From Actinotalea endophytica (GTDB taxonomy: Bacteria > Actinomycetota > Actinomycetes > Actinomycetales > Cellulomonadaceae): 64,000 nt of DNA. How positions within the stretch are numbered: position 1 is the first letter of the stretch; every line of letters starts with the position of its first letter. Location: NCBI RefSeq assembly GCF_025717005.1, contig NZ_JAOVZU010000009.1, positions 62,001 to 126,000 on the forward strand. The letters run 5' to 3'. Shown here one piece after another: positions 1 through 64,000 of this stretch. Position numbers and translations under genes: made by a program. Below the pieces are notes generated by a model. The model saw only the letters and a program-made list of their open reading frames with translations, was not told where the DNA came from and made no database searches.

Positions 1-677
1 GGCGGGCCGTGATCGACGAGCGGCTCCGCATCGCGCGCGAGCTGCACGACGTGCTCGCCCACAACCTGACGCTCGTCAACGCCCAGGCGTCGGTCGCCGA
101 GTACCTGATGCACCAGGACGCGGACGCCGCGGCCGAGGCCTTGCGCGGGATCAGCCGGCACACCGCGCAGGCGATCACCGACCTGCGGGCGACCGTGGGT
201 CTGCTCAGGCGCGACGGCGAGGACGAGCCCGCCGGCGAGGACCGTGGACCGGTCCCGGGCCTGGCCCGGCTGGCGGGCCTGGTCGACGACCTGGCGTCGA
301 CCGGGGCCGAGATCGAGCTCGAGGTGAGCGGGGCTCCGGTGGAGCTCGACGAGCTCGCCGACCTCGCCGCCTACCGGATCGTCCAGGAGGCGCTGACCAA
401 CGCGATGAAGCACGCCCCGGACGCGCCCGTCACCGTGCGCCTCGCCTGGACGGACGGCGGTCTGGAGATCCGGGTGGTCAACGCCGCCCCGCCGCGGCCC
501 GCGGGCCCGGCCCCGGGGACCGGGCACGGGCTGCTCGGGATGCGCGAGCGGGCCCGTGCCGCGGGTGGGACGTTCACCGTGTCGCAGGAGTCGGGCGGCT
601 CGTTCTCGGTGGCCGCATCGCTCCCGGCGCCCGGGCGGTCCCGTGCTGCGGCCGGCGACGAGAAGGGGACGACATGA
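1..677 (+). CDS. Sensor histidine kinase, NarL/DesK type (5' end outside window)
   Basis: Cytoplasmic kinase core of a two-component sensor; the frame is open at the left edge, so the sensor part is missing. The visible part begins in a HisKA_3 dimerisation box, with ARELHDVLAHN carrying the phospho-accepting His. It continues into a HATPase_c domain with the N box (EALTNAMKHA) and the G box (GHGLLGMRERARAAGG). HisKA_3 kinases pair with LuxR-type response regulators, and exactly such a gene follows with an ATGA overlap, so the pair is cotranslated. The signal sensed cannot be told from this fragment. Confidence 0.93.
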   Translation, partial: RAVIDERLRIARELHDVLAHNLTLVNAQASVAEYLMHQDADAAAEALRGISRHTAQAITDLRATVGLLRRDGEDEPAGEDRGPVPGLARLAGLVDDLASTGAEIELEVSGAPVELDELADLAAYRIVQEALTNAMKHAPDAPVTVRLAWTDGGLEIRVVNAAPPRPAGPAPGTGHGLLGMRERARAAGGTFTVSQESGGSFSVAASLPAPGRSRAAAGDEKGTT

Positions 678-1339
678 CGATCCGCGTGGTGCTCGCCGAC
701 GACCAGGCCCTGCTGCGGGCGACGTTCCGGCTCCTGCTGGACGCGTCCCCGGACGTCGAGGTGGTGGCGGAGGCAGCGACCGGGGCCGAGGCCGTGCGGT
801 GCGCGACGCTCGACCGTCCCGACGTCGTCGTGATGGACATCCGGATGCCGGAGCTGGACGGCATCGAGGCGACCCGGCGGATCTGTGCCGACCCGGCGCT
901 CGCCGGCGTGCGGGTCCTGGTGCTCACGACCTTCGAGGAGGACGACCTGGTGGTGGCCGCCGTGCAGGCGGGTGCGAGCGGCTTCCTCGGCAAGGGCGTG
1001 GAGCCGGCCGGTCTGCTCGACGCCATCCGCACCGTCGCTGCGGGGGAGGAGCTGCTCTCCGCCGTCGCGACGCGTGCCGTGATCCGCCGGGTCGTCGAGC
1101 AGCCGGCCCGACCGCGGGTCGAGGTCCCGGGCGTCGCGGACCTCACCGACCGCGAACGCGAGGTCGTCGCGCTCGTCGCCGCCGGGCTGTCCAACGCAGA
1201 GATCGGCGAGCGCCTGTTCATCAGCCCGGCCACGGCCAAGACCCACGTCAACCGGGCGATGGCGAAGACCGCGGCACGCGACCGCGCGCAGCTGGTGGTG
1301 TTCGCCTACGAGTCGGGCCTCGTGGACCGCAGCGCCTGA
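674..1339 (+). CDS. Response regulator, NarL/LuxR family
   Basis: Partner of the kinase that overlaps it by 4 bases. The receiver domain (about residues 1-120) has the acidic pair D9/D10, the phospho-acceptor D55 in VVVMDIRMPELDG and the late conserved lysine near GKG. A LuxR helix-turn-helix follows (LTDREREVVALVAAGLSNAEIGERL starts near residue 155). At 221 residues it has the normal length. It is a DNA-binding regulator whose targets cannot be deduced; the next genes are on the opposite strand. Confidence 0.95.
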   Translation: MTIRVVLADDQALLRATFRLLLDASPDVEVVAEAATGAEAVRCATLDRPDVVVMDIRMPELDGIEATRRICADPALAGVRVLVLTTFEEDDLVVAAVQAGASGFLGKGVEPAGLLDAIRTVAAGEELLSAVATRAVIRRVVEQPARPRVEVPGVADLTDREREVVALVAAGLSNAEIGERLFISPATAKTHVNRAMAKTAARDRAQLVVFAYESGLVDRSA

Positions 1340-1356
1340 CCGTCGGGGCCGTGCGG

Positions 1357-1836
1357 TCAGTCCTCGGCCGGCAGCACCTCGAACACGGGGTACTGCGCCG
1401 CGACCGCCTCGAAGTCGGCCAGCGGCGCCGCTGGGTCGACCGGGATGTGCGGGCGCCCCCCCCGGCCGGGCTGCCGGGACCGGCGCAGGATCCGCGCGCG
1501 CAACGGGACCGGGACCTCCCGGAGCGTCACGGGGCGCCGGCGTCGGCGGACCAGGACCGCCCGGCCCCCGGCCGCTCGCACGTTGCGCACCCAGTTGCAC
1601 CGCTCGCCGAGCATCGAGACGAGGTACCAGCGCCCGTCCAGGTCGGCCATCCCGAGCGGGAAGGTGGTCGGCCTGCCGGTCGTGCGGCCGGGCACCTCGA
1701 GCGTCACCCATCGTCGAGGCTGCAGGCCCCAGGCGAACACCCTCGCCCACAGCCGGGACAGCCGGGTCGCGGTGCGGTCGGCGCGCTGCCCGGTGTACAT
1801 CCTGCGCAGCGCCGCGTCGGAGATGATCACGCCCAT
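1357..1836 (-). CDS. DUF385 / F420-type nitroreductase-family protein
   Basis: 159-residue protein of the split-barrel family that includes deazaflavin (F420)-dependent nitroreductases and quinone reductases such as Ddn. Diagnostic features are the RWVTLEVPGRTTGRP strand-turn near residues 42-56, DGRWYLVSMLGE near 67-78 and the WVRNVRAAGG element near 82-91. The start (ATG at 1836) lies just inside the end of the upstream tetR gene, a 10-base overlap, so the two are probably cotranscribed and the enzyme is likely controlled by that TetR. The substrate is unknown. The arginine-rich stretch near residues 97-101 is unusual but sits in a loop. Confidence 0.85.
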   Translation of the reverse strand: MGVIISDAALRRMYTGQRADRTATRLSRLWARVFAWGLQPRRWVTLEVPGRTTGRPTTFPLGMADLDGRWYLVSMLGERCNWVRNVRAAGGRAVLVRRRRRPVTLREVPVPLRARILRRSRQPGRGGRPHIPVDPAAPLADFEAVAAQYPVFEVLPAED

Positions 1837-2681
1837 CCGTCCTCCCAGGGTCCGGCGGCGGCGCGTTCGCGGACCGCCGTCATTCGTGCCTCGTCCCACC
1901 GGACGTCCGGGTCCGGCTCCAGGTGGTCGTCCAGGATCCGCGCCGCGAGCAGCGCCGGCTCGGTCCACTCCATCGGGGTCGCGCTGCCGAGGGCCGTGCG
2001 CTGCCTGGTCGTGGTGAGCAGGTCGGGGTCCGCCATGCCACGGACCAGCGCGCCGGTCGAGGCGCAGCCGAGCGCGAACGACAGGCCGCGGAAGGTCTCG
2101 CCGGCGACCAGCCGGTAGCCGACCAGCCCGGCGAACCAGGCGAACACGTCCGCGCGGCGCTCGGTGAAGGCCCGCTCGGTCGCGACGAGCTCGGCGGCGA
2201 CCTGTGCGCGCAGGTCGGCGTCGGCCAGGCCGCTGAAGCTCACGTGCAGCGCGACGTAGGTCCGCCAGCGAGCCGACCGGGCGACCACCGCCGAGTCGGC
2301 GTGCATCACCCGGCGGACCAGGTCGACCACGAGGTCGCGCCGCGACCGCTCGTCCAGCAGCTCCGCGCAGCGCTCGGCGACGTCCCGAGCGGCGTCGGCC
2401 ACGAGCTCGGCGCCCTCGGCCGTGAGCTGCGTCGCCCGGGCGATCTCCAGCAGCAGGTCCCCGAAGAACAGCTCCTTGGTGGGCCAGCGCCGGTAGACGG
2501 ACGCGCGCGAGACGTCCGCCGCCGCGATCACGGCCTCCATGCTCAGGTGCTCGAGGCCCACGGCCAGGCCCTGGGTGTCGATCGCGGCCAGCCCGGCGTC
2601 CAGCATCCGGCGCTCGGTCTGGGCGTCGGAGAGTCGGGGCCGGCGGGAGGCGGTCGCGGGTGTCCCGGAGGGGCTGTTCAT
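1827..2681 (-). CDS. TetR-family transcriptional regulator
   Basis: 284 residues, long for the family because of an N-terminal tail and an extended ligand domain. The TetR helix-turn-helix is at about residues 25-70 (HLSMEAVIAAADVSRASVYRRWPTKELFF). The rest is a helical ligand-binding domain with no recognisable effector signature. It precedes and overlaps the DUF385 gene and faces the phosphotransferase gene across a 185-base gap containing a weak palindrome, so autoregulation and control of the DUF385 partner are likely but unproven. Confidence 0.92.
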   Translation of the reverse strand: MNSPSGTPATASRRPRLSDAQTERRMLDAGLAAIDTQGLAVGLEHLSMEAVIAAADVSRASVYRRWPTKELFFGDLLLEIARATQLTAEGAELVADAARDVAERCAELLDERSRRDLVVDLVRRVMHADSAVVARSARWRTYVALHVSFSGLADADLRAQVAAELVATERAFTERRADVFAWFAGLVGYRLVAGETFRGLSFALGCASTGALVRGMADPDLLTTTRQRTALGSATPMEWTEPALLAARILDDHLEPDPDVRWDEARMTAVRERAAAGPWEDGWA

Positions 2682-2695
2682 GCCTCCACCATGCC

Positions 2696-2716
2696 TTGTG
2701 AGACATGATGTATCAA
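2696..2716. promoter_or_regulatory. Possible TetR operator
   Basis: AT-richer stretch 15 bases upstream of the tetR start with the perfect short dyad TGATGTATCA at 2707-2716, preceded by TTGTGAGACA, which only loosely repeats the arm. Its position fits autoregulation. The symmetry is weak, so this is a guess. Confidence 0.35.
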
Positions 2717-2866
2717 TAGTCGTCGTGGTGGCGCGTGGAGCGCGCGACGTCCTCCCGTCCGATCCGCTCGCCGACCGACTGCCGCACGGTGCTAGCGTGC
2801 TCGCCGTCGCTGTGACCGCTCACAGATGTGCGGTCGCCGAGAGACCTGGACCGGGAGAACCGCTCG

Positions 2867-3865
2867 ATGGAGAGCATCACCAAGAACCGCCAGAGCCCGC
2901 AGACCCTGCAGGCCATGATCGAGCGCGCCTACGGCCCGGACCTGGTGCCCACCGGGCCCGAGGACACGTGGCACGAGGAGCTCGGCCACGGCTGGTTCAA
3001 CGTCGCCTACCGGATCACCCTGCGCGACGGCCAGGCCAAGGTCGTCAAGATCGCCCCGCCGCCCGGGGTCGAGGTGATGACCTACGAGCGCGGCGCCATG
3101 GGGATCGAGCTGACGTCGTTGCGGATGATCGCCGAGCAGACCGCCGTCCCGGTCCCGCAGGTGGACTTCGTCGACACCACGCACGAGCTGGTCGACGCCG
3201 ACTACTTCTTCATGCCGTTCGTCGACGGTGACAACTTCGCCGTCGTCCGCGACGCCCTGAGCGACGAGGAGCAGGACCACTACAACCGGGAGCTCGGCGC
3301 CCTGAACCGCGAGCTCAACGCGATCCGCGGCCCGTGGTTCGGTCCGCTCGCCGGTCCCGGCGACCCGTCGTGGCGCGTCGTGTTCGGCGGCATCGTCGAG
3401 GACGTGCTGCACGACGGCGAACGTCGGGGCGTCGACCTCGGCTGGGACTACGGCCTGGTCCGCCGGGTGATCGCCGAGCGGGCCGCCGTGCTCGACGAGG
3501 TCACCGAGCCCCGGTTCATCGAGTGGGACCTGTGGGACGGCAACGCGATGATCCGCGACGGCCGGATCGTCGGCATCATCGACCACGAGCGCGCGCTGTA
3601 CGGCGACCCGCTGATGGAGGCCGGGTTCGTGGCCTCACAGCTGCCGGCGTTCGGCGACTCGGCGGCGTTCATGGCCGGCTACGGCTGGGCCGAGCTCACC
3701 GAGACCGAGCGGCTCCGGCGACAGCTGTACTGCCTGCACCTCGTGCTGGTCATGATGATCGAGACCGACTACCGCGGGCATGCGGACACCACGCAGTACG
3801 ACTGGGCGCGTGAGCGCATGGACGAGGTGATGGCTGCTCTCGGCGTGGCCGCGCCCACGACCTGA
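2867..3865 (+). CDS. Aminoglycoside phosphotransferase-family kinase-like protein
   Basis: 332-residue protein of the APH/choline-kinase fold. The ATP-site lysine is in AKVVKIAPP (near residue 60), the Brenner loop reads FIEWDLWDGNAMIRDG (near 218-233) and the metal-binding IIDHERALYGDPLMEAGF follows. In the Brenner loop the usual H-x-D is W-D, keeping the aspartate and asparagine. The start at 2867 has a GGGAG ribosome site upstream; an in-frame ATG at 2828 has none. The family includes antibiotic kinases, but nothing here shows a drug substrate, so a small-molecule kinase is the safer call. Confidence 0.85.
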   Translation: MESITKNRQSPQTLQAMIERAYGPDLVPTGPEDTWHEELGHGWFNVAYRITLRDGQAKVVKIAPPPGVEVMTYERGAMGIELTSLRMIAEQTAVPVPQVDFVDTTHELVDADYFFMPFVDGDNFAVVRDALSDEEQDHYNRELGALNRELNAIRGPWFGPLAGPGDPSWRVVFGGIVEDVLHDGERRGVDLGWDYGLVRRVIAERAAVLDEVTEPRFIEWDLWDGNAMIRDGRIVGIIDHERALYGDPLMEAGFVASQLPAFGDSAAFMAGYGWAELTETERLRRQLYCLHLVLVMMIETDYRGHADTTQYDWARERMDEVMAALGVAAPTT

Positions 3866-3876
3866 CGGGGCGTCCG

Positions 3877-5250
3877 GTGGCGCGCACCCGCGACCGCGCG
3901 GCAGACCTCGGCACCGCCCCGGTGGGGCGGCTGCTGTGGCACACCTGCTCGCAGACCACGATGTCGGTCGGGGTGTACGGGATCTACGCGCTCACCAACG
4001 CCTGGTTCGTCGCACGCGGCGTCGGCGCGACGGCGCTCGCCGGGGTCAACCTGGTCGCCCCGGTGCTCCTGGTGCTCGGCGCGGTGAGCACCACGGTCGG
4101 CGTGGGCGGTGCGTCCCTGGTCTCGCGTCGGCTCGGGGCCGGCGACCCCGACGGCGCCGGGCGCGCCGCGGGCAACGCGTTCGTGGTCTTCTGGTCCGCT
4201 GCGCTCGCGATCACCGTCGTCGGGCTGCTCGCGATCGAGCCGCTGCTCACCGCGCTCGGTGCGCGAGGCGAGGCGCGTGGCTACGCACGCGACTACGCCG
4301 TCGTGCTGCTCGCCGGTGCGATCACCGCGACGGGCTTCTCCAGCCTCGTGCGCGCCGAGGGGCGCATGCGGTTCTCGACCATGCTGTGGGTCGTCCCGGT
4401 GCTGGTGCAGATCGCGCTCGACCCGCTGCTCATCTGGGGCCTGCACCTCGGGGTCCGCGGTGCAGCGCTGGGCACCGTCGGCGGTCAGGCGGTCTCGGCC
4501 GGGATGAGCATGTGGTTCTTCTTCGTCCAGCGTGACCGGCCGTACCGGGTCGGTCGGGCGGAGCTGCGCCCGCACGGCCCCACCACCCGCGAGGTCGTCA
4601 CGCTCGGCGCCCCGTCGTTCCTCAGCGGCTTCGGCGCGACCGTGCTGGTCGGCCTGGTCAACAACCTCGTGGTCGCGACCGGCGGGACCGTGGCGCTCGC
4701 GGCCTACGCCGTGGCGGCGCGGGTGCAGACGTTCCTCGGGATGCCGCAGGTCGGGATCACCCAGGGTGTGCAGCCGCTGATCGGGTACAACGCGGGCGCC
4801 GGGCACTGGGCCCGGGCGGTGCGGGCCCGCGCGCTCGGGCTCCGGGCCACCGTCGGGTACGGCGCGCTGGCAGCCCTCGTCGCCGCTGTGCTCGCAGGGC
4901 CGCTGGTCGGGGTCTTCGTGTCCGACCCGGAGATCGCCGCCGACGGGGTGGTCGCGCTGCGGATCACGACGCTCGGGCTGGTCGCCGCGGGCGTGGTCCC
5001 GGTCGCCGCGGCGGCCTTCCAGGCGCTGGGCCAGGCGCGGCCCGCCTATGCGCTGTCGATCGGCACCCTGGTCGCGATCAAGATCCCGCTCGTCCTCGTC
5101 GGCGCGCGGTTCGGGCCCACCGGTGTCTGGGTGGCGCTGGCGGCGGGCGAGGCCGTGGCGGCCGTCGCCGCGGTGGCCGTGCTCCGGCGTGCGGGGCGGG
5201 TCGGGGAGCCCGCGGTGCTGCCCGCGACGGGCACCCGGGAGTCGCGTTGA
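3877..5250 (+). CDS. MATE-family multidrug/Na+ antiporter
   Basis: 457 residues with about 12 hydrophobic segments in two homologous halves, as expected for MATE exporters. The two halves both show the family pattern (VNLVAPVLLVLGAVSTTVGVGGASLVSRRLG early; AAYAVAARVQTFLGMPQVGITQGVQPLIGYNAG in the second half). These inner-membrane proteins export cationic drugs or metabolites using an ion gradient. GTG start, 11 bases after the phosphotransferase stop, so the two may share a transcript. It is convergent with the next gene, 13 bases away. Confidence 0.93.
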   Translation: MARTRDRAADLGTAPVGRLLWHTCSQTTMSVGVYGIYALTNAWFVARGVGATALAGVNLVAPVLLVLGAVSTTVGVGGASLVSRRLGAGDPDGAGRAAGNAFVVFWSAALAITVVGLLAIEPLLTALGARGEARGYARDYAVVLLAGAITATGFSSLVRAEGRMRFSTMLWVVPVLVQIALDPLLIWGLHLGVRGAALGTVGGQAVSAGMSMWFFFVQRDRPYRVGRAELRPHGPTTREVVTLGAPSFLSGFGATVLVGLVNNLVVATGGTVALAAYAVAARVQTFLGMPQVGITQGVQPLIGYNAGAGHWARAVRARALGLRATVGYGALAALVAAVLAGPLVGVFVSDPEIAADGVVALRITTLGLVAAGVVPVAAAAFQALGQARPAYALSIGTLVAIKIPLVLVGARFGPTGVWVALAAGEAVAAVAAVAVLRRAGRVGEPAVLPATGTRESR

Positions 5251-5263
5251 CGGCCCAGGACAC

Positions 5264-6010
5264 CTAGTCGGGCGCTGCCTCGACCCCGAGCGGGGCCGGG
5301 CTCGCGCGCCAGGAGAGTCGCGCCACCAGCACGGCGATCAGCAGCGCGAAGGCGAGGGCCATCCGGCCGTCGCCCCAGCCCAGGCCGCCGACCTCGGTCG
5401 ACTTGCCGGTCCAGTCCGCGACCGAGGCGCCGAGCGGGCGGGTGAGCACGTAGGCCGTCCAGAACGCGGCGACCGGGTTCCAGTGCCACCACCGGTAGCC
5501 GATCGCCGGCACGCAGATCGCCGCCGCGAACAGCAGGACCGAGCCTGCGTAGCCCAGGTGCAGGGTCACCGCGGTCAGGTCGCCCACGGCGGTGCCGGTC
5601 GCGAAGGTCGCCGCGACCGCCGCCCAGTAGAACAGCTCGCGCCGCCAGGTGGTCACCGCGTGCACCGAGAGGGTCTCCTCGACGCGCCACCACAGCCAGA
5701 AGACGCCCGCGAGGACCGCGCCGTAGCCCAGGCTCGACACCAGGTACGGGACGCCGAGCACGACGTGCACGACGTCGGCGGCCATCGTGCCGAAGATGCC
5801 GACCATGACCACGGCGAGCCAGTACGCCCAGGGCGTGTAGCGACCGCGCGCGAGCTGGACCGCGAGGGCCGCGGCGAATGCGACGAACCCGGCCAGCACC
5901 GCGACCACCGGGTTGATCGCGAGCACGAGGTAGTCCGAGGCGGACTCGCCGAGCGCCGTCGACAGGCCCTTGATCACCCAGAACGCGGTCGAGATCTCGG
6001 CGACGCGCAC
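5264..6010 (-). CDS. COG4705-family multi-pass membrane protein
   Basis: About 248 residues with eight or so hydrophobic segments. The family signature EISTAFWVIKGLSTALGES near the N-terminus and the internal repeat with SVADWTGKS suggest the tandem-repeat COG4705 fold. Function is unknown. I chose the GTG at 6010, where homology appears to begin, with a G-rich ribosome site upstream. An ATG at 6187 stays in frame but would add 59 low-complexity residues encoded partly by a 12-base tandem repeat (6027-6054), has no ribosome site, and leaves only 36 bases to the divergent arsR gene. Confidence 0.8.
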   Translation of the reverse strand: MRVAEISTAFWVIKGLSTALGESASDYLVLAINPVVAVLAGFVAFAAALAVQLARGRYTPWAYWLAVVMVGIFGTMAADVVHVVLGVPYLVSSLGYGAVLAGVFWLWWRVEETLSVHAVTTWRRELFYWAAVAATFATGTAVGDLTAVTLHLGYAGSVLLFAAAICVPAIGYRWWHWNPVAAFWTAYVLTRPLGASVADWTGKSTEVGGLGWGDGRMALAFALLIAVLVARLSWRASPAPLGVEAAPD

Positions 6011-6171
6011 CGCGGTCGACCCCCACGAGGACGACCAGGAGGACGACCAGGAGGTCGACCGGGCGGACGACCGGGCGGACGGGGGCGGTGAGGTCGGCAC
6101 GCAGGCATGCTGCGGGCCGGACCTTGGGATTGCCTGGGAGCTCGTCGGCAGGCGACCGCCGGGTGCGTCAG

Positions 6172-6206
6172 TTGAAGAAGTATTCATGTTGTAAAGTTCG
6201 TAGATC
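6172..6206. promoter_or_regulatory. Possible ArsR operator/promoter island
   Basis: The only AT-rich stretch near the arsR start. It contains the inverted repeat TGAA-N6-TTCA (6173-6186), the kind of half-site arrangement used by several ArsR/SmtB regulators, followed by further A/T-rich sequence up to the ribosome site GGAGG at 6214. It lies between the COG4705 gene and arsR, so it could serve both directions. Confidence 0.4.
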
Positions 6207-6223
6207 GTCGATCGGAGGTGCGC

Positions 6224-6619
6224 GTGCCGGAGGTCTACCGGGCCAAGGCCGAGCTGTTCCGCACGCTGGGCCACCCCGCTCGGATCCGCATCCTCGAGCT
6301 GCTCGCCGAGCGCGACCGCCCCGTCCACGAGCTGCTCGCCGCGATCGACATCGAGGCGTCGAACCTGTCCCAGCAGCTGGCCGTCCTGCGCCGCGCCGGG
6401 CTCGTGGACCACCGGCGCGAGGGCGCCGAGGTCGTCTACGCCGCGAGCGTGCCCGGTGTCGCGGAGCTGCTGCGGGTCGCCCGCGCCCTGCTCGCCGACA
6501 TCCTCGCCGACCAGGCGAGCCTGCGGGACGAGCTGGTCGCCGCACCGGGACCGGCCGAGCCCGCTCCTGACGGCGAACCGCCCGCCGTCGGCCACGCTGC
6601 GGAGGCGGTGCCCGAGTGA
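6224..6619 (+). CDS. ArsR-family transcriptional regulator (leads the Ehr operon)
   Basis: 131-residue winged-helix repressor: FRTLGHPARIRILELLAE is the first helix pair, IEASNLSQQLAVLRRAGLVDHRR the recognition helix and wing. It contains no cysteine at all, so the classical metal or arsenite thiol sites are absent. The C-terminal tail is Pro/Ala/Glu-rich. GTG at 6224 was chosen over the in-frame GTG at 6218 because GGAGG ends at 6218. It overlaps the next gene by 4 bases. In M. tuberculosis the ArsR protein Rv0081 heads the same gene order and is a hypoxia regulator, so an oxygen- or redox-linked role is a reasonable inference. Confidence 0.93.
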   Translation: MPEVYRAKAELFRTLGHPARIRILELLAERDRPVHELLAAIDIEASNLSQQLAVLRRAGLVDHRREGAEVVYAASVPGVAELLRVARALLADILADQASLRDELVAAPGPAEPAPDGEPPAVGHAAEAVPE

Positions 6620-7107
6620 GCTGGCGGTCGCTGGCCGGACTGATCCGGCGGACCGGCACCGTCGCCGAACCTGCACCACCCCTGCCCGAGGCCGAGCCGG
6701 CGGGAGCCGCGGGCGTGCTCGGCGGGTCGCTGCAGATCCGGCACGTCGACGCCGGCTCGTGCAACGGGTGCGAGATCGAGCTCGGCGCCGCGTTCGGTCC
6801 GGTGTACGACGCCGAGCGCTACGGTGCGCGGCTGGTCGCCTCGCCGCGTCACGCGGACGCCGTCCTGGTCACCGGTGCGGTCACCCGGAACATGGCCGAG
6901 CCGCTCCGCCTCACCGTCCGGGCCACGCCCGAGCCGCGGCTCGTCATCGCGATGGGGGACTGCGCACGCGGCTGCGGCCCGTTCCGCGACGGCTACGGCG
7001 TCGTGGGCGGCGCCGACGACGTGGTGCCCGTCGACGCCGAGATCCCCGGGTGCCCGCCCGAACCGGCCGCCGTGGTCGAGGCGCTGCGCCGGGTGACCGG
7101 TCGATGA
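6616..7107 (+). CDS. Hydrogenase/complex I small subunit (HycG/NuoB-like)
   Basis: 163-residue electron-transfer subunit of a group 4 hydrogenase-related complex, on the cytoplasmic face of the membrane. The proximal 4Fe-4S ligands appear intact: C49 and C52 in SCNGCEIE, C116 (or C120) in GDCARGCGPF and C146 in PGCPP. About 40 N-terminal residues before the core are Pro/Ala-rich. It overlaps arsR by 4 bases upstream and the antiporter-like gene by 4 bases downstream. The intact cluster contrasts with the degenerate large subunit encoded at the operon end. Confidence 0.92.
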   Translation: MSWRSLAGLIRRTGTVAEPAPPLPEAEPAGAAGVLGGSLQIRHVDAGSCNGCEIELGAAFGPVYDAERYGARLVASPRHADAVLVTGAVTRNMAEPLRLTVRATPEPRLVIAMGDCARGCGPFRDGYGVVGGADDVVPVDAEIPGCPPEPAAVVEALRRVTGR

Positions 7108-9071
7108 CCCCGCTGTGGGTGCAGGCCGCTGCGGCGCTGCTCGCGGTGCTCCTCGCCGTCGTCGCCCCCGCCCGGCTGCGCGGTCGGCTCGCCGGCGCCG
7201 CATGTGCCGTGACGGCGGGTGCCGGCGTGTGGGGAGGCGCCCAGGCCATGGCCGGTGGTGCGGGCGTGCTCGTGGTCGGCACCGCGCTGCCGGGCGTCTC
7301 GATGACCTTCGCGCCCGACCGGCTCGGGGGTCTGTTCATCATCCTCGCCGGCGGGGTCGGCGTGGTCGCGTCGGTGTACGGGATCGGCTACGCGGCCTGG
7401 GCGGCACGGACCACCTGGGCCGGGTTCGCGGTGCTCCTGCTCGGCATGCAGCTCGTGCCCGCGGCCGGGGACGTGCTGGGCTTCCTGCTCCCCTGGGAGC
7501 TGATGGCCGGCGGGTCCGCGGTGCTCGTCCTGGCCGAGCACCGGACCAGGCCGAGCGCGCGGCCGGCCGGGGTCTGGTACACGGTCATGACGCACCTCAG
7601 CCTGGTCACGATCCTGGGTGGCTTCGCGCTGCTCGTCGTCGCCACCGGCGGTCAGGACTTCGCCACGCTCGCCACCGCGGACCCGGCGGCCTCCGGAGCC
7701 GCGTTCGTGCTGCTCACCCTCGGGTTCGCGGCCAAGGCGGGGCTGGTCCCGCTGCACGTCTGGCTGCCGCGGGCGCACCCCGAGGCGCCGAGCCACGCCT
7801 CGGCCGCGATGAGTGCCGCGATGGTCAAGATGGGGCTGTACGGGCTCCTCCTGGTGACCGTGCGGCTGCTGCCAGGTGGCCCGGCCTGGTGGGCCTGGAC
7901 GCTGATCGGGCTCGGTGCCGTCTCCGCGGTCTACGGGATCCTGCAGGCGGGCGTCGCGTCCGACCTGAAGCGGCTGCTCGCGTACTCGACGACCGAGAAC
8001 CTCGGCCTCATGGTGCTCGCGCTCGGCGTCGCGCTGCTGCTGCGCCCGGCGGCGCCGGTCGCGTCGGCCACCGCGCTGCTCGCGTGCCTGCTGCTCGCGG
8101 TGAGCCACGCAGCGTTCAAGACCACGTTGTTCCTCGGTGCCGGCTCGGTGCTGCACGCGACCGGGGAGCGTGACCTGGACCGGCTCGGGGGCCTGGTGCA
8201 CACCATGCCGTGGACGGCCACCACGTTCGCGATCGGTGCGCTCGGCGCCGCGGCCCTGCCGCTGACCGGCGGGTTCGTCGCCGAGTGGGTCCTGCTGCAG
8301 GCCCTGGTTCGTGGCGGCGAGACGGTCGACCGCACGGTCACCGTCGCGACCCCGCTCGCCATCGGGGTGGTGGCGCTGACCGCCGGGCTCGCGCTGCTGA
8401 CGTTCGTGAAGGCCTTCGGCATCGGCTTCCTCGCACGGCCGCGCACACCCGGCACCCAGCGGGCGCACCGCGCTCCTGTGTCGATGCGGGCCGGCATGGT
8501 CGCAGCTGCGGCCGCGGTGGTCGCGCTCGGGGTGGCACCCGGTCCGGTCGCGGTCGCCCTGGCGCGCGCGGTGGACGTCCCGGTCACGAGCACCGGGGTC
8601 GCCGGGATCGCGCTGCCCGGTGCCGGGCCCGTGCTCGACCCCGCGCTGGTGGCCGCGCTCGGCCTCGGCCTGACGGTGCCGGTGGTGGCCGCCGTGCTGG
8701 TCGCCGCGCGCCGCGCGCCGCGCGTGGTGGAGGTGCCCGCGTGGGGCTGCGGTGCGGTGCGCGACGACCCCCGGGTGCAGTACACGGCGACCTCGTACGC
8801 CGAGCCGTTGCTGCGGGTGTTCGACGACGCGCTGCAGCCCGAGCGCGACGTCGAGGTGACCCACATCGCCGAGTCGCGGTACCTGGCGGCCCGCGTCGCG
8901 TACCGCCAGGAGCTGTCCGACGTGGTCGAGACCCGGCTCTACCGGCCGGTGCTGCGCGCGGTCGACGTCGTGGCCGACCGGGTCCGGCGGGTGCACAACG
9001 GCTCGGTGTCGCGGTACCTGACGTTCGCGTTCGGTGCGCTCGTGGCCGTCCTGGTGGTGGTCGCCCGATGA
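7104..9071 (+). CDS. Antiporter-like membrane subunit (HyfB/NuoL-like)
   Basis: 655-residue proton-conducting membrane subunit with about 14-16 hydrophobic segments. It keeps residues linked to ion pumping in this family: E132 in LLPWELMAGG, K211 in FAAKAGLVPLHVWLP, and the HPEAPSHASAAMSA loop with a further lysine in MVKMG. The C-terminal extension (about residues 550-640) resembles the HyfB tail with VQYTATSYAEPLLRVF. The operon continues with a 4-base overlap. The retained residues argue that the complex still moves ions. Confidence 0.93.
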   Translation: MTPLWVQAAAALLAVLLAVVAPARLRGRLAGAACAVTAGAGVWGGAQAMAGGAGVLVVGTALPGVSMTFAPDRLGGLFIILAGGVGVVASVYGIGYAAWAARTTWAGFAVLLLGMQLVPAAGDVLGFLLPWELMAGGSAVLVLAEHRTRPSARPAGVWYTVMTHLSLVTILGGFALLVVATGGQDFATLATADPAASGAAFVLLTLGFAAKAGLVPLHVWLPRAHPEAPSHASAAMSAAMVKMGLYGLLLVTVRLLPGGPAWWAWTLIGLGAVSAVYGILQAGVASDLKRLLAYSTTENLGLMVLALGVALLLRPAAPVASATALLACLLLAVSHAAFKTTLFLGAGSVLHATGERDLDRLGGLVHTMPWTATTFAIGALGAAALPLTGGFVAEWVLLQALVRGGETVDRTVTVATPLAIGVVALTAGLALLTFVKAFGIGFLARPRTPGTQRAHRAPVSMRAGMVAAAAAVVALGVAPGPVAVALARAVDVPVTSTGVAGIALPGAGPVLDPALVAALGLGLTVPVVAAVLVAARRAPRVVEVPAWGCGAVRDDPRVQYTATSYAEPLLRVFDDALQPERDVEVTHIAESRYLAARVAYRQELSDVVETRLYRPVLRAVDVVADRVRRVHNGSVSRYLTFAFGALVAVLVVVAR

Positions 9072-10018
9072 GCGCCGTGGGCGCCCAGGTGGTCGTCGCC
9101 GTGGTCCAGGTCGTCGTGCTGGTGCTCGCCGCACCCGTGGTGGTCGGCGTGACGCGGGAGGTGCGCGCTCGCGCCGAGGGGCGCGCCGGTGGCCGGGTCG
9201 GCCAGCCGTGGCGCGACCTGGTCAAGTGGTGGCGCAAGCGGCCGCTGCAGGCGACCGGCACCAGCGTGGTCAGCAGGATCGCGCCCGTGCTGCTGCTCAG
9301 CTCGAGCCTCGTCGTGGTGGCACTGGTGCCGCTGGTCACGGCCGCTCCGACGGTGGTCCCCGCCGACCTCCTGGTCGTGGTGTCCGTGCTGCTGGTCGGC
9401 ACGGTCGCGATCGCCCTGCTCGGGCTCGACGCCGGGTCGGCGTTCGGCGGGATGGGGTCCAGCCGGCACATGATGATCGCCGCGCTGGTCGAACCGACCG
9501 TGCTGATGGCGGTGTACGCGCTCTCGGTGCCGGTGGGCAGCTCGTCGCTGTCCGCGATCGTCGACGCGCGCCGGGACGACCCCGCCAGCATCGCGTCGCC
9601 CGCCGGGGTGCTCGCGGTGGTCGCACTGGTGGTCGTGGTCCTGGCCGAGACCGGGCGGCTGCCGGTGGACAACCCGTCGACCCACCTCGAGCTCACCATG
9701 GTCCACGAAGCGATGCTGCTCGAGGCGTCCGGGCGGGACCTGGCGAGCCTCGAGCTCGGCGGGTGGTTGCGGCTGTCCGCGCTGCTCGGGCTGGTCGGCA
9801 ACCTCGTGCTGCCGTGGGGTGTCGCGGGCGGGACCGGTCCGGGCGAGCTCGCGCTCGGTGCCGTGGCCCTGCTGGCGAAGCTCGGGCTGCTCGCCGCGGT
9901 GCTCGGCGCCGCCGAGGTCGGCGTGGCCAAGCTGCGCCTGTTCCGCGTCCCGGAGCTGCTCGCCGGGTCGTTCGTGCTGGCGTTCCTGGCCGTCACCGCA
10001 TCGGCGCTGGTGGCCTGA
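9068..10018 (+). CDS. NuoH/HycD-like membrane subunit
   Basis: 316-residue membrane subunit that links the peripheral arm to the antiporter-like subunits. About eight hydrophobic segments; the signature ETGRLPVDNPSTHLELTMVH near residues 196-215 is the conserved NuoH/HycD acidic loop. The early QPWRDLVKWWRKRP segment matches the family motif after the first helix. ATG at 9068 overlaps the previous stop by 4 bases and the end shares one base with the next start. Function as in the Ehr or group 4 hydrogenase families. Confidence 0.93.
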   Translation: MSAVGAQVVVAVVQVVVLVLAAPVVVGVTREVRARAEGRAGGRVGQPWRDLVKWWRKRPLQATGTSVVSRIAPVLLLSSSLVVVALVPLVTAAPTVVPADLLVVVSVLLVGTVAIALLGLDAGSAFGGMGSSRHMMIAALVEPTVLMAVYALSVPVGSSSLSAIVDARRDDPASIASPAGVLAVVALVVVVLAETGRLPVDNPSTHLELTMVHEAMLLEASGRDLASLELGGWLRLSALLGLVGNLVLPWGVAGGTGPGELALGAVALLAKLGLLAAVLGAAEVGVAKLRLFRVPELLAGSFVLAFLAVTASALVA

Positions 10019-10704
10019 TGACGACTCTCGACTCCCTCGCGACGCAGGCGCTCGCGCTGAGCACCGGCGCCCTCCTGGTCACCGCGGCGCTGCTCGTCTG
10101 GCGACGCTCCCTGGCCGCCTCCGCGCGGGTGCTCGCCGTGCAGGGCGCGAGCCTCGCGCTCCTGGTCGGCGCCATCGCGCTCGAGGAGCGCGAGGTCGAG
10201 CTCGGCGTGGTCGCGCTCGTCGTGCTCGCGCTCAAGGGTGTCGTCATCCCGGCCGTGGTCGCGCGTGGCGTGCGCGTCTCCGGTGTGCAGCGCGAGGACG
10301 CGCCGCGGCTCAACCCGACCGCCGGCCTGGTCGCAGCGACCGGCCTGACCACGCTCGCCTATCTGGTCAGCGAACCGATCAGCGCCGCCATCGCCGGGCG
10401 TGGCGTGGTCGCCAGCGGCCCCGGCGCGTTCGCCGTCCCGGCGGGCCTGACGCTCGTCCTGGTCGGGCTGCTCCTGGTGGTCACGCGGCGCCGCGCGCTG
10501 TCGCAGCTCGTCGGCTTCCTGGTGCTCGACAACGGGATCGCGGCGGTCGCGTTCCTCACCGCGGCCGGTGTGCCGTTCGTGGTGGAGCTCGGCGTGTCCC
10601 TCGACGTGCTGCTGGTCGCGCTGATCCTGGCCGTGCTGTCCGGACGCCTGCACGCGGTGATCGGCGCGGTCACCGTCGACGAGCTCGACGAGCTGAGGGA
10701 CTGA
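10018..10704 (+). CDS. HyfE-like membrane subunit (NuoK-related)
   Basis: 228 residues with about six to seven hydrophobic segments. HyfE proteins combine a NuoK-like helix bundle with extra helices; the segment VVALVVLALKGVVIPAVVARG carries the typical membrane lysine. The C-terminal LDVLLVALILAVLSGRLHAVIG is also typical. Its start shares one base with the preceding stop and its stop shares one base with the next start, so translation is tightly coupled. It corresponds to Rv0085 (HycP) in the M. tuberculosis operon as I recall it. Confidence 0.88.
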   Translation: MTTLDSLATQALALSTGALLVTAALLVWRRSLAASARVLAVQGASLALLVGAIALEEREVELGVVALVVLALKGVVIPAVVARGVRVSGVQREDAPRLNPTAGLVAATGLTTLAYLVSEPISAAIAGRGVVASGPGAFAVPAGLTLVLVGLLLVVTRRRALSQLVGFLVLDNGIAAVAFLTAAGVPFVVELGVSLDVLLVALILAVLSGRLHAVIGAVTVDELDELRD

Positions 10705-12152
10705 TGGCCGGCGTCCTGATCCTGCCTCTGCTCGCGGCCGCGACGCTCGCGCTGCTCGCCGCGGTGACGTCGTGGCGGCCGGTGACCGCCTGGTCCGGCG
10801 TCGTCACCTCCGGTGCGGTCCTGGTCAGCGGTCTCGCGCTGGTCGCGCACCGCGGGCCCGTCCCCGAGCTCGCGGGCGGACTGCTCCGGGCCGACGCGCT
10901 CTCCGCGTACCTGCTGACCGTGGTCGGCGCGGTCGGGCTGACCGCGACCTGGGCCGGTCTGCCGAGCGCACGCACCGGCACCGCGACGCGGGCGGAGCGG
11001 CGCTACGCGGCGATGGTCAGCGTCTTCCTGGGTGCGATGTCCGTCGCGGTGCTCACCGACAACCTCGGTCTGCTCTGGGTGGCGATCGAGGCGACGACGA
11101 TCGCGACCGCGTTCCTGGTCGGCCACCGTGGCACCCGTCGTGCGCTCGAGGCGGCCTGGAAGTACGTCATGCTCGGTTCGGTCGGCGTCGCGATCGCCCT
11201 GCTGGGCGTGGTCCTGCTGTATGCGGCGAGCCGCAGCGCGGGCGACGCGACCCTGTCCTGGGTGGTGCTGACCTCGGGCCGGCTGCCGCTGGATCCCGGG
11301 CTGGTCCGGGTCGCCGGGGCGCTCGCCGTCCTCGGCCTGGCCACCAAGGCCGGGCTGGTCCCGATGCACGCCTGGCTCCCGGACGCGCACAGCCAGGCTC
11401 CGGCGCCGGTCTCCGCGCTGATGTCGGGCGTGCTGCTCGCGGTCGCGTTCTACGGGATCCTGCGGGTCCAGGTCGTGGTGGACGCGGTCGTGGGCCCCGG
11501 GCTCATGCGCGGGCTGCTGCTGACCGCGGGGCTGGGCTCGTTGCTGGTCTCGGCCGCGCTCGTGTGGCGCCAGCGGGACTACAAGCGGCTGCTGGCCTGG
11601 TCCAGCGTCGAGCACATGGGCCTGATGGCGGTCGGCGCGGCCGTCGGCGGGCCGCTCGCGCTCGCGGCGGTGCTGCTGCACGTGCTCGGCCACGGGCTCG
11701 CGAAGGCCACCGCGTTCGTCACCGCCGGTCGCATCCTCGAGGTCGAGGGGACCAGCCGGATCGACGAGGTCCGTGGCCTGCTCGCCCGCCGGCCGCTGCT
11801 CGCGGGCCTCCTGGTCACCGCGGCTGCCGTGCTGCTCGGCATGCCACCCTTCGCGTTGTTCTTCTCCGAGGTCGGCCTCGTCGTCGCCGGGTGGCGGGGC
11901 GGCCTCGGCTGGGCGATGGGCGTCGTCCTCGTCGCGCTGCTCGTGGTCTTCGCCGGGGTGGCCCGCGCCGTGCTCGCGATGGTGTCCGGTCCAGCGGCAG
12001 GACCCGATCCGGGCGACACTGCGGCGGGGTCGGCGGGCAGAGGTCCGGTGGCGCCGCTCGTCCTCGCCCTGGCGGTCACCGCGGTAGCCGGGTTCCTGTC
12101 GGCCTCGGTGGGCGAGGCGATCGCTCGCGCGGTGGCGGTGGTGACGGGATGA
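10704..12152 (+). CDS. Antiporter-like membrane subunit (HyfF/NuoN-like)
   Basis: 482 residues and about 14 hydrophobic segments; the second Mrp-antiporter-type subunit of the complex. It retains E129 in LLWVAIEATT, K215 in ATKAGLVPMHAWLPDAHSQA and the later histidine/lysine helix with HVLGHGLAKATAF, all linked to ion translocation in the family. A short polar insert (about residues 428-447, GPAAGPDPGDTAAGSAGRGP) precedes the last helix. Four-base overlap with the large-subunit gene. Confidence 0.93.
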   Translation: MAGVLILPLLAAATLALLAAVTSWRPVTAWSGVVTSGAVLVSGLALVAHRGPVPELAGGLLRADALSAYLLTVVGAVGLTATWAGLPSARTGTATRAERRYAAMVSVFLGAMSVAVLTDNLGLLWVAIEATTIATAFLVGHRGTRRALEAAWKYVMLGSVGVAIALLGVVLLYAASRSAGDATLSWVVLTSGRLPLDPGLVRVAGALAVLGLATKAGLVPMHAWLPDAHSQAPAPVSALMSGVLLAVAFYGILRVQVVVDAVVGPGLMRGLLLTAGLGSLLVSAALVWRQRDYKRLLAWSSVEHMGLMAVGAAVGGPLALAAVLLHVLGHGLAKATAFVTAGRILEVEGTSRIDEVRGLLARRPLLAGLLVTAAAVLLGMPPFALFFSEVGLVVAGWRGGLGWAMGVVLVALLVVFAGVARAVLAMVSGPAAGPDPGDTAAGSAGRGPVAPLVLALAVTAVAGFLSASVGEAIARAVAVVTG

Positions 12153-13648
12153 GCACGCACCCCCGGCACACCGCCCACGAGGTCGAGGCCGGCCGTCTGG
12201 TGGGCGAGGTCGAAGCCCTGCTCGGTGCGGGCGCGCGCCTGGCGCTGGTCGCCGCGCACGACGACGGCCCCTCCGGGTTCCGGGTCGTGTACCTGTTCGC
12301 CGACCCGGCGCAGGGCCGCACCGAGCTGGTGCTCCGGGTGCCGCGCGAGGCACCCGCGATCCCGTCGCTCGCATCGCTGTCGTTCCCGGCCGGCCGTTTC
12401 GAGCGCGGCCTGCAGGACACGTTCGGGATCACCCCGACCGGTCATCCGCGCCCGCGACGCCTCGTGCTGCACGACCACTGGCCGGTCGACTGGTACCCGA
12501 TGCGCCGGGACGCGACCACCGAGCCGCGGTTCGGCCCGGACCGCGGCACGTTCTCGTTCGTGCCCGTGCTCGGCGAAGGCGTCTACGAGATCCCGGTCGG
12601 CCCGGTGCACGCCGGGATGATCGAGCCGGGCCACTTCAGGTTCTCCGTCGTCGGCGAGACGATCATCCGGATGAAGGCCCGGCTGTGGTTCGTGCACCGC
12701 GGGATGGAGAAGCTCTTCGAGGGCCGCACGGCGGCCGAGGGCCTCGCGCTGGCCGAGGTGATCAGCGGTGACACGGCGGTCGGCCACGGGCTGGCGTTCG
12801 CGATGGCGGTCGAGGACGCGGCCGGTCTGGTCGTCGACGAGCAGGACCGCCTCGTCCGCGCGCTCCTGCTCGAGCTCGAGCGGCTGCACAACCACGTCAG
12901 CGACCTCGGGGCGATCGCGAACGACGTCGGCTTCGGCATCGCGGCCGCCCACACCCAGCGCCTTCGCGAGCGTCTGCTGCGGCAGCACGCAGCGCTCACC
13001 GGCCACCGGCTGCTGCGCGGCGGGGTGCGGATCGGCGGTGCCGCGCTCGCGGGTGACGTCGATGTCGCCCTGGTCCGCGGGGTCGCGTCCGAGCTGGCCG
13101 AGGTCGTGGACATCACGCTCGGCAACTCGGTGGTGATGGACCGGTTCGTCGGCACGGCCGTCCTGGGCCGCGAGGCGGCCGCCGAGATGGGGGTCCTCGG
13201 CTACGTCGCGCGGGCGAGCGGCCTGGACGTGGACGCCCGGCGCGACCACCCGTTCGTCGACCTCGGCGACCGGTTCGCGGTGGTCACCCGCCAGGACGGT
13301 GACGTGCACGCGCGCTTCGCCGTCCGGGCCGAGGAGGCGCAGGTCTCGGCGGCGCTGGTCGCCGATCTCGCCGACCGGCTGGACGGGCGTCGCGGGACCG
13401 GTCGCAGCGCAGCAGACCTCACCGGGGCGGCGAGCCGGTCGGGGGCGTCGCTCGTGGAGGCGTGGCGCGGGACCGCGTGCCACCGCGTCGAGCTGGACGC
13501 ATCAGGTCGCACGACCCGGGTCGCCGTGGTGGACCCGTCGTTCTTCACCTGGCCGGCACTGCCGGTCTCGCTCCAGGACACGATCGTCCCGGACTTCCCG
13601 TTGGCCAACAAGAGCTTCAACCAGTCGTACGCGGGCAACGACCTCTAG
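12149..13648 (+). CDS. Hydrogenase large-subunit-like protein without NiFe cysteines (HycE/NuoC-NuoD-like)
   Basis: 499 residues: a NuoC-like domain (about 1-150) fused to a NuoD/HycE-like domain, as in HycE. The FVHRGMEKLFEG motif (181-192) identifies the large subunit. The first metal motif, normally CGxC...H, is S206-G-D-T209 with H213 kept; the second, normally DPCxxC, is DP-S464-F-F-T467. All four nickel-iron ligands are therefore missing, and the protein has a single cysteine (C444). It cannot form a normal NiFe site. This fits the Ehr group, which is related to energy-converting hydrogenases but not known to handle hydrogen. No ferredoxin-like subunit or hyp maturation gene is visible nearby. 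Confidence 0.93.
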   Translation: MSTHPRHTAHEVEAGRLVGEVEALLGAGARLALVAAHDDGPSGFRVVYLFADPAQGRTELVLRVPREAPAIPSLASLSFPAGRFERGLQDTFGITPTGHPRPRRLVLHDHWPVDWYPMRRDATTEPRFGPDRGTFSFVPVLGEGVYEIPVGPVHAGMIEPGHFRFSVVGETIIRMKARLWFVHRGMEKLFEGRTAAEGLALAEVISGDTAVGHGLAFAMAVEDAAGLVVDEQDRLVRALLLELERLHNHVSDLGAIANDVGFGIAAAHTQRLRERLLRQHAALTGHRLLRGGVRIGGAALAGDVDVALVRGVASELAEVVDITLGNSVVMDRFVGTAVLGREAAAEMGVLGYVARASGLDVDARRDHPFVDLGDRFAVVTRQDGDVHARFAVRAEEAQVSAALVADLADRLDGRRGTGRSAADLTGAASRSGASLVEAWRGTACHRVELDASGRTTRVAVVDPSFFTWPALPVSLQDTIVPDFPLANKSFNQSYAGNDL

Positions 13649-13673
13649 GGCTGCGCGGGTAGGGTCGGGGGCC

Positions 13674-14432
13674 GTGACGAGTGTCGCCCTGGTCGTTGCG
13701 GTGTTCGCCGCGTGCGTGGTCGAGGCGGTCGAGGCGCTGACGATCCTGCTCGCGGTGGGCACCACGCGAGGCTGGCGGTCCGCCCTGATCGGGGCCGGGA
13801 CCGCCGTCGTCGCGCTCGCGGCGATCGTCGCGCTGCTCGGTCCGGCGATCTCCGCGATCCCGATCGACTGGCTGAGGCTCCTGGTCGGCGGTCTGCTGCT
13901 GATCTTCGGGGTCGGCTGGCTGCGCAAGGCGATCATGCGTGCGGCCGGGCTCAAGGCGCTGCACGACGAGGACGAGATCTTCGCGACGCAGGTCGCCGCG
14001 TCCCGCACCGCTGAGACCGAGCGACGCGCGCTCGTGGGCGACTGGTACGCATTCACGCTCAGCTTCAAGGGCGTGCTGCTCGAGGGGCTCGAGGTGGTGT
14101 TCATCGTGCTCACGTTCGGCACCAACCAGCAGGACGTGCCGCTCGCCGCGTTCGGCGCGGTGGCCGCCGTGCTCCTGGTCGGGGTGCTGGGTGTCGCGGT
14201 GCGCCGGCCGCTGGCCCGGGTGCCGGAGAACACCATGAAGCTCGGCGTGGGGATCATGCTCACCGCGTTCGGCATCTTCTGGGGTGCCGAGGGCGCCGGG
14301 GTGGAGTGGCCGGGCGCCGACGCGGCGCTGCTCGTGCTGGTCCCGGCGGTCCTCGCGGTGTGCCTGGCCTACATCGCCGTGCTGCGCCGGAGGCCGGAGC
14401 TGGCTCTCGGCCGCAGCCTGGAGAGGGTCTGA
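13674..14432 (+). CDS. COG4280-family membrane protein
   Basis: 252 residues with six to seven hydrophobic segments and a charged cytoplasmic loop (about residues 80-125). The N-terminal VVEAVEALTILLAVGTT and the later FKGVLLEGLEVVFIVLTFG look like two related acidic membrane motifs, as in cation-exchange families with paired E-rich helices. Function is unknown; it could be an ion transporter. It lies 25 bases after the Ehr large subunit on the same strand, and a TAGGGT box 8 bases before the GTG suggests it may also have its own promoter. Confidence 0.8.
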   Translation: MTSVALVVAVFAACVVEAVEALTILLAVGTTRGWRSALIGAGTAVVALAAIVALLGPAISAIPIDWLRLLVGGLLLIFGVGWLRKAIMRAAGLKALHDEDEIFATQVAASRTAETERRALVGDWYAFTLSFKGVLLEGLEVVFIVLTFGTNQQDVPLAAFGAVAAVLLVGVLGVAVRRPLARVPENTMKLGVGIMLTAFGIFWGAEGAGVEWPGADAALLVLVPAVLAVCLAYIAVLRRRPELALGRSLERV

Positions 14433-14435
14433 GCC

Positions 14436-14633
14436 GTGCGACACCTCAAGGCGTTCGGGGCGTTCTGGTGGGACTTCGTGGTCGGCGACGACTGGCTGGT
14501 CGCGGTTGCCGTGGTCGCCGGGCTGGCGATCACCGCAGCGCTCGTCCACGTCGGCGTCAACGCGTGGTGGTTCCTGCCCGTCCTCGTGCTCGGTCTGGTC
14601 CCGGTGAGCATCCGGCGCCTGGTCCGGCGCTGA
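14436..14633 (+). CDS. Small two-helix membrane protein
   Basis: 65 residues. Two hydrophobic segments (about 21-37 and 43-57) between a Trp-rich N-terminus (FGAFWWDFVVGDDW) and a basic C-terminus ending SIRRLVRR. It starts with GTG three bases after the COG4280 stop, using a GGAGAGGG ribosome site inside that gene, so the two are almost certainly cotranslated. No known family recognised; a small partner of the COG4280 protein is a reasonable guess. Confidence 0.75.
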   Translation: MRHLKAFGAFWWDFVVGDDWLVAVAVVAGLAITAALVHVGVNAWWFLPVLVLGLVPVSIRRLVRR

Positions 14634-14671
14634 GGCGGCCGATCGGTCGCATCCACGGACCCGGCCGACGG

Positions 14672-16171
14672 TCACTCCTGAGGCGCGTGCCGCTCCAGGA
14701 AGCCCAGCACCTCGGTCTGGTCCACGCCCGGGTAGATCCCGGTGGGCAGGGTGGCGAGCAGGCTCGCGTGCGTGCGGGTGCTCGGCCTGACCTGGCCGCT
14801 CCACCGCTCGGCGAGCTCGGGCGGGGCGAGCCGGCAGCAGCGCGGGTCCGGGCAGTGCGAGACGGCGCGCTCGGTCGTGTCGCGGCCGGCGAACCACCAC
14901 ACGTGCGCGAACGGCACGCCGACGCTGATCGAGAACTCGCCCTCGGGCGAGCTCTGCACGCGCGACGTGCACCAGAACGTGCCCGACGGGGTGTCGGTGT
15001 ACTGGTGGTAGGGGTTCAACCGGTCGTCGACCTCGAAGACCCGGCGCGCGGTCCAGCGTCGGCACACGTGCTGCCCCTCGACCGCACCGAGCGGGTCGGT
15101 CGGGAAGACCACGCCGTCGTTCTCGTAGGCCTTGTGCAGCGCGCCGCTGCGCTCGACCTTCATGAAGTGCACCGGGATCTCCAGGTGCCGGGTCGCGAGG
15201 TTGGTGAACCGGTGCGCGGCGACCTCGTAGGACACCGCGAAGGTGTCGCGCAGGTCCTCGACCGCGAGCGTGCGCGTCCGCTTGGACTCCGCCAGCAGCG
15301 CGACGGCCGCCGCCTCGGGCAGCAGCAGCGCGGCGGCGAGGTAGTTGGTCTCCACCCGCTGGGCGAGCAGCTCGCCGTAGTCGGCCGGGTCGTCGTGGCC
15401 GAGCACGTAGCCGGCCAGGGCCTGGAGCACCACCGAGCGGGGGTCGTCGCCGACGTGGCCGAGGTAGACCCGCCGGTGCGCCAGGTCGGTCACCGACCGG
15501 GTCGACGGGGGCAGGTCGGTGACGTGGTGCAACGTGAAGCCCAGGTGGTCGGCGAGCTCGGCGACCCCGCGCTGGGAGAGCGGGCCGCCGGTGTGGCCGA
15601 TCGCGTCGAGCAGGTCGCGGGCCTTCTCCTCGAGCTCCGGGAAGTAGTTGTCGCGCTCGCGCATCTGCTCGCGCAGCGCGGCGTTCGCCCGGCGCGCCTC
15701 CTCCGGGGTCGCGGCCTTCTCCGCGAGCAGCCGGCGCACCTCCGACTGCAGCGCCACGATCGTCTCCAGCGCGTCGGTGGGCAGCGAGCGGGACACCTTG
15801 ACCGTGGGCACCTCGAGGCCGGCGAACAGCGGTCCGCGCTGGGCGCGCTCGAGCTCGACCTCGAGTGCTGCCCGGCGGCTCGGCGGCGACGCGTCCAGCA
15901 GGGCGTCGACCGAGACGTCGAGTGCGTCGGCGATCGCGCGCAGCAGGGACAGGCGTGGCTCGCGCAGCCCGTTCTCCAGCATGGAGATCTGCGAGGCGGC
16001 GCGGCCGACCGCCTGGCCGAGCTCGGCCAGCGTGAGCCCGCGTGCCTGGCGCAGGTGGCGGACCCGTCGGCCGATCAGCAGCGGGTCGGTGGTGGACTCG
16101 GGCACCGCGCGCAACCCCCGGCGGGGGGTTGCAGGGTCGTCGGTGAGGCGAGCGCCATCGGTCGCGTCCAT
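14672..16171 (-). CDS. ramB: RamB-type regulator of acetate/glyoxylate metabolism
   Basis: 499-residue (or 477 from the GTG at 16105) DNA-binding protein. An XRE helix-turn-helix sits at about residues 30-90 ([19 protein letters not shown]...[23 protein letters not shown]), then an IrrE/ImmA-like segment and the short-chain fatty-acid regulator C-terminal domain. RamB represses the glyoxylate-shunt and acetate genes in Corynebacterium, and here it is divergent from aceA-aceB, which supports the name. The C. glutamicum protein is about 474 residues, so the shorter start is possible; a perfect hairpin (16111-16132) would then lie in its leader. Confidence 0.92.
16111..16132. repeat. Perfect 9-bp inverted repeat at the ramB 5' end
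   Basis: GCAACCCCC (16111-16119), a four-base loop and GGGGGTTGC (16124-16132). It lies inside the long form of ramB, but six bases upstream of the alternative GTG start at 16105. In the second case it would sit on or beside the ribosome-binding site and could act as an operator or a translation-control hairpin. Confidence 0.6.
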
Positions 16172-16222
16172 GGCATCCAAGGGTGCAGCGTCCCGCGCGA
16201 CCTCGCCAGGTTGTGCGGCGCA

Positions 16223-16240
16223 GAAGAACGCCGATTCTTC
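16223..16240. promoter_or_regulatory. Candidate operator between ramB and aceA
   Basis: Perfect palindrome GAAGAA-N6-TTCTTC in the only A/T-richer part of the 146-base divergent gap, 78 bases before aceA and 52 before ramB. Its place suits a regulator acting on both genes. It does not match the TTTGCAAA-type RamB box that I know from Corynebacterium, so the binding protein is uncertain. Confidence 0.45.
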
Positions 16241-16317
16241 CCACGGAAGACCCCGGTTCAACACGGTCCGGTTCCGCTCACGATGGGTCTCGACCGGCCC
16301 GACGAGGGGAGACCGAC

Positions 16318-17672
<1,355 letters not shown>

Positions 17673-17673
<1 letters not shown>

Positions 17674-19412
17674 TGACTCAGACCACCGACCGTCCGACCA
17701 CCGACCGTCCGACCACCGACCGTCCGACCCCCGACCCGGCCGGCCGGACCGACCGTCCGAGCGCGCCGGCCGCGCCTACCGAGGCCGTCGGTCCCGAGCG
17801 TCCCGCGACAGGAGCCGCGCCCACCATGCACATCGTCGGGCCGCACGTCCCCGGGACGTCGGAGATCCTGACCCCGGCCGCACTGGACTTCCTGGCCGCG
17901 CTGCACTCGGAGTTCCTCGGTCGGCGTCACGACCTGCTGGCCGCGCGCGAGCGACGCCGGGCCGAGTTCGCGGCGGGCGTGCTGCCCGACTTCCTTCCCG
18001 AGACGTCCGAGATCCGCGCGGACCGGAGCTGGCGGGTGGCCGGGGCGGGACCCGGGCTCGCCGACCGAAGGGTCGAGATCACCGGGCCGACCGACCGGAA
18101 GATGACGATCAACGCGCTGAACTCCGGTGCCAAGGTGTGGCTCGCCGACCAGGAGGACGCCACCTCGCCGACCTGGCAGAACGTGGTCGGCGGGCAGTAC
18201 AGCCTGTACGACGCGGTGCGTGGGCAGCTGGTGTTCGTCTCGCCCGAGGGCAAGCGGTACGAGGTCGGCGAGCAGACCCCGACCATCGTGATGCGCCCGC
18301 GAGGGTGGCACCTCGCCGAGAAGCACCTGGTGTTCCGCGACCGCTCCGGTCTGGAGAGCCCCGCGTCGGGGAGCCTGGTGGACTTCGGCCTGTACGTCTT
18401 CCACAACGCGCGCCGGTTGATCGAGACCGGCACCGGGCCGTACTTCTACCTGGCCAAGCTCGAGAACCACCGCGAGGCGCGGCTGTGGAACGACGTGTTC
18501 GTCACGGCCCAGCGCCTGCTCGGTCTGCCCCGCGGCACGGTCCGGGCCACTGTGCTGATCGAGACCGTCACGGCGGCGTTCGAGATGGAGGAGATCCTCT
18601 ACGAGCTGCGCGACCACTGCGCCGGGCTCAACGCCGGACGGTGGGACTACATCTTCAGCATGATCAAGAACTTCCGGAACCGGGACGACACCGTGCTGGG
18701 GGACCGCGGTCAGGTCACCATGACCGCGCCGTTCATGAAGGCGTACACCGAGCTGCTGGTCGCGACCTGCCATCGCCGCGGCGCGCATGCGATCGGCGGG
18801 ATGAGCGCCTTCATCCCCAACCGGCGCGACCCCGAGGTGACCGCGCGGGCGCTCGAGCAGGTCCGCGCCGACAAGGAGCGCGAGGCCGGGCAGGGCTACG
18901 ACGGCACCTGGGTCGCCCACCCGGACCTGGTGCCGGTGGCCCGCGAGGTGTTCGACCGCACGCTCGGGGAGCGGCCGAACCAGCTCGACGTGCTGCGCGA
19001 GGACGTGTCGGTCACCGCGGCCGAGCTGCTCGCGGTCCCGCGCGCGGCGAGCGTCACGGACGCGGGGGTGCGCACCAACGTGTCGGTGGGGCTGAGGTAC
19101 CTCGAGTCGTGGCTGCGCGGCACGGGGGCCGCGGCGATCGACAACCTGATGGAGGACGCGGCGACCGCGGAGATCTCGCGCTCGCAGCTGTGGCAGTGGA
19201 TCCACCACGGCGTGGTCACCGGCGAGGGCACGCCGGTCACCCGCGAGCACGTCGCCGACGTGCTGTCCGAGGTGCTCGCCGAGATGCCGCGGCACCCCGA
19301 GGACCGCTTCGACGACGCCGCCGACGTGTTCGCGGAGATCGCGCTCGGCGACACGTTCCCGACGTTCCTCACCACGGTCGCCTACCCGCGCTTCCTCGTC
19401 ACGCGTCGGTGA
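17673..19412 (+). CDS. aceB: Malate synthase A
   Basis: 579 residues; joins glyoxylate and acetyl-CoA to malate, completing the shunt. Recognisable motifs include [20 protein letters not shown], the catalytic-arginine region [11 protein letters not shown] and the acetyl-CoA/Mg region [22 protein letters not shown]. The first 51 residues are a low-complexity TDRPT tail encoded by a 15-base tandem repeat. The start at 17673 has AGGAG six bases upstream and couples with aceA. A second ATG at 17826, also after an AGGAG, would give 528 residues, which is the usual length of family A. Both starts may be used. Confidence 0.96.
17681..17730 (+). repeat. 15-bp tandem repeat at the aceB 5' end
   Basis: Just over three copies of a 15-base unit (GACCACCGACCGTCC) encoding repeated TTDRP. 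The repeat number is likely to vary between strains, changing only the length of the N-terminal tail. Confidence 0.85.
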
Positions 19413-19438
19413 GGTGGGGTCGACTCACCTGGTCGCGC

Positions 19439-19480
19439 GGTCCCCACGGCCATCCCGTTCGGCGGACGGTCATGGGGACC
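19439..19480 (+). terminator. Possible terminator after aceB
   Basis: GGTCCCCA (19439-19446) pairs with TGGGGACC (19473-19480); the loop contains further GGC/GCC pairing. No T tract follows, so it would be a weak or factor-assisted terminator. Confidence 0.4.
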
Positions 19481-19509
19481 GCCGACGCTGCGACCTAGCA
19501 TCCGAGGGC

Positions 19510-20553
19510 ATGAGCCTCGCCGACTTCCGCCGTGAACCGCTCCTGTTCGGTCCCTCGCCGGTGCACCCGCTGCCGCGCCTGTCCCAGGCACTCGGCGGCG
19601 AGGTGGAGATCTGGGCCAAGCGCGAGGACTGCAACTCGGGGATCGCCTTCGGCGGCAACAAGGTGCGCAAGCTCGAGTACCTCGTCGCCGACGCGATCGA
19701 CACCGGGTGCGACACCCTGGTCTCGATCGGTGGCATCCAGTCCAACCACACGCGTCAGGTCACCGGCGTGGCCGCGCACCTCGGCCTGAAGGCCGTCACG
19801 GTGCAGGAGGGCTGGGTCGACTACCCCGACCTCGCCTACGACAAGGTCGGCAACATCCAGCTCACCCGGATCCTCGGCGGCGACATCCGGATCGACCCCG
19901 CCGGGTTCGACATCGGCATCCGCGACTCGTGGAGCCGGGCGATCGACTCGGTGGTCGCGGCCGGCGGCAAGCCCTACCCGATCCCGGCCGGGGCGTCGGA
20001 CCACCCGCTCGGCGGGCTGGGGTTCGCGAGCTGGGCGGTGGAGGTCGAGGCGCAGGAGGCCGAGCTCGACACCTTCTTCGACACCGTGGTGGTCTGCACG
20101 GTCACCGGCTCGACGCACGCCGGGATGATCGCGGGCTTCGCGATCTCGGACCGGCCGGGGCGGCGCGTGCTCGGCATCGACGCCTCCGGCACCTACCAGC
20201 AGACCCGCGACCAGGTCTGGCGGATCGCGTCGTCGACCGCCGAGACGATCGACCTCGGACGCCCGCTGCGGGACGACGAGCTGACCCTCGTGGACGGCTA
20301 CGTCGGACCCGCGTACGGGCTGCCGGACCGCACCACGGTCGAGGCGATCCAGCTGGCGGCGCGCACCGAGGGGATGCTCACCGACCCGGTCTACGAGGGC
20401 AAGTCGATGGCCGGGTTGATCGGCATGGTGCGGTCGGGCGAGATCCCGCCCGGCTCACGCGTGCTCTACGCGCACCTCGGCGGCCAGCCGGCGCTGTCCG
20501 CGTACGCCGGGTACCCCGGGCTGGGGTCGCCGGAGCGGGAGCTGTCCCACTAG
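19510..20553 (+). CDS. acdS: 1-aminocyclopropane-1-carboxylate deaminase
   Basis: 347-residue PLP enzyme that converts ACC to 2-oxobutanoate and ammonia. K51 (in [10 protein letters not shown]) binds PLP, S78 (in IQSNHTRQV) and Y295 are the catalytic residues, and E296 and L323 match the pair that separates true ACC deaminases from D-cysteine desulfhydrases (S and T there). ACC deaminase is typical of plant-associated bacteria, where it lowers plant ethylene. It is not visibly linked to neighbouring genes. There is no clear ribosome site; a TAGCAT box 8 bases before the ATG suggests a leaderless message. Confidence 0.95.
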
Positions 20554-20560
20554 GGCGTGG

Positions 20561-20797
20561 TCAGACGGTGGGCTGCCGGTGAGCGGCCATCCACGCCTGT
20601 TCAGCTTGGTGGTGCCACCACAGCATCAGTGCGGTGTCCACGGCCAGTGGCACCCACGCGTAGCTCGCGGTCCCGGCGGGTGGCTGGGGCGGGTGGTACC
20701 CGTTGAACCACATCCAGATCGCCAGACCGAGCCCGGCCGCGAGAACGACCGACCGATACCAGGGGATGAACTTCGCCCTCACGAACGGGGGTTGCAT
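20561..20797 (-). CDS. Small two-helix membrane protein
   Basis: 78 residues with two hydrophobic segments (about 14-31 and 45-61), a proline-rich link (YHPPQPPAG) between them and HH in the second. No family recognised. It starts nine bases after the stop of the tetR gene on the same strand and has no ribosome site of its own, so it is probably made by translational coupling. It ends eight bases from the convergent acdS stop. Confidence 0.6.
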   Translation of the reverse strand: MQPPFVRAKFIPWYRSVVLAAGLGLAIWMWFNGYHPPQPPAGTASYAWVPLAVDTALMLWWHHQAEQAWMAAHRQPTV

Positions 20798-20806
20798 CTG
20801 GCCGGC

Positions 20807-21430
20807 CTAGGCGTCCGCCACCACGAGCCGCTCGAGCGCGATCCGCAGGTGATCGGCCAGCTCCTCGACCGTGAGCTCCTGGTTCGAGGCGCTCTCCAGC
20901 ATGAGCCCGTCGATCAGGGCGGCGACGATCTGCAGGGCGACCGGGCGCGGGATCGTCGGGTCGGTGGGTGGCAGGACCTGGTCGACGATCTCGCCGATCA
21001 GCGCCGACCACTCGCGGGTCTGCGGGCGGTACTCGTCGTTCCGGGTCGCCTCGAGGAACATCTCGAACAGCGCGAGGTCGTACAGCGGGTCGGCGACCGA
21101 CTTGTCCAGGAAGATCTCGGTGAGCAGCCGGACCGAGCCCTCGAGGCTCGGCGGCCCCGAGACGGCTCCGACGATCTCGTCCATCCGGGCGCGCTCGATC
21201 TCGACGGCGTACGCCATGGTCTGGCGCAGCAGGTCGTCCCGGTCCTTGAAGTAGTAGGTCGTCGAGCCCAGCGGGACGCCGGCGGCGTCGGCGACGGCGC
21301 GGTGGGTGAGCGAGGACAGCCCGCCGGTCCCGATGATCCGGACCGCCGCGTCGAGGATCTGGCGGCGGCGCACCTCACCGCGTCCGGGCCTCCGGCCGGC
21401 CTCCAGCAGCCGGCTGGATGTGGTGCTCAC
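20807..21430 (-). CDS. TetR-family regulator, likely of the agmatine operon
   Basis: 207 residues. Helix-turn-helix at about 22-65 (RRQILDAAVRIIGTGGLSSLTHRAVADAAGVPLGSTTYYF split over helices), then a C-terminal ligand domain of the YcdC/RutR-like TetR type. GTG start at 21430 with the ribosome site AAGGAGGAC. It is divergent from the agmatine operon across 181 bases that hold two overlapping-style palindromes, so agmatine or putrescine control of the operon is a good inference. Confidence 0.92.
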   Translation of the reverse strand: MSTTSSRLLEAGRRPGRGEVRRRQILDAAVRIIGTGGLSSLTHRAVADAAGVPLGSTTYYFKDRDDLLRQTMAYAVEIERARMDEIVGAVSGPPSLEGSVRLLTEIFLDKSVADPLYDLALFEMFLEATRNDEYRPQTREWSALIGEIVDQVLPPTDPTIPRPVALQIVAALIDGLMLESASNQELTVEELADHLRIALERLVVADA

Positions 21431-21545
21431 GGACGTCCTCCTTCAACGGCAGATCCCGGTCAGCGTAGCCTCGTGTGGCCGCTGGTCCGGCGGGCGTTCA
21501 CCCCGTCGGCGCTGGTCGGGACGTAGGTCCTTTCAGCGTATCCCG

Positions 21546-21594
21546 TGAACATGTACTTTCGTACACGTTCAGTTCTTGTACGAACGTACACGTT
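21546..21594. promoter_or_regulatory. Paired operator upstream of the agmatine operon
   Basis: First palindrome: TGAACATGTAC (21546-21556), four bases, GTACACGTTCA (21561-21571), with 10 of 11 positions symmetrical. Second: TGTACG-AA-CGTACA (21577-21590), perfect. The 10-base word CGTACACGTT occurs in both, 25 bases apart. They lie 18-66 bases before the permease start and face the tetR gene, so this is the best candidate for its operator. Confidence 0.75.
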
Positions 21595-21611
21595 TCCCCT
21601 GAGGAGCCTTC

Positions 21612-23096
21612 ATGGCCGCGCACGACAGTCCGTCGACGACGACGGACGCCCCCGCCCGACCCGCGTTCCGGATGTTCGACATGGTGCTGTTCTCGGTCGC
21701 GGCGATGCTGCTGCTGTCCCAGATCACCGTGACGGCGTCGGTCGGACCGTCGGCCATCTTCTGGACCGTCGCGATCATCGTGCTGTTCTTCGCGCCGTAC
21801 GGCCTGGTGACCGCGGAGCTCGGCTCGGCGTACCCCGACGCCGGCGGGATCTACGCGTGGGTGGTCCGGGCCTTCGGGAACCGCTGGGGCAGCCGGGTCT
21901 CCTGGTGGTACTGGGTCAACGTCGGCCTGTGGGTGCCGAGCGTCTACCTGATGTTCTCCGGCGCCATCTCGTCGATGTTCTTCGGCGGGGAGCTCAACTT
22001 CTGGGTCCAGGTCGCGATCACCGTGGCGCTGATCTGGGTCAACTACTGGGTCAACGCCCGCAGCCTCGAGACCGGCACCTGGGTCTCCAACCTCGGCGCC
22101 GGCATCACGCTCGCCGTGATCGCCGCGCTCGCGATCGCCGGCGGCATGTACGCGTCGGCGAACGGCTCGGCGACCGAGTGGTCGTTCAGCGCGATCCTGC
22201 CGACCGACGCGATGCCCGCACTGGCCCTCGCGCTCCCGGTGATCATCTACAACTTCCTCGGCTTCGAGCTGATGTCGTCCGCCTCGACCCAGATGGAGAA
22301 CCCGCGCCGCGACGTGCCCCGCACGATCCTGATCGCCGGTGCGCTGATCGGCGGCTTCTACCTGCTCGCCACGGTCGGCATGCAGCTGATCTACCCGGCC
22401 GACGAGATCTCCGAGACCACCGGCCTGCTCGACGCGCTGCAGCGCGGGTTCGGCGACTCCACGGTGGCGCACGTCGTCGTGACCGTGCTCGGCATCGGCG
22501 CACTCTTCTGCTTCTTCGCGAGCCTCGTCCCGTGGACCATCGGCGCCAACCTCGCTGCCGCCGAGTCCGCCCAGCAGGGCGACCTGCCGAAGGTCTTCGC
22601 CCGCAAGCACCCGGTCCGCGGCACCCCGGTGGGCGCGGCGCTGCTGACCTCGGTGGTCGGCACCGTGTTCACGGTCGGCTACGCCGCGCTCTTCTCGCTG
22701 ACCGACGGCGCGATCGACGACGTCTTCTGGAACCTCTTCGCGTTCTCGTCGGTGATCTTCCTGCTGCCGTACATCGTGATGATGCTGGCGTTCCGCAAGC
22801 TGCGCCGGATCGACCCCGACCGCGTGCGGCCCTACCGGGTGCCGGGCGGCGCCGTGGCGATCTGGGTGTTCACCTGGATCCCGACCGTGCTGCTCGCGGC
22901 GGCCGTCGTCTTCTTCGTCTGGAACCCGTTCGACTTCTCGTGGGCGGTCACCGGATCGATCCTGATCGGCCTCGCCGTGACGGTCGTGCTCCAGGAGTGG
23001 TTCTGCCACAAGTCGCCGCAGTGGACGCGGGAGCGCGCCCTCGAACGCGGCGACGAGCCCGAGGCCGAGCCCGAGCTCGCCGAGACGCTCTCCTGA
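21612..23096 (+). CDS. APC-family permease, probable agmatine/putrescine antiporter
   Basis: 494 residues with 12 hydrophobic segments, an amino acid-polyamine-organocation transporter. YNFLGFELMSSASTQMENPRRDVPR is the family loop and APYGLVTAELGSAYPDAGGIYAWV the first-repeat motif. It is the first gene of the agmatine deiminase set, so exchange of external agmatine for internal putrescine is the likely job, as in the AgDI systems of lactic acid bacteria. The start has the ribosome site TGAGGAG 6-7 bases upstream. The C-terminal tail is acidic. Confidence 0.9.
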   Translation: MAAHDSPSTTTDAPARPAFRMFDMVLFSVAAMLLLSQITVTASVGPSAIFWTVAIIVLFFAPYGLVTAELGSAYPDAGGIYAWVVRAFGNRWGSRVSWWYWVNVGLWVPSVYLMFSGAISSMFFGGELNFWVQVAITVALIWVNYWVNARSLETGTWVSNLGAGITLAVIAALAIAGGMYASANGSATEWSFSAILPTDAMPALALALPVIIYNFLGFELMSSASTQMENPRRDVPRTILIAGALIGGFYLLATVGMQLIYPADEISETTGLLDALQRGFGDSTVAHVVVTVLGIGALFCFFASLVPWTIGANLAAAESAQQGDLPKVFARKHPVRGTPVGAALLTSVVGTVFTVGYAALFSLTDGAIDDVFWNLFAFSSVIFLLPYIVMMLAFRKLRRIDPDRVRPYRVPGGAVAIWVFTWIPTVLLAAAVVFFVWNPFDFSWAVTGSILIGLAVTVVLQEWFCHKSPQWTRERALERGDEPEAEPELAETLS

Positions 23097-23128
23097 CGCC
23101 GACCCGCCCCTGAGAGGAGGTATCTGAC

Positions 23129-24226
23129 ATGACCCGCACCATCGACTCGACACCCGCGGCCGACGGCTACCGCATGCCGGCCGAGTGGGCCCACCACACC
23201 GGCTGCTGGCTCGTGTGGCCCGAGCGGCCGGACAACTGGCGGCTCGGCGCGAAGCCCGCGCAGGCCGCGTTCACGGCGGTCGCGACCGCGATCGCCGGCA
23301 CCGAGCCGGTCACCGTGGCGGTCTCGGCGCGCCAGTACGCCAATGCCCGGACCCAGCTGCCGGACCACGTCCGCGTCGTCGAGATGTCGAACGACGACTC
23401 CTGGATGCGCGACATCGGCCCGACGTTCGTGGTGAACGACGCCGGCGACGTCCGGGGCGTCGACTGGGACTTCAACGCCTGGGGCGGCCTGGTCGACGGC
23501 CTGTACTTCCCGTGGGACGCGGACGACGACGTCGCCCGCAAGGTCTGCGAGATCGAGGGCCGGGACCGCTACAAGGCCCCGCTGGTGCTCGAGGGCGGCT
23601 CGATCGACGTCGACGGCGAGGGCACGGTCCTGGTCACCGAGGAGTGCCTGCTCTCCGAGGGGCGCAACCCCGACCTGAGCCGGGAGGAGATCGAGCAGGC
23701 GCTGCGCGACTACCTCGGCGTCGAGGTCGTCGTGTGGCTGCCGTACGGCGTGCACCTCGACGAGACCAACGGCCACGTGGACAACTTCTGCCGGTTCGTC
23801 CGGCCCGGCGTCGTGATGCTGACCTGGACCGACGACGAGACCGACCCGCAGTACGAGCGGTCCGCAGCCGCCCTCAAGGTCCTCGAGACGGTCACGGACG
23901 CGCGCGGCCGGGAGCTCGAGGTCGTGAAGATCCACCAGCCGGGGCCGATCCACATCACCGCCGAGGAGGCCGCCGGCGTCGACGCCGTCGACGGCACGCT
24001 GCCGCGCGAGGAGGGTGACCGGCTCGCCGGGTCGTACGTGAACTCCTACATCGGCAACGACGTCGTGGTGCTCCCGCTGTTCGACGACCCGCACGACGAC
24101 GCGGCCGTCGCGGCGTACGCCGAGCTGTTCGCGCCGCGCGCCGTGGTCACCGTGCCGGGCCGGGAGATCCTGCTCGGCGGCGGCAACGTGCACTGCATCA
24201 CGCAGCAGGTGCCCGCCGGGCACTGA
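23129..24226 (+). CDS. aguA: Agmatine deiminase
   Basis: 365-residue guanidino-group enzyme that turns agmatine into N-carbamoylputrescine and ammonia. The catalytic C356 is in [12 protein letters not shown], and the catalytic carboxylate/histidine motifs are in [13 protein letters not shown] and HVDNFCRFV; the WxxNxWGG-like DFNAWGG is also present. Length is that of the family (about 365-370). The ribosome site GAGAGGAGG is strong. It sits 32 bases after the permease gene and before the carbamoyltransferase, in the order of the pathway. Confidence 0.97.
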
Positions 24227-24360
24227 CGACCTGCTCCGGCCCGGCCGCCCCCTGCCCGGGCCGGAGCAGCTCCACCCCACACACCCATCGGTCGGGACCC
24301 ACCGGGTCCCCGCCGTGACCGACCGTGCCCACCGACGGGCCCGACCTCAGGAGAACCACC

Positions 24361-25371
24361 ATGACCGTGCGCCACTTCATCGACACCAGCGACCTGACCA
24401 AGGACGAGGTCCTCGACATCGTCCGGCTCGGTCTCGCGCTCAAGTCGTCGATCGCCGCCGGCTACTACCCGCCGCTGCTCGCCGGGCGCACCCTCGGCAT
24501 GATCTTCGAGCAGTCCTCGACCCGGACCCGGGTCTCGTTCGAGACGGCCATGACCCAGCTCGGCGGTCACGCGCAGTACCTCGCGCCCGGCCAGATCCAG
24601 CTCGGCGGGCACGAGTCCATGGAGGACACCGCGCGCGTCCTGTCCCGGCTGGTCGACGTCATCATGGCGCGCGTCGCCCGGCACAAGACCGTGGTCGACC
24701 TCGCCGCGAACGCCACGGTGCCCGTGCTCAACGGCATGTCGGACTACAACCACCCGACCCAGGAGATCGGCGACCTGATCACGATGGTCGAGCACCTGCC
24801 CGCCGGCAAGCGCCTGGAGGACTGCAAGGTCGTCTTCGTCGGCGACGCCACGCAGGTCTGCGCGTCGCTGATGATGATCACCACCAAGGTCGGGATGGAC
24901 TTCGTCCAGTTCGGGCCCGAGGGCTTCCAGCTCAAGCCCGAGATGCAGGAGATCGGCCGGCGCAACGCGGCCGCGTCCGGTGGCAGCGTGTTCGTCACCG
25001 ACGACGTGCACAAGGCGCTCGAGGGCGCGGACTTCGTCTACACCGACGTCTGGTACGGCGACTACGAGGCCGAGCTCGGCGAGGAGGAGCGGCTCGCCGT
25101 CTTCATGCCGACCTACCAGGTGAGCGCCGAGCTCATGGCGCTGGCGAACCCCGGTGCGAAGTTCATGCACTGCCTGCCCGCCACGCGCGGCGAGGAGGTC
25201 ACCGACGAGGTGCTCGACTCGGACTACTCGATCGCGTTCGAGGAGGCCGGCAACCGGCTGACCGCCCAGCGCGCGCTGCTGGTGTACTTCCTGCGGCCCG
25301 AGGTCGCGAACCCGCACAAGGTCGCCGCCGCGAAGGCCGAGCTCGACGCCGTGCTCGCCGGGATCCTGTGA
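24361..25371 (+). CDS. ptcA: Putrescine carbamoyltransferase
   Basis: 336 residues of the ornithine/aspartate carbamoyltransferase fold. The carbamoyl-phosphate loop is S52-STRTR and the second motif is H270-CLPA. The stretch [20 protein letters not shown] followed by [14 protein letters not shown] resembles putrescine carbamoyltransferases more than ornithine ones. It phosphorolyses N-carbamoylputrescine to putrescine and carbamoyl phosphate. The position between aguA and carbamate kinase supports this. ATG at 24361 after AGGAGAA; an in-frame ATG at 24325 has no ribosome site. A plain ornithine carbamoyltransferase is the alternative. Confidence 0.92.
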
Positions 25372-25378
25372 GGCGCGG

Positions 25379-26368
25379 ATGTCACGCATCGTCATCGCGC
25401 TGGGTGGCAACGCCCTCGGCGACACCCCGGCCGAGCAGCAGGCCAGGATCGCGGCGGCGGCCCCGTCCCTGGTCGGGCTGATCGCCCAGGGGCACGAGAT
25501 CATCGTCTCGCACGGCAACGGGCCGCAGGTCGGCGCCATCAACCTGGCGTTCGACACCGCGGCCGACGCGACCGGGCGGGTCCCGAGGATGCCGCTGCCC
25601 GAGTGCACCGCGATGAGCCAGGGCTACATCGGGTACCACCTGCAGCAGGGCCTGCTGGCCGAGCTGCGGCGCGTCGGCATGCCGTGGCACGTCGCGTCGG
25701 TGGTCACGCAGGTCGAGGTGGACCCGCGCGACCCGGCGTTCGAGCGGCCGACCAAGCCGATCGGGGCGTTCTACGACGAGGCGTCGGCCCGCTCGATGAT
25801 GGCCGAGGACCCGACGCTGGTCATGACCGAGGACGCCGGACGCGGGTGGCGGGTCGTCGTGCCGTCACCCCGGCCCGTCTCGATCGTCGAGCGGGACTCG
25901 ATCCTCAACCTGCTCGACCACGAGTTCATCGTCATCGCGTGCGGCGGCGGCGGGGTGCCCGTGGTCCGGGACGCGCACGGCGACCTGCACGGCGTGCCGG
26001 CGGTGATCGACAAGGACTTCGCGTCCGCGTCGCTCGCCGAGGCGGTCGGAGCCGACTACCTGTTCATCCTCACGGCCGTCGACCGGGTCGCGATCGGGTT
26101 CGGCACCCCGGAGCAGCGGGACCTCGACGAGCTCGACCTGGCCACGGCGCAGCGGTACATCGACGAGGGGCAGTTCGGCGCGGGCTCGATGCTCCCCAAG
26201 GTCCGCGCGGCGATGCAGTTCGCGGCCAGCGGGACGGGCCGCCGGGCGGTCATCTGCTCGCTGGAGAACGCGCCGCTCGCGATGCGGGGGCTGAGCGGGA
26301 CGGTGGTGCGGGCCGACACCCTGCTGCCGGGCCCGACGGACGGTCGTCGGGTCGCGGCCACGGTCTGA
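25379..26368 (+). CDS. arcC: Carbamate kinase
   Basis: 329 residues; transfers phosphate from carbamoyl phosphate to ADP, giving ATP, CO2 and ammonia, the energy-yielding last step of agmatine breakdown. N-terminal IVIALGGNALGD and SHGNGPQVG are the nucleotide and carbamate motifs, AVIDKDFASASLAEAVGAD the conserved C-terminal motif. It starts seven bases after ptcA and is the last gene before a strong hairpin terminator. It completes a four-gene agmatine fermentation operon. Confidence 0.96.
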   Translation: MSRIVIALGGNALGDTPAEQQARIAAAAPSLVGLIAQGHEIIVSHGNGPQVGAINLAFDTAADATGRVPRMPLPECTAMSQGYIGYHLQQGLLAELRRVGMPWHVASVVTQVEVDPRDPAFERPTKPIGAFYDEASARSMMAEDPTLVMTEDAGRGWRVVVPSPRPVSIVERDSILNLLDHEFIVIACGGGGVPVVRDAHGDLHGVPAVIDKDFASASLAEAVGADYLFILTAVDRVAIGFGTPEQRDLDELDLATAQRYIDEGQFGAGSMLPKVRAAMQFAASGTGRRAVICSLENAPLAMRGLSGTVVRADTLLPGPTDGRRVAATV

Positions 26369-26430
26369 TCCGGGGCCGGTGGTGGCCCAGATCCGGCCGT
26401 CGGCCCGCGGGCCGGACGTACCCGGACATG

Positions 26431-26467
26431 CCGAAGGCGGGCCCGCTCTGCGCGGGCCCGCCTTCGG
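26431..26467. terminator. Strong bidirectional terminator hairpin
   Basis: Perfect 16-bp stem, CCGAAGGCGGGCCCGC (26431-26446) with its complement at 26452-26467 and a five-base loop. It lies 62 bases after the arcC stop and 7 bases from the convergent cold-shock gene stop, so it can serve both. Confidence 0.85.
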
Positions 26468-26474
26468 TCTGAGA

Positions 26475-26678
26475 TCAGAGCGGGCGGATCTCCGAGGCCT
26501 GCGGGCCCTTCTGGCCCTGCGTGACCTCGAACTCGACCTTCTGGTTCTCCTCGAGAGTGCGGTAGCCGTTGGTCGCGATCGCCGAGTAGTGGGCGAACAC
26601 GTCGGCGCTGCCGTCGTCGGGGGCGATGAAGCCGTAGCCCTTCTCGGCGTTGAACCACTTCACGGTTCCGGTGGCCAT
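26475..26678 (-). CDS. cspA: Cold-shock protein (CspA family)
   Basis: 67-residue single cold-shock domain that binds single-stranded RNA and DNA. RNP1 (K-GYGFIAP) and RNP2 (DVFAHYSAI) are intact, as is the opening [14 protein letters not shown]. The start at 26678 has AAGGAGC upstream. The region before it (26679-26800) would be a leader of about 100 bases or more, and cold-shock leaders often control translation, but I cannot show that here. A TTCG tandem (26742-26752) lies in it. Confidence 0.96.
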
Positions 26679-26920
26679 ATCGGTGCTCCTTCCAGAGCTG
26701 TCAACCGGCAGCGCCTGTCGCCACCGGTCGTCACGATGATTCGTTCGTTCGCTCCAAGAAGGGTGGCAGCCGGGGGGCCCGACCACCGCAAAACGCAAGA
26801 AACACAGCAACGGTGTGCCGAGGTTATCTCATTACCGCGCCAAGAGCAGCATTGCCAGGTAGCCTCACCTCACTTGTCGATGTGCTGCCCGGTGCGTTGG
26901 CCCCCCACGAGCGGAGCACC

Positions 26921-28009
26921 ATGTCGATCGCAGCCACCCACCCGGCACCTGACGAGGCCCCGCGCGAACGCCAGGTCAGCGCCTACCTGACGCTCAGCCG
27001 CCGCGTGCAGGCGGCCGGTCTGATGCGGCGCCGGCACGGGTACTACTGGACGACGTTCGTCGTCCTCACCGGTCTGCTCGGCGGGCTGGTCGCCGCCGTG
27101 GTGCTGCTGGGGCACAGCTGGTGGCAGCTCGCGGTGGCCGCCGGTCTCGCCGTCGTGCTCGGCCAGGTGATGTTCCTCGGTCACGACGCCGCGCACCGGC
27201 AGATCTTCGCGTCCGGTCGCTGGAACGACTGGGCGAGCCTGGTCATCGCGAACCTGTACGCCGGGATGAGCTACGGCTGGTGGCAGCACAAGCACTCGCG
27301 CCACCACGCCAAGCCGAACCAGGTCGGCGCCGACCCGGACATCGCCACCGGGACGCTCGTCTTCCACACGGGCGACCTGGCCGAACCGCGCACGGGCCTT
27401 CGCGGCTGGTTCGCCGCTCGGCAGGGCTGGCTGTTCTTCCCGTTGCTGCTGCTCGAGGGCCTGAACCTGCACGTGTCCGGGGTGAAGACGATCTTCGGGC
27501 GCGGGCCGGTGAAGCGGCGTCCGGTGGAGATCGCGTTCGTCAGCGCGCGCATCGTCGGCTACCTGGCCCTGGTGTTCTGGTTCATGCCGGTCGGCCTCGG
27601 GTTCGCGTTCCTCGGTGTCCAGCTCGGCATCTTCGGGCTTTACATGGGCGCGGTGTTCGCCCCGAACCACAAGGGCATGCCGATCGTGCCGAAGGACAGC
27701 CGGATCGACTTCTTCTCGCGTCAGGTCCTGATGAGCCGCGGCATCACCGGCGGCCGGGTCGTCGACTGGGCGATGGGCGGCCTCAACCACCAGGTCGAGC
27801 ACCACCTGTTCCCCTCCATGCCGCGCCCGCACCTGCGCCGGGTCCGGGCGATGGTCCGCGAGGCCTGCGTCGAGCAGGGCGTGCCGTACACCGAGACCAC
27901 GCTGGGCGCCTCGTACGGCATCGTCGTGCGCTACCTCAACGAGGTCGGGCTCGCCGCTCGCGACCCGTTCCAGTGCCCGCTGACCGCGGAGCTGCGCTCG
28001 GCCCGCTGA
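26921..28009 (+). CDS. Membrane fatty acid desaturase
   Basis: 362-residue integral membrane di-iron enzyme. The three histidine boxes are present: GHDAAH (residues 83-88), HKHSRHH (near 125-131) and NHQVEHHLFPSMPR (near 289-302). Hydrophobic segments surround them. The Q/H-x2-HH form of the third box is the type found in acyl-lipid or acyl-CoA desaturases. It introduces double bases into membrane lipids, often on cooling, and the neighbouring divergent cold-shock gene fits that theme. The start at 26921 has GCGGAG upstream; an in-frame ATG at 26813 is unsupported. Confidence 0.93.
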   Translation: MSIAATHPAPDEAPRERQVSAYLTLSRRVQAAGLMRRRHGYYWTTFVVLTGLLGGLVAAVVLLGHSWWQLAVAAGLAVVLGQVMFLGHDAAHRQIFASGRWNDWASLVIANLYAGMSYGWWQHKHSRHHAKPNQVGADPDIATGTLVFHTGDLAEPRTGLRGWFAARQGWLFFPLLLLEGLNLHVSGVKTIFGRGPVKRRPVEIAFVSARIVGYLALVFWFMPVGLGFAFLGVQLGIFGLYMGAVFAPNHKGMPIVPKDSRIDFFSRQVLMSRGITGGRVVDWAMGGLNHQVEHHLFPSMPRPHLRRVRAMVREACVEQGVPYTETTLGASYGIVVRYLNEVGLAARDPFQCPLTAELRSAR

Positions 28010-28016
28010 GCAGCGG

Positions 28017-30059
28017 TCACGCCGGGCGGAGGTCCAGCCGGCGCAGCAGCTGGGCGTTCAGCGCGACCACGACGGTGGACAGCGACATCAACGCCGCGCC
28101 GACGGACATCGGCAGCGTGAACCCGATCGGTGCCAGCACGCCGGCCGCGAGCGGGACCGCGAGCAGGTTGTAGCCACCGGCCCACCACAGGTTCTGGCGC
28201 ATCTTGCGGTACGTCGCGCGCGACAGGTCGATGACCGAGGTCACGGCGCGCGGGTCGGACCCGGCGAGCACGACCCCGGCGGAGGCGATCGCGACATCCG
28301 TGCCCGCGCCGATGGCGATGCCGACGTCGGCCCGGGCGAGGGCCGGGGCGTCGTTGACGCCGTCACCGACCATCGCGACCTTGTCGCCGTCGGCCTGGAG
28401 CTCGCCGACCTTGGCCGCCTTGTCCTCGGGGCGCACCTCGGCGAACCACCGGTCGATGCCCAGCTCCTCGGCGACGGCGCGAGCGACCGGCTCGGCGTCG
28501 CCGGTGATCATCGCGACGCTCACGCCGCGGTCGTGCAGCGCGGCGATCGCGGTCCGTGACTCCGGGCGGACGGTGTCCGTCAGGGCCACCGCGCCGAGCA
28601 CGGTCCCGTCCCGCAGCACGTGCAGCACGGTCGCACCGTCGCGGGACCACCCGTCGGTGGCGGGCAGCGGCTCGGCGCCGGCCTCCTGGAGCAGCCGGGG
28701 GCCGCCGACCCGGACCTCGCGGCCGTCGACGGTCGCCCGGACACCGAGTGCAGGCTCGGAGCTGAACTCGCGGGCGGACCGCGGTGCCAGGTCACGAGTG
28801 GCCGCGGCCGCGACGATCGCGCGGGCCAGCGGGTGCTCGCTGTCGCTCTCTGCTGCCGATGCCAGCGCGAGGACCTCGTCCTCGTCGGCGCCCGCTGCGG
28901 CCACGACGTGGTTCACGGTCGGCTCACCCGTGGTGAGCGTGCCGGTCTTGTCGAACAGCACGGCGGTGACGGTGCGCATGGCCTCGAGCGCGAGCCGGTC
29001 CTTGACCAGCACGCCGGCGGCGGCCGCGCGCCCGGTGGCGATCGAGACCACGAGGGGGATCGCGAGCCCGAGGGCGTGCGGGCAGGCGATCACCAGGACG
29101 CTGATCGTGCGGACCACGGCGAGGTCCGGCGTGCCGAGCGTCGTCCAGACGAGGGCAGTGAGGGCCGCCGAGCCGAGCGCGAACCAGAACAGCCAGCCGG
29201 CCGCGGTGTCGGCCAGCCGCTGGGCGCGCGAGGACGAGCTCTGAGCCTCGGCGACGAGCCGTTGGATGCCGGCCATCGCGGTGTCGTCGCCGGTCGCGGT
29301 CACCTCGACCCGCAGCCCCGAGTCGGTCGCGACGGTCCCGGCGGTCACCTGGTCCCCGGGGCCACGCGTGACGGTGCGCGACTCGCCGGTGATCATCGAC
29401 TCGTCCATCTCGGCGCGGCCGTCCACGACGCGTCCGTCGGCGGGCACCGACCCGCCGGGCCGGACCACCACCAGGTCGCCGACCTCGAGATCGGACGGCG
29501 AGACCGTGACGGTGCCCGATCCCTCGACCCGCTCGGCCTGGTCGGGCAGCAGGGCCGCGAGGGCGTCGAGGGCGGAGCTGGTCCGGGCCAGCGAGCCCAT
29601 CTCGACCCAGTGTCCGAGCAGCATCACGACGATCAGCAGGGCGAGCTCCCACCAGAAGTCGAGCTCGTGGTGCAGGAGGCCGAGGCTCGCGCCGAGCGAG
29701 GCGGCCGCAGCCACCGTGATCGCCAGGCCGACGAGCAGCATCATCCCGGGCTGCCGAGCCCGGATCTCGGCGACGGCGCCGGTCAGGAACGGGCGCCCGC
29801 CCCAGGCGTACATCAGCAGGCCGAGCACCGGCGAGATCCAGGTGGTCCACCCGTCCGCCGGGAGGTCGTAGCCGATGAGCATCGCGAACATCGGTGAGAA
29901 CGCGACCACCGGGACCGCGACCACCAGCATCACCCAGAACAGGCGGCGGAAGACGGCCACGTGGTCCCCGTGCCCGGCGTGCGAGTCGTGCCCGGCGTGC
30001 GAGTCGTGGCCGGCGTGCTGGTCGTCGTCCGCTGTCGTCATCGGCTCGTGGTCGTGCAT
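28017..30059 (-). CDS. copB: Copper/silver P-type ATPase (CopB-like, CPH type)
   Basis: 680-residue metal-exporting P1B ATPase. A His-rich N-terminus (repeats of HAGHDS) replaces CXXC domains. The membrane motif is CPH in VIACPHALGLAIP (near residue 326), the sign of the CopB/P1B-3 group. TGES, DKTGTLT (aspartate near 369), SEHPLA and GDGVNDAPAL are all intact. About eight membrane helices. It pumps copper or silver out of the cell. The start has GAGGAGG upstream and a CsoR-like palindrome 18 bases farther. It is convergent with the desaturase (7 bases apart) and divergent from the two-component genes. Confidence 0.94.
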   Translation of the reverse strand: MHDHEPMTTADDDQHAGHDSHAGHDSHAGHGDHVAVFRRLFWVMLVVAVPVVAFSPMFAMLIGYDLPADGWTTWISPVLGLLMYAWGGRPFLTGAVAEIRARQPGMMLLVGLAITVAAAASLGASLGLLHHELDFWWELALLIVVMLLGHWVEMGSLARTSSALDALAALLPDQAERVEGSGTVTVSPSDLEVGDLVVVRPGGSVPADGRVVDGRAEMDESMITGESRTVTRGPGDQVTAGTVATDSGLRVEVTATGDDTAMAGIQRLVAEAQSSSSRAQRLADTAAGWLFWFALGSAALTALVWTTLGTPDLAVVRTISVLVIACPHALGLAIPLVVSIATGRAAAAGVLVKDRLALEAMRTVTAVLFDKTGTLTTGEPTVNHVVAAAGADEDEVLALASAAESDSEHPLARAIVAAAATRDLAPRSAREFSSEPALGVRATVDGREVRVGGPRLLQEAGAEPLPATDGWSRDGATVLHVLRDGTVLGAVALTDTVRPESRTAIAALHDRGVSVAMITGDAEPVARAVAEELGIDRWFAEVRPEDKAAKVGELQADGDKVAMVGDGVNDAPALARADVGIAIGAGTDVAIASAGVVLAGSDPRAVTSVIDLSRATYRKMRQNLWWAGGYNLLAVPLAAGVLAPIGFTLPMSVGAALMSLSTVVVALNAQLLRRLDLRPA

Positions 30060-30076
30060 GTCGCCTCCTCGTTCCG

Positions 30077-30093
30077 ATACCCCCCCAGGGTAT
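30077..30093. promoter_or_regulatory. CsoR-like copper operator
   Basis: ATACCC-N5-GGGTAT, a 17-base palindrome matching the usual G/C-run form of CsoR sites (TACCCC...GGGGTA). It lies 18 bases before copB and 60 before the divergent response regulator, so copper could induce both. No csoR gene is in the window. Confidence 0.6.
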
Positions 30094-30152
30094 GGTGTGC
30101 GACAACGAGGCGCGACTCGGAGGTATTCCCGAGCAGGCGAGAGGATGGCGCC

Positions 30153-30899
30153 ATGGACGCATCGACCGCGCAGCCGGCCGGAGGCGCGCCGACGCGCGTG
30201 CTCGTCGTCGAGGACGAGGCGGCCCAGGCTCGACTCACCGCCTCGTACCTGGAGCGCGAGGGGTTCGCCGTGCAGGTCGTGGCGGACGGTCTCCTGGCGC
30301 TCGACCGGGCCCGCGTGTGGCAGCCGGACGTCGTCGTGCTCGACCTCGGCCTGCCCGGCCTCGACGGGGTGGAGGTGTGCCGCACGTTGCGCACCTTCAG
30401 CGACGCCTACGTGGTCATGGTGACTGCCCGGGTCGACGAGGTCGACCGGTTGATCGGCCTGGCCGTCGGCGCGGACGACTACCTGACCAAGCCGTTCAGC
30501 CCGCGGGAGCTGGTCGCCCGGGTCCAGGCGATGCTGCGCAGGCCGCGGGCCGTGACGACCATGCGGCCCGCTGCCGACGCGTCGACCGCGCACGACGTCC
30601 GCGAGATCGGGGTGCTGCGAATGGACCTCACCGCCCGGGACGTGCAGGTCGACGGCCGCCCCGTGGAGCTGACCCGGACCGAGTTCGACGTCCTCGCCAC
30701 GCTCGTCTCGCACCCGGGCCGGGCGTGGTCGCGGACCCAGCTGACGTCGGAGGTCTGGGGCGCGGACTGGGTCGGGGACCCACACCTCGTGGACGTGCAC
30801 CTGGCGAACGTGCGCCGCAAGCTCGGCGACGACGCGAGCACGCCACGGTTCGTCCAGACCGTGCGTGGCTTCGGGTACCGGCTGGGGGCGTGCCGATGA
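30153..30899 (+). CDS. Response regulator, OmpR/PhoB family
   Basis: 248 residues. Receiver domain (about 15-130) with the phospho-acceptor in VVVLDLGLPGLDGVEV and the conserved lysine in YLTKPFSPREL; a winged-helix domain (about 155-245) ending in RRKLGDDASTPRFVQTVRGFGYRLG. The start at 30153 has GAGAGG 8 bases upstream. It overlaps its kinase gene by 4 bases. Next to copper-linked genes, it may respond to envelope copper stress; direct repeats of TCAAG before the SHOCT gene could be its binding site. Confidence 0.94.
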   Translation: MDASTAQPAGGAPTRVLVVEDEAAQARLTASYLEREGFAVQVVADGLLALDRARVWQPDVVVLDLGLPGLDGVEVCRTLRTFSDAYVVMVTARVDEVDRLIGLAVGADDYLTKPFSPRELVARVQAMLRRPRAVTTMRPAADASTAHDVREIGVLRMDLTARDVQVDGRPVELTRTEFDVLATLVSHPGRAWSRTQLTSEVWGADWVGDPHLVDVHLANVRRKLGDDASTPRFVQTVRGFGYRLGACR

Positions 30900-32029
30900 G
30901 CGGATGGCGCCTGGCCCGGGTGGAGCTGTCCGCCCGGCTGCTGGTCGCGTTCGCGCTGGTGGTCCTGGTCGGTGCGGGTGTCGCGTGGGCAGTGGGTGCG
31001 CTGGTCGGCCCGAGCCTCTTCCACGCCCACATGCAACGAGCGACCGGTACGGCGGAGAGCGCGACCGAGCACGCCGAGCGTGCGTTCGGCACCGCGGCCG
31101 CGCTGTCGCTGTCGATCGCGCTCGCGGCCGCACTGATCGCCTCGACCGTCGTCAGCGTGGTCCTCGCCCGGCGGATCCGTCGCTCGCTCTCGCCCCTGGC
31201 CGACGCGGCACGTCGCGTGGCGTCGGGCGAGCGAGACGTGCAGGTGGCGCCTCCGGGGATCGGGCCGGAGCTCGACCGGCTCGCCGAGACGTTCTCCTCG
31301 ATGGCGGCCCAGCTCGGCGAGGTCGAGGCGACCCGGACCCGGATGCTCGCCGACCTCGCGCACGAGATGCGCACGCCCGTCTCGGTGCTCGGCGGCTATC
31401 TCGAGGCGATCTCCGAGGGGGTCGAGCAGGCCGACGAGGAGACGCTCGCCGTGCTGCGTGACCAGACCGCGCGTCTGGCGCGACTCACCGAGGACATCGC
31501 CCTGGTGACGAGCGCCGAGGACGGCCGGCTGCGGCTGGACCTGCGGGACGTGTCGCTCGACGAGGTCGTCCGGGCTGCCGTCGGGGCGGCGGCGGCCGCC
31601 TTCGCCGAGGCCGAGGTGTCTCTCGAGAGCCGCGCCGAGGCCGAGCTCACCGTGTCCGCGGACCCGGACCGGGTTGGCCAGGTGCTGACCAACCTGCTGG
31701 ACAACGCCCGGCGGCACACCCCGCGCGGGGGCCGGGTCGAGGTCGCGCTGCGACGCGACGGCGACAGCGCTGCCGTGGTCGTGTCGGACACCGGCGAGGG
31801 GATCGCCCGCGAGCACCTGGCGCGCGTCTTCGACCGGTTCTACCGCGTGGACCCGGCGCGGGACCGCGCACGTGGCGGCTCCGGCATCGGGCTCGCGATC
31901 GCCCGGGCGATCGCGCGTGCGCACGGCGGCACCCTCACGGCGGACAGTGCCGGTCCGGGTCGAGGAAGCACCTTCACGCTGCGGCTGCCGATCGTGCCGG
32001 ACGGCCCAGGCCCGGGCGCCGGGACCTAG
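30896..32029 (+). CDS. Sensor histidine kinase (HAMP, HisKA)
   Basis: 377 residues. Two membrane helices (about 12-36 and 64-88) enclose a short extracytoplasmic loop of about 27 residues, then HAMP, the H box LADLAHEMRTPVSVLGG and a HATPase_c domain (N box NLLDNARRHTPRG, GSGIGLAIARAIARAHGG). The small sensor loop contains two His residues and one Met (FHAHMQRA), which is compatible with metal sensing but proves nothing. It overlaps its regulator by 4 bases and the convergent VKOR gene by 4 bases. Confidence 0.94.
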   Translation: MSGWRLARVELSARLLVAFALVVLVGAGVAWAVGALVGPSLFHAHMQRATGTAESATEHAERAFGTAAALSLSIALAAALIASTVVSVVLARRIRRSLSPLADAARRVASGERDVQVAPPGIGPELDRLAETFSSMAAQLGEVEATRTRMLADLAHEMRTPVSVLGGYLEAISEGVEQADEETLAVLRDQTARLARLTEDIALVTSAEDGRLRLDLRDVSLDEVVRAAVGAAAAAFAEAEVSLESRAEAELTVSADPDRVGQVLTNLLDNARRHTPRGGRVEVALRRDGDSAAVVVSDTGEGIAREHLARVFDRFYRVDPARDRARGGSGIGLAIARAIARAHGGTLTADSAGPGRGSTFTLRLPIVPDGPGPGAGT

Positions 32030-32706
32030 CCGAGCAGGCCGGGTCCGTACCGGGCGAGGATCGCCGCGGCCAGGAACACCAGCCAGGCTGCCGCGCCGAT
32101 GGCGTCGACGTCCGCGGCGATCAGCGCCTGCGCCCTGGCCTGCGTCCGCGCCGGGAGGGGCAGGTTGCCGTCCCGGATGTTCACGTGGGTGAGCGAGGTG
32201 AACACGAGCGTCGTGGAGACGGTGACGAGCAGGCACCACGGGCACAGTGCGTGGATGACGAACATGGACTGGGTGAACAGCCAGTACGCGAAGACCAGGC
32301 CGAGGGTGTAGACGACCTGGGCGGAGAGCATGAACCAGCGGGGGAAGCGCACACCGCCGAGCGAGGCGACCGCGATCGTGATCACGACCGGTTCGGCGAC
32401 CAGGCCGAGGAACGCGTTGGGGAAGCCGAAGAGCTGCGCCTGCCAGGCCTGGGCGACCGTGCCGCAGCTGAGCGTGCTGGAGATGTCGCAGGCGAGCTGC
32501 GTGCCGGGGTCGGCGGCGAGTCTCAGGGCGTCCACCGACAGCACGAACGAGGCGATCAGGCTCACGCACGCCGAGGCGAGCATGGTCGCGAAGATGAACC
32601 GGTCGTGGTGACGGATCCGGTGCACGCGCGCCCACACGCCACCTGCTGGCCCCAGGTGGTCGAGGTCGGGCGGCGCGGACGCGGGCGTGGTGGTCTCCGG
32701 ACTCAT
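32026..32706 (-). CDS. Vitamin K epoxide reductase (VKOR) family protein
   Basis: 226-residue membrane protein with about five helices. It has the loop cysteine pair C73/C81 (CDISSTLSC) and the active-site C155-PWC158. Bacterial VKORs reoxidise DsbA-like proteins with quinones, so it helps form disulfide bonds outside the membrane. It is divergent from the SHOCT and cupredoxin genes; the cupredoxin needs folding outside the membrane, which gives a loose functional link. No DsbA partner gene is visible beside it. Confidence 0.93.
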   Translation of the reverse strand: MSPETTTPASAPPDLDHLGPAGGVWARVHRIRHHDRFIFATMLASACVSLIASFVLSVDALRLAADPGTQLACDISSTLSCGTVAQAWQAQLFGFPNAFLGLVAEPVVITIAVASLGGVRFPRWFMLSAQVVYTLGLVFAYWLFTQSMFVIHALCPWCLLVTVSTTLVFTSLTHVNIRDGNLPLPARTQARAQALIAADVDAIGAAAWLVFLAAAILARYGPGLLG

Positions 32707-32759
32707 CGGCGGTCTCCTCTCGCTGGGACCACCATCGGCACGCCGACCGCAGAAGCGTC

Positions 32760-32785
32760 TCAGGATCCGTCAAGAACGCATCAAG
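32760..32785. promoter_or_regulatory. TCAAG direct repeats, possible PhoB/OmpR-type site
   Basis: TCAGG at 32760, TCAAG at 32770 and TCAAG at 32781, spaced 10 and 11 bases, the phasing used by OmpR/PhoB-family regulators. It lies in the 226-base gap between VKOR and the SHOCT gene, near a regulator of that family. Confidence 0.5.
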
Positions 32786-32932
32786 GTTCGCGCGGTGTCG
32801 CCGTCCGGGTCGTCGGCCTGCGCAGCGAACGGCTCGGCGTCGCACTTCTTGACCGTTTCTTCGTCGTTCTCACCGGCAGCCTCACATCTGCGCGTCCGAG
32901 GCTGGGAGCAGAACCCGAGAGAGGACATGGAC

Positions 32933-33253
32933 ATGATGGGTTGGTACGGAACCGGGATGAGCGGCTTCGGCTGGATGGGCATGGGCCTGTTCTGGCTCGT
33001 GCTGATCGGGCTGATCGTCTGGCTGGTGGTCAGGCTGCTGCCGAGCCACAACCAGCCGCAGGCGCCGCAGCAGCTCCCGCCGGTGGCCCCGGTCGCGCCC
33101 CAGGCGCCGACCCCGCCGCCGGTCGCGGCGCACGGTGGCGCCGGGCCCGCGCTGGACATCCTCGACAAGCGGCTCGCCTCCGGCGAGATCGACGTCGAGA
33201 CCTACCGGTCGGTCCGCGCGGCGATCCTCGAGGGGCGAGGGGCGCCCCAGTGA
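32933..33253 (+). CDS. SHOCT-domain membrane protein
   Basis: 106 residues: a Met/Gly/Trp-rich N-terminus, one membrane helix (about 16-37), a Pro/Gln/Ala-rich linker and a C-terminal SHOCT domain (LDILDKRLASGEIDVETYRSVRAAIL begins near residue 76). SHOCT domains are short oligomerisation modules common in such small membrane proteins. ATG 32933 sits 8 bases after GAGAGAGG; an ATG at 32927 in the same frame is too close to it. It overlaps the cupredoxin gene by 4 bases. The Met-rich start might bind copper. Confidence 0.88.
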   Translation: MMGWYGTGMSGFGWMGMGLFWLVLIGLIVWLVVRLLPSHNQPQAPQQLPPVAPVAPQAPTPPPVAAHGGAGPALDILDKRLASGEIDVETYRSVRAAILEGRGAPQ

Positions 33254-33846
33254 CTCGCCGGGCGCGCGGCTGGACGATCGCGGCGCTGGTCGCGGCGGTC
33301 GCCCTGCTGGCCGGGTCGGTCACCTGGGCGTTCGGTGGTGGGCTCACGCAGTCGGCCACGGCCGTCGGGTGGCCCATGCGGGCGGGCGCGGTCGCCGACA
33401 GCGCTGACGACCTGCCCGCCACCACCGACCTGCCCGGGACCGTGGTGGACGTCGTCGCGATGGACATGGGTCGCGGGATGATGGGCGCCGCCGGCCGCTG
33501 GGGGAGCACCCGGATGATGCTCAGGGCCGACCGGGTCGAGGTCGAGGCGGGCACCGTCACGCTCCGCCTGGACAACCGGGGCACGGTCGACCACGAGCTC
33601 GTCGTCCTCCCGCTCGCCGACGGGCAGCAGGTCGGTCAGCGCACCGTGGGCGCTGACGACGCGGTCGACGAGTCGACGAGCCTCGGCGAGGCCTCGGCGA
33701 CCGGCGCCGAGGGCGAGGGCGACGGCATCGCACCCGGGACCAGCGGGTGGGTCACGCTGGATCTTCAGCCGGGCCGCTACGAGCTGGTCTGCAACATCGA
33801 CGGGCACTACGCCGCGGGCATGTACACCCTGCTGGTGGTCACCTGA
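33250..33846 (+). CDS. Membrane-anchored cupredoxin-like protein
   Basis: 198 residues. An uncleaved or signal helix (about 9-28) is followed by an extracytoplasmic cupredoxin fold. The type 1 copper ligands are visible as H115 (in DHELVVLP) and C181-x4-H186-x4-M191 (CNIDGHYAAGM). The fold resembles sulfocyanin-type proteins. A Met-rich loop MDMGRGMMG (71-79) and an acidic Gly/Ala-rich loop (about 136-160) lie between. It may carry electrons or hold copper outside the membrane. It is cotranslated with the SHOCT gene and sits in the copper group. Confidence 0.9.
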   Translation: MTRRARGWTIAALVAAVALLAGSVTWAFGGGLTQSATAVGWPMRAGAVADSADDLPATTDLPGTVVDVVAMDMGRGMMGAAGRWGSTRMMLRADRVEVEAGTVTLRLDNRGTVDHELVVLPLADGQQVGQRTVGADDAVDESTSLGEASATGAEGEGDGIAPGTSGWVTLDLQPGRYELVCNIDGHYAAGMYTLLVVT

Positions 33847-33854
33847 TCCGGACG

Positions 33855-33881
33855 CCGGGCTCGGCGCGCGCGCAAGCCCGG
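33855..33881 (+). terminator. Possible terminator after the cupredoxin gene
   Basis: CCGGGCT (33855-33861) pairs with AGCCCGG (33875-33881) eight bases after the stop. The loop is long (13 bases) and no T tract follows. Confidence 0.4.
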
Positions 33882-33981
33882 GTCGGGTCCGCCGCACCGG
33901 GGTGAGGAGAACCTCAGGTGCGCCGTTCTCGCGCCGATATGTACGGCTGACCGCCGTCGACCGAAGCAGGGGCCCCCGCAC

Positions 33982-36609
33982 ATGAGCGCAGCACCATCCG
34001 TGGGCCTGCCGTCGACCCGTCCCGGTGCTGCATGGCGCGAGCACGCCGTCATGACGGCGGTGGTCTGCGTGGCGGTCGTGGTCGGCCGGGCGACCAGGCT
34101 CCACGGCGGCGAGCTGGCGGTGATCTGGCCCGCGGCCGGGGTCGGGGCCCTGTGGGTCGCCCGGTCGTGGACCCGTCGGCGCCAGTGTGCCGCGGCCGTC
34201 GGCCTGCTCACGGTGGTGGCCGGTGTGCTGAACGCGATCACCGGGGCCGGGCCGGTGGTCGGCGCCGCGCTCGGGGTGGTCAACGGGCTCCAGGCCGCGG
34301 CGTGGTGCTGGCTGCTGGTCGCCGTGCAGCGCCGTCTGGGACGACGTCCGCTGGTGCTGCGCGGCGCCGCCGACCTGCTGGTCGCGACCGGGGCCGCACT
34401 CGTGGCCGCGACGGTCGCGGGGCTGGGCGCGGCACTCGTGCTCCACGCCACGTCCGGGGCCGTCGTGCTCGACGTGCTCGGCCACTGGGTCCTGCGCAAC
34501 GCGACCGGGATCGTCGTGGTCGCCGCACCGGCCATCGTGCTGCTCGACGACGAACGGCCCCGGGTCGGGCCGGCGGACCGTCGGCCGCTGGGTGAGGTCC
34601 TGGTGGTGCTGCTCGCCGGCGCTGCGCTGACCGCGGCCCTGTTCGGGGTCCTGGACTCCCCGGCAGCGGCGTTCCTGGTGCTGCCGGTCGCGATCGCGGT
34701 CGCGGAGCGCTACGGGGCGAACGTCGCCGGCGTGCACGCGGTCGTCGCCGGCGCGGTCGTGGTGTACGCGACGTTGCACGGGTTCGGCCCGCTCGCCGTG
34801 CCGAACCCGCACGAGGCCGCGTTCCTCGCGCAGGCGCTGGTCGGTGTGCTGAGCCTGGTCGCGCTGTCGCTCGGGCTGCGCAGGGACCGGAGCCTCGCGG
34901 CCGAGGGCCTGCTCGCCGCGTCGGAGGTGCGCTTCCGGCACGCGTTCGGCACGGCGCCGATCGGCATGGTCATCGTCGAGGTGAGCAGCGCGGGAGCGCC
35001 CGGACCGATCCTCGAGGCGAACGTGACGGCGACCGAGTTCGCCGGCCGGTCGCTGGACGAGCTGCGGGCGATGGGCCTGGAGGCCCTGGTGCACCCCGAG
35101 GACCGTGGGACGGTGCGACGCTGGCTGGCGCGGGTGTCCCGGGTCGGCGAGGCCGGGTCGACCGTCGAGGTCCGGTTCCAGGGCGCCGACGACCGGATGA
35201 TCTGGGGCGTGCTCTCCGGACGCCGCGTCGCGAACGAGGCGTCCGGGTCGGCGCGGCCCTCTCTGCTCTGCCTGATCGAGGACGTCACGGCCCGGCACCG
35301 CGCGGAGGCCGCGCTGCTGCGCCAGACCCTGCACGACCCGTTGACCGGGCTGCCGAACCGCACCCTGCTGCACGACCGGATCGCCGAGGCCACGGCCACC
35401 GGCGCGTCCGCGGGCCTGCTGTTCTGCGACCTGGACGGGTTCAAGGAGATCAACGACACGTTCGGTCACGCGGCCGGGGACCGAGCGCTCCGCGAGGTCG
35501 CCCATCGGCTGGCGTCGCGGATGCGCCCGATCGACACCGTGGCGCGGCTCGGCGGCGACGAGTTCGCCGTGGTGTGCCCGGGGATCTCGACCATCTCCGA
35601 GCTCGAGCGGGTCGCGACCCGCCTGATCGACGTGCTCGACCGCCCGCTCGGGGTGGAGTCGGGCGAGGGGTTCCGGGTCGGGATGAGTGTCGGCGTCGTG
35701 GTCGTCGGCCCGGGGACCGAGGCCGAGGCCGCCCTGGCGTGCGCGGACGCCGCGATGTACGAGGCCAAGCGTTCCGGGCGGAACGCGATCCGTCCGTACG
35801 GCGAGATGTTCGGCGGCGCCGTGCCGACCCTCCTGCCTGCGCTGCGGACCGCGCTGCGCGAGGAGCAGTTCCGGCTGCACGCCCAGCCGATCGTCGACCT
35901 CGACACGGGCGCGACCCTCGCGGTGGAGATGCTGCTCCGCTGGGAGCACCCGACCCGCGGCCTGCTCGGCCCCGGTGAGTTCCTTCCGGCGTTGGAGACC
36001 AGCACGTTGATGGAGCCGGTCGGACGCTGGGTGCTCGCCGAGGCGTGCCGGGTCGGCGGGAGCTGGGCCCGGTCGCTCGGTGACCGGACGCCGAGCATCC
36101 ACGTGAACGTCGCGGCGGCGCAGCTCGAGCACCCGCACTTCGTCGAGCACGTGGTGGACGCGATCACGGCCGGCGGGCTCCCGGCGGACCGGCTAGTGCT
36201 GGAGATCACCGAGACCAGGATGCCCAACCTCGACAGCGTGCTCTCGCTGGGGCTGGACGAGCTGCGTCGCCGCGGCGTCCGGATCGCGATGGACGACCTC
36301 GGGACCGGGTACGCCGGGCTCAAGCAGCTGTCCGAGCTGCCGCTGGACATCGTGAAGCTCGATCGCGAGTTCGTCTCGCACGGCGGGCGCGACCCGCGCC
36401 GGGACGCCGTGATGCGGGCGGTGCTCGGGCTGAGCGAGGCCCTGGGCGTCGAGCCCGTCGCCGAGGGTGTCGAGACGGCGGCCCAGGCGGAGATGCTGCG
36501 CCGGGCGGGCTACCGCACCGCTCAGGGGTTCTGGTTCGGCAGGCCGGAACCGGTCGGCCCGGTGCCACCGGCGAACCGTCGGCTCGACTCGGTGTCCGCT
36601 CGCGCCTGA
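33982..36609 (+). CDS. MASE1-PAS-GGDEF-EAL cyclic-di-GMP protein
   Basis: 875 residues. A multi-helix MASE1-like membrane sensor (about 1-300), a PAS domain (about 310-430), a diguanylate cyclase domain with intact G524-GDEF528, and a phosphodiesterase domain. The EAL signature reads E649-M-L, keeping the metal-binding glutamate; the other catalytic stations (NVAAAQ, EITET, D771-DLGTGY, KLDREFV, EGVET, Q in TAQGFWFGRP) are present. It therefore could make and break c-di-GMP. It is alone, with no partner gene, after a short gap containing a weak hairpin. Confidence 0.94.
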   Translation: MSAAPSVGLPSTRPGAAWREHAVMTAVVCVAVVVGRATRLHGGELAVIWPAAGVGALWVARSWTRRRQCAAAVGLLTVVAGVLNAITGAGPVVGAALGVVNGLQAAAWCWLLVAVQRRLGRRPLVLRGAADLLVATGAALVAATVAGLGAALVLHATSGAVVLDVLGHWVLRNATGIVVVAAPAIVLLDDERPRVGPADRRPLGEVLVVLLAGAALTAALFGVLDSPAAAFLVLPVAIAVAERYGANVAGVHAVVAGAVVVYATLHGFGPLAVPNPHEAAFLAQALVGVLSLVALSLGLRRDRSLAAEGLLAASEVRFRHAFGTAPIGMVIVEVSSAGAPGPILEANVTATEFAGRSLDELRAMGLEALVHPEDRGTVRRWLARVSRVGEAGSTVEVRFQGADDRMIWGVLSGRRVANEASGSARPSLLCLIEDVTARHRAEAALLRQTLHDPLTGLPNRTLLHDRIAEATATGASAGLLFCDLDGFKEINDTFGHAAGDRALREVAHRLASRMRPIDTVARLGGDEFAVVCPGISTISELERVATRLIDVLDRPLGVESGEGFRVGMSVGVVVVGPGTEAEAALACADAAMYEAKRSGRNAIRPYGEMFGGAVPTLLPALRTALREEQFRLHAQPIVDLDTGATLAVEMLLRWEHPTRGLLGPGEFLPALETSTLMEPVGRWVLAEACRVGGSWARSLGDRTPSIHVNVAAAQLEHPHFVEHVVDAITAGGLPADRLVLEITETRMPNLDSVLSLGLDELRRRGVRIAMDDLGTGYAGLKQLSELPLDIVKLDREFVSHGGRDPRRDAVMRAVLGLSEALGVEPVAEGVETAAQAEMLRRAGYRTAQGFWFGRPEPVGPVPPANRRLDSVSARA

Positions 36610-36741
36610 GGTCCCGCCCAGGTCGGGCGCCTGCTGGTGCCCGACGCGCGTCCGGCCGGCGCGCGGCCCGTGTCGGGGGTGGTTCGCGCGCCCGGAGCAG
36701 CGTCCGACCGGCCTGACCAGCACAGACTCAGGATGTGATGG

Positions 36742-36759
36742 GATGTGATGCGTCACATC
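36742..36759. promoter_or_regulatory. GATGTGA-N4-TCACATC palindrome
   Basis: Perfect 7-base arms with a four-base centre (TGCG). It resembles Crp/GlxR or GntR-type sites (TGTGA...TCACA), although Crp-type sites normally have six central bases. It lies about 200 bases before ytfQ and could add catabolite control to the sugar operon. Confidence 0.5.
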
Positions 36760-36844
36760 GCGACCATCTGCCGAGGTCAGAGCGCCGTGCACGCACACGA
36801 GCGTTACGAAAATGTGATGGCCTGTGTCTAGCCTGAGCACGGAA

Positions 36845-36858
36845 TGTGAGCGCTAATA
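36845..36858. promoter_or_regulatory. LacI-family operator before ytfQ
   Basis: TGTGAGCGCTAATA, centred on AGCGCT (36849-36854), is close to the TGTTAGCGCTAACA type used by many actinobacterial LacI proteins. It overlaps a TAATAT element and lies 86 bases before the ytfQ start. The LacI gene at the end of the operon is the obvious binder. Confidence 0.65.
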
Positions 36859-36944
36859 TCCATCACACGACCCGTCGCGCGGGTTGGCGAGGCAAGACCC
36901 CGATACCGGCGATGGCGCCGGACCAGAACGAGGAGGTTTTGGAT

Positions 36945-37916
36945 ATGCGGAAGCGGATCTTGGCCGGGATGGCGCTGCTGGGTTCGGCGGCTCTGGTGGT
37001 GTCCGGATGCTCGTCCGGCAGCGACTCCGGCAGCGCGAGCGGCGACACGATCACCGTGGGCTTCGCCCAGACCGGTTCGGAGAGCGGCTGGCGCAGCGCG
37101 AACACCGAGTCGATGAAGGCCGCCTTCTCCACCGACAACGGCTTCGACCTCGTGTTCAACGCCGCGGACAACGACCCGGCCGCGCAGATCGCCGCGGTGC
37201 GCTCGTTCATCAACCAGGGCGTCGACGCGATCGTGATCGCCCCGATCGTCGAGGACGGCTGGGACGACGTCCTGACCGAGGCCAAGGACGCCGGCATCCC
37301 GGTGGTCCTCGAGGACCGCACGGTGACCGCGTCCGAGGACCTCTACGCCACCTGGGTGGGCCTGGACTTCAAGCTCGAGGGCGAGAAGGCCGGCGAGTGG
37401 GCGGCCCAGACGTTCACCGAGCCGACGAAGATGGTCGTCCTCGAGGGCACGACCGGGTCCGCCCCGGCCAACGACCGGGCCGAGGGCTTCGACGCGGCCA
37501 TCGCCGGCACACCGATCGAGAAGATCGACTCGCAGACCGGTGACTTCACCCGTGACGGCGGCAAGTCCGTCATGGAGGGCTTCCTGCAGAAGTACGGCGT
37601 CGACGGCATCGACCTGGTCTACGCGCACAACGACGACATGGCCCTCGGTGCGATCGAGGCCATCGAGGCCGCGGGCGCCACGCCGGGCGAGGACATCAAG
37701 ATCGTCTCGATCGACGCGGTCCACGACGGCATGCAGGCGCTCGTCGACGGCAAGATCAACTACATCGTCGAGTGCAACCCGCTGCTCGGCGACAAGGCCG
37801 CCGACCTGGTCAAGAAGGTGCTCGCCGGCGACGCCGTCGACAAGCGCACCATCGTCGAGGACCAGGCGTTCGACCAGGCCGCCGCCGAAGAGGCGCTGCC
37901 GGACCGCAAGTACTGA
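36945..37916 (+). CDS. ytfQ: Sugar ABC transporter substrate-binding lipoprotein (YtfQ-like)
   Basis: 323 residues: signal peptide with lipobox VVSGC (C22), a Ser/Gly linker and a type 1 periplasmic-binding fold. The first strand TVGFAQTGSESGWRSANTES closely matches YtfQ, the galactofuranose binding protein of E. coli, so the ligand may be a furanose sugar; that is inferred. The start at 36945 has AGGAGG 9 bases upstream; an earlier in-frame ATG (36846) would spoil the signal peptide. It is the first gene of the importer operon and is followed by a hairpin. Confidence 0.94.
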   Translation: MRKRILAGMALLGSAALVVSGCSSGSDSGSASGDTITVGFAQTGSESGWRSANTESMKAAFSTDNGFDLVFNAADNDPAAQIAAVRSFINQGVDAIVIAPIVEDGWDDVLTEAKDAGIPVVLEDRTVTASEDLYATWVGLDFKLEGEKAGEWAAQTFTEPTKMVVLEGTTGSAPANDRAEGFDAAIAGTPIEKIDSQTGDFTRDGGKSVMEGFLQKYGVDGIDLVYAHNDDMALGAIEAIEAAGATPGEDIKIVSIDAVHDGMQALVDGKINYIVECNPLLGDKAADLVKKVLAGDAVDKRTIVEDQAFDQAAAEEALPDRKY

Positions 37917-37985
37917 GCGGACCGACCTGCGCCGACCTCCCCGCCAGGCAGGCCGGCGCAGGGAGGACCGGCCGACCACTCGCGC

Positions 37986-38020
37986 GAGGACGGCGTCGGC
38001 ACGACACCGACGCCGTCCTC
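37986..38020 (+). terminator. Intercistronic hairpin between ytfQ and ytfR
   Basis: Perfect 13-bp stem GAGGACGGCGTCG (37986-37998) with complement at 38008-38020 and a nine-base loop; no T tract. Such hairpins often protect or partly terminate the message so that the binding protein is made in excess over the transporter. Confidence 0.65.
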
Positions 38021-38050
38021 GGCCCGGACTCACGAGGAAGTGACCAGCGC

Positions 38051-39580
38051 ATGCGTGCGGACACCCCCCCGATCGTCGAGATGCGTGGCATCACCATCCG
38101 GTTCCCCGGGGTGCTCGCGCTCGACGGTGTCGACTTCCTGCTGCGCCCCGGTGAGGTGCACGCACTGATGGGTGAGAACGGCGCCGGGAAGTCGACTCTG
38201 ATCAAAGCGCTCACCGGGGTCTACGCGGTCGACGACGGCACCATCACGGTCGCCGGGGAGCGCCGGACGTTCGCGACGACCGCCGACGCGCAGGCGGCGG
38301 GCATCTCGACCGTGTACCAGGAGGTCAACCTCTGCCCCAACCTCACGGTGGGGGAGAACGTCATGCTCGGCCACGAGCCGCGCCGGGGACGCACCATCGA
38401 CTGGCGCGCCACGCACACCGAGGCCGAGCGGCACCTGCGGAGCCTGGGCCTCGAGCTCGACCCGCGGACGTTGCTGTCCACCCACTCGATCGCGATCCAG
38501 CAGCTGGTCGCGATCAGCCGCGCCATGGTGCTCGAGGCCAAGGTGCTGATCCTGGACGAGCCGACCTCGAGCCTCGACCGGGACGAGGTCGAGCAGCTGT
38601 TCGGCGTCATCCGGGACCTGCGTGACTCCGGGGTCGCGATCCTGTTCGTGTCGCACTTCCTGGACCAGGTGTACGAGATCTCCGACCGGATCACGGTGCT
38701 GCGCAACGGCGCCCTGGTCGGTGAGTACCCCGTGGCCGACCTGCCGCGGGACGCCCTGGTCACCAAGATGATCGGCCGCGAGCTCGACGACCTCGAGGCG
38801 CTGTCGCGCTCGGCGCACCGCGTGATCGACCGCACCGGCGAGCCCGTGCTGCGCGCCGAGGGCGTCGGCCGTCGCGGTGTGCTCGAGCCCGCGGACCTCG
38901 AGGTCTACGCCGGCGAGGTCGTCGGTCTCGCGGGCCTGCTCGGATCCGGCCGGACCGAGCTGGTGCGGCTGCTCTACGGCGCCGATCGTCCCGACCACGG
39001 CCGCGTCGCGGTGCACGGCAGGCCGGCCCGGATCACCTCGCCGCGGCACGCGATCGACCGGCGGATCTCGTTCTCCTCGGAGGACCGGCGTGGGGAGGGC
39101 ATCGTCGCGGACCTGACGGTCGCGGAGAACATCGTGCTCGGCATCCAGGCGCGCAAGGGCTGGATGCGCAAGATCCGCAAGAGCGAGCAGGACGCCGTCG
39201 TCGCCGAGTACATCGAGGCGCTCGGCGTGCGGCCCGCGGACCCGCAGCTGATCGTCGGCAACCTCTCCGGTGGCAACCAGCAGAAGGTGCTGCTCGCCCG
39301 CTGGCTCGCGACCGCTCCCGAGCTGCTCGTCCTCGACGAGCCCACCCGCGGCATCGACGTCGGCGCGAAGGCCGACATCCAGCACAAGGTCTCCGAGCTC
39401 TCGGCCCAGGGACTCTCCGTCATCTTCATCTCGTCGGAGCTGGAGGAGGTGCTTCGATTGGCCCAGCGGATCGCGGTGCTGCGGGACCGCAAGAAGATCG
39501 GCGAGCTCGACTCCGGCGACGTCGACCTGGACGGGCTGATCGACTACCTGGCCAACGAGGGCAAGGGGAGTGCGGCGTGA
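38051..39580 (+). CDS. ytfR: Sugar ABC transporter ATPase, two domains (YtfR-like)
   Basis: 509 residues with two tandem ABC domains. The first has Walker A GENGAGKS and Walker B ILDEPTS, but its ABC signature is the weak STHSIAIQQ form. The second has a degenerate Walker A (GLLGSGRTE) and a normal signature LSGGNQQK with Walker B LVLDEPTRG. This is the usual layout of ribose/galactofuranose-type ATPases. It powers import through the two permeases that follow. It overlaps the first permease gene by 4 bases. Confidence 0.95.
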   Translation: MRADTPPIVEMRGITIRFPGVLALDGVDFLLRPGEVHALMGENGAGKSTLIKALTGVYAVDDGTITVAGERRTFATTADAQAAGISTVYQEVNLCPNLTVGENVMLGHEPRRGRTIDWRATHTEAERHLRSLGLELDPRTLLSTHSIAIQQLVAISRAMVLEAKVLILDEPTSSLDRDEVEQLFGVIRDLRDSGVAILFVSHFLDQVYEISDRITVLRNGALVGEYPVADLPRDALVTKMIGRELDDLEALSRSAHRVIDRTGEPVLRAEGVGRRGVLEPADLEVYAGEVVGLAGLLGSGRTELVRLLYGADRPDHGRVAVHGRPARITSPRHAIDRRISFSSEDRRGEGIVADLTVAENIVLGIQARKGWMRKIRKSEQDAVVAEYIEALGVRPADPQLIVGNLSGGNQQKVLLARWLATAPELLVLDEPTRGIDVGAKADIQHKVSELSAQGLSVIFISSELEEVLRLAQRIAVLRDRKKIGELDSGDVDLDGLIDYLANEGKGSAA

Positions 39581-40632
39581 TGCGCATCTGGAGGCACCGG
39601 CTGTTCTGGCCCAGCGCGGCGCTGGTCGTGCTCGTGGCGGTCAACGCGATCGCGCGGCCGCAGTTCCTGCGGATCACGCTGCAGGACGGCGAGCTGTACG
39701 GCGCGCTGATCGACATCCTGCGCAACAGCGCGCCGCTGATGCTGGTCGCGCTCGGCATGACGATCGTGATCGCCACGCGGGGCATCGACCTGTCGGTCGG
39801 TGCGGTGATGGCGGTCTCCGGCGCCGTCGCCCTGACCATCATCGACGGCTCCGGCGACCCGGGCGCCACGGGCACGGTGCTCGTCGCGGTGGTCGTGGCG
39901 CTGCTGGTCTCCCTGGTGCTCGGGGCCTGGAACGGGTTCCTGGTGTCCGCGCTCGGGATCCAGCCGATCGTCGCGACCCTGGTGCTGATGCTCGCCGGCC
40001 GCGGCGTCGCGCTGCTGATCACCGGGGGGTTCATCACCACGGTGAACTCCGCACCGCTGGCATACATCGCGAGCGGCTACCTGACCGTGCTGCCGTTCGC
40101 GTTCATCATCTCGGTGGTCGTCATCACCGCGCTCGGCCTGGTCGAGCGCCGGACCGCGCTGGGGGTCCTGACCGAGGCGGTGGGCATCAACCCCGAGGCG
40201 AGCCGGCTGGCCGGCGTCCGGTCGCGCGGCATCATCTGGGGCGCCTACATGGTCAGCGGCGTGCTCGCGGGCCTGGCCGGGATCATCTACGCCTCGAACA
40301 TCAAGGCGGCCGACGCGAACGCCGCCGGGTTCCTGATCGAGCTGTACGCGATCCTCGCGGTGGTCCTCGGCGGCACGTCGCTGGCGGGGGGCAAGTTCTC
40401 CATCGCCGGGACCGTGATCGGCGTGCTGATCATCCAGACGCTCGACTCGACGATCCTGTTCCTCGGCGTCCCGTCGGCGCAGAGCCCGGTGTTCTTCGCG
40501 TTCGTCGTCGTCGCCGTGGTGATCGCGCAGTCGCCGCGGACCAGGAACGCGTTGCGCGCCCTCGGCGGGGCGAGGCGGCCGCGAGCGGCGGCATCCGTCC
40601 AGGACCGGCCCAAGGTGGAGGTGGCCTCGTGA
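39577..40632 (+). CDS. ytfT: Sugar ABC transporter permease (YtfT-like)
   Basis: 351 residues and about nine to ten membrane helices of the RbsC/BPD_transp_2 family. LGMTIVIATRGIDLSVGAVMAVSG is the family signature and resembles YtfT. The cytoplasmic ATPase-contact loop is EAVGINPEASRLAGVRSRG. GTG at 39577 overlaps the ATPase stop and has GGGGAG 7 bases upstream; ATG at 39580 is equally possible. It overlaps the second permease gene by 4 bases. The C-terminal 30 residues are a basic cytoplasmic tail. Confidence 0.93.
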   Translation: MMRIWRHRLFWPSAALVVLVAVNAIARPQFLRITLQDGELYGALIDILRNSAPLMLVALGMTIVIATRGIDLSVGAVMAVSGAVALTIIDGSGDPGATGTVLVAVVVALLVSLVLGAWNGFLVSALGIQPIVATLVLMLAGRGVALLITGGFITTVNSAPLAYIASGYLTVLPFAFIISVVVITALGLVERRTALGVLTEAVGINPEASRLAGVRSRGIIWGAYMVSGVLAGLAGIIYASNIKAADANAAGFLIELYAILAVVLGGTSLAGGKFSIAGTVIGVLIIQTLDSTILFLGVPSAQSPVFFAFVVVAVVIAQSPRTRNALRALGGARRPRAAASVQDRPKVEVAS

Positions 40633-41651
40633 GCGCGGCGATGACCGGGACGGTGGCCGCGGAGCGCCCCACCTCGACGTTCCAGACCTTCCTGTCCCGG
40701 CGTGCCGGGATGATGCCGACCTTCGCCGCGCTGATCATCCTCGTGCTGCTGTTCGTCGGCGCCGAGGCGTTCCTGCGGGGTGACTTCATCACGCCCGGCA
40801 ACATCTCCGCGCTGCTGCTCGACAACGCCTACCTGGTGATCCTCGCGGTCGGCATGACGTTCGTGATCCTGACGGCCGGCATCGACCTCTCGGTCGGCTC
40901 GGTCATGGCGTTCACCGGCATCCTCGGCGCCCAGCTCCTCGCGCGCGGCGTGCCGGCGTGGCTGGCGATCGTCACGATGCTCGCGGGCGGCGCCGTGATC
41001 GGCCTGCTGATCGGCACGCTCGTGCAGTACTTCAGCGTCCAGCCGTTCATCGCCTCGCTCGCCGGGCTGTTCCTCGCCCGAGGCCTGGCCTACGTGGTGA
41101 GCCTGTCCTCGATCAAGGTCGAGAACACCGGCGTCCTGTGGCTGCAGACCAACCGGATCAGGGTCGGCGACTGGTACATCACCCCGACCGGCCTGATCGC
41201 GCTGCTGACCGTGGCGGTCGCGGCGTTCGTGCTGCACCTGACGCGTTTCGGCCGCACGATCTACGCGATCGGCGGCAACGAGCAGTCCGCGCGGCTGATG
41301 GGTCTGGACGTGGGCCGGACCAAGGTCGCGGCGTACGTGATCAGCGGTTTCTGCGGCGGGCTGTCCGGCCTGGTGCTGACGGCGTACTCCGGTGCCGGCT
41401 ACCCGCGCAACGGCATCGGCACCGAGCTCGACGCGATCGCGGCCGTGGTGATCGGCGGGACGCTGCTCACCGGTGGCCGGGGCTACGTGCTCGGCTCGCT
41501 CGTCGGCGTCTTCGTCTACGGGACGATCAAGACGATCATCTCGTTCATGGGCGCCGAGCAGTCGTGGATGCAGATCATCATCGGTGCCCTGCTCCTGCTG
41601 TTCATCGTCGTGCAGCGGGCCATCGTCGCGCGGTCGGAGCAGCGGCGGTAG
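40629..41651 (+). CDS. yjfF: Sugar ABC transporter permease (YjfF-like)
   Basis: 340 residues, about nine to ten helices, the second permease that pairs with YtfT-like proteins. VGMTFVILTAGIDLSVGSVMAFTG is the signature; YAIGGNEQSARLMGLDVGRTK is the ATPase-contact loop and GYPRNGIGTELDAIAAVVIGGTLLTGG matches YjfF. GTG at 40629 is coupled to the ytfT stop; ATG at 40641 is an alternative. Fifty-three bases separate it from a second ATPase gene, where a new promoter seems to lie. Confidence 0.93.
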   Translation: MSAAMTGTVAAERPTSTFQTFLSRRAGMMPTFAALIILVLLFVGAEAFLRGDFITPGNISALLLDNAYLVILAVGMTFVILTAGIDLSVGSVMAFTGILGAQLLARGVPAWLAIVTMLAGGAVIGLLIGTLVQYFSVQPFIASLAGLFLARGLAYVVSLSSIKVENTGVLWLQTNRIRVGDWYITPTGLIALLTVAVAAFVLHLTRFGRTIYAIGGNEQSARLMGLDVGRTKVAAYVISGFCGGLSGLVLTAYSGAGYPRNGIGTELDAIAAVVIGGTLLTGGRGYVLGSLVGVFVYGTIKTIISFMGAEQSWMQIIIGALLLLFIVVQRAIVARSEQRR

Positions 41652-41692
41652 TCATCGGGGCGTCGGTGAGGGCGACGCCGGGCCCCGCTCGG

Positions 41693-41704
41693 GATAATGG
41701 CGCG
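41693..41704 (+). promoter_or_regulatory. -10 box for a leaderless start of the second ATPase gene
   Basis: GATAAT at 41693-41698 ends exactly six bases before the GTG start codon, and no Shine-Dalgarno is visible. This is the layout of leaderless actinobacterial transcripts. A clear -35 element is not seen. Confidence 0.55.
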
Positions 41705-43219
41705 GTGGACGGAGCGCGGCCGCTGCTCGAGTTGACCGGCGCGACGGTGCGTTTCGGTGCCGACGCGGCGCTCGACGACGTCTCGTTCCGGATGTTCCCG
41801 GGCGAGGTCCACTCGCTGATGGGTGAGAACGGTGCCGGCAAGTCGACCCTGATCAAGGCCGTGACCGGCGCGCTGGCGCTCGACGAGGGCACACTGACCC
41901 TCGACGGCGACGAGGTCAGGTTCCCCACGCCGCACGACGCGCAGCGGGCCGGGATCAGCACCGTCTACCAGGAGATCGAGCTCCTGCCGAACCTCTCGGT
42001 GGCCGAGAACATCCTGCTGGGCCGCGAGCCGCGCGCCCACGGCGTGGTCAGCCAGCGCCGGATGCGCGACCAGGCCCGCGGCATCCTCGCCGACCTCGGG
42101 CTGGACATCGACCCGGCGTCGATCCTGGGCACCCACTCGGTGGCCGTGCAGCAGCTGGTCGCGATCGCCCGGGCGATCTCCACCGACGTGCGGGTGCTCG
42201 TGCTGGACGAGCCGACCTCGAGCCTCGACCTGGACGAGGTCGGCGAGCTTTTCCGGATCATCCGTGAGCTCAAGGCGCGTGGGGTCGCGATCCTGTTCGT
42301 GTCGCACTTCCTGGACCAGGTGTACGAGATCTGCGACCGGGTGACGGTGCTGCGGGACGGCCGGCTGGTCGGCGAGTACCTCACGCGCGAGCTGCTGCGG
42401 ATCGACCTGGTGCACAAGATGCTCGGGCACGACGTCTCGGACTACAAGGCGCGCCAGCGCGAGCCCGTCACGCAGCCGGACGCGCCCGTGTTCCTCAGCG
42501 CGCGCGGCGTGACCGCGCGCGGCATCGGGGCGGCGGACCTCGACCTCGGTGAGGCGGAGATCGTCGGCATCGCCGGGCTGCTCGGATCGGGTCGCACCGA
42601 GCTCGCACGGGCCCTGACCGGGGCCGCGCACCTGGATGCCGGCATCATCCGGATCGAGGGCCGCGCCGCCCACCTGGACTCCCCGAGGCGCGCCATCTCG
42701 CTCGGTGTCGTGTACTCCTCGGAGAACCGTCGCGCCGAGGGCATCCTCGCCGAGCTGTCGGTGCTGGAGAACATCACGCTCGCGCTCCAGGCCCACCGCG
42801 GCATCTTCCGGCGGATCCGGCCGGCCCGGCAGCGCGAGCTCGCGCAGAGCTGGGTCGAGGCGCTCGGGATCCGACCGCCCGACCTCGACCGGCCGGCCGG
42901 CACGCTCTCCGGCGGCAACCAGCAGAAGGTGCTGCTCGCCCGGCTGCTCGCGCTCGCGCCCCGCGTGCTCGTGCTCGACGAGCCGACGCGTGGCATCGAC
43001 GTCGGCGCCAAGGTCGACATCCAGAACCTGGTCGGCGAGCTCGCGGACAACGGCCTGTCCGTCATGTTCATCTCCGCCGAGCTCGAGGAGGTCCTGCGGG
43101 TCGGGGACCGCGTGGCGATCCTGCGCGACGGACGGATCGTCGAGACGCTCCGCTCGGGCGACATGACGGTCGACTCCCTCCTGGCCCTCGTGGCCCAGCC
43201 CGACGAGCAGGAGGGCTGA
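41705..43219 (+). CDS. Second two-domain sugar ABC ATPase
   Basis: 504 residues, closely similar in design to the first ATPase: Walker A GENGAGKS and Walker B VLDEPTS in domain one, LSGGNQQK and LVLDEPTRG in domain two. The two proteins share long identical runs (for example VSHFLDQVYEI and SGGNQQKVLLAR), pointing to duplication. A cluster of this kind needs only one such ATPase, so the second may serve the same permeases under other conditions or a transporter elsewhere. It has no ribosome site but a GATAAT box six bases before the GTG. LacI follows two bases later. Confidence 0.94.
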   Translation: MDGARPLLELTGATVRFGADAALDDVSFRMFPGEVHSLMGENGAGKSTLIKAVTGALALDEGTLTLDGDEVRFPTPHDAQRAGISTVYQEIELLPNLSVAENILLGREPRAHGVVSQRRMRDQARGILADLGLDIDPASILGTHSVAVQQLVAIARAISTDVRVLVLDEPTSSLDLDEVGELFRIIRELKARGVAILFVSHFLDQVYEICDRVTVLRDGRLVGEYLTRELLRIDLVHKMLGHDVSDYKARQREPVTQPDAPVFLSARGVTARGIGAADLDLGEAEIVGIAGLLGSGRTELARALTGAAHLDAGIIRIEGRAAHLDSPRRAISLGVVYSSENRRAEGILAELSVLENITLALQAHRGIFRRIRPARQRELAQSWVEALGIRPPDLDRPAGTLSGGNQQKVLLARLLALAPRVLVLDEPTRGIDVGAKVDIQNLVGELADNGLSVMFISAELEEVLRVGDRVAILRDGRIVETLRSGDMTVDSLLALVAQPDEQEG

Positions 43220-43221
43220 GC

Positions 43222-44295
43222 ATGTCCGACGGCAAGCCGGCCCGGGCCGCGAACATCTTCGACGTCGCCCGTCTCGCGGGGGTCTCGCACCAGACGGTCT
43301 CGCGCGTGCTCAACGGTCTGCCCAACGTGCGTCCCGCGACCCGCGAGCGCGTCGAGCAGGCCATCGCCCAGCTGCGGTACAGCCCGTCGCCGGCGGCCCG
43401 GTCGCTGGTGTCGCGCCGGACCCGGACGATCGGCCTGATCGCACCTGCCGTGTCCGACCACGGACCGATCCGGATCGGGATGCACTTCTCGATGGCGGCC
43501 CGCGCGGCCCGCTACAGCGTCGACATGGTCACCACGGTCGACGACGACCCGGGCGCGGTCCGGGCCGCGATCGAAGGCCTGCTGCGCCAGCGGGTCGACG
43601 CGATCGTGCTGATCGTGATGGACATCGGCGTGCTGGAGATGGTGCGCGGCCTCGACCTGTCGGTGCCCGTCGTGGCGGCGGCGTCGTCGGCCCGGCGCAG
43701 CCCGCTGCTCGTGCAGATCGACCAGTACCGGGGTGCGCGCTCCGCGGTGCGCCACCTCGCCGAGCTGGGCCACACGCGTATCGCGCACATCGCGGGACCC
43801 GCGCGTGCCGCGGACGCGGTCGAGCGGGTCCGCGGCTGGCGCGACGAGCTCGCCGAGCGCGGGTTGCCGGTGGTCGACCTGGTCTACGGGGACTGGAGCG
43901 CCGCGGACGGGTACCGGATCGGGCGGGAGATGGACCTCGAGCCCGGGATGGCGATCTTCACGTCCAACGACCTCACGGCCCTCGGGCTGCTCTCGGCGCT
44001 GCGCGAGCGGTCGATCAGCGTGCCGGAGGACGTCAGCGTCGTCGGCTTCGACGACATCCCGGAGGCCGCCTACCTCTACCCGCCGCTGACGACCGTCCGC
44101 CAGGACTTCGCCGCGCTGGGCGAGCTCATGCTGCAGAAGGTGCTGGTCGCGCTCGAGGAAGGCGAGGGCGAGACGACGGACACGCCCTTGCCGACCCACC
44201 TGATCGTCCGGGAGTCGGCCCGTCGCCGCGGTGCGGACCCGGCCGACCCGACGGAGGCCGCCGAAGCGGACCCGCGGCTCGCGTGGCGCGAGTAA
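43222..44295 (+). CDS. LacI-family regulator of the sugar operon
   Basis: 357 residues. N-terminal LacI helix-turn-helix (IFDVARLAGVSHQTVSRVLNGLPNVRPATRERV split over helices, about residues 12-50) with hinge helix SPSPAARSL, then a sugar-binding core of the same fold as the binding protein. It starts two bases after the second ATPase, so it is cotranscribed. The AGCGCT-centred box before ytfQ is its likely operator. Its core has the usual FDDIPEAAYLYPPLTTVRQD segment. The inducer is presumably the transported sugar. Confidence 0.94.
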   Translation: MSDGKPARAANIFDVARLAGVSHQTVSRVLNGLPNVRPATRERVEQAIAQLRYSPSPAARSLVSRRTRTIGLIAPAVSDHGPIRIGMHFSMAARAARYSVDMVTTVDDDPGAVRAAIEGLLRQRVDAIVLIVMDIGVLEMVRGLDLSVPVVAAASSARRSPLLVQIDQYRGARSAVRHLAELGHTRIAHIAGPARAADAVERVRGWRDELAERGLPVVDLVYGDWSAADGYRIGREMDLEPGMAIFTSNDLTALGLLSALRERSISVPEDVSVVGFDDIPEAAYLYPPLTTVRQDFAALGELMLQKVLVALEEGEGETTDTPLPTHLIVRESARRRGADPADPTEAAEADPRLAWRE

Positions 44296-44339
44296 CGTTC
44301 GCCCCACGGGAATGCCAAGGAAGCCACCCGGAGGCTGCG

Positions 44340-44933
44340 ATGAAGCGTCGCCCGATCATGCTCGTGCTCGCCGGAACGGTCGCCGCCGTGGTCGCGGTAC
44401 CCCTCGCAGCGTCGGCCGTCGAGGCCGAGGGCTGCTCCGGGTCCGTCACCACCACCGATGCGGCCGGAGCAGAGCTCGGCTCGGTCGAGGTCCCCGGTCC
44501 GGGCGCGACGCAGGCCGACCCCTTGCCGGTCGACCCGGCCGGCACGGTGGTCTGGTCGGGCAGCACCGACGCGGTCATCACCAACGGGAGCTGGTCGATC
44601 ACGGTCGGCGGCGTGCGGGTCGCGAGCGGTGACCTCGAGAACGCCGACGGCGAGACCTCGGCAGGCGGCACCGAGAACCTCGCCGACGCGTTCGCCCCGA
44701 TCGCGTGGGCGCTGCGGGGCAGCATGGTGATCCCGGTCAGCGGCACGCTCACGGGTGACGGCGGCTCGTGCCACGGCAGCGGCTGGATCACCGGGACGGG
44801 TGCGGTGACCTCCTCGCCGATCTTCTGGAGCGGGCTCGGGCTCGGCGTGATCGGGCTGCTGATGTTCATCGGCATGTTCGCGGGCACGAAGGTCGTGGCC
44901 GGCGGCGCCGCGGCGGCGGGAGGTGCGTCATGA
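44340..44933 (+). CDS. Exported membrane-anchored protein of unknown function
   Basis: 197 residues. Signal peptide (MKRRPIMLVLAGTVAAVVAVPLAASA), an extracytoplasmic domain of about 130 residues rich in Gly, Thr and Ser with two cysteines (C32 and the one in GGSCHGSG) that could form a disulfide, and a membrane helix near the C-terminus (SGLGLGVIGLLMFIGMFAG). I do not recognise the family. It overlaps the next small membrane-protein gene by 4 bases, so the two likely work together. Confidence 0.78.
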   Translation: MKRRPIMLVLAGTVAAVVAVPLAASAVEAEGCSGSVTTTDAAGAELGSVEVPGPGATQADPLPVDPAGTVVWSGSTDAVITNGSWSITVGGVRVASGDLENADGETSAGGTENLADAFAPIAWALRGSMVIPVSGTLTGDGGSCHGSGWITGTGAVTSSPIFWSGLGLGVIGLLMFIGMFAGTKVVAGGAAAAGGAS

Positions 44934-45148
44934 CCACCGACGTGCGGCGGCGGCCCGTGCTCGGGTTCTTCGCAGGTCTGTTCCTCGGGCTCGGTGTGGG
45001 CCTCGTGCTGATCGTGCTCGGCGTGGTGCCGGCGACGATCGCCTGGCTCGCGGCTCCGCCGATCGCCGGGATGGTGCTCGGCGTGCTGCTCGCGTACGTG
45101 GCGCCGGTCCGCGGGCGGAAGGGCGACACGTCGCCGGAGCCGACGTAG
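44930..45148 (+). CDS. Small two-helix membrane protein
   Basis: 72 residues with two hydrophobic segments (about 10-34 and 36-57) and a basic, then acidic tail (PVRGRKGDTSPEPT). Its ATG overlaps the preceding stop by 4 bases. No family recognised; it is probably a partner of the exported protein encoded before it. Confidence 0.75.
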   Translation: MTTDVRRRPVLGFFAGLFLGLGVGLVLIVLGVVPATIAWLAAPPIAGMVLGVLLAYVAPVRGRKGDTSPEPT

Positions 45149-45191
45149 TCCGCGACGCCGGACGGCGACCCGTCGCACGTACGGTGGGCGC

Positions 45192-46040
45192 ATGACCGAG
45201 CCCCGCACCCGTCCGTTCGCCCAGGTCGACGTGTTCGGCACCGGTCCCTGCCTGGGGAACCCGGTGGCCGTCGTGCTCGACGCTGCGGGCCTCACGGACG
45301 CGCAGATGGGCCGGTTCGCGCGATGGACGAACCTGTCCGAGACCACCTTCGTGCTGCCGCCCGAGGACCCCGGCGCCGACTACCGGCTGCGGATCTTCAC
45401 CCCGGGCGGCGAGCTCCCGTTCGCCGGGCACCCGACGCTCGGGTCGGCCCACGCCTGGCTCGAGCACGCCGGTGTACCGCGGGTCGAGGGCCGGGTGGTG
45501 CAGGAGTGCGGGGCGGGCCTGGTCGAGATCAGGATCGGGGACGGCGAGCCGGCGTTCGCGGCACCGCCGCTGGTGCGGGACGGCGAGCTCTACGAGGCGG
45601 ACGTCGCGCGGTTCACGGCGGCGTTCGGGATCACGCGGGACCGGGTCGTCGCCCATCAGTGGGTGGACAACGGACCCGGCTGGGCGGTGCTGCAGCTCGC
45701 CACGGCCGACGAGGTCCTCGCGCTCGACCCGGACCTAACCCGGATCCCGGACGCGATGGTCGGCGCGGTGGGCGCCTACCCGCCCGGGTCCGAGCACGCC
45801 TTCGAGCTGCGTGCCTTCGCACCCCGGGTCGGCATCGGTGAGGACCCGGTGACCGGCAGCCTGAACGCGTCGGTCGCCCAGTGGTTCGCCCGGACGGGCG
45901 CCGCGACCCCGCGCTACCGGGTGGCGCAGGGGGCCCGGGTCGGCCGGGCCGGGTCGATCGCGATCGCCGCCGACCCGGACGGCACGGTGTGGGTGGGCGG
46001 GAGCGCGACGTCGCTCATCCGGGGGAGCGTCACGCTCTGA
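45192..46040 (+). CDS. PhzF-family isomerase
   Basis: 282 residues of the diaminopimelate-epimerase-like PhzF fold. The catalytic glutamate is E50 in NLSETTFVLPP, with the family motifs GHPTLGSAHA and EDPVTGSLNA. Proteins of this family outside phenazine clusters have unknown substrates, and no phenazine genes are here. There is no ribosome site; TACGGT lies exactly six bases before the ATG, suggesting a leaderless message. Confidence 0.92.
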   Translation: MTEPRTRPFAQVDVFGTGPCLGNPVAVVLDAAGLTDAQMGRFARWTNLSETTFVLPPEDPGADYRLRIFTPGGELPFAGHPTLGSAHAWLEHAGVPRVEGRVVQECGAGLVEIRIGDGEPAFAAPPLVRDGELYEADVARFTAAFGITRDRVVAHQWVDNGPGWAVLQLATADEVLALDPDLTRIPDAMVGAVGAYPPGSEHAFELRAFAPRVGIGEDPVTGSLNASVAQWFARTGAATPRYRVAQGARVGRAGSIAIAADPDGTVWVGGSATSLIRGSVTL

Positions 46041-46149
46041 CCGGGGCGTCGCCGCTCGGGGCGTCGGTCGTTCGCCCGCAGGAGCTTCGCCCAGGCTGAC
46101 GCCCGGGACGGTGCGGGGCCCTGCGTGCTGCCCGGTACCGTGGTCGCCC

Positions 46150-46986
46150 GTGACGTCCCCTGACCGGCCCGGCCGGCGCGCAGTGTTCCTGGACATCGAC
46201 GGCACCTACGCCCAGCGCGGGATCGTGCCCGAGGCGCACGTGGCCGCGGTCCGGGCGGCCCGCTCCGCGGGCAACGCCGTGCTGCTGTGCACCGGGCGGC
46301 CGAGGTCCATGGTCCCCGAGCGCATCATGTCCGCCGGGTTCGACGGCTTCGTCGGCGGCGCGGGCGCGTACGTCGAGGTGGGTGGCACGGTGCTCGCCGA
46401 CCGGCGGTTCCCGGCCGACCTGGCCGCCCGTGCGGTCGAGGTGCTGGACGCCCACGACGTCGCCTACCTCCTGGAGGCGCCTGACGTGCTGCACGGAGCC
46501 GTCGGGGTGGACGAGCGCCTGGCCGTCCACTTCGCCGCGCGGTTCCCGGACGCCACCAGCCCGGTGCCGCACGACATCCTCGACCGGCTCGTGTTGTCCG
46601 CGGACCTGACCACGGCGTCCTTCGGCAAGATCACCTGCTTCGACTCCTCGACGCCGATCCCGGCACTGGTCGAGGAGATGGGACCGCAGGTCGCGGCGTT
46701 GCCCGCGTCGATCCCGGGCCTCGGCGAGCGCGCCGGGGAGATCTACCTGGTCGGCGTGCACAAGGGCATCGGGATGCGACTGGCGGCCGAGCACCTCGGC
46801 CTGCCGATGGCCCAGGTCGTGGCGGTCGGCGACGGCCTCAACGACCTCGAGATGGTCGCCGAGGCCGGTGTCGGCGTCGCGATCGAGGGCGCCGACCCGC
46901 GGCTCCTCGCGGTCGCCGACCGGGTCGCGCCGGGTCCCGAGCGCGCCGGCCTGGTGACGTTGTTCGACGAGCTCGGTCTGGTCTGA
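46150..46986 (+). CDS. HAD-superfamily hydrolase, Cof type
   Basis: 278 residues. Motif I FLDIDGT (D15 and D17), motif II LCTGRP, motif III lysine in HKGIGMRLA and motif IV VGDGLNDLEM place it in the Cof/YbiV-type phosphatases that act on sugar phosphates and cofactors. The GTG at 46150 is chosen because homology starts at once and TACCGT lies eight bases before it; an upstream ATG at 46111 would add 13 unrelated residues. It is convergent with ptsH. Confidence 0.92.
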   Translation: MTSPDRPGRRAVFLDIDGTYAQRGIVPEAHVAAVRAARSAGNAVLLCTGRPRSMVPERIMSAGFDGFVGGAGAYVEVGGTVLADRRFPADLAARAVEVLDAHDVAYLLEAPDVLHGAVGVDERLAVHFAARFPDATSPVPHDILDRLVLSADLTTASFGKITCFDSSTPIPALVEEMGPQVAALPASIPGLGERAGEIYLVGVHKGIGMRLAAEHLGLPMAQVVAVGDGLNDLEMVAEAGVGVAIEGADPRLLAVADRVAPGPERAGLVTLFDELGLV

Positions 46987-47062
46987 GGCCTCCGGTCGGG
47001 CCCGACGGCCTCGGTCCGGTCCGATCGGGCCCCGCTGCCGGGCCGGCGGCTCCGGCCGGTGA

Positions 47063-47335
47063 TCAGCCCACGGCGTCCAGGTCCGAGGCCAGCATGGCGG
47101 CCAGCTCGTCGAGCGCTCCGGCCCCCGCCTCGTCCGCCGTCGAGAGCTCGACCTGCTGCCCCTGCCGGACGCCGAGGCCCATCACCATGAGGATGCTCGA
47201 CGCGTCGACGCTCGGGCCTCCGGCGGGGCCGATCAGCACCTGGTGGCCGCACTGCGCGGCCGCCTTGGTGAACAGCGCGGCGGGTCGGGCGTGCAGCCCG
47301 GAGGCGGCCCCTACGGTCACGGTCCTGCTGAGCAT
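47063..47335 (-). CDS. ptsH: Phosphocarrier protein HPr
   Basis: 90 residues; carries phosphate from enzyme I to the sugar-specific EII proteins. The active-site H15 is in GLHARPAALFTKAA, and S47 in DASSILMVMGLGV corresponds to the regulatory serine of Gram-positive HPr. The ATG at 47335 follows AAGGGC. Its roughly 100-base leader holds an antiterminator-like sequence and a terminator with a T run, so the gene seems to be controlled by BglG-type antitermination. It is divergent from the beta-glucoside PTS genes. Confidence 0.96.
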   Translation of the reverse strand: MLSRTVTVGAASGLHARPAALFTKAAAQCGHQVLIGPAGGPSVDASSILMVMGLGVRQGQQVELSTADEAGAGALDELAAMLASDLDAVG

Positions 47336-47365
47336 CGTGTTGCCCTTCGTCATGTCTCGGTGCAC

Positions 47366-47411
47366 AAAAAAGACCTGGGAAACGTCGCTCTCGCGAGTTC
47401 CACCAGGTCTT
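47366..47411 (-). terminator. Intrinsic terminator in the ptsH leader
   Basis: Read on the minus strand: AAGACCTGG (47411-47403) pairs with CCAGGTCTT (47378-47370) and a run of six T follows. The loop contains the short palindrome CTCGCGAG. It lies 31 bases before the ptsH start, so transcription would stop unless the hairpin is prevented. Confidence 0.8.
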
Positions 47412-47436
47412 GCCCGACGGGTGTCGGTCACAATCC
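47406..47436 (-). promoter_or_regulatory. Ribonucleic antiterminator (RAT)-like element of ptsH
   Basis: Minus-strand sequence beginning GGATTGTGACCGAC and ending GTCGGGCAAGACC. It keeps the conserved 5' GGATTGT and the GGGCAA-ACC 3' side of BglG-family RATs, with a CCGAC/GTCGG stem, and its last bases overlap the first arm of the terminator, as in known antiterminators. Confidence 0.65.
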
Positions 47437-47445
47437 GTGGCCACT

Positions 47446-47475
47446 GGTATAGGGCCACGTGTGCCACGGAGTCAA
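47446..47475 (-). promoter_or_regulatory. ptsH promoter
   Basis: On the minus strand TTGACT (47475-47470), 18 bases, TATACC (47451-47446). The start of transcription would fall just before the RAT-like element. Confidence 0.6.
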
Positions 47476-47644
47476 GTCCTTCCGGGCCTCATGGCATCGC
47501 CCGGGACAGCGCGCGAGCCTGCGCCCGGAGCCCGGACCCGGGCGCGCGGGTCCGCTTCGGGGCACGCGGTGACCTGCGACGATGATCACCGGGCTCGGCG
47601 GTGCGGCCGGGCGGACCGAATCTCGACGACCAGGACCTGAGTCC

Positions 47645-47674
47645 TTGACGGCCGGGTGCCTCGGTGGCTACCTT
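47645..47674 (+). promoter_or_regulatory. bglF promoter
   Basis: TTGACG (47645-47650), an 18-base spacer and TACCTT (47669-47674). A short palindrome AGGAC-CTGA-GTCCT (47632-47645) touches the -35 box and may be an additional regulatory site. Transcription would start about 30 bases before the RAT. Confidence 0.6.
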
Positions 47675-47712
47675 CGTGTCTCGGATGCCGGTTTCGGTAT
47701 CCCCGAAGTCTG

Positions 47713-47740
47713 GGATTGTTACTGCGCGGCAGGCAAAACC
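47713..47740 (+). promoter_or_regulatory. Ribonucleic antiterminator (RAT) of bglF
   Basis: GGATTGTTACTGC (5' side) and GGCAGGCAAAACC (3' side) match the well-known BglG/LicT target almost base for base, with the stem ACTGC/GGCAG and the internal-loop bases conserved. Its last six bases are the first bases of the terminator stem, so binding of the antiterminator would block termination. Confidence 0.92.
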
Positions 47741-47787
47741 CGAGTCGGATCTCGTTCGTTGTGCGAGATCTCGTCTCGGGTTTTTTT
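47735..47787 (+). terminator. Intrinsic terminator in the bglF leader
   Basis: AAAACCCGAG (47735-47744) pairs with CTCGGGTTTT (47775-47784); an inner GATCTCG/CGAGATC pair extends the stem. Seven T bases follow (47781-47787). It lies 53 bases before the bglF start and is mutually exclusive with the RAT. Confidence 0.9.
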
Positions 47788-47840
47788 GTTGCCCGAAAGG
47801 CATGCCCCAACGGCGGACATGACTGATTCGAGGAGGAATC

Positions 47841-49721
47841 GTGGCAACTGCGAGCAAGTACGAGGTGCTCGCCGACGCCGTCCTTCGGGGCGTCGGTGGC
47901 GAGAGCAACGTCGCGTCGGTGACGCACTGCGCGACCCGACTTCGGTTCACGCTGAAGGACCGGGACAAGGCGGACAAGGCTGCGGTCGAGGCGACCCGTG
48001 GTGTCATCACGGTCGTCGAGTCCGGCGGCCAGTTCCAGGTCGTGATCGGCAACACCGTCAACAACGTCTACGAGGCCCTGGTGGCCAAGCACGACATCAA
48101 GGCCGGCGACGCCGTGCAGGGCGGTCTGCTGGCGAAGGCGATCGACCTGATCACCAGCATCTTCACGCCGTTCCTGTGGGTCCTCGCGGGCACCGGTCTG
48201 CTGAAGGCCCTGCTGGCGGTCTGGGTCAAGCTCCAGCCCGAGGCGGCCGCGAACTCGACCTACGCGATCCTGTACGTGGCCGGCGACGCACTGTTCCAGT
48301 TCCTGCCCATGCTGCTCGCGGTGACCGCGGCGAAGAAGTTCAAGGCGAACGTCTACACGTCGCTCGCGATCGCCGGCGCGCTGATCTACTCGGCGACCAT
48401 CGCGGTGATCCCGAACGCCGACGGCGTCTCGGTCACGCTGCAGGGCTTCGCCGGCGGCGACCAGCTCACCTTCATCGGGATCCCGGTGATCATGGTGAGC
48501 TATCTGTCCGCCGTCATCCCGACCATCCTCGCGGTCTATGCCCAGGCCAAGCTCGAGCACCTGCTGACCCGGGTGCTGCCCGAGGCGATCCGCAACTTCG
48601 TGACCCCGATGCTCGTCGTGGCGATCATCGTCCCGCTGACCTTCCTGGTCATCGGCCCGGTCTCCGACTGGGTCGGCACCGGCCTGTCCAACGGCGTCAA
48701 CTGGCTGTGGGGCCTCAGCCCGGTGATCGGCGGCGCGCTGATGGGCGCCTTCTGGCAGGTGTTCGTGATCTTCGGCGTGCACTGGAGCTTCGTCCCGGCG
48801 ATGATCCAGGACCTGTCCACCCAGGGCTACTCGCTGCTCACCGGTCCGCTGTTCGCCGCCGTGCTCGCGCAGGGTGCCGCCGCCGCCGCGGTGTTCGTCA
48901 AGACCCGCAACAAGGAGCTCAAGGAGGTCGCCGGCCCGGCCGCGATCTCGGGCATCCTCGCCGGCATCACCGAGCCCGCGATCTACGGCGTCACGCTGCG
49001 CCTGAAGCGGCCGTTCGTCTACGGCGTGATCGGTGGTGCGATCGGTGGTGCGATCGCCGCGGCCGGCGGCTCGGCCGCCGAGGGCTTCGTGCTCCCGGGT
49101 CTGATCACCCTCACCTCGACGATCAACATCGGCTCGTTCGCGATGCAGCTGCTCGGCACAGGTCTCGCCGTGGTGATCGCGTTCGTGCTCACCATGGTCC
49201 TCGGGTTCAAGGACCTGCCCTCCACGGCCGAGGCCGTCGCCGAGCCGGAGGATGCCGGCGAGGTCGCCTCCGAGGCGGTCGCGGTGACCGCGCCCGCGAT
49301 CGGCACCGTCGTGCCGCTCGACGCCGTCCCGGACAAGGTCTTCTCGTCCGGCGCCATGGGTGCCGGTCTGGCCGTCGTGCCGGCGGTCGGCGAGGCGTTC
49401 GCGCCGGTGTCCGGCGAGCTGGTCACCGTGATGCCGCACGCCTTCGGGATCCGCACCGACACCGGGCTCGAGGTGCTCGTGCACGTCGGCCTCGACACCG
49501 TCGAGCTCAAGGGCCGGCACTTCACGGCGGCCGTCGCGCAGGGCGCTCGCGTCCGGGCCGGCGACCTGCTCACCCAGTTCGACCTCGCTGCCATCGAGGC
49601 GGCCGGCTACAACCCGATCACGGTCATGATCGTCACCAACAACGGCCCGTACTCGGCCGTCGTCCCGGTGGCCACCGGCGACATCGCCAAGGGCGAGGTC
49701 GCGCTCGACCTGGTCGGCTGA
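47841..49721 (+). CDS. bglF: Beta-glucoside PTS permease EIIBCA
   Basis: 626-residue sugar transporter that takes up and phosphorylates beta-glucosides such as cellobiose analogues, salicin or arbutin. EIIB at the N-terminus with phospho-C30 (SVTHCATRLRFTL), a membrane EIIC (about 100-450), and EIIA at the C-terminus with H548 in EVLVHVGLDTVELKG. The order B-C-A is that of BglF/BglP. GTG start with GAGGAGG 6 bases upstream. It is followed by an abnormal G/C tract and then the phospho-beta-glucosidase gene. Confidence 0.96.
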   Translation: MATASKYEVLADAVLRGVGGESNVASVTHCATRLRFTLKDRDKADKAAVEATRGVITVVESGGQFQVVIGNTVNNVYEALVAKHDIKAGDAVQGGLLAKAIDLITSIFTPFLWVLAGTGLLKALLAVWVKLQPEAAANSTYAILYVAGDALFQFLPMLLAVTAAKKFKANVYTSLAIAGALIYSATIAVIPNADGVSVTLQGFAGGDQLTFIGIPVIMVSYLSAVIPTILAVYAQAKLEHLLTRVLPEAIRNFVTPMLVVAIIVPLTFLVIGPVSDWVGTGLSNGVNWLWGLSPVIGGALMGAFWQVFVIFGVHWSFVPAMIQDLSTQGYSLLTGPLFAAVLAQGAAAAAVFVKTRNKELKEVAGPAAISGILAGITEPAIYGVTLRLKRPFVYGVIGGAIGGAIAAAGGSAAEGFVLPGLITLTSTINIGSFAMQLLGTGLAVVIAFVLTMVLGFKDLPSTAEAVAEPEDAGEVASEAVAVTAPAIGTVVPLDAVPDKVFSSGAMGAGLAVVPAVGEAFAPVSGELVTVMPHAFGIRTDTGLEVLVHVGLDTVELKGRHFTAAVAQGARVRAGDLLTQFDLAAIEAAGYNPITVMIVTNNGPYSAVVPVATGDIAKGEVALDLVG

Positions 49722-51347
<1,626 letters not shown>

Positions 51348-51451
51348 CGACGGCGACGGTCGAGGTCCCGCTGCGGGGCCTCGACCGCGGGCAGGCGCTC
51401 GGGCAGGATCGGCTGGGGTGCCGCGGCTCTCGAGGGCGAGAGGGGATGGGC

Positions 51452-52309
51452 GTGAAGGTCCTCAAGGTCTTCAACAACAACGTCGTGCTCGGCGTCGACG
51501 ACCACGGCGCCGAGCTGGTGCTGCTGGGTCGGGGGCTCGGATTCCAGATGGCCCCCGGCGCCGAGATCGACCTGGAGCGGGTCGAGCGGCGCTTCGTCCC
51601 GAGCGGGGCGACGACGCCCGAGCGGATCGCGGCCTTCGTCGACGAGATCCCGCTGGCCGACATCGAGCTCACCGAGCGGGTCGTCGACCTGGCCCGGCAG
51701 CGACTCGGCGGGCACGTGACCGAGAACGTGCTGATCCCGATGGCGGACCACCTCAGCTTCGCGCTGCGTCGCGCCGCCGAGGGCGCCGGGGAGATCGAGT
51801 ACCCGTTGCAGTGGGAGGTGCACTCGCTCTACCCCGCCGAGGTCGCGGTCGCGCGTGAGGCGCTCGACCTCGTGGCGGCCGAGCGGGGTGTGCGGCTGCC
51901 GGACGTCGAGGCCGTGCCGCTCGCGCTGCACCTGGTGAACGCCCAGTTCGGCGCGGCCGACCTGAGCACCACCGTGCAGATGACCGAGCTGCTGCGCGAG
52001 GTGATCGACATCATCGAGTCGGAGTACCAGGTCGAGATCGACGAGGGCAGCGTCGACGTCGCCCGGTTCGTGACCCACCTGCGGTACCTCTTCGTGCGCC
52101 AGCGGGCGGGCAAGAAGCTGCGCGAGACACCTGAGGAGCTGCACGCGGCCCTGCGCAGCGCGCGCCCCAACGAGTACACCTCGGCGGGCCGGATCGGCAC
52201 GCTGCTCGCCGACCGGTTCGGCTGGGCGGTGACCACCGACGAGATCCTCTACCTCGCGCTGCACGTGAGCCGGCTGGTCGACGCGGCCGTCGCGGGCGGC
52301 GGGTCATGA
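51452..52309 (+). CDS. bglG: BglG/LicT-family transcriptional antiterminator
   Basis: 285-residue RNA-binding protein. Co-antiterminator domain at 1-55 (MKVLKVFNNNVVLGVDD) and two PTS regulatory domains with the four phosphorylatable histidines H100, H160, H209 and H271, matching LicT positions H100, H159, H207 and H269. GTG at 51452 gives the exact family N-terminus and has GAGAGGGG 6 bases upstream; the ATG at 51446 is too close to it. It should bind the RAT before bglF and perhaps the one before ptsH. It overlaps the next gene by 4 bases. Confidence 0.95.
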   Translation: MKVLKVFNNNVVLGVDDHGAELVLLGRGLGFQMAPGAEIDLERVERRFVPSGATTPERIAAFVDEIPLADIELTERVVDLARQRLGGHVTENVLIPMADHLSFALRRAAEGAGEIEYPLQWEVHSLYPAEVAVAREALDLVAAERGVRLPDVEAVPLALHLVNAQFGAADLSTTVQMTELLREVIDIIESEYQVEIDEGSVDVARFVTHLRYLFVRQRAGKKLRETPEELHAALRSARPNEYTSAGRIGTLLADRFGWAVTTDEILYLALHVSRLVDAAVAGGGS

Positions 52310-52542
52310 CCCTTGTGGAGGCGCTCCTGGAGGCCGTCGGCGGGCGCGCGAACGTCGCGTCGCTCACCCGGTGCTGGGCACGGCTGCGCTTCGAGCTGCA
52401 CGACCCCGAGCTGGTGGACCAGGCCGCGATCGACGCCCGGCCCGAGGTCGTCATCGCGGTGCACCAGCACGGACAGTTCCAGGTCGCGTTGCGCTCGGGC
52501 CTGCTCGAGACGTTCGATGGGCTCACGGACCTGCTCCGCTGA
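52306..52542 (+). CDS. Free-standing EIIB domain, glucose/beta-glucoside type
   Basis: 78 residues, nothing but an EIIB domain: LLEAVGGRANVASLTRC-WARLRFELHDP with phospho-C23. In normal EIIB the cysteine is followed by xTRLR; here it is CWARLR. The rest ends IAVHQHGQFQVALRSG as in the family. It has no EIIC or EIIA and is cotranslated with the antiterminator. It may phosphorylate or dephosphorylate the antiterminator or serve as an exchangeable EIIB. No such arrangement is familiar to me. Confidence 0.85.
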   Translation: MTLVEALLEAVGGRANVASLTRCWARLRFELHDPELVDQAAIDARPEVVIAVHQHGQFQVALRSGLLETFDGLTDLLR

Positions 52543-52553
52543 CGGGGAGTGCG

Positions 52554-52985
52554 ATGGCGCACCACGGGTGGTTCGCCCGGGCCGGCAACGGCCTCGGCGT
52601 GTGGCTGTACCGGCGGTTCGACGGGCGGCTGTCGAGCTCCGGCAAGGACGTGCACGTCCTGCTCCTGACCGTGCCGGGCCGGCGCAGCGGCCTGCCCCGG
52701 TCGGTGTGCGTCCGCTACCTCGAGGCCGCCGGCGGCCTGGTGGTCTGGGGGACCGGTTCCGGGTCGAGGCGCGACCCGGACTGGTTCGAGAACCTCCGCC
52801 GCGTCGAGGTCGCCGAGGTCCAGGTCGGTGCGCGGGCGTTCCGCGTCGCGCCACGCGAGCTCGTCGGGTCGGAGCACGGCGAGGTCTGGCAGGGCGTGAT
52901 CCTCGCCCAGGCGCCCGAGGTGGCGCGCTACGCGGAGCGGGCCGGCCGGGTCATCCCGGTCGCGGTGCTGGTCGCCGCCGCGTGA
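52554..52985 (+). CDS. DUF385 / F420-type nitroreductase-family protein
   Basis: 143 residues of the same split-barrel family as the protein at 1357. VLLLTVPGRRSGLPRSVCVRYLE (about 35-57) and WFENLRRVEVAEVQVGARAFRV (about 77-98) are the recognisable elements. ATG at 52554 has GGGGAG 6 bases upstream. It follows the EIIB gene by 11 bases, perhaps by read-through only. Its last 58 bases overlap the end of the convergent monooxygenase gene. Cofactor F420 or a similar deazaflavin is inferred, substrate unknown. Confidence 0.82.
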   Translation: MAHHGWFARAGNGLGVWLYRRFDGRLSSSGKDVHVLLLTVPGRRSGLPRSVCVRYLEAAGGLVVWGTGSGSRRDPDWFENLRRVEVAEVQVGARAFRVAPRELVGSEHGEVWQGVILAQAPEVARYAERAGRVIPVAVLVAAA

Positions 52986-54067
52986 GCGAGGCGGTCGGCC
53001 AGGTACGCGGCGTCACGCCCGACGCCGTGGATCATCGAGGACGCGAGCGAGTACTGGAACAGCTGCCCGAGCAGGTACAGGCCGGGTTGGCCGGCGACGA
53101 CGCCGCGGTCGTGGACGGGTAGCCCGTCCGGTCCGAGCACCGGCAGGTCGAGCCAGGAGAAGTCGGGCCGGAACCCGGTGCTCCACACCACGGCGGCCAC
53201 GTCGAGAGTCGTGCCGTCGTCGGTCACCGGCCGGCCGTCCACCACCCCGGCGATCCGCGGCACGCGGTGCACACCGGCGGCGGCGAGGTCGGCGCTCTTG
53301 ACCCGGACCAGTGGCCCGCTGTGCCCGAGGACGCCCGCGCGGGCGCGCCGCCCGATCGGCGTGCGCAACGTCAGGACGTGCGAGAACGCCGCGAACACCA
53401 CGAGCGTCGCCAACCGTGCCGCGGGGCTCTCGATCCGGAACGGGATCTGGCCCGGGTGCCGGCCGGCCAGCAGGACGCGCCGCGTGGCGGACAGCTCGAG
53501 TGCGATGTCGGCTCCGGAGTTGCCGGCGCCCACCACGAGCGCGTCGCCGTCGGGCAGGTCGGACGGCCGGTGGTAAGCGGACGAGTGCAGCTGCGCGATC
53601 GCCGGGTCGAGCTCGGCGGCGAACGCCGGGACGCGGGGCAGGGCGTCGAAGCCCGCCGCGAGCACGACCCGCCGGGCCAGGACCCGCCCGTCCGGCGTCT
53701 CGACCACGAAGCGGTCGTCCTCGCGCCCGACCCGCGTCACGCGCGTCCCCGTGCGCACGGGCAGCTGGTGCTCGGTCGCGTACGCCTCGAGGTAGTCGGA
53801 GAACTCCTCGCGTCCCGGGAACGCCCACGGTGAGCCGGGGTACGGCGTCCCGGGGAGCCCGCTGTAGCGGGCCGGGGTGAACAGTCGCAACGAGTCCCAG
53901 CGGGTGCGCCAGGCGTCACCGACGCGGGCTCCCGCGTCGAGGATCACGAACGACTCACCGAGCCGGGCCAGGTGGTAGCCCATCGCCAGACCAGCCTGCC
54001 CGCCCCCGACGACCACGGTGTCGAACGTCTCGCTGTGGAACCGCTCGTCGAACTGCTCGGTGACCAT
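52928..54067 (-). CDS. Flavin-containing monooxygenase-like oxidoreductase
   Basis: 379 residues with two nucleotide-binding motifs: FAD at the N-terminus (VVVGGGQAGLAMGYHLA) and NADPH in the middle (ALVVGAGNSGADIALEL). VVWSTGFRPDFSWLDLP is the late FAD motif common in TrkA/CzcO-like proteins. The start has GAGGAGGAG upstream. It is divergent from a TetR gene across 60 bases that hold a perfect palindrome, so that TetR probably controls it. The substrate is unknown. Confidence 0.9.
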   Translation of the reverse strand: MVTEQFDERFHSETFDTVVVGGGQAGLAMGYHLARLGESFVILDAGARVGDAWRTRWDSLRLFTPARYSGLPGTPYPGSPWAFPGREEFSDYLEAYATEHQLPVRTGTRVTRVGREDDRFVVETPDGRVLARRVVLAAGFDALPRVPAFAAELDPAIAQLHSSAYHRPSDLPDGDALVVGAGNSGADIALELSATRRVLLAGRHPGQIPFRIESPAARLATLVVFAAFSHVLTLRTPIGRRARAGVLGHSGPLVRVKSADLAAAGVHRVPRIAGVVDGRPVTDDGTTLDVAAVVWSTGFRPDFSWLDLPVLGPDGLPVHDRGVVAGQPGLYLLGQLFQYSLASSMIHGVGRDAAYLADRLAHAAATSTATGMTRPARSA

Positions 54068-54093
54068 CGCTCCTCCTCGGAACGGAAATTCAC

Positions 54094-54108
54094 CCGAAGC
54101 ACCTTCGG
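54094..54108. promoter_or_regulatory. Operator between monooxygenase and TetR genes
   Basis: Perfect palindrome CCGAAG-CAC-CTTCGG in the 60-base divergent gap, followed by the AT-rich -10 region of the tetR gene. It is well placed to repress both genes. Confidence 0.65.
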
Positions 54109-54127
54109 ACAAATATAGGATAGGTCC

Positions 54128-54808
54128 GTGGCAGGCGGAGTCAAGAGGCGGAGCTATCGGTCCGACGTGCGCGCGGCCCGGGCCGCCGAGACGCGGGACA
54201 CCGTCCTGCTCGCCGCGCGGGAGCTGTTCACCGACGAGGGGTACTCCGTCCCGATCAGCCGGATCGCCGAGCGTGCGGGCGTCGCGCTGGACACCGTCTA
54301 CGCGAGCGTCGGGCGCAAGCCGGATGTCGTGCTCGCCGTGATCGACATGGTGCTGGGCGACTCCGACCGACCGATCCCGGCCGAGCAGCGCGAGTACGTG
54401 CAACGCATCCGGGCGGCGGCCACGGCGCGCGAGAAGATCGAGATCTACGCCGCGTCCCTCGCGCACCTGCTTCCGGCCACGGCGCCGCTGCAGGAGGCAC
54501 TGCGCGAGGCGGGGCAGACCGACGCGGGCTGTGCCGACGGGTGGGCCGCGCTCGACGAGCGCCGCGCTCGGAACATGCTGCTCTTCGCGCAGGACCTGCG
54601 GGGCACCGGCGAGCTCCGCGCCGACCTGGACGACCAGGCCGTCGCCGACGTCGTCTGGTCGATGAACAGCGCCGAGTACTTCACCGTGCTGGCCCGTCGC
54701 GGCTGGAGCCCGGACCGGTTCGGACGCCACCTCGCGGACGCCTGGACGCGGGTGCTGCTGGACCCCGCGGTCTGGGCCGGCGACGGCTCGGTAGAGTCCC
54801 CGGCGTGA
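54128..54808 (+). CDS. TetR-family regulator of the adjacent monooxygenase
   Basis: 226 residues. Helix-turn-helix at about 20-65 (TRDTVLLAARELFTDEGYSVPISRIAERAGVALDTVYAS split over helices), then a ligand-binding domain. There is no ribosome site: TAGGAT (54116-54121) ends six bases before the GTG, so the message is probably leaderless. It overlaps the transporter gene downstream by 4 bases. Confidence 0.9.
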   Translation: MAGGVKRRSYRSDVRAARAAETRDTVLLAARELFTDEGYSVPISRIAERAGVALDTVYASVGRKPDVVLAVIDMVLGDSDRPIPAEQREYVQRIRAAATAREKIEIYAASLAHLLPATAPLQEALREAGQTDAGCADGWAALDERRARNMLLFAQDLRGTGELRADLDDQAVADVVWSMNSAEYFTVLARRGWSPDRFGRHLADAWTRVLLDPAVWAGDGSVESPA

Positions 54809-55452
54809 GCGAGCCCGACCGCGCCGAGGACTCCTCGGCCGAACCCCTGGACGCCCGCCGGTTGCGGCGCGCGGTGCTCGTGGTCGCCGGCCTGAACTTC
54901 GGCTACTTCTTCGTCGAGTTCTCGGTCGCGCTCGTCGCCGGGTCGATCGCGCTGCTCGCGGACAGTGTCGACTTCCTCGAGGACACCGCCGTCAACCTGC
55001 TGATCTTCATCGCTCTGGGCTGGCCGCTCGCCCGGCGCGCCATGGTCGGCAAGGGCATGGCACTGATCATCCTCGGGCCTGCGGCACTGGCCGGGATCGA
55101 GGCGATCCGGCGCTTCTCGGACCCGGTGGCACCGGAGGTGGTGCCGCTCGTGCTCGCGTCGCTCGGTGCGATCGTGGTCAACGGCGCGAGCGCGTGGCTG
55201 CTCGCGTCGGTCCGGCACCACGGCGGGTCGCTGAGCCGGGCCGCGTTCCTCTCGGCGCGCAACGACGTGCTGGTCAACCTCGCGATCATCACGATGGGCG
55301 TCGTGACCGTGTGGACCGGCTCGGGCTGGCCCGACCTGCTGCTCGGCTGCTTCATCATCGCCCTGGCGTTCCACGCCGCGTACGAGGTCTGGGAGGTCAG
55401 CGAGGAAGAGCGCCTCGCCGCCAAGGCGCTGGCCGGCGAGGACCTCGACTGA
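54805..55452 (+). CDS. Cation diffusion facilitator-like transporter
   Basis: 215 residues with five to six hydrophobic segments; resembles the membrane part of CDF metal exporters but lacks their C-terminal cytoplasmic domain. Metal-site helix two reads LADSVDFLEDT (D53, D56, D60), close to but not the usual DxxxD; helix five has NDVLVN (N152, D153, N157) in place of HxxxD. The metal is unknown and the altered site may change selectivity. It overlaps the tetR gene, and a TAGAGT box seven bases before the GTG suggests a start of its own. Confidence 0.78.
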   Translation: MSEPDRAEDSSAEPLDARRLRRAVLVVAGLNFGYFFVEFSVALVAGSIALLADSVDFLEDTAVNLLIFIALGWPLARRAMVGKGMALIILGPAALAGIEAIRRFSDPVAPEVVPLVLASLGAIVVNGASAWLLASVRHHGGSLSRAAFLSARNDVLVNLAIITMGVVTVWTGSGWPDLLLGCFIIALAFHAAYEVWEVSEEERLAAKALAGEDLD

Positions 55453-55489
55453 CGGCAGGGGCTCCCGGGTCGGGGTGCACCACGGTCGC

Positions 55490-56152
55490 TCAGTCGCTGC
55501 CGCCGGTCGCGCGGTCGTCCAGCAGGGCCGCCGCCAGCAGTCGCGCCATGAGGGCGGAGTACTCCGCCGCGCTCCACCCGAAGCCGTCGACCAGCGGGTC
55601 GTGCAGCGAGCTGCTGAGTACCGTCATCGCCTCCGCCGCGCGTCGCGTCGAGAGGCTCGGGCGAAGGTGGCCGTGGCGAGCGAGCGCCTCGGCGTTGTGC
55701 ACCATGCGGGCGAGCCGACCGTCGTCGATCTCGGTGAGCAGGTCTGCTGCCTCGGGGTCCGCGGCGGCCGCCTCGCGGACCAGCGCGAGCACGGGCGCGG
55801 CCCGCTCGCCGACCTCGGCCGACAGGCGCGCCCAGGTCCCGATCACCTCGAGCGGGTCGTCGGCCACGGACGAGACAGCGTCCGACCGTTCCTCCGCCGG
55901 GACCGGCCCCGTTCCTTCGAGCGCCTGCTGCCACACGGCCCGGACCAGCCCGGCCTTGCCGCCGAAGGACTTGTAGATCGTCTCGACCGAGACCTCGGCG
56001 CGCTCGGCCACCGCGGCGACGGTCGTCCCGGCGAAGCCTCGCTCGAGGAAGAGTGCGCGGGCCTGGTCCACCGTGGTCCGCCGCCGCTCCTCGGCAGCGC
56101 GGCGGCGCCCGCTCGCGTCGTACCGGCGCCCCTTGACGGGTGTGCTGTCCAC
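55490..56152 (-). CDS. TetR-family regulator
   Basis: 220 residues. Helix-turn-helix at about 20-65 (ALFLERGFAGTTVAAVAERAEVSVETIYKSFGGKAGL split over helices), C-terminal TetR_C ligand domain. GTG at 56152 has AAGGAG 8 bases upstream. It is divergent from the NTF2-like and NmrA-like genes over a 51-base gap almost filled by a large palindrome, which makes control of itself and those genes very likely. Confidence 0.9.
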   Translation of the reverse strand: MDSTPVKGRRYDASGRRRAAEERRRTTVDQARALFLERGFAGTTVAAVAERAEVSVETIYKSFGGKAGLVRAVWQQALEGTGPVPAEERSDAVSSVADDPLEVIGTWARLSAEVGERAAPVLALVREAAAADPEAADLLTEIDDGRLARMVHNAEALARHGHLRPSLSTRRAAEAMTVLSSSLHDPLVDGFGWSAAEYSALMARLLAAALLDDRATGGSD

Positions 56153-56163
56153 GGCGCAGACTC

Positions 56164-56191
56164 CTTTCGTTACAGGAAACTGTATCGAAAG
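56164..56191. promoter_or_regulatory. 28-base TetR operator
   Basis: CTTTCGTTACAG (56164-56175), GAAA, CTGTATCGAAAG (56180-56191): twelve-base arms with 11 positions symmetrical. It lies between the divergent tetR and NTF2-like genes and covers the space where both promoters must be. Confidence 0.8.
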
Positions 56192-56203
56192 GTGGTCGTC
56201 CCT

Positions 56204-56650
56204 GTGGAGCACTCGCCGCACGTCCTCGAACCTGATGTGGTCGACCGGCTCATGGCGGCCACCAACGCGCACGACCTCGATGCCCTCGTCGCGTGCTTCG
56301 CGCCGGACTACGTGCTGACCGACCCGGTGCACCCGTCCCGCGGCTTCACCGGGAACGAGCAGGTCAGGCGCAACTGGGCGGCGATCCTCGCGGGAGTCCC
56401 GGACCTGACCTGCACGGTGCACGCCCGGGCCGACGCCCCGGCCGGCTCGGGAACCACCACGGTGTGGCTCGAGATGTCGATGACCGGGACGCGCCGGGAC
56501 GGCGCGCCGCACGAGCTCGTCGGGGTCATGGTCTTCGGCGTCCGGGACGGCGCGATCGCCTCCGGACGGTTCTTCCTCGAACCGGTGGACCACGCGGCGG
56601 TCGACAGCGACGCGGCGGTGCGCGCCGCCATGGGGGCGCAGGGCCGGTGA
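56204..56650 (+). CDS. NTF2-like / SnoaL-like small protein
   Basis: 148 residues with the NTF2 fold pattern: DRLMAATNAHDLDALVACFAPDYVLTDP at the start and VRRNWAAILAGVPDLTC after it, typical of SnoaL-like polyketide cyclases, isomerases and limonene-epoxide-hydrolase-type proteins. The function cannot be deduced. GTG at 56204 has AAAGGTGG 8 bases upstream; a GTG at 56192 is also in frame. It overlaps the next gene by 4 bases. Confidence 0.82.
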   Translation: MEHSPHVLEPDVVDRLMAATNAHDLDALVACFAPDYVLTDPVHPSRGFTGNEQVRRNWAAILAGVPDLTCTVHARADAPAGSGTTTVWLEMSMTGTRRDGAPHELVGVMVFGVRDGAIASGRFFLEPVDHAAVDSDAAVRAAMGAQGR

Positions 56651-57441
56651 TCAGCGTCGTCGGTGGAACGGGGCGGCTCGGCGCAGCGCTCGTGCCGATG
56701 CTCACGGCCACCGGGGCCGAGGTGCGCGTTGTCTCGCGCCGCGGCGATCTCCCCGGCGGGCTCGGTGGCCTCGTCCGCGACGTGGTCCGCGCCGACGTGC
56801 GCGAGCCGGCGAGCCTCGCCGCCGCGGTCGCCGGCGCCGAGCTCGTGGTCTCCGCCGTGCACGGCCTCACGGGTCGCGGCGTGTCACCGGAGTCGGTCGA
56901 TCACCGAGGCAACGTCGCCCTCGTCGACGCGGCCCGGGCGGGCGGGGCCGGGGTGGTGCTGGTCTCGGTCCGCGGCGCCGGACCCGCGGGCAACGAGCTG
57001 CAGCGCGCCAAGTGGCGGGCCGAGGAGCATCTGCGGGCCAGCGGGATCCCGTGGACCGTGGTGCGCGCGCCCGCGTACCTCGAGCTCTGGCAGGACGTGC
57101 TGCGCCGGTCCGCCGGGCGCGGCGGGCGACCGGTCGTGCTCGGACGGGGGGTGAACCCGATCGCGATGGTCGGCGTGGATGCGGTCGCGCGGGCGGTGGC
57201 CGACGTGTGCCTCGACGACCGCCTGCGCGGCCGGGTGGTCGACCTGCCCGCCGACCAGAACCTCACGCTCGACGCGCTCGCCGCATCGATCAGCGCGTCG
57301 GGTACCCGGCCTCGGCACGTGCCGCTCCCGGTGGTCCGGGCGCTCGGGCAGCTCCTCCGGCCGGTCAGCCCCGGTGCGGCGCGGGTCGCGAGGCTCGCCA
57401 TCTGGATGGACACCGCGCCGCTGCAAGCGCCCGGCGCCTGA
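56647..57441 (+). CDS. NmrA-like NAD(P)-binding protein
   Basis: 264 residues of the atypical short-chain dehydrogenase group: ISVVGGTGRLGAALVPML gives the GxxGxxG dinucleotide site, and SAVHGLTGRGV, SVRGAGPAGNELQRAKWRAEEHLRASG and WTVVRAPAYLELW resemble NmrA/YtfG-like quinone reductases and regulators. It lacks the YxxxK pair. It is coupled to the NTF2-like gene, and both are likely controlled by the divergent TetR. Its stop codon lies in the first unit of a 20-base tandem repeat. Confidence 0.88.
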   Translation: MISVVGGTGRLGAALVPMLTATGAEVRVVSRRGDLPGGLGGLVRDVVRADVREPASLAAAVAGAELVVSAVHGLTGRGVSPESVDHRGNVALVDAARAGGAGVVLVSVRGAGPAGNELQRAKWRAEEHLRASGIPWTVVRAPAYLELWQDVLRRSAGRGGRPVVLGRGVNPIAMVGVDAVARAVADVCLDDRLRGRVVDLPADQNLTLDALAASISASGTRPRHVPLPVVRALGQLLRPVSPGAARVARLAIWMDTAPLQAPGA

Positions 57442-57518
57442 GGCGGCCGCCCGGCGCCTGAGGCGGCCACCCGGCGCCTGAGGCGGCCACCCGGCGCCTG
57501 AGGCGGCCACCCGGCGCC
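57431..57518 (+). repeat. 20-bp tandem repeat at the end of the NmrA-like gene
   Basis: Four full units and a part of CCGGCGCCTGAGGCGGCCAC, with one base differing in the first copy. The stop codon TGA of the upstream gene is in the first unit and recurs in each. It is GC-rich and self-complementary (GGCGCC), so it may fold into hairpins. It has no spacers and is not a CRISPR array. Confidence 0.9.
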
Positions 57519-57654
57519 CCTTCGCGGCCCCCGCGCCGCGCCGGGGCGGTGCGTCGGCTCACCGCGTTGCGGAGCGGGTGGTGGTGTGCGTGACTGGCAG
57601 CGCACAAACCCCGCAGCCCGCCGGCTGCGCTCGCCACAGGAGATGACCACGTCG

Positions 57655-59103
57655 ATGACCACCCAGCAGCCCGCCCCGCTCGCCCAGATCGGCGTCGTCG
57701 GGATGGCGGTGATGGGCTCGAACCTGGCGCGGAACTTCGCGCGTCACGGGTACCGGGTCGCGCTGTACAACCGCACGGCAGCGAAGACCGACGAGGTGGT
57801 GGCGGCGCACGGGGACGACGGCGAGTTCGTGCCTGCCCACGAGCTCGCGGCCTTCGTGGCGAGCCTCGAGCGGCCGCGCCGGGTGGTGATCATGGTCAAG
57901 GCGGGTGGGCCGACCGACGCGGTGATCGACGAGCTGGTGCCGCTGCTGGAGGACGGGGACATCGTCGTCGACGGCGGGAACTCGCACTTCCCGGACACGA
58001 TCCGGCGGGAGGCCGCGCTGCGGGAGAAGGGTCTGCACTTCGTGGGTGCGGGCATCTCCGGTGGTGAGGAGGGGGCGCTGAACGGTCCGTCGATCATGCC
58101 CGGCGGGCCGGCGGAGTCGTATGCGGCGTTGGGTCCGATGCTGGAGGAGATCTCCGCGCACGTGGACGGGGTGCCGTGCTGCACGCACGTGGGCCCGGAC
58201 GGTGCGGGGCACTTCGTGAAGATGGTGCACAACGGCATCGAGTACGCCGACATGCAGCTGATCGGTGAGGCCTACGACCTGATGCGCCACGCGCTGGGTG
58301 CCGCGCCGGCCGAGCTCGCGCAGGTGTTCGCCACCTGGAACCAGGGGGATCTGGACTCGTTCCTGATCGAGATCACCGCCGAGGTGCTGGCGCAGACCGA
58401 TGCGGCGACCGGCAAGGCGTTGGTGGACGTGATCGTGGACCAGGCCGGGCAGAAGGGCACCGGGCGGTGGACCGTGCAGGCCGCCCTCGACCTCGGGGTG
58501 CCGGTGACCGGGATCGCCGAGGCGACGTTCGCCCGTGCGGTGTCGTCCTCGGTGCCCCAGCGTGAGGCGGCCAAGGACCTCCCGGGGCACGCCGGCACCT
58601 GGGAGGTCGCCGACGCCGACGCGTTCGTCGAGGACGTGCGCAAGGCGCTGTACGCGTCGAAGGTGGTGGCGTACTCCCAGGGGTTCGACCAGATCGCCGC
58701 CGCCTCGGCCGAGCACGGGTGGGACATCGACCGCGGGGCGATGGCCCGGATCTGGCGAGGTGGGTGCATCATCCGCGCCAAGTTCCTGGACCGGATCACC
58801 GAGGCCTACGAACGCACCCCGGACCTGCCGCTGCTGATCGCCGACGCCTACTTCGCCGAGGCCGTGGCCGACGGTGTCGCGGCCTGGCGGAGGGTGGTCT
58901 CCGCCGCCGCGCTCAACGGCGTGCCCGCTCCGGCGTTCGCGTCGTCGCTGGCGTACTACGACGCGTTGCGTGCCGACCGGCTCCCCGCCGCGCTCATCCA
59001 GGCACAGCGTGACTTCTTCGGCGCACACACCTACCAGCGCACCGACAAGCCCGGCACCTACCACACCCTCTGGTCGGGCGACCGCAGCGAGACGCAAGCC
59101 TGA
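57655..59103 (+). CDS. gnd: 6-phosphogluconate dehydrogenase, decarboxylating
   Basis: 482 residues; oxidises 6-phosphogluconate to ribulose 5-phosphate and CO2 with NADP, in the oxidative pentose phosphate pathway. IGVVGMAVMGSNLARNFARHG is the coenzyme site start, ISGGEEGALNGPSIMPGG and FVKMVHNGIEYADMQLI hold the substrate and catalytic residues, and the C-terminal tail ends YHTLWSGDRSETQA. The ATG at 57655 is 12 bases after AGGAG; the ATG at 57643 directly touches it. The length is that of the long bacterial form. Confidence 0.97.
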   Translation: MTTQQPAPLAQIGVVGMAVMGSNLARNFARHGYRVALYNRTAAKTDEVVAAHGDDGEFVPAHELAAFVASLERPRRVVIMVKAGGPTDAVIDELVPLLEDGDIVVDGGNSHFPDTIRREAALREKGLHFVGAGISGGEEGALNGPSIMPGGPAESYAALGPMLEEISAHVDGVPCCTHVGPDGAGHFVKMVHNGIEYADMQLIGEAYDLMRHALGAAPAELAQVFATWNQGDLDSFLIEITAEVLAQTDAATGKALVDVIVDQAGQKGTGRWTVQAALDLGVPVTGIAEATFARAVSSSVPQREAAKDLPGHAGTWEVADADAFVEDVRKALYASKVVAYSQGFDQIAAASAEHGWDIDRGAMARIWRGGCIIRAKFLDRITEAYERTPDLPLLIADAYFAEAVADGVAAWRRVVSAAALNGVPAPAFASSLAYYDALRADRLPAALIQAQRDFFGAHTYQRTDKPGTYHTLWSGDRSETQA

Positions 59104-59169
59104 ACGTCCCACCTGGCCCGCCCGGGTCTCGGGCGGCGGGTGCCGGTCGATCTGTGGTGGTCGAGCCGG

Positions 59170-59481
59170 TCAGCGGCCGACGGTCTCCACCATGTGCCAC
59201 CCGTCGCCGACGGGTGTCTCGCTCTCGGGCAGGTCGACCGCCGCGATGACGACGTTCGTCCCGGTCCCGGAGACCTTCTCCCACCTGCTGCCGTAGGTGA
59301 CGTCGACCTTGAGCTCGGGTGGCTCAGGCGCCAAGGTGGCGTCCTCCAGGAGCTCGGTCGTGCCGTCCTCGCCACCGGCGGTCCAGAACACCCCGGGGTG
59401 GGGGTGGTAGCTGGCCCACTCCCACTTCCATTGGCGCTGGACCTGCTCCCAGTGGCAGATGGTCTCCGTCGTCTCGGGCAT
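59170..59481 (-). CDS. Conserved-looking small protein, unknown function
   Basis: 103 residues, Trp-rich (CHWEQVQRQWKWEWASYHPHPGVFW, here in two halves around Q) and acidic, no signal peptide or membrane helix. The codon pattern is normal for the neighbourhood. GGAGG lies about ten bases before the ATG at 59481. I do not recognise a family. It is convergent with gnd and has 100 or more bases of GC-rich leader before it. Confidence 0.65.
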   Translation of the reverse strand: MPETTETICHWEQVQRQWKWEWASYHPHPGVFWTAGGEDGTTELLEDATLAPEPPELKVDVTYGSRWEKVSGTGTNVVIAAVDLPESETPVGDGWHMVETVGR

Positions 59482-59580
59482 GTGTGCCACCTCCCTCGTG
59501 CGCGCCGTCGCGCACGCGTTGGTCCGATCCTGGCACTGTCCACCCCCGCACGCGCAGGGGACCAACGGCCTTGACTGCCC

Positions 59581-59626
59581 GGGTCACCCGAACCGACGCC
59601 CGGTGAGGGCCCGGTTCGGGTGACCC
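59581..59626. terminator. Terminator after oleate hydratase
   Basis: Perfect 15-bp stem GGGTCACCCGAACCG (59581-59595) with its complement at 59612-59626, seven bases after the stop of the oleate hydratase gene on the minus strand. No T run, but the stem is long. Confidence 0.75.
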
Positions 59627-59632
59627 CGCGGC

Positions 59633-61393
59633 CTATCGGACGATGCCGAACTCGCGCAGCAGCTCGCCGATCTGGTTGTCGTCGATCTTGCTGGCCACCA
59701 GCCTGCGGCCCAGAGCGCCGCCCGGGACCTTCACCTCGGCCCCGTCGCGCAGCCGGTTCGTCGCGGCGAGCAGCGTGCGGATGTCGTAGGTCGAGCCGAA
59801 CACCTCGGGCACACCGCGCTCCACACCGAGCAGCGTGTAGACGGCCTCCATCGGGGTGCGGACCGAGTACTCGGTGGTGAAGATGCAGTCCCGGCCGCTC
59901 TCGGCGAACTGGCCGATGAACGCGAAGTTGACCGAGCCGGCGGGGACCACGTCGGGTCGGTCGCCGGCCTGACGCGGCATGAAGAACGAGGTGACGTACG
60001 GCATCATCACCGGCACCGTCGTGGCGCCGGAGGCCGCGAGCTCGTCGATCTGGTCGACCGGCACCCCGAGGTGGTAGAGCCACTCACGGGTGATCTCCTC
60101 ACCCGTGCAGTCCTGCATCGGCTTCTTGACGTAGTCGCCGGGGCGGTCGACGAACAGCGAGTACACCCACACGACGACCTCGCCGGGCTTCTGCTGCTTG
60201 AAGTGCGGCTGGCGGTTCACGGTCCAGCTGAGCAGCCATGCCGAGTCTCGGGCGGTGACGATCCCGCCGGTCACGACCTTGCCGCTGAGCGGGTCGCGCT
60301 TGGCGACCTTCTCGATGTACCCGGGGATGCGCGGGTCGTGCGTCGTCACGGTGGCCGACTCCCACTTGGTCTGCGGGATGTGCGCCCCGAACACGTCGGG
60401 ACGGCCGAACGCGGGGTCCTTCGCGGCGATCCGGCGCCACAGGTCCCACGCGGGCGCCGGTCCTTCGTCGAGCCGGGCGGGGGTGTGCTGGTCCCCGTTG
60501 TCGGAGTTCTCCGTGAGCGACCCGATCGTCATGAGCAGCAGGTCGTCGGCACCGAGCTCGGTCGACCCCTGCTCGCCGTGGCGCAGCCAGTGCACCCGGG
60601 TGGCCTGCTTGCGCTCGCCCGCGATGTCGAAGTCGACGTCGGTGACCTCGGTGCCGAACTCGAACCGCACGCCGTGGTCGAGCAACCAGGTGTAGAGCGG
60701 CAGCACGAGCGAGTCGTACTGGTTGTACTTGGTGAACTTCAGCGCGGTGAAGTCGGGCAGCCCGCCGATGTGGTGGATGAACCGGTGCAGGTAGAGCTTC
60801 ATCTCCAGCGCGGAGTGCCACTCCTCGAACGCGAACATCGTCCGCCAGTAGAGCCAGAAGTTGGAGTCGAGGAACTCGCGGCCGAACACCTCGTCGATGC
60901 GCTTGTTCTCCATCTCCTCGCGGGTCGCGAGGAAGACCTTGACGACCTCCTTCTGCGCCTTCTCGCCGAGGGTGAACAGCCCGTCGGTGTGCGCGTCCTG
61001 GCCGCGGTCGACGGTGGCCCGCTGCAGCGAGTAGTTCGGGTCGTCCAGGTTGAGCCAGTAGAACTCGTCGAGCACGCTCGCGCCCTCGACCTCGAGCGAC
61101 GGGATGGACCGGAACAGGTCCCACAGGCACTCGAAGTGGTCCTCCATCTCCCGGCCGCCGCGGATCACGAAACCGCGCTCGGGCTCCTTGATCCCGTCCA
61201 GGGCGCCTCCCGGCAGCTCGAGGCGTTCGAGGATCGTGATCTTCTCGCCCGGCATGTGGCCGTCCCGGATCAGGAACGCGGCGCCGGCGAGCGAGGCCAG
61301 GCCCGCGCCGACGAACAGCGCGGTCTTGTCCTCCACGCCCGCGGGCTTGCGTGGGCGGGCGAACGCCTCGTAGTTGCCGCTGGTGTATCGCAT
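59633..61393 (-). CDS. ohyA: Oleate hydratase
   Basis: 586-residue FAD protein that adds water to the double bond of oleic acid, giving 10-hydroxystearate; it detoxifies unsaturated fatty acids. ALFVGAGLASLAGAAFLIRDG is the FAD loop, GFVIRGGREMEDHFECLWDL and FTKYNQYDSLVLPLYTWLLDHGV are family hallmarks, and the C-terminus carries RDCIFTTEYSVRTPMEAVYTLLG. The length is usual. It follows a TetR gene by 80 bases on the same strand and ends at a strong hairpin, so the two form a likely unit induced by fatty acids. Confidence 0.96.
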   Translation of the reverse strand: MRYTSGNYEAFARPRKPAGVEDKTALFVGAGLASLAGAAFLIRDGHMPGEKITILERLELPGGALDGIKEPERGFVIRGGREMEDHFECLWDLFRSIPSLEVEGASVLDEFYWLNLDDPNYSLQRATVDRGQDAHTDGLFTLGEKAQKEVVKVFLATREEMENKRIDEVFGREFLDSNFWLYWRTMFAFEEWHSALEMKLYLHRFIHHIGGLPDFTALKFTKYNQYDSLVLPLYTWLLDHGVRFEFGTEVTDVDFDIAGERKQATRVHWLRHGEQGSTELGADDLLLMTIGSLTENSDNGDQHTPARLDEGPAPAWDLWRRIAAKDPAFGRPDVFGAHIPQTKWESATVTTHDPRIPGYIEKVAKRDPLSGKVVTGGIVTARDSAWLLSWTVNRQPHFKQQKPGEVVVWVYSLFVDRPGDYVKKPMQDCTGEEITREWLYHLGVPVDQIDELAASGATTVPVMMPYVTSFFMPRQAGDRPDVVPAGSVNFAFIGQFAESGRDCIFTTEYSVRTPMEAVYTLLGVERGVPEVFGSTYDIRTLLAATNRLRDGAEVKVPGGALGRRLVASKIDDNQIGELLREFGIVR

Positions 61394-61473
61394 GGGATGT
61401 CCTTCCTGGTGGTCGGGTCGTCGGCGCGCGCGGGCGCGCGCAGGGCGGTGGGGTGGTGCGTCGGGCGGAGCGC

Positions 61474-62199
61474 TCAGCCGACGTCACCGGTGGCGGCCGT
61501 GTCCGGGCCCGCCGCGGACAGGAGGAAGCCCCGCACGACCTGCGCGACCTGGGCGCGCAGCTCGCGTCCCGGATCGGTACCCGGGTGGAGGCCGTTCAGC
61601 GGCTGGACGAGCAGGAGGTTGAGCACGGCGAAGACCGTCCGCGCCGCGCGCTCGGCGCCCTGACGCGCGGCGGGCGTGGTGGTGCCGGCCGAGCTCAGCA
61701 GCCGCTCCGTGATGCGGAGCTCGAGATCGGCGACGATCTGCAGACCTTCGGCGCGGTAGCGCTCGGTGGGCGGGCCGAACAGCAGCTCGCGCTGGTAGTC
61801 GGCGGCGTCGCCCAGGTCGTGCCCCCAGGTCAGGACCGGCTCGACGAGCGCGCACACCGCGCGGGTGACGTCGGGTTCGTCGGCGGCGGCCCCGGCGCCC
61901 TCCGCGACGGCCGCCGCGAGCCGCTCGTTGAAGACCATGAGGAAGAGCTCGCCCTTGGTCGCGGCGTAGCGGAACACCGTGCCCGTGCCGACGTCTGCGC
62001 GGTCGGCGATCGCCTGGGTCGTGACGTTCTCGAAGCCGCGCTCGGCGAACAGCTCCGCGGCGGCCGAGAAGATCCGGTCGCGCTTGTCCTGCTTGGACCG
62101 TTCGCGGCGGCCGGGGGTCGTCGACCGCTCGGCGAGGCCGGGATCGCGCTTCGTGCGCGTGCCGGCCGTGACGTGGCCCGTCCGGTCTCCGGAACCCAC
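61474..62199 (-). CDS. TetR-family regulator of oleate hydratase
   Basis: 241 residues. Helix-turn-helix at about 40-85 (RIFSAAAELFAERGFENVTTQAIADRADVGTGTVFRY split over helices), then a ligand domain. I chose the GTG at 62199, which has AGGGAGG 7 bases upstream. An ATG at 62247 is in frame but lies inside a 38-base palindrome and has no ribosome site. It precedes ohyA, and the palindrome in front suggests autoregulation, with a fatty acid as the likely effector. Confidence 0.88.
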   Translation of the reverse strand: MGSGDRTGHVTAGTRTKRDPGLAERSTTPGRRERSKQDKRDRIFSAAAELFAERGFENVTTQAIADRADVGTGTVFRYAATKGELFLMVFNERLAAAVAEGAGAAADEPDVTRAVCALVEPVLTWGHDLGDAADYQRELLFGPPTERYRAEGLQIVADLELRITERLLSSAGTTTPAARQGAERAARTVFAVLNLLLVQPLNGLHPGTDPGRELRAQVAQVVRGFLLSAAGPDTAATGDVG

Positions 62200-62245
62200 C
62201 ACGACGCCTCCCTGTCGCTGCGTGCCGCGACGTGGTCCGTCGGGC

Positions 62246-62283
62246 ATTTCGGATCGTGCTCAAAAATGAGCGTACTCCGAAAT
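62246..62283. promoter_or_regulatory. Bipartite palindromic operator before tetR-ohyA
   Basis: ATTTCGGA-N4-GCTCA-AAAA-TGAGC-N4-TCCGAAAT: 13 of 17 positions on each side are symmetrical. It is the only AT-richer island in this gap and lies 46 bases before the chosen TetR start. Confidence 0.75.
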
Positions 62284-62398
62284 TGGGTCGACGGCACAAC
62301 CCCGGTCGTCCGAGCGGGTGAGTGTGGGGCGCGTGGAGGGCCCGAGCGGCGCGGCGGGGGAGGGGGCCGAGCGTGCGCCGCGGTCGACGCCGGGTCGG

Positions 62399-62563
62399 TC
62401 AGGTCCTGGGCGAGCTCGCCGGTGCGGGGCGCTCGCGGTCGTGGCCGGCCGACGGCCGCGCCGTCGCGCCGGTGTGGATCCCCTCCATCTTGCGGCTGTG
62501 GATCGCCTCGTGGATGCAGCACTCCCGGGTCAGGCGGGGGCGCGGCGTCTTCGTCGTGGACAT
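62399..62563 (-). CDS. Small Cys/His-containing protein (tentative)
   Basis: 54 residues: a basic N-terminus, then ECCIHEAIHSRKMEGIH with a Cys-Cys-x-His group and two further His, and a Pro/Arg tail. AGGGAGA lies 8 bases before the ATG. An AT-rich stretch (62591-62615) that looks like a promoter or metal-regulator site is upstream. The gene is plausible because the coding frame begins just after these signals, but its composition gives no firm proof. A metal-binding role is only a guess. Confidence 0.4.
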   Translation of the reverse strand: MSTTKTPRPRLTRECCIHEAIHSRKMEGIHTGATARPSAGHDRERPAPASSPRT

Positions 62564-62859
62564 GGCGGGTCTCCCTGGTGGGTCGCGGTAGCAATCGAGT
62601 CTCATTATCGTTAGTGGCGGCGACTCTGACCAGGCCCGCGGGCCTCGATTGCGGGACGTCAGGCCCTGGCGGCCCTGCCCCTGCACCGTCCGCATACCCC
62701 CAGGGGTGTGTTCTTCGCCGCATTCCACGGATGGCGGCGTGACATAGGGCCGGACCGGAGTCAGAGTGAAAGACGTCTCGTTGCCCGCGTGGCGCGTGAC
62801 GCGTGCCTCGTGCCTCCGCGCCTCGTGCCCTGCGGGTGGTCAGCACTGGACGGAGCGCA
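62564..62859. other. 296-base gap before the NfnA/SudB-like gene
   Basis: Holds an AT-rich segment around CATTATCGTTAGTG (62603-62616), a CsoR-like palindrome (62694-62709) and the leader of the flavoprotein gene with CGGAG before its start. If the 54-residue gene is not real, the gap extends from 62,200. Nothing else is recognised. Confidence 0.6.
62694..62709. promoter_or_regulatory. CsoR-like G/C-run palindrome
   Basis: ATACCCCCAGGGGTGT, very similar to the box before copB (both contain ATACCCCC and CAGGG). It lies 151 bases before the NfnA/SudB-like gene and 131 from the small Cys/His gene on the other strand. Confidence 0.45.
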
Positions 62860-63819
62860 ATGACGAGCTCTTCCGACGCCCTGAGGTCGGACCCTGCCCC
62901 TACCCCACCCATCCCTGGCGCCGGGCCGGGCCTCCCGGTCGTCGACCGCGTGGACATCTCCGACGTCACCTTCAGCCTCGAGGTGCTCCATCCACAGATG
63001 GCGCGCGCCGCGCGGGCCGGCCAGTTCGTCATCGTGATGACCCACCCCGAGGGCGAACGGGTGCCGCTCACGATCGCCGACTTCGACCGGGACCGCGGGA
63101 CCGTCACGCTCGTCGTCCAGGCGGTCGGCAAGACCACCCGCGAGATGCAGCAGCTCTGCCAGGTCGGCACGGACCTGCACGGCATGGCCGGGCCGCTCGG
63201 CGTGCCGAGCACGATCGGCAGCGCGCGGACCGTGGTGTGCGTCGGCGGTGGGCTCGGGGTGGCGCCGGTCTACCCGCAGGCCCGCGCGTTCCACGAGCGC
63301 GGTGCGACCGTGATCGGCGTGCTCGGCTTCCGCAACGCCGACCTGGTGTTCTGGGAGGACAAGTTCCGCGAGGTGTGCGACGAGCTGATCCTGTGCACCG
63401 ACGACGGCTCGGCCGGCATCCAGGGCCTGGTCACCGACGGGCTGCGGCTCGCGCTCGAGCAGCACCCCGACGTGGCGGAGGTCGTCGCGATCGGACCGCC
63501 GGTGATGATGCAGGCGTGCGCCGAGGCGACCCGGCCGCACGGCATCAAGACGGTCGTCAGCCTCAACCCGATCATGGTGGACGGGACCGGGATGTGCGGC
63601 GGCTGCCGCGTCCGGGTGGGCGACCAGGTGCGCTTCGCCTGCGTGGACGGGCCGGACTTCGACGGCCACGCCGTCGACTTCGCCGACCTCCGCTCCAGGC
63701 TCGGTCGCTACCGCGGCGAGGAGGCCCAGGCCCTGGACCACTGGTACCACGCGTGCCGGCGGGCCGAGAACGCCGTGGCCGACGACCTGATCCCGGCGCC
63801 GACCGGCCAGGGAGCGTGA
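62860..63819 (+). CDS. Ferredoxin-NADP+ reductase subunit alpha / sulfide dehydrogenase subunit beta (NfnA/SudB-like)
   Basis: 319 residues of the ferredoxin-reductase fold. FAD region RVPLTIADFDRDRGTVTLVVQAVGKTT (here abbreviated over two strands, about 65-95), NAD(P) region VCVGGGLGVAPVYPQARAF, and a C-terminal [2Fe-2S] site with MCGGCRV and FACVDGPDFDGH. This protein pairs with a glutamate-synthase-small-subunit-like flavoprotein, and the next gene is exactly that. NfnAB couples NADPH, NADH and ferredoxin; SudAB acts on sulfide or polysulfide. The ATG at 62860 has CGGAG 5 bases upstream. Confidence 0.9.
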   Translation: MTSSSDALRSDPAPTPPIPGAGPGLPVVDRVDISDVTFSLEVLHPQMARAARAGQFVIVMTHPEGERVPLTIADFDRDRGTVTLVVQAVGKTTREMQQLCQVGTDLHGMAGPLGVPSTIGSARTVVCVGGGLGVAPVYPQARAFHERGATVIGVLGFRNADLVFWEDKFREVCDELILCTDDGSAGIQGLVTDGLRLALEQHPDVAEVVAIGPPVMMQACAEATRPHGIKTVVSLNPIMVDGTGMCGGCRVRVGDQVRFACVDGPDFDGHAVDFADLRSRLGRYRGEEAQALDHWYHACRRAENAVADDLIPAPTGQGA

Positions 63820-63820
63820 C

Positions 63821-64000
63821 ATGGCCAAGCGAACCATCCGCAGCATCCCGCAGGACCGAACCCCGGTCCGCGAGCAGCCCGCCGCCGAGCGGATCGGCAG
63901 CTTCGACGAGGTGAACCTCGGCTACGACGCCGACGAGGCCGCCCGCGAGGCGCAGCGTTGCCTGTTCTGCGCCGACGCGCCGTGCATGTCGGGCTGCCCG
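63821..64000 (+). CDS. Glutamate synthase small-subunit-like / NfnB-SudA-like flavoprotein (3' end outside window)
   Basis: Only the first 60 residues are present and the frame is open at the edge. It starts one base after the partner's stop codon. After RSIPQDRTPVREQ comes EAQRCLFCADAPCMSGCP, the four-cysteine N-terminal 4Fe-4S motif of the GltD/NfnB/dihydropyrimidine dehydrogenase family. With the preceding gene it makes a two-subunit NfnAB- or SudAB-type enzyme. Confidence 0.9.
   Translation, partial: MAKRTIRSIPQDRTPVREQPAAERIGSFDEVNLGYDADEAAREAQRCLFCADAPCMSGCP

What the first reader, a model, noticed from the sequence alone, without database searches (positions are those of the whole stretch)
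47366..47475. BglG-type antiterminator/terminator leader on ptsH, the general PTS carrier
Seen: on the minus strand a promoter, then GGATTGTGACC...GGCAAGACC resembling a RAT, then a 9-bp terminator stem with six T, all before ptsH. Known: RATs normally control sugar-specific permease and hydrolase genes. Inference: the same antiterminator, whose activity depends on HPr phosphorylation, would control HPr synthesis, forming a feedback loop that ties the whole PTS to beta-glucoside supply.
Basis: partly seen in the sequence, partly recalled or inferred. Interest (0 to 1): 0.85.

Follow-up and report, generated by a model that had tools for sequence, protein, structure and literature searches.

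The report
RNA switch controlling a spare HPr
An actinobacterium appears to switch on a second copy of the sugar-transport phosphate carrier HPr with the same kind of RNA switch that turns on its beta-glucoside uptake genes, and a number of relatives do this with HPr and enzyme I together.

Summary
On the minus strand a promoter, a RAT (47436-47406) and an overlapping terminator (47411-47366) precede an HPr gene (47335-47063). The genome has two consensus RATs: this one and one 276 bp away, facing the divergent bglF-GH1-bglG operon. In 200 family genomes the motif occurs at 49 places in 28 genomes, the reversed pattern nowhere. Downstream lie HPr (27), bglF (19), GH1 (2) or neither (1). One more HPr leader was found by eye: 28 leaders, in 24 of 27 genomes with an antiterminator gene. 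Across 36 leaders, RAT and terminator stems covary at positions my pattern did not fix. What fails is 'the general PTS carrier': a ptsH-ptsI operon without RAT lies on another contig, so this is a second HPr; it groups with other RAT-linked HPrs, though these are not one clade. In relatives 17 of the 28 leaders drive ptsH-ptsI (gaps 2-59 nt); in G071 that operon holds the only enzyme I found. Best reading: BglG antitermination makes an auxiliary HPr beta-glucoside-inducible. Binding, inducer and expression are inferred, not shown.

The parts
47446..47475 (-). promoter TTGACT-18-TATACC
   Evidence: TTGAC at this place in 30 of 30 own-family leaders; strict scan does not list it
47406..47436 (-). 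RAT (ribonucleic antiterminator): GG/CC, UUG/CAA, CCGAC/GUCGG helices with two internal loops
47366..47411 (-). intrinsic terminator whose 5' arm (AAGACC) is the 3' arm of the RAT; six T
   Evidence: -26.6 kcal/mol, z -6.1
47063..47335 (-). second HPr gene (ptsH2), 90 aa, active-site His and Ser46-equivalent present
47713..47740 (+). RAT of the divergent bgl operon
47735..47787 (+). terminator of the bgl leader, overlapping its RAT
   Evidence: part of a weak Rfam bglG-cis-reg match, 27.4 bits against a cut-off of 80
47841..49721 (+). bglF-type PTS permease (EIIB-EIIC-EIIA)
49881..51347 (+). GH1 glycosidase (true start probably further in)
51446..52309 (+). BglG/LicT-type antiterminator: CAT RNA-binding domain and two PRD domains
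52306..52542 (+). stand-alone EIIB domain overlapping the end of bglG
   Evidence: similar hit after bglG in 9 further loci

Best explanation
The leader is a BglG/LicT-type antitermination switch on a second, auxiliary HPr gene. Without beta-glucoside, transcripts from the minus-strand promoter end at the terminator before ptsH. With substrate, BglF passes its phosphate to the sugar, BglG is no longer held inactive, binds the RATs of both divergent leaders, blocks both terminators, and so makes BglF, the GH1 enzyme, BglG and extra HPr together. The extra HPr, charged by the genome's one enzyme I, would raise phosphate flow to BglF. Shown: promoter-like boxes, RAT, overlapping terminator, linkage, conservation, covariation, and the presence of another ptsHI operon. 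Inferred: that this BglG binds this RAT, that beta-glucosides are the inducer, and what the extra HPr is for.
For: Two consensus RATs in the whole genome, both at this locus. RAT matches in 28 of 200 family genomes, 49 places, reversed control 0; targets HPr 27, bglF 19, GH1 2, other 1. Antiterminator (PF03123) in 27 of 28 RAT-positive and 0 of 22 RAT-negative genomes tested, out of 172 negative ones. RAT before HPr in 24 of the 27. In 9 of these 24 only one antiterminator gene was found, and 7 of the 9 (G050, G147, G125, G164, G017, and with one of the two RATs found by eye G174 and G040) have RATs before both HPr and bglF, so one protein should read both; G147 has the window's two RATs letter for letter. 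Covariation: RAT 95.5% of cells paired, 3 pairs changed on both sides; terminator 89.7%, 6 pairs; 0 of 500 shuffles reach the observed covariation score in either. RAT-to-HPr leaders also in 6 genomes of two other families. 37 other HPr-domain genes from 25 of these genomes score at most 16 of 21 for a RAT upstream, with no T-run (9 of the 37 are fusions I labelled DhaM-like or other, whose upstream DNA is no leader). BglG aligns with LicT over both PRDs with all four regulatory histidines (their role is recalled).
Against: No expression, termination or binding data. The ptsH RAT differs from the bglF RAT in the lower loop (CAAGACC against CAAAACC) and in stem and loop, and the genome has a second antiterminator (C15), so the cognate protein is not proven. 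Much of the RAT's invariance was built into my search pattern, so only the unfixed positions count as evidence; one of five RAT measures (further pair types) was not above shuffles (486 of 500 as high), the outermost upper-stem pair is unpaired in 12 of 25 cells, and the three innermost terminator pairs are unpaired in 10, 11 and 16 of 30. Two antiterminator genomes (G067, G009) have RAT-bglF but no RAT-HPr seen, and G099 carries ptsH-ptsI behind bglG in the bgl run instead. The RAT alone does not fold better than shuffles.
Confidence: 0.8

Rival explanations
1. The RAT is real but is read by the second antiterminator (contig C15), linking HPr synthesis to another sugar.
For: Two CAT_RBD genes in the genome; in L046, L050, L055, L061 and L062 the RAT-HPr lies next to a split-EII operon with a BglG-type gene of the kind seen on C15; the lower loop differs between the two window RATs.
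Against: The closest relative at this locus, G147, has identical RATs and only one antiterminator gene. The C15 EII leader has no consensus RAT.
Confidence: 0.1
2. The window HPr is the working HPr of the whole PTS and the leader ties all PTS sugars to beta-glucosides.
For: HPr domain with active-site His; in 17 relatives' leaders the RAT drives ptsH-ptsI, in G071 the only EI found.
Against: Another ptsH lies directly before the only enzyme I of this genome, without a RAT.
Confidence: 0.05
3. A constitutive promoter with an ordinary attenuating terminator; the RAT is a relic.
For: No functional data exist here.
Against: Covariation of both stems at positions not fixed by the search, and restriction of the motif to antiterminator genomes among those tested (27 of 28 against 0 of 22).
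Confidence: 0.04

Closest known systems
BglG/LicT-RAT antitermination of bgl operons
   Same: RAT consensus, overlapping terminator, antiterminator with CAT and two PRDs encoded in the same locus
   Different: A second RAT leader lies on an HPr gene (in relatives ptsH-ptsI), not on a sugar-specific gene
GlcT-ptsGHI of Bacillus subtilis
   Same: An antiterminator whose RAT can influence ptsH and ptsI expression
   Different: There the RAT is before ptsG and ptsHI also has its own constitutive promoter (PMC12445079, passages); here the RAT is directly before ptsH and the system is of bgl type
FPr/DTP of the E. coli fructose PTS (recalled)
   Same: An inducible HPr dedicated to one sugar pathway
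   Different: FPr is a fusion protein under FruR/Cra repression; here a free HPr under antitermination
Rfam RF03530 bglG-cis-reg
   Same: Matches the bglF leader weakly (27.4 bits, cut-off 80)
   Different: No match to the ptsH leader at E up to 5

Membership tests
BglG/LicT-type RAT leader | RAT consensus with three helices and two internal loops | tested here: met
BglG/LicT-type RAT leader | intrinsic terminator sharing bases with the RAT 3' arm | tested here: met
BglG/LicT-type RAT leader | cognate antiterminator (CAT_RBD + 2 PRD) in the genome | tested here: met
BglG/LicT-type RAT leader | protein binds the RAT and prevents termination | not testable with these tools
   needs binding and transcription assays
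Rfam RF03530 bglG-cis-reg | score above the curated cut-off | tested here: not met
   ptsH leader no match; bglF leader 27.4 of 80 bits
GlcT-ptsGHI | RAT before a glucose permease gene ptsG, followed by ptsHI | tested here: not met
   RAT directly before a monocistronic ptsH; convergent gene downstream
HPr | PF00381 with phosphorylatable His in GLHARPA | tested here: met
general ptsH (ptsHI operon) | followed by ptsI, sole free HPr of the genome | tested here: not met
Ser46-regulated HPr (HprK) | HPr kinase in the genome | tested here: inconclusive
   no match above cut-off in 13 genomes, one below it in G050, but the search also did not report Bacillus subtilis among its controls, which has HprK (recalled)

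The most novel reading that the evidence does not exclude
In a lineage of actinobacteria the BglG-type antiterminator has captured the PTS phosphate carriers themselves: RAT leaders sit directly on HPr or HPr plus enzyme I, so the regulator controls synthesis of the very proteins whose phosphates control the regulator. In species such as G071, where the only enzyme I found lies behind such a leader, entry of all PTS sugars would depend on this switch.
Probability: 0.4. Interest if true: 0.7.

Novelty: new variant of a known kind. Interest (0 to 1): 0.55.

Why it matters
Textbook PTS logic treats HPr and enzyme I as standing general components and RATs as switches on sugar-specific genes. A conserved RAT leader directly on ptsH or ptsH-ptsI would make the phosphate carriers part of a sugar-specific regulon and close a feedback loop through BglG phosphorylation. 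The single-enzyme-I species makes a clear test possible. It would also show an inducible, pathway-dedicated HPr outside the fructose systems (the latter recalled).

Tried and rejected
Rfam: no match above any cut-off in the window; a permissive search gave only a weak bglG-cis-reg match, and a chance-like miRNA match, in the bglF leader. The idea that this is the genome's general HPr was rejected. G008's lone motif match lies in a genome without antiterminator gene and with no bgl or HPr gene near it, and was treated as chance. Class-level search: of 354 genomes of other orders none matched (narrower pattern, so other RAT forms would be missed). HPr kinase search inconclusive. No structure prediction was run.

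Limits: the RAT patterns fixed most of the conserved letters, so invariance there is selection; G174's RAT-HPr and the bglF RATs of G102 and G040 escaped the pattern and were seen only by eye, so other misses are likely. The tree has few columns and weak deep forks; 4 rows under 60 aa were dropped and two RAT-linked HPrs cut by contig ends (L060, L067) were not entered. Antiterminators, HPr and EI were counted in 50 of the 200 family genomes; antiterminators were not searched in the other families. In one search, 23 of the 28 leaders were examined; 4 were left out because the contig ends near HPr and the window was judged. The leader of the own ptsHI operon contains an N run and homopolymers some way upstream, so it is not fully readable.

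Full report
The thing itself. On the minus strand, 47475 to 47366, lie TTGACT-18-TATACC, a 31-nt RAT, and a terminator ending in six T. The RAT reads as GG/CC, UUG/CAA and CCGAC/GUCGG helices separated by the two asymmetric internal loops of this motif class (class features recalled). The last six bases of the RAT are the first six of the terminator stem, so the two folds exclude each other. The terminator folds at -26.6 kcal/mol (z -6.1); the RAT alone is unremarkable (z -1.45). The next gene, 47335-47063, is an HPr (PF00381) with the active-site motif GLHARPA and a Ser at the position of Ser46.

Surroundings. 276 bp away, on the plus strand, a consensus RAT with its own overlapping terminator precedes bglF (EIIBCA), a GH1 enzyme, a BglG/LicT-type antiterminator (CAT_RBD and two PRD stretches) and a stand-alone EIIB domain. 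BglG aligns with LicT across both PRDs with the four regulatory histidines in place (their role is recalled). These are the only two consensus RATs in the 4.25-Mb genome. There are two antiterminator genes, three HPr domains and one enzyme I. One HPr domain is in a DhaM-like protein behind a DhaL-like gene (my reading) and one lies directly before ptsI on contig C19, with no RAT seen in the readable part of its leader. The window gene is therefore a second HPr.

Relatives. In 200 family genomes the motif is matched at 49 places in 28 genomes, the reversed pattern at none. By tblastn the downstream genes are HPr (27), bglF (19), GH1 (2), and one stray in G008. G174's HPr leader, missed by the pattern, also holds a RAT, giving 28 RAT-HPr leaders in 24 genomes. 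Antiterminator genes were found in 27 of the 28 RAT-positive genomes (not G008) and 0 of 22 negative ones tested. Of the three antiterminator genomes without a RAT-HPr, G099 has ptsH-ptsI behind bglG in the RAT-led bgl run, and G067 and G009 have only RAT-bglF. Two relatives are named by a shared 500-nt stretch and contig length: G050 is Actinotalea soli BY-33 and G190 Cellulosimicrobium cellulans DE0111; G050 is in the window's own genus group. In the order (396 genomes, narrower pattern) 20 genomes match, 14 outside the family: 6 of these have the RAT before HPr (five of family f9, one of f3) and 8 before an EII gene. Among 354 genomes of other orders none matched.

Selection on structure. 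36 leaders (28 HPr and 2 GH1 of the family, 6 from outside; 30 distinct) were aligned without reference to structure. RAT: 95.5% of cells paired, three pairs with changes on both sides, none of 500 shuffles reaches the covariation score, and sliding the partner lowers every paired percentage; but the count of further pair types is not above shuffles and the outermost upper pair is often open. Terminator: 89.7% paired, six pairs with double changes, 0 of 500 shuffles reach the covariation score; the three innermost pairs are open in a third to half of the rows. The lower RAT helices and the bases AAGACC were fixed by my search pattern and so say nothing; the upper RAT helix (apart from its fixed letters), the terminator's inner pairs and its GGTC arm were free to vary. 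TTGAC lies upstream in 30 of 30 family leaders and 0 of 6 others.

Variation of the target. Of the 28 HPr leaders, 17 are followed on the same strand by enzyme I after 2-59 nt, 7 are not (six, and the window), and 4 are cut by a contig end. In three of the seven (L052, L064, L068) a GH1 gene follows HPr, and in two further leaders (L045, L057) GH1 stands directly behind the RAT. G071, a single-contig genome, has one enzyme I by two searches, and it is the one 2 nt behind the RAT-led ptsH; G071 does have a further HPr gene outside this operon, besides a DhaM-like one. 37 other HPr-domain genes of these genomes, chosen, have no RAT-like score above 16 of 21 upstream. In a tree of 66 HPrs the 32 RAT-linked ones need 4 label changes against 22.2 on shuffled labels; they are strongly clustered but not one clade, and two HPrs without RAT fall among them.

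Mechanism. The most likely working is LicT/BglG antitermination acting on both divergent leaders. In 9 genomes with a RAT-HPr only one antiterminator gene was found; 7 of these have RATs before both HPr and bglF, so one protein should serve both. Inducer, binding and flux effect are inferred. Because PRD-type antiterminators are themselves phosphorylated by HPr and EII (established for LicT and BglG; cited in the passages of PMC6850760), raising HPr could feed back positively or negatively; the sign cannot be told from sequence.

Known or new. In B. subtilis GlcT acts at ptsG, and ptsHI also has a constitutive promoter (PMC12445079, passages). In C. glutamicum ATCC 13032 the only antiterminator gene is a pseudogene (PMC2222622, passage). 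Nine full-text searches of the open PMC library listed no title or abstract describing a RAT directly before ptsH; I read passages of three papers only, lists were cut at 20, and subscription journals are not held. I rate it a new variant of a known kind.

Noticed in passing
window 52306-52542 (+): A 78-aa stand-alone PTS EIIB domain overlaps the end of bglG; a similar EIIB hit (41-51% identity) follows bglG in 9 further loci (L043, L047, L048, L052, L064, L065, L066, L068, L070). It could carry phosphate to or from BglG.
   Followed up: partly
G000:C15, L038: A second BglG-type antiterminator near split EII genes; the EII leader lacks a consensus RAT but shows a RAT-like hairpin with altered middle helix, possibly a separate specificity (by eye).
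   Followed up: partly
L046 near 7290 (and L121): Leader of a split-EII operon divergent from RAT-ptsHI holds a variant RAT (GGGTTGTTACTCCTCGGAGGCAAGATC) without an obvious T-run terminator.
   Followed up: no
window 49732-49850: Homopolymer block (17 G, 8 C, 18 C) between bglF and the GH1 gene, like the block with an N run upstream of ptsHI on C19; probably an assembly scar.
   Followed up: partly
L066/L207 (G071): Single-contig genome in which the only enzyme I found lies directly behind the RAT-led ptsH.
   Followed up: partly
L041 12138-12395 (G099): ptsH-ptsI sits at the end of the RAT-led bgl run instead of behind its own RAT; its HPr groups with the ptsHI-type HPrs, and the genome has 7 HPr domains.
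   Followed up: no
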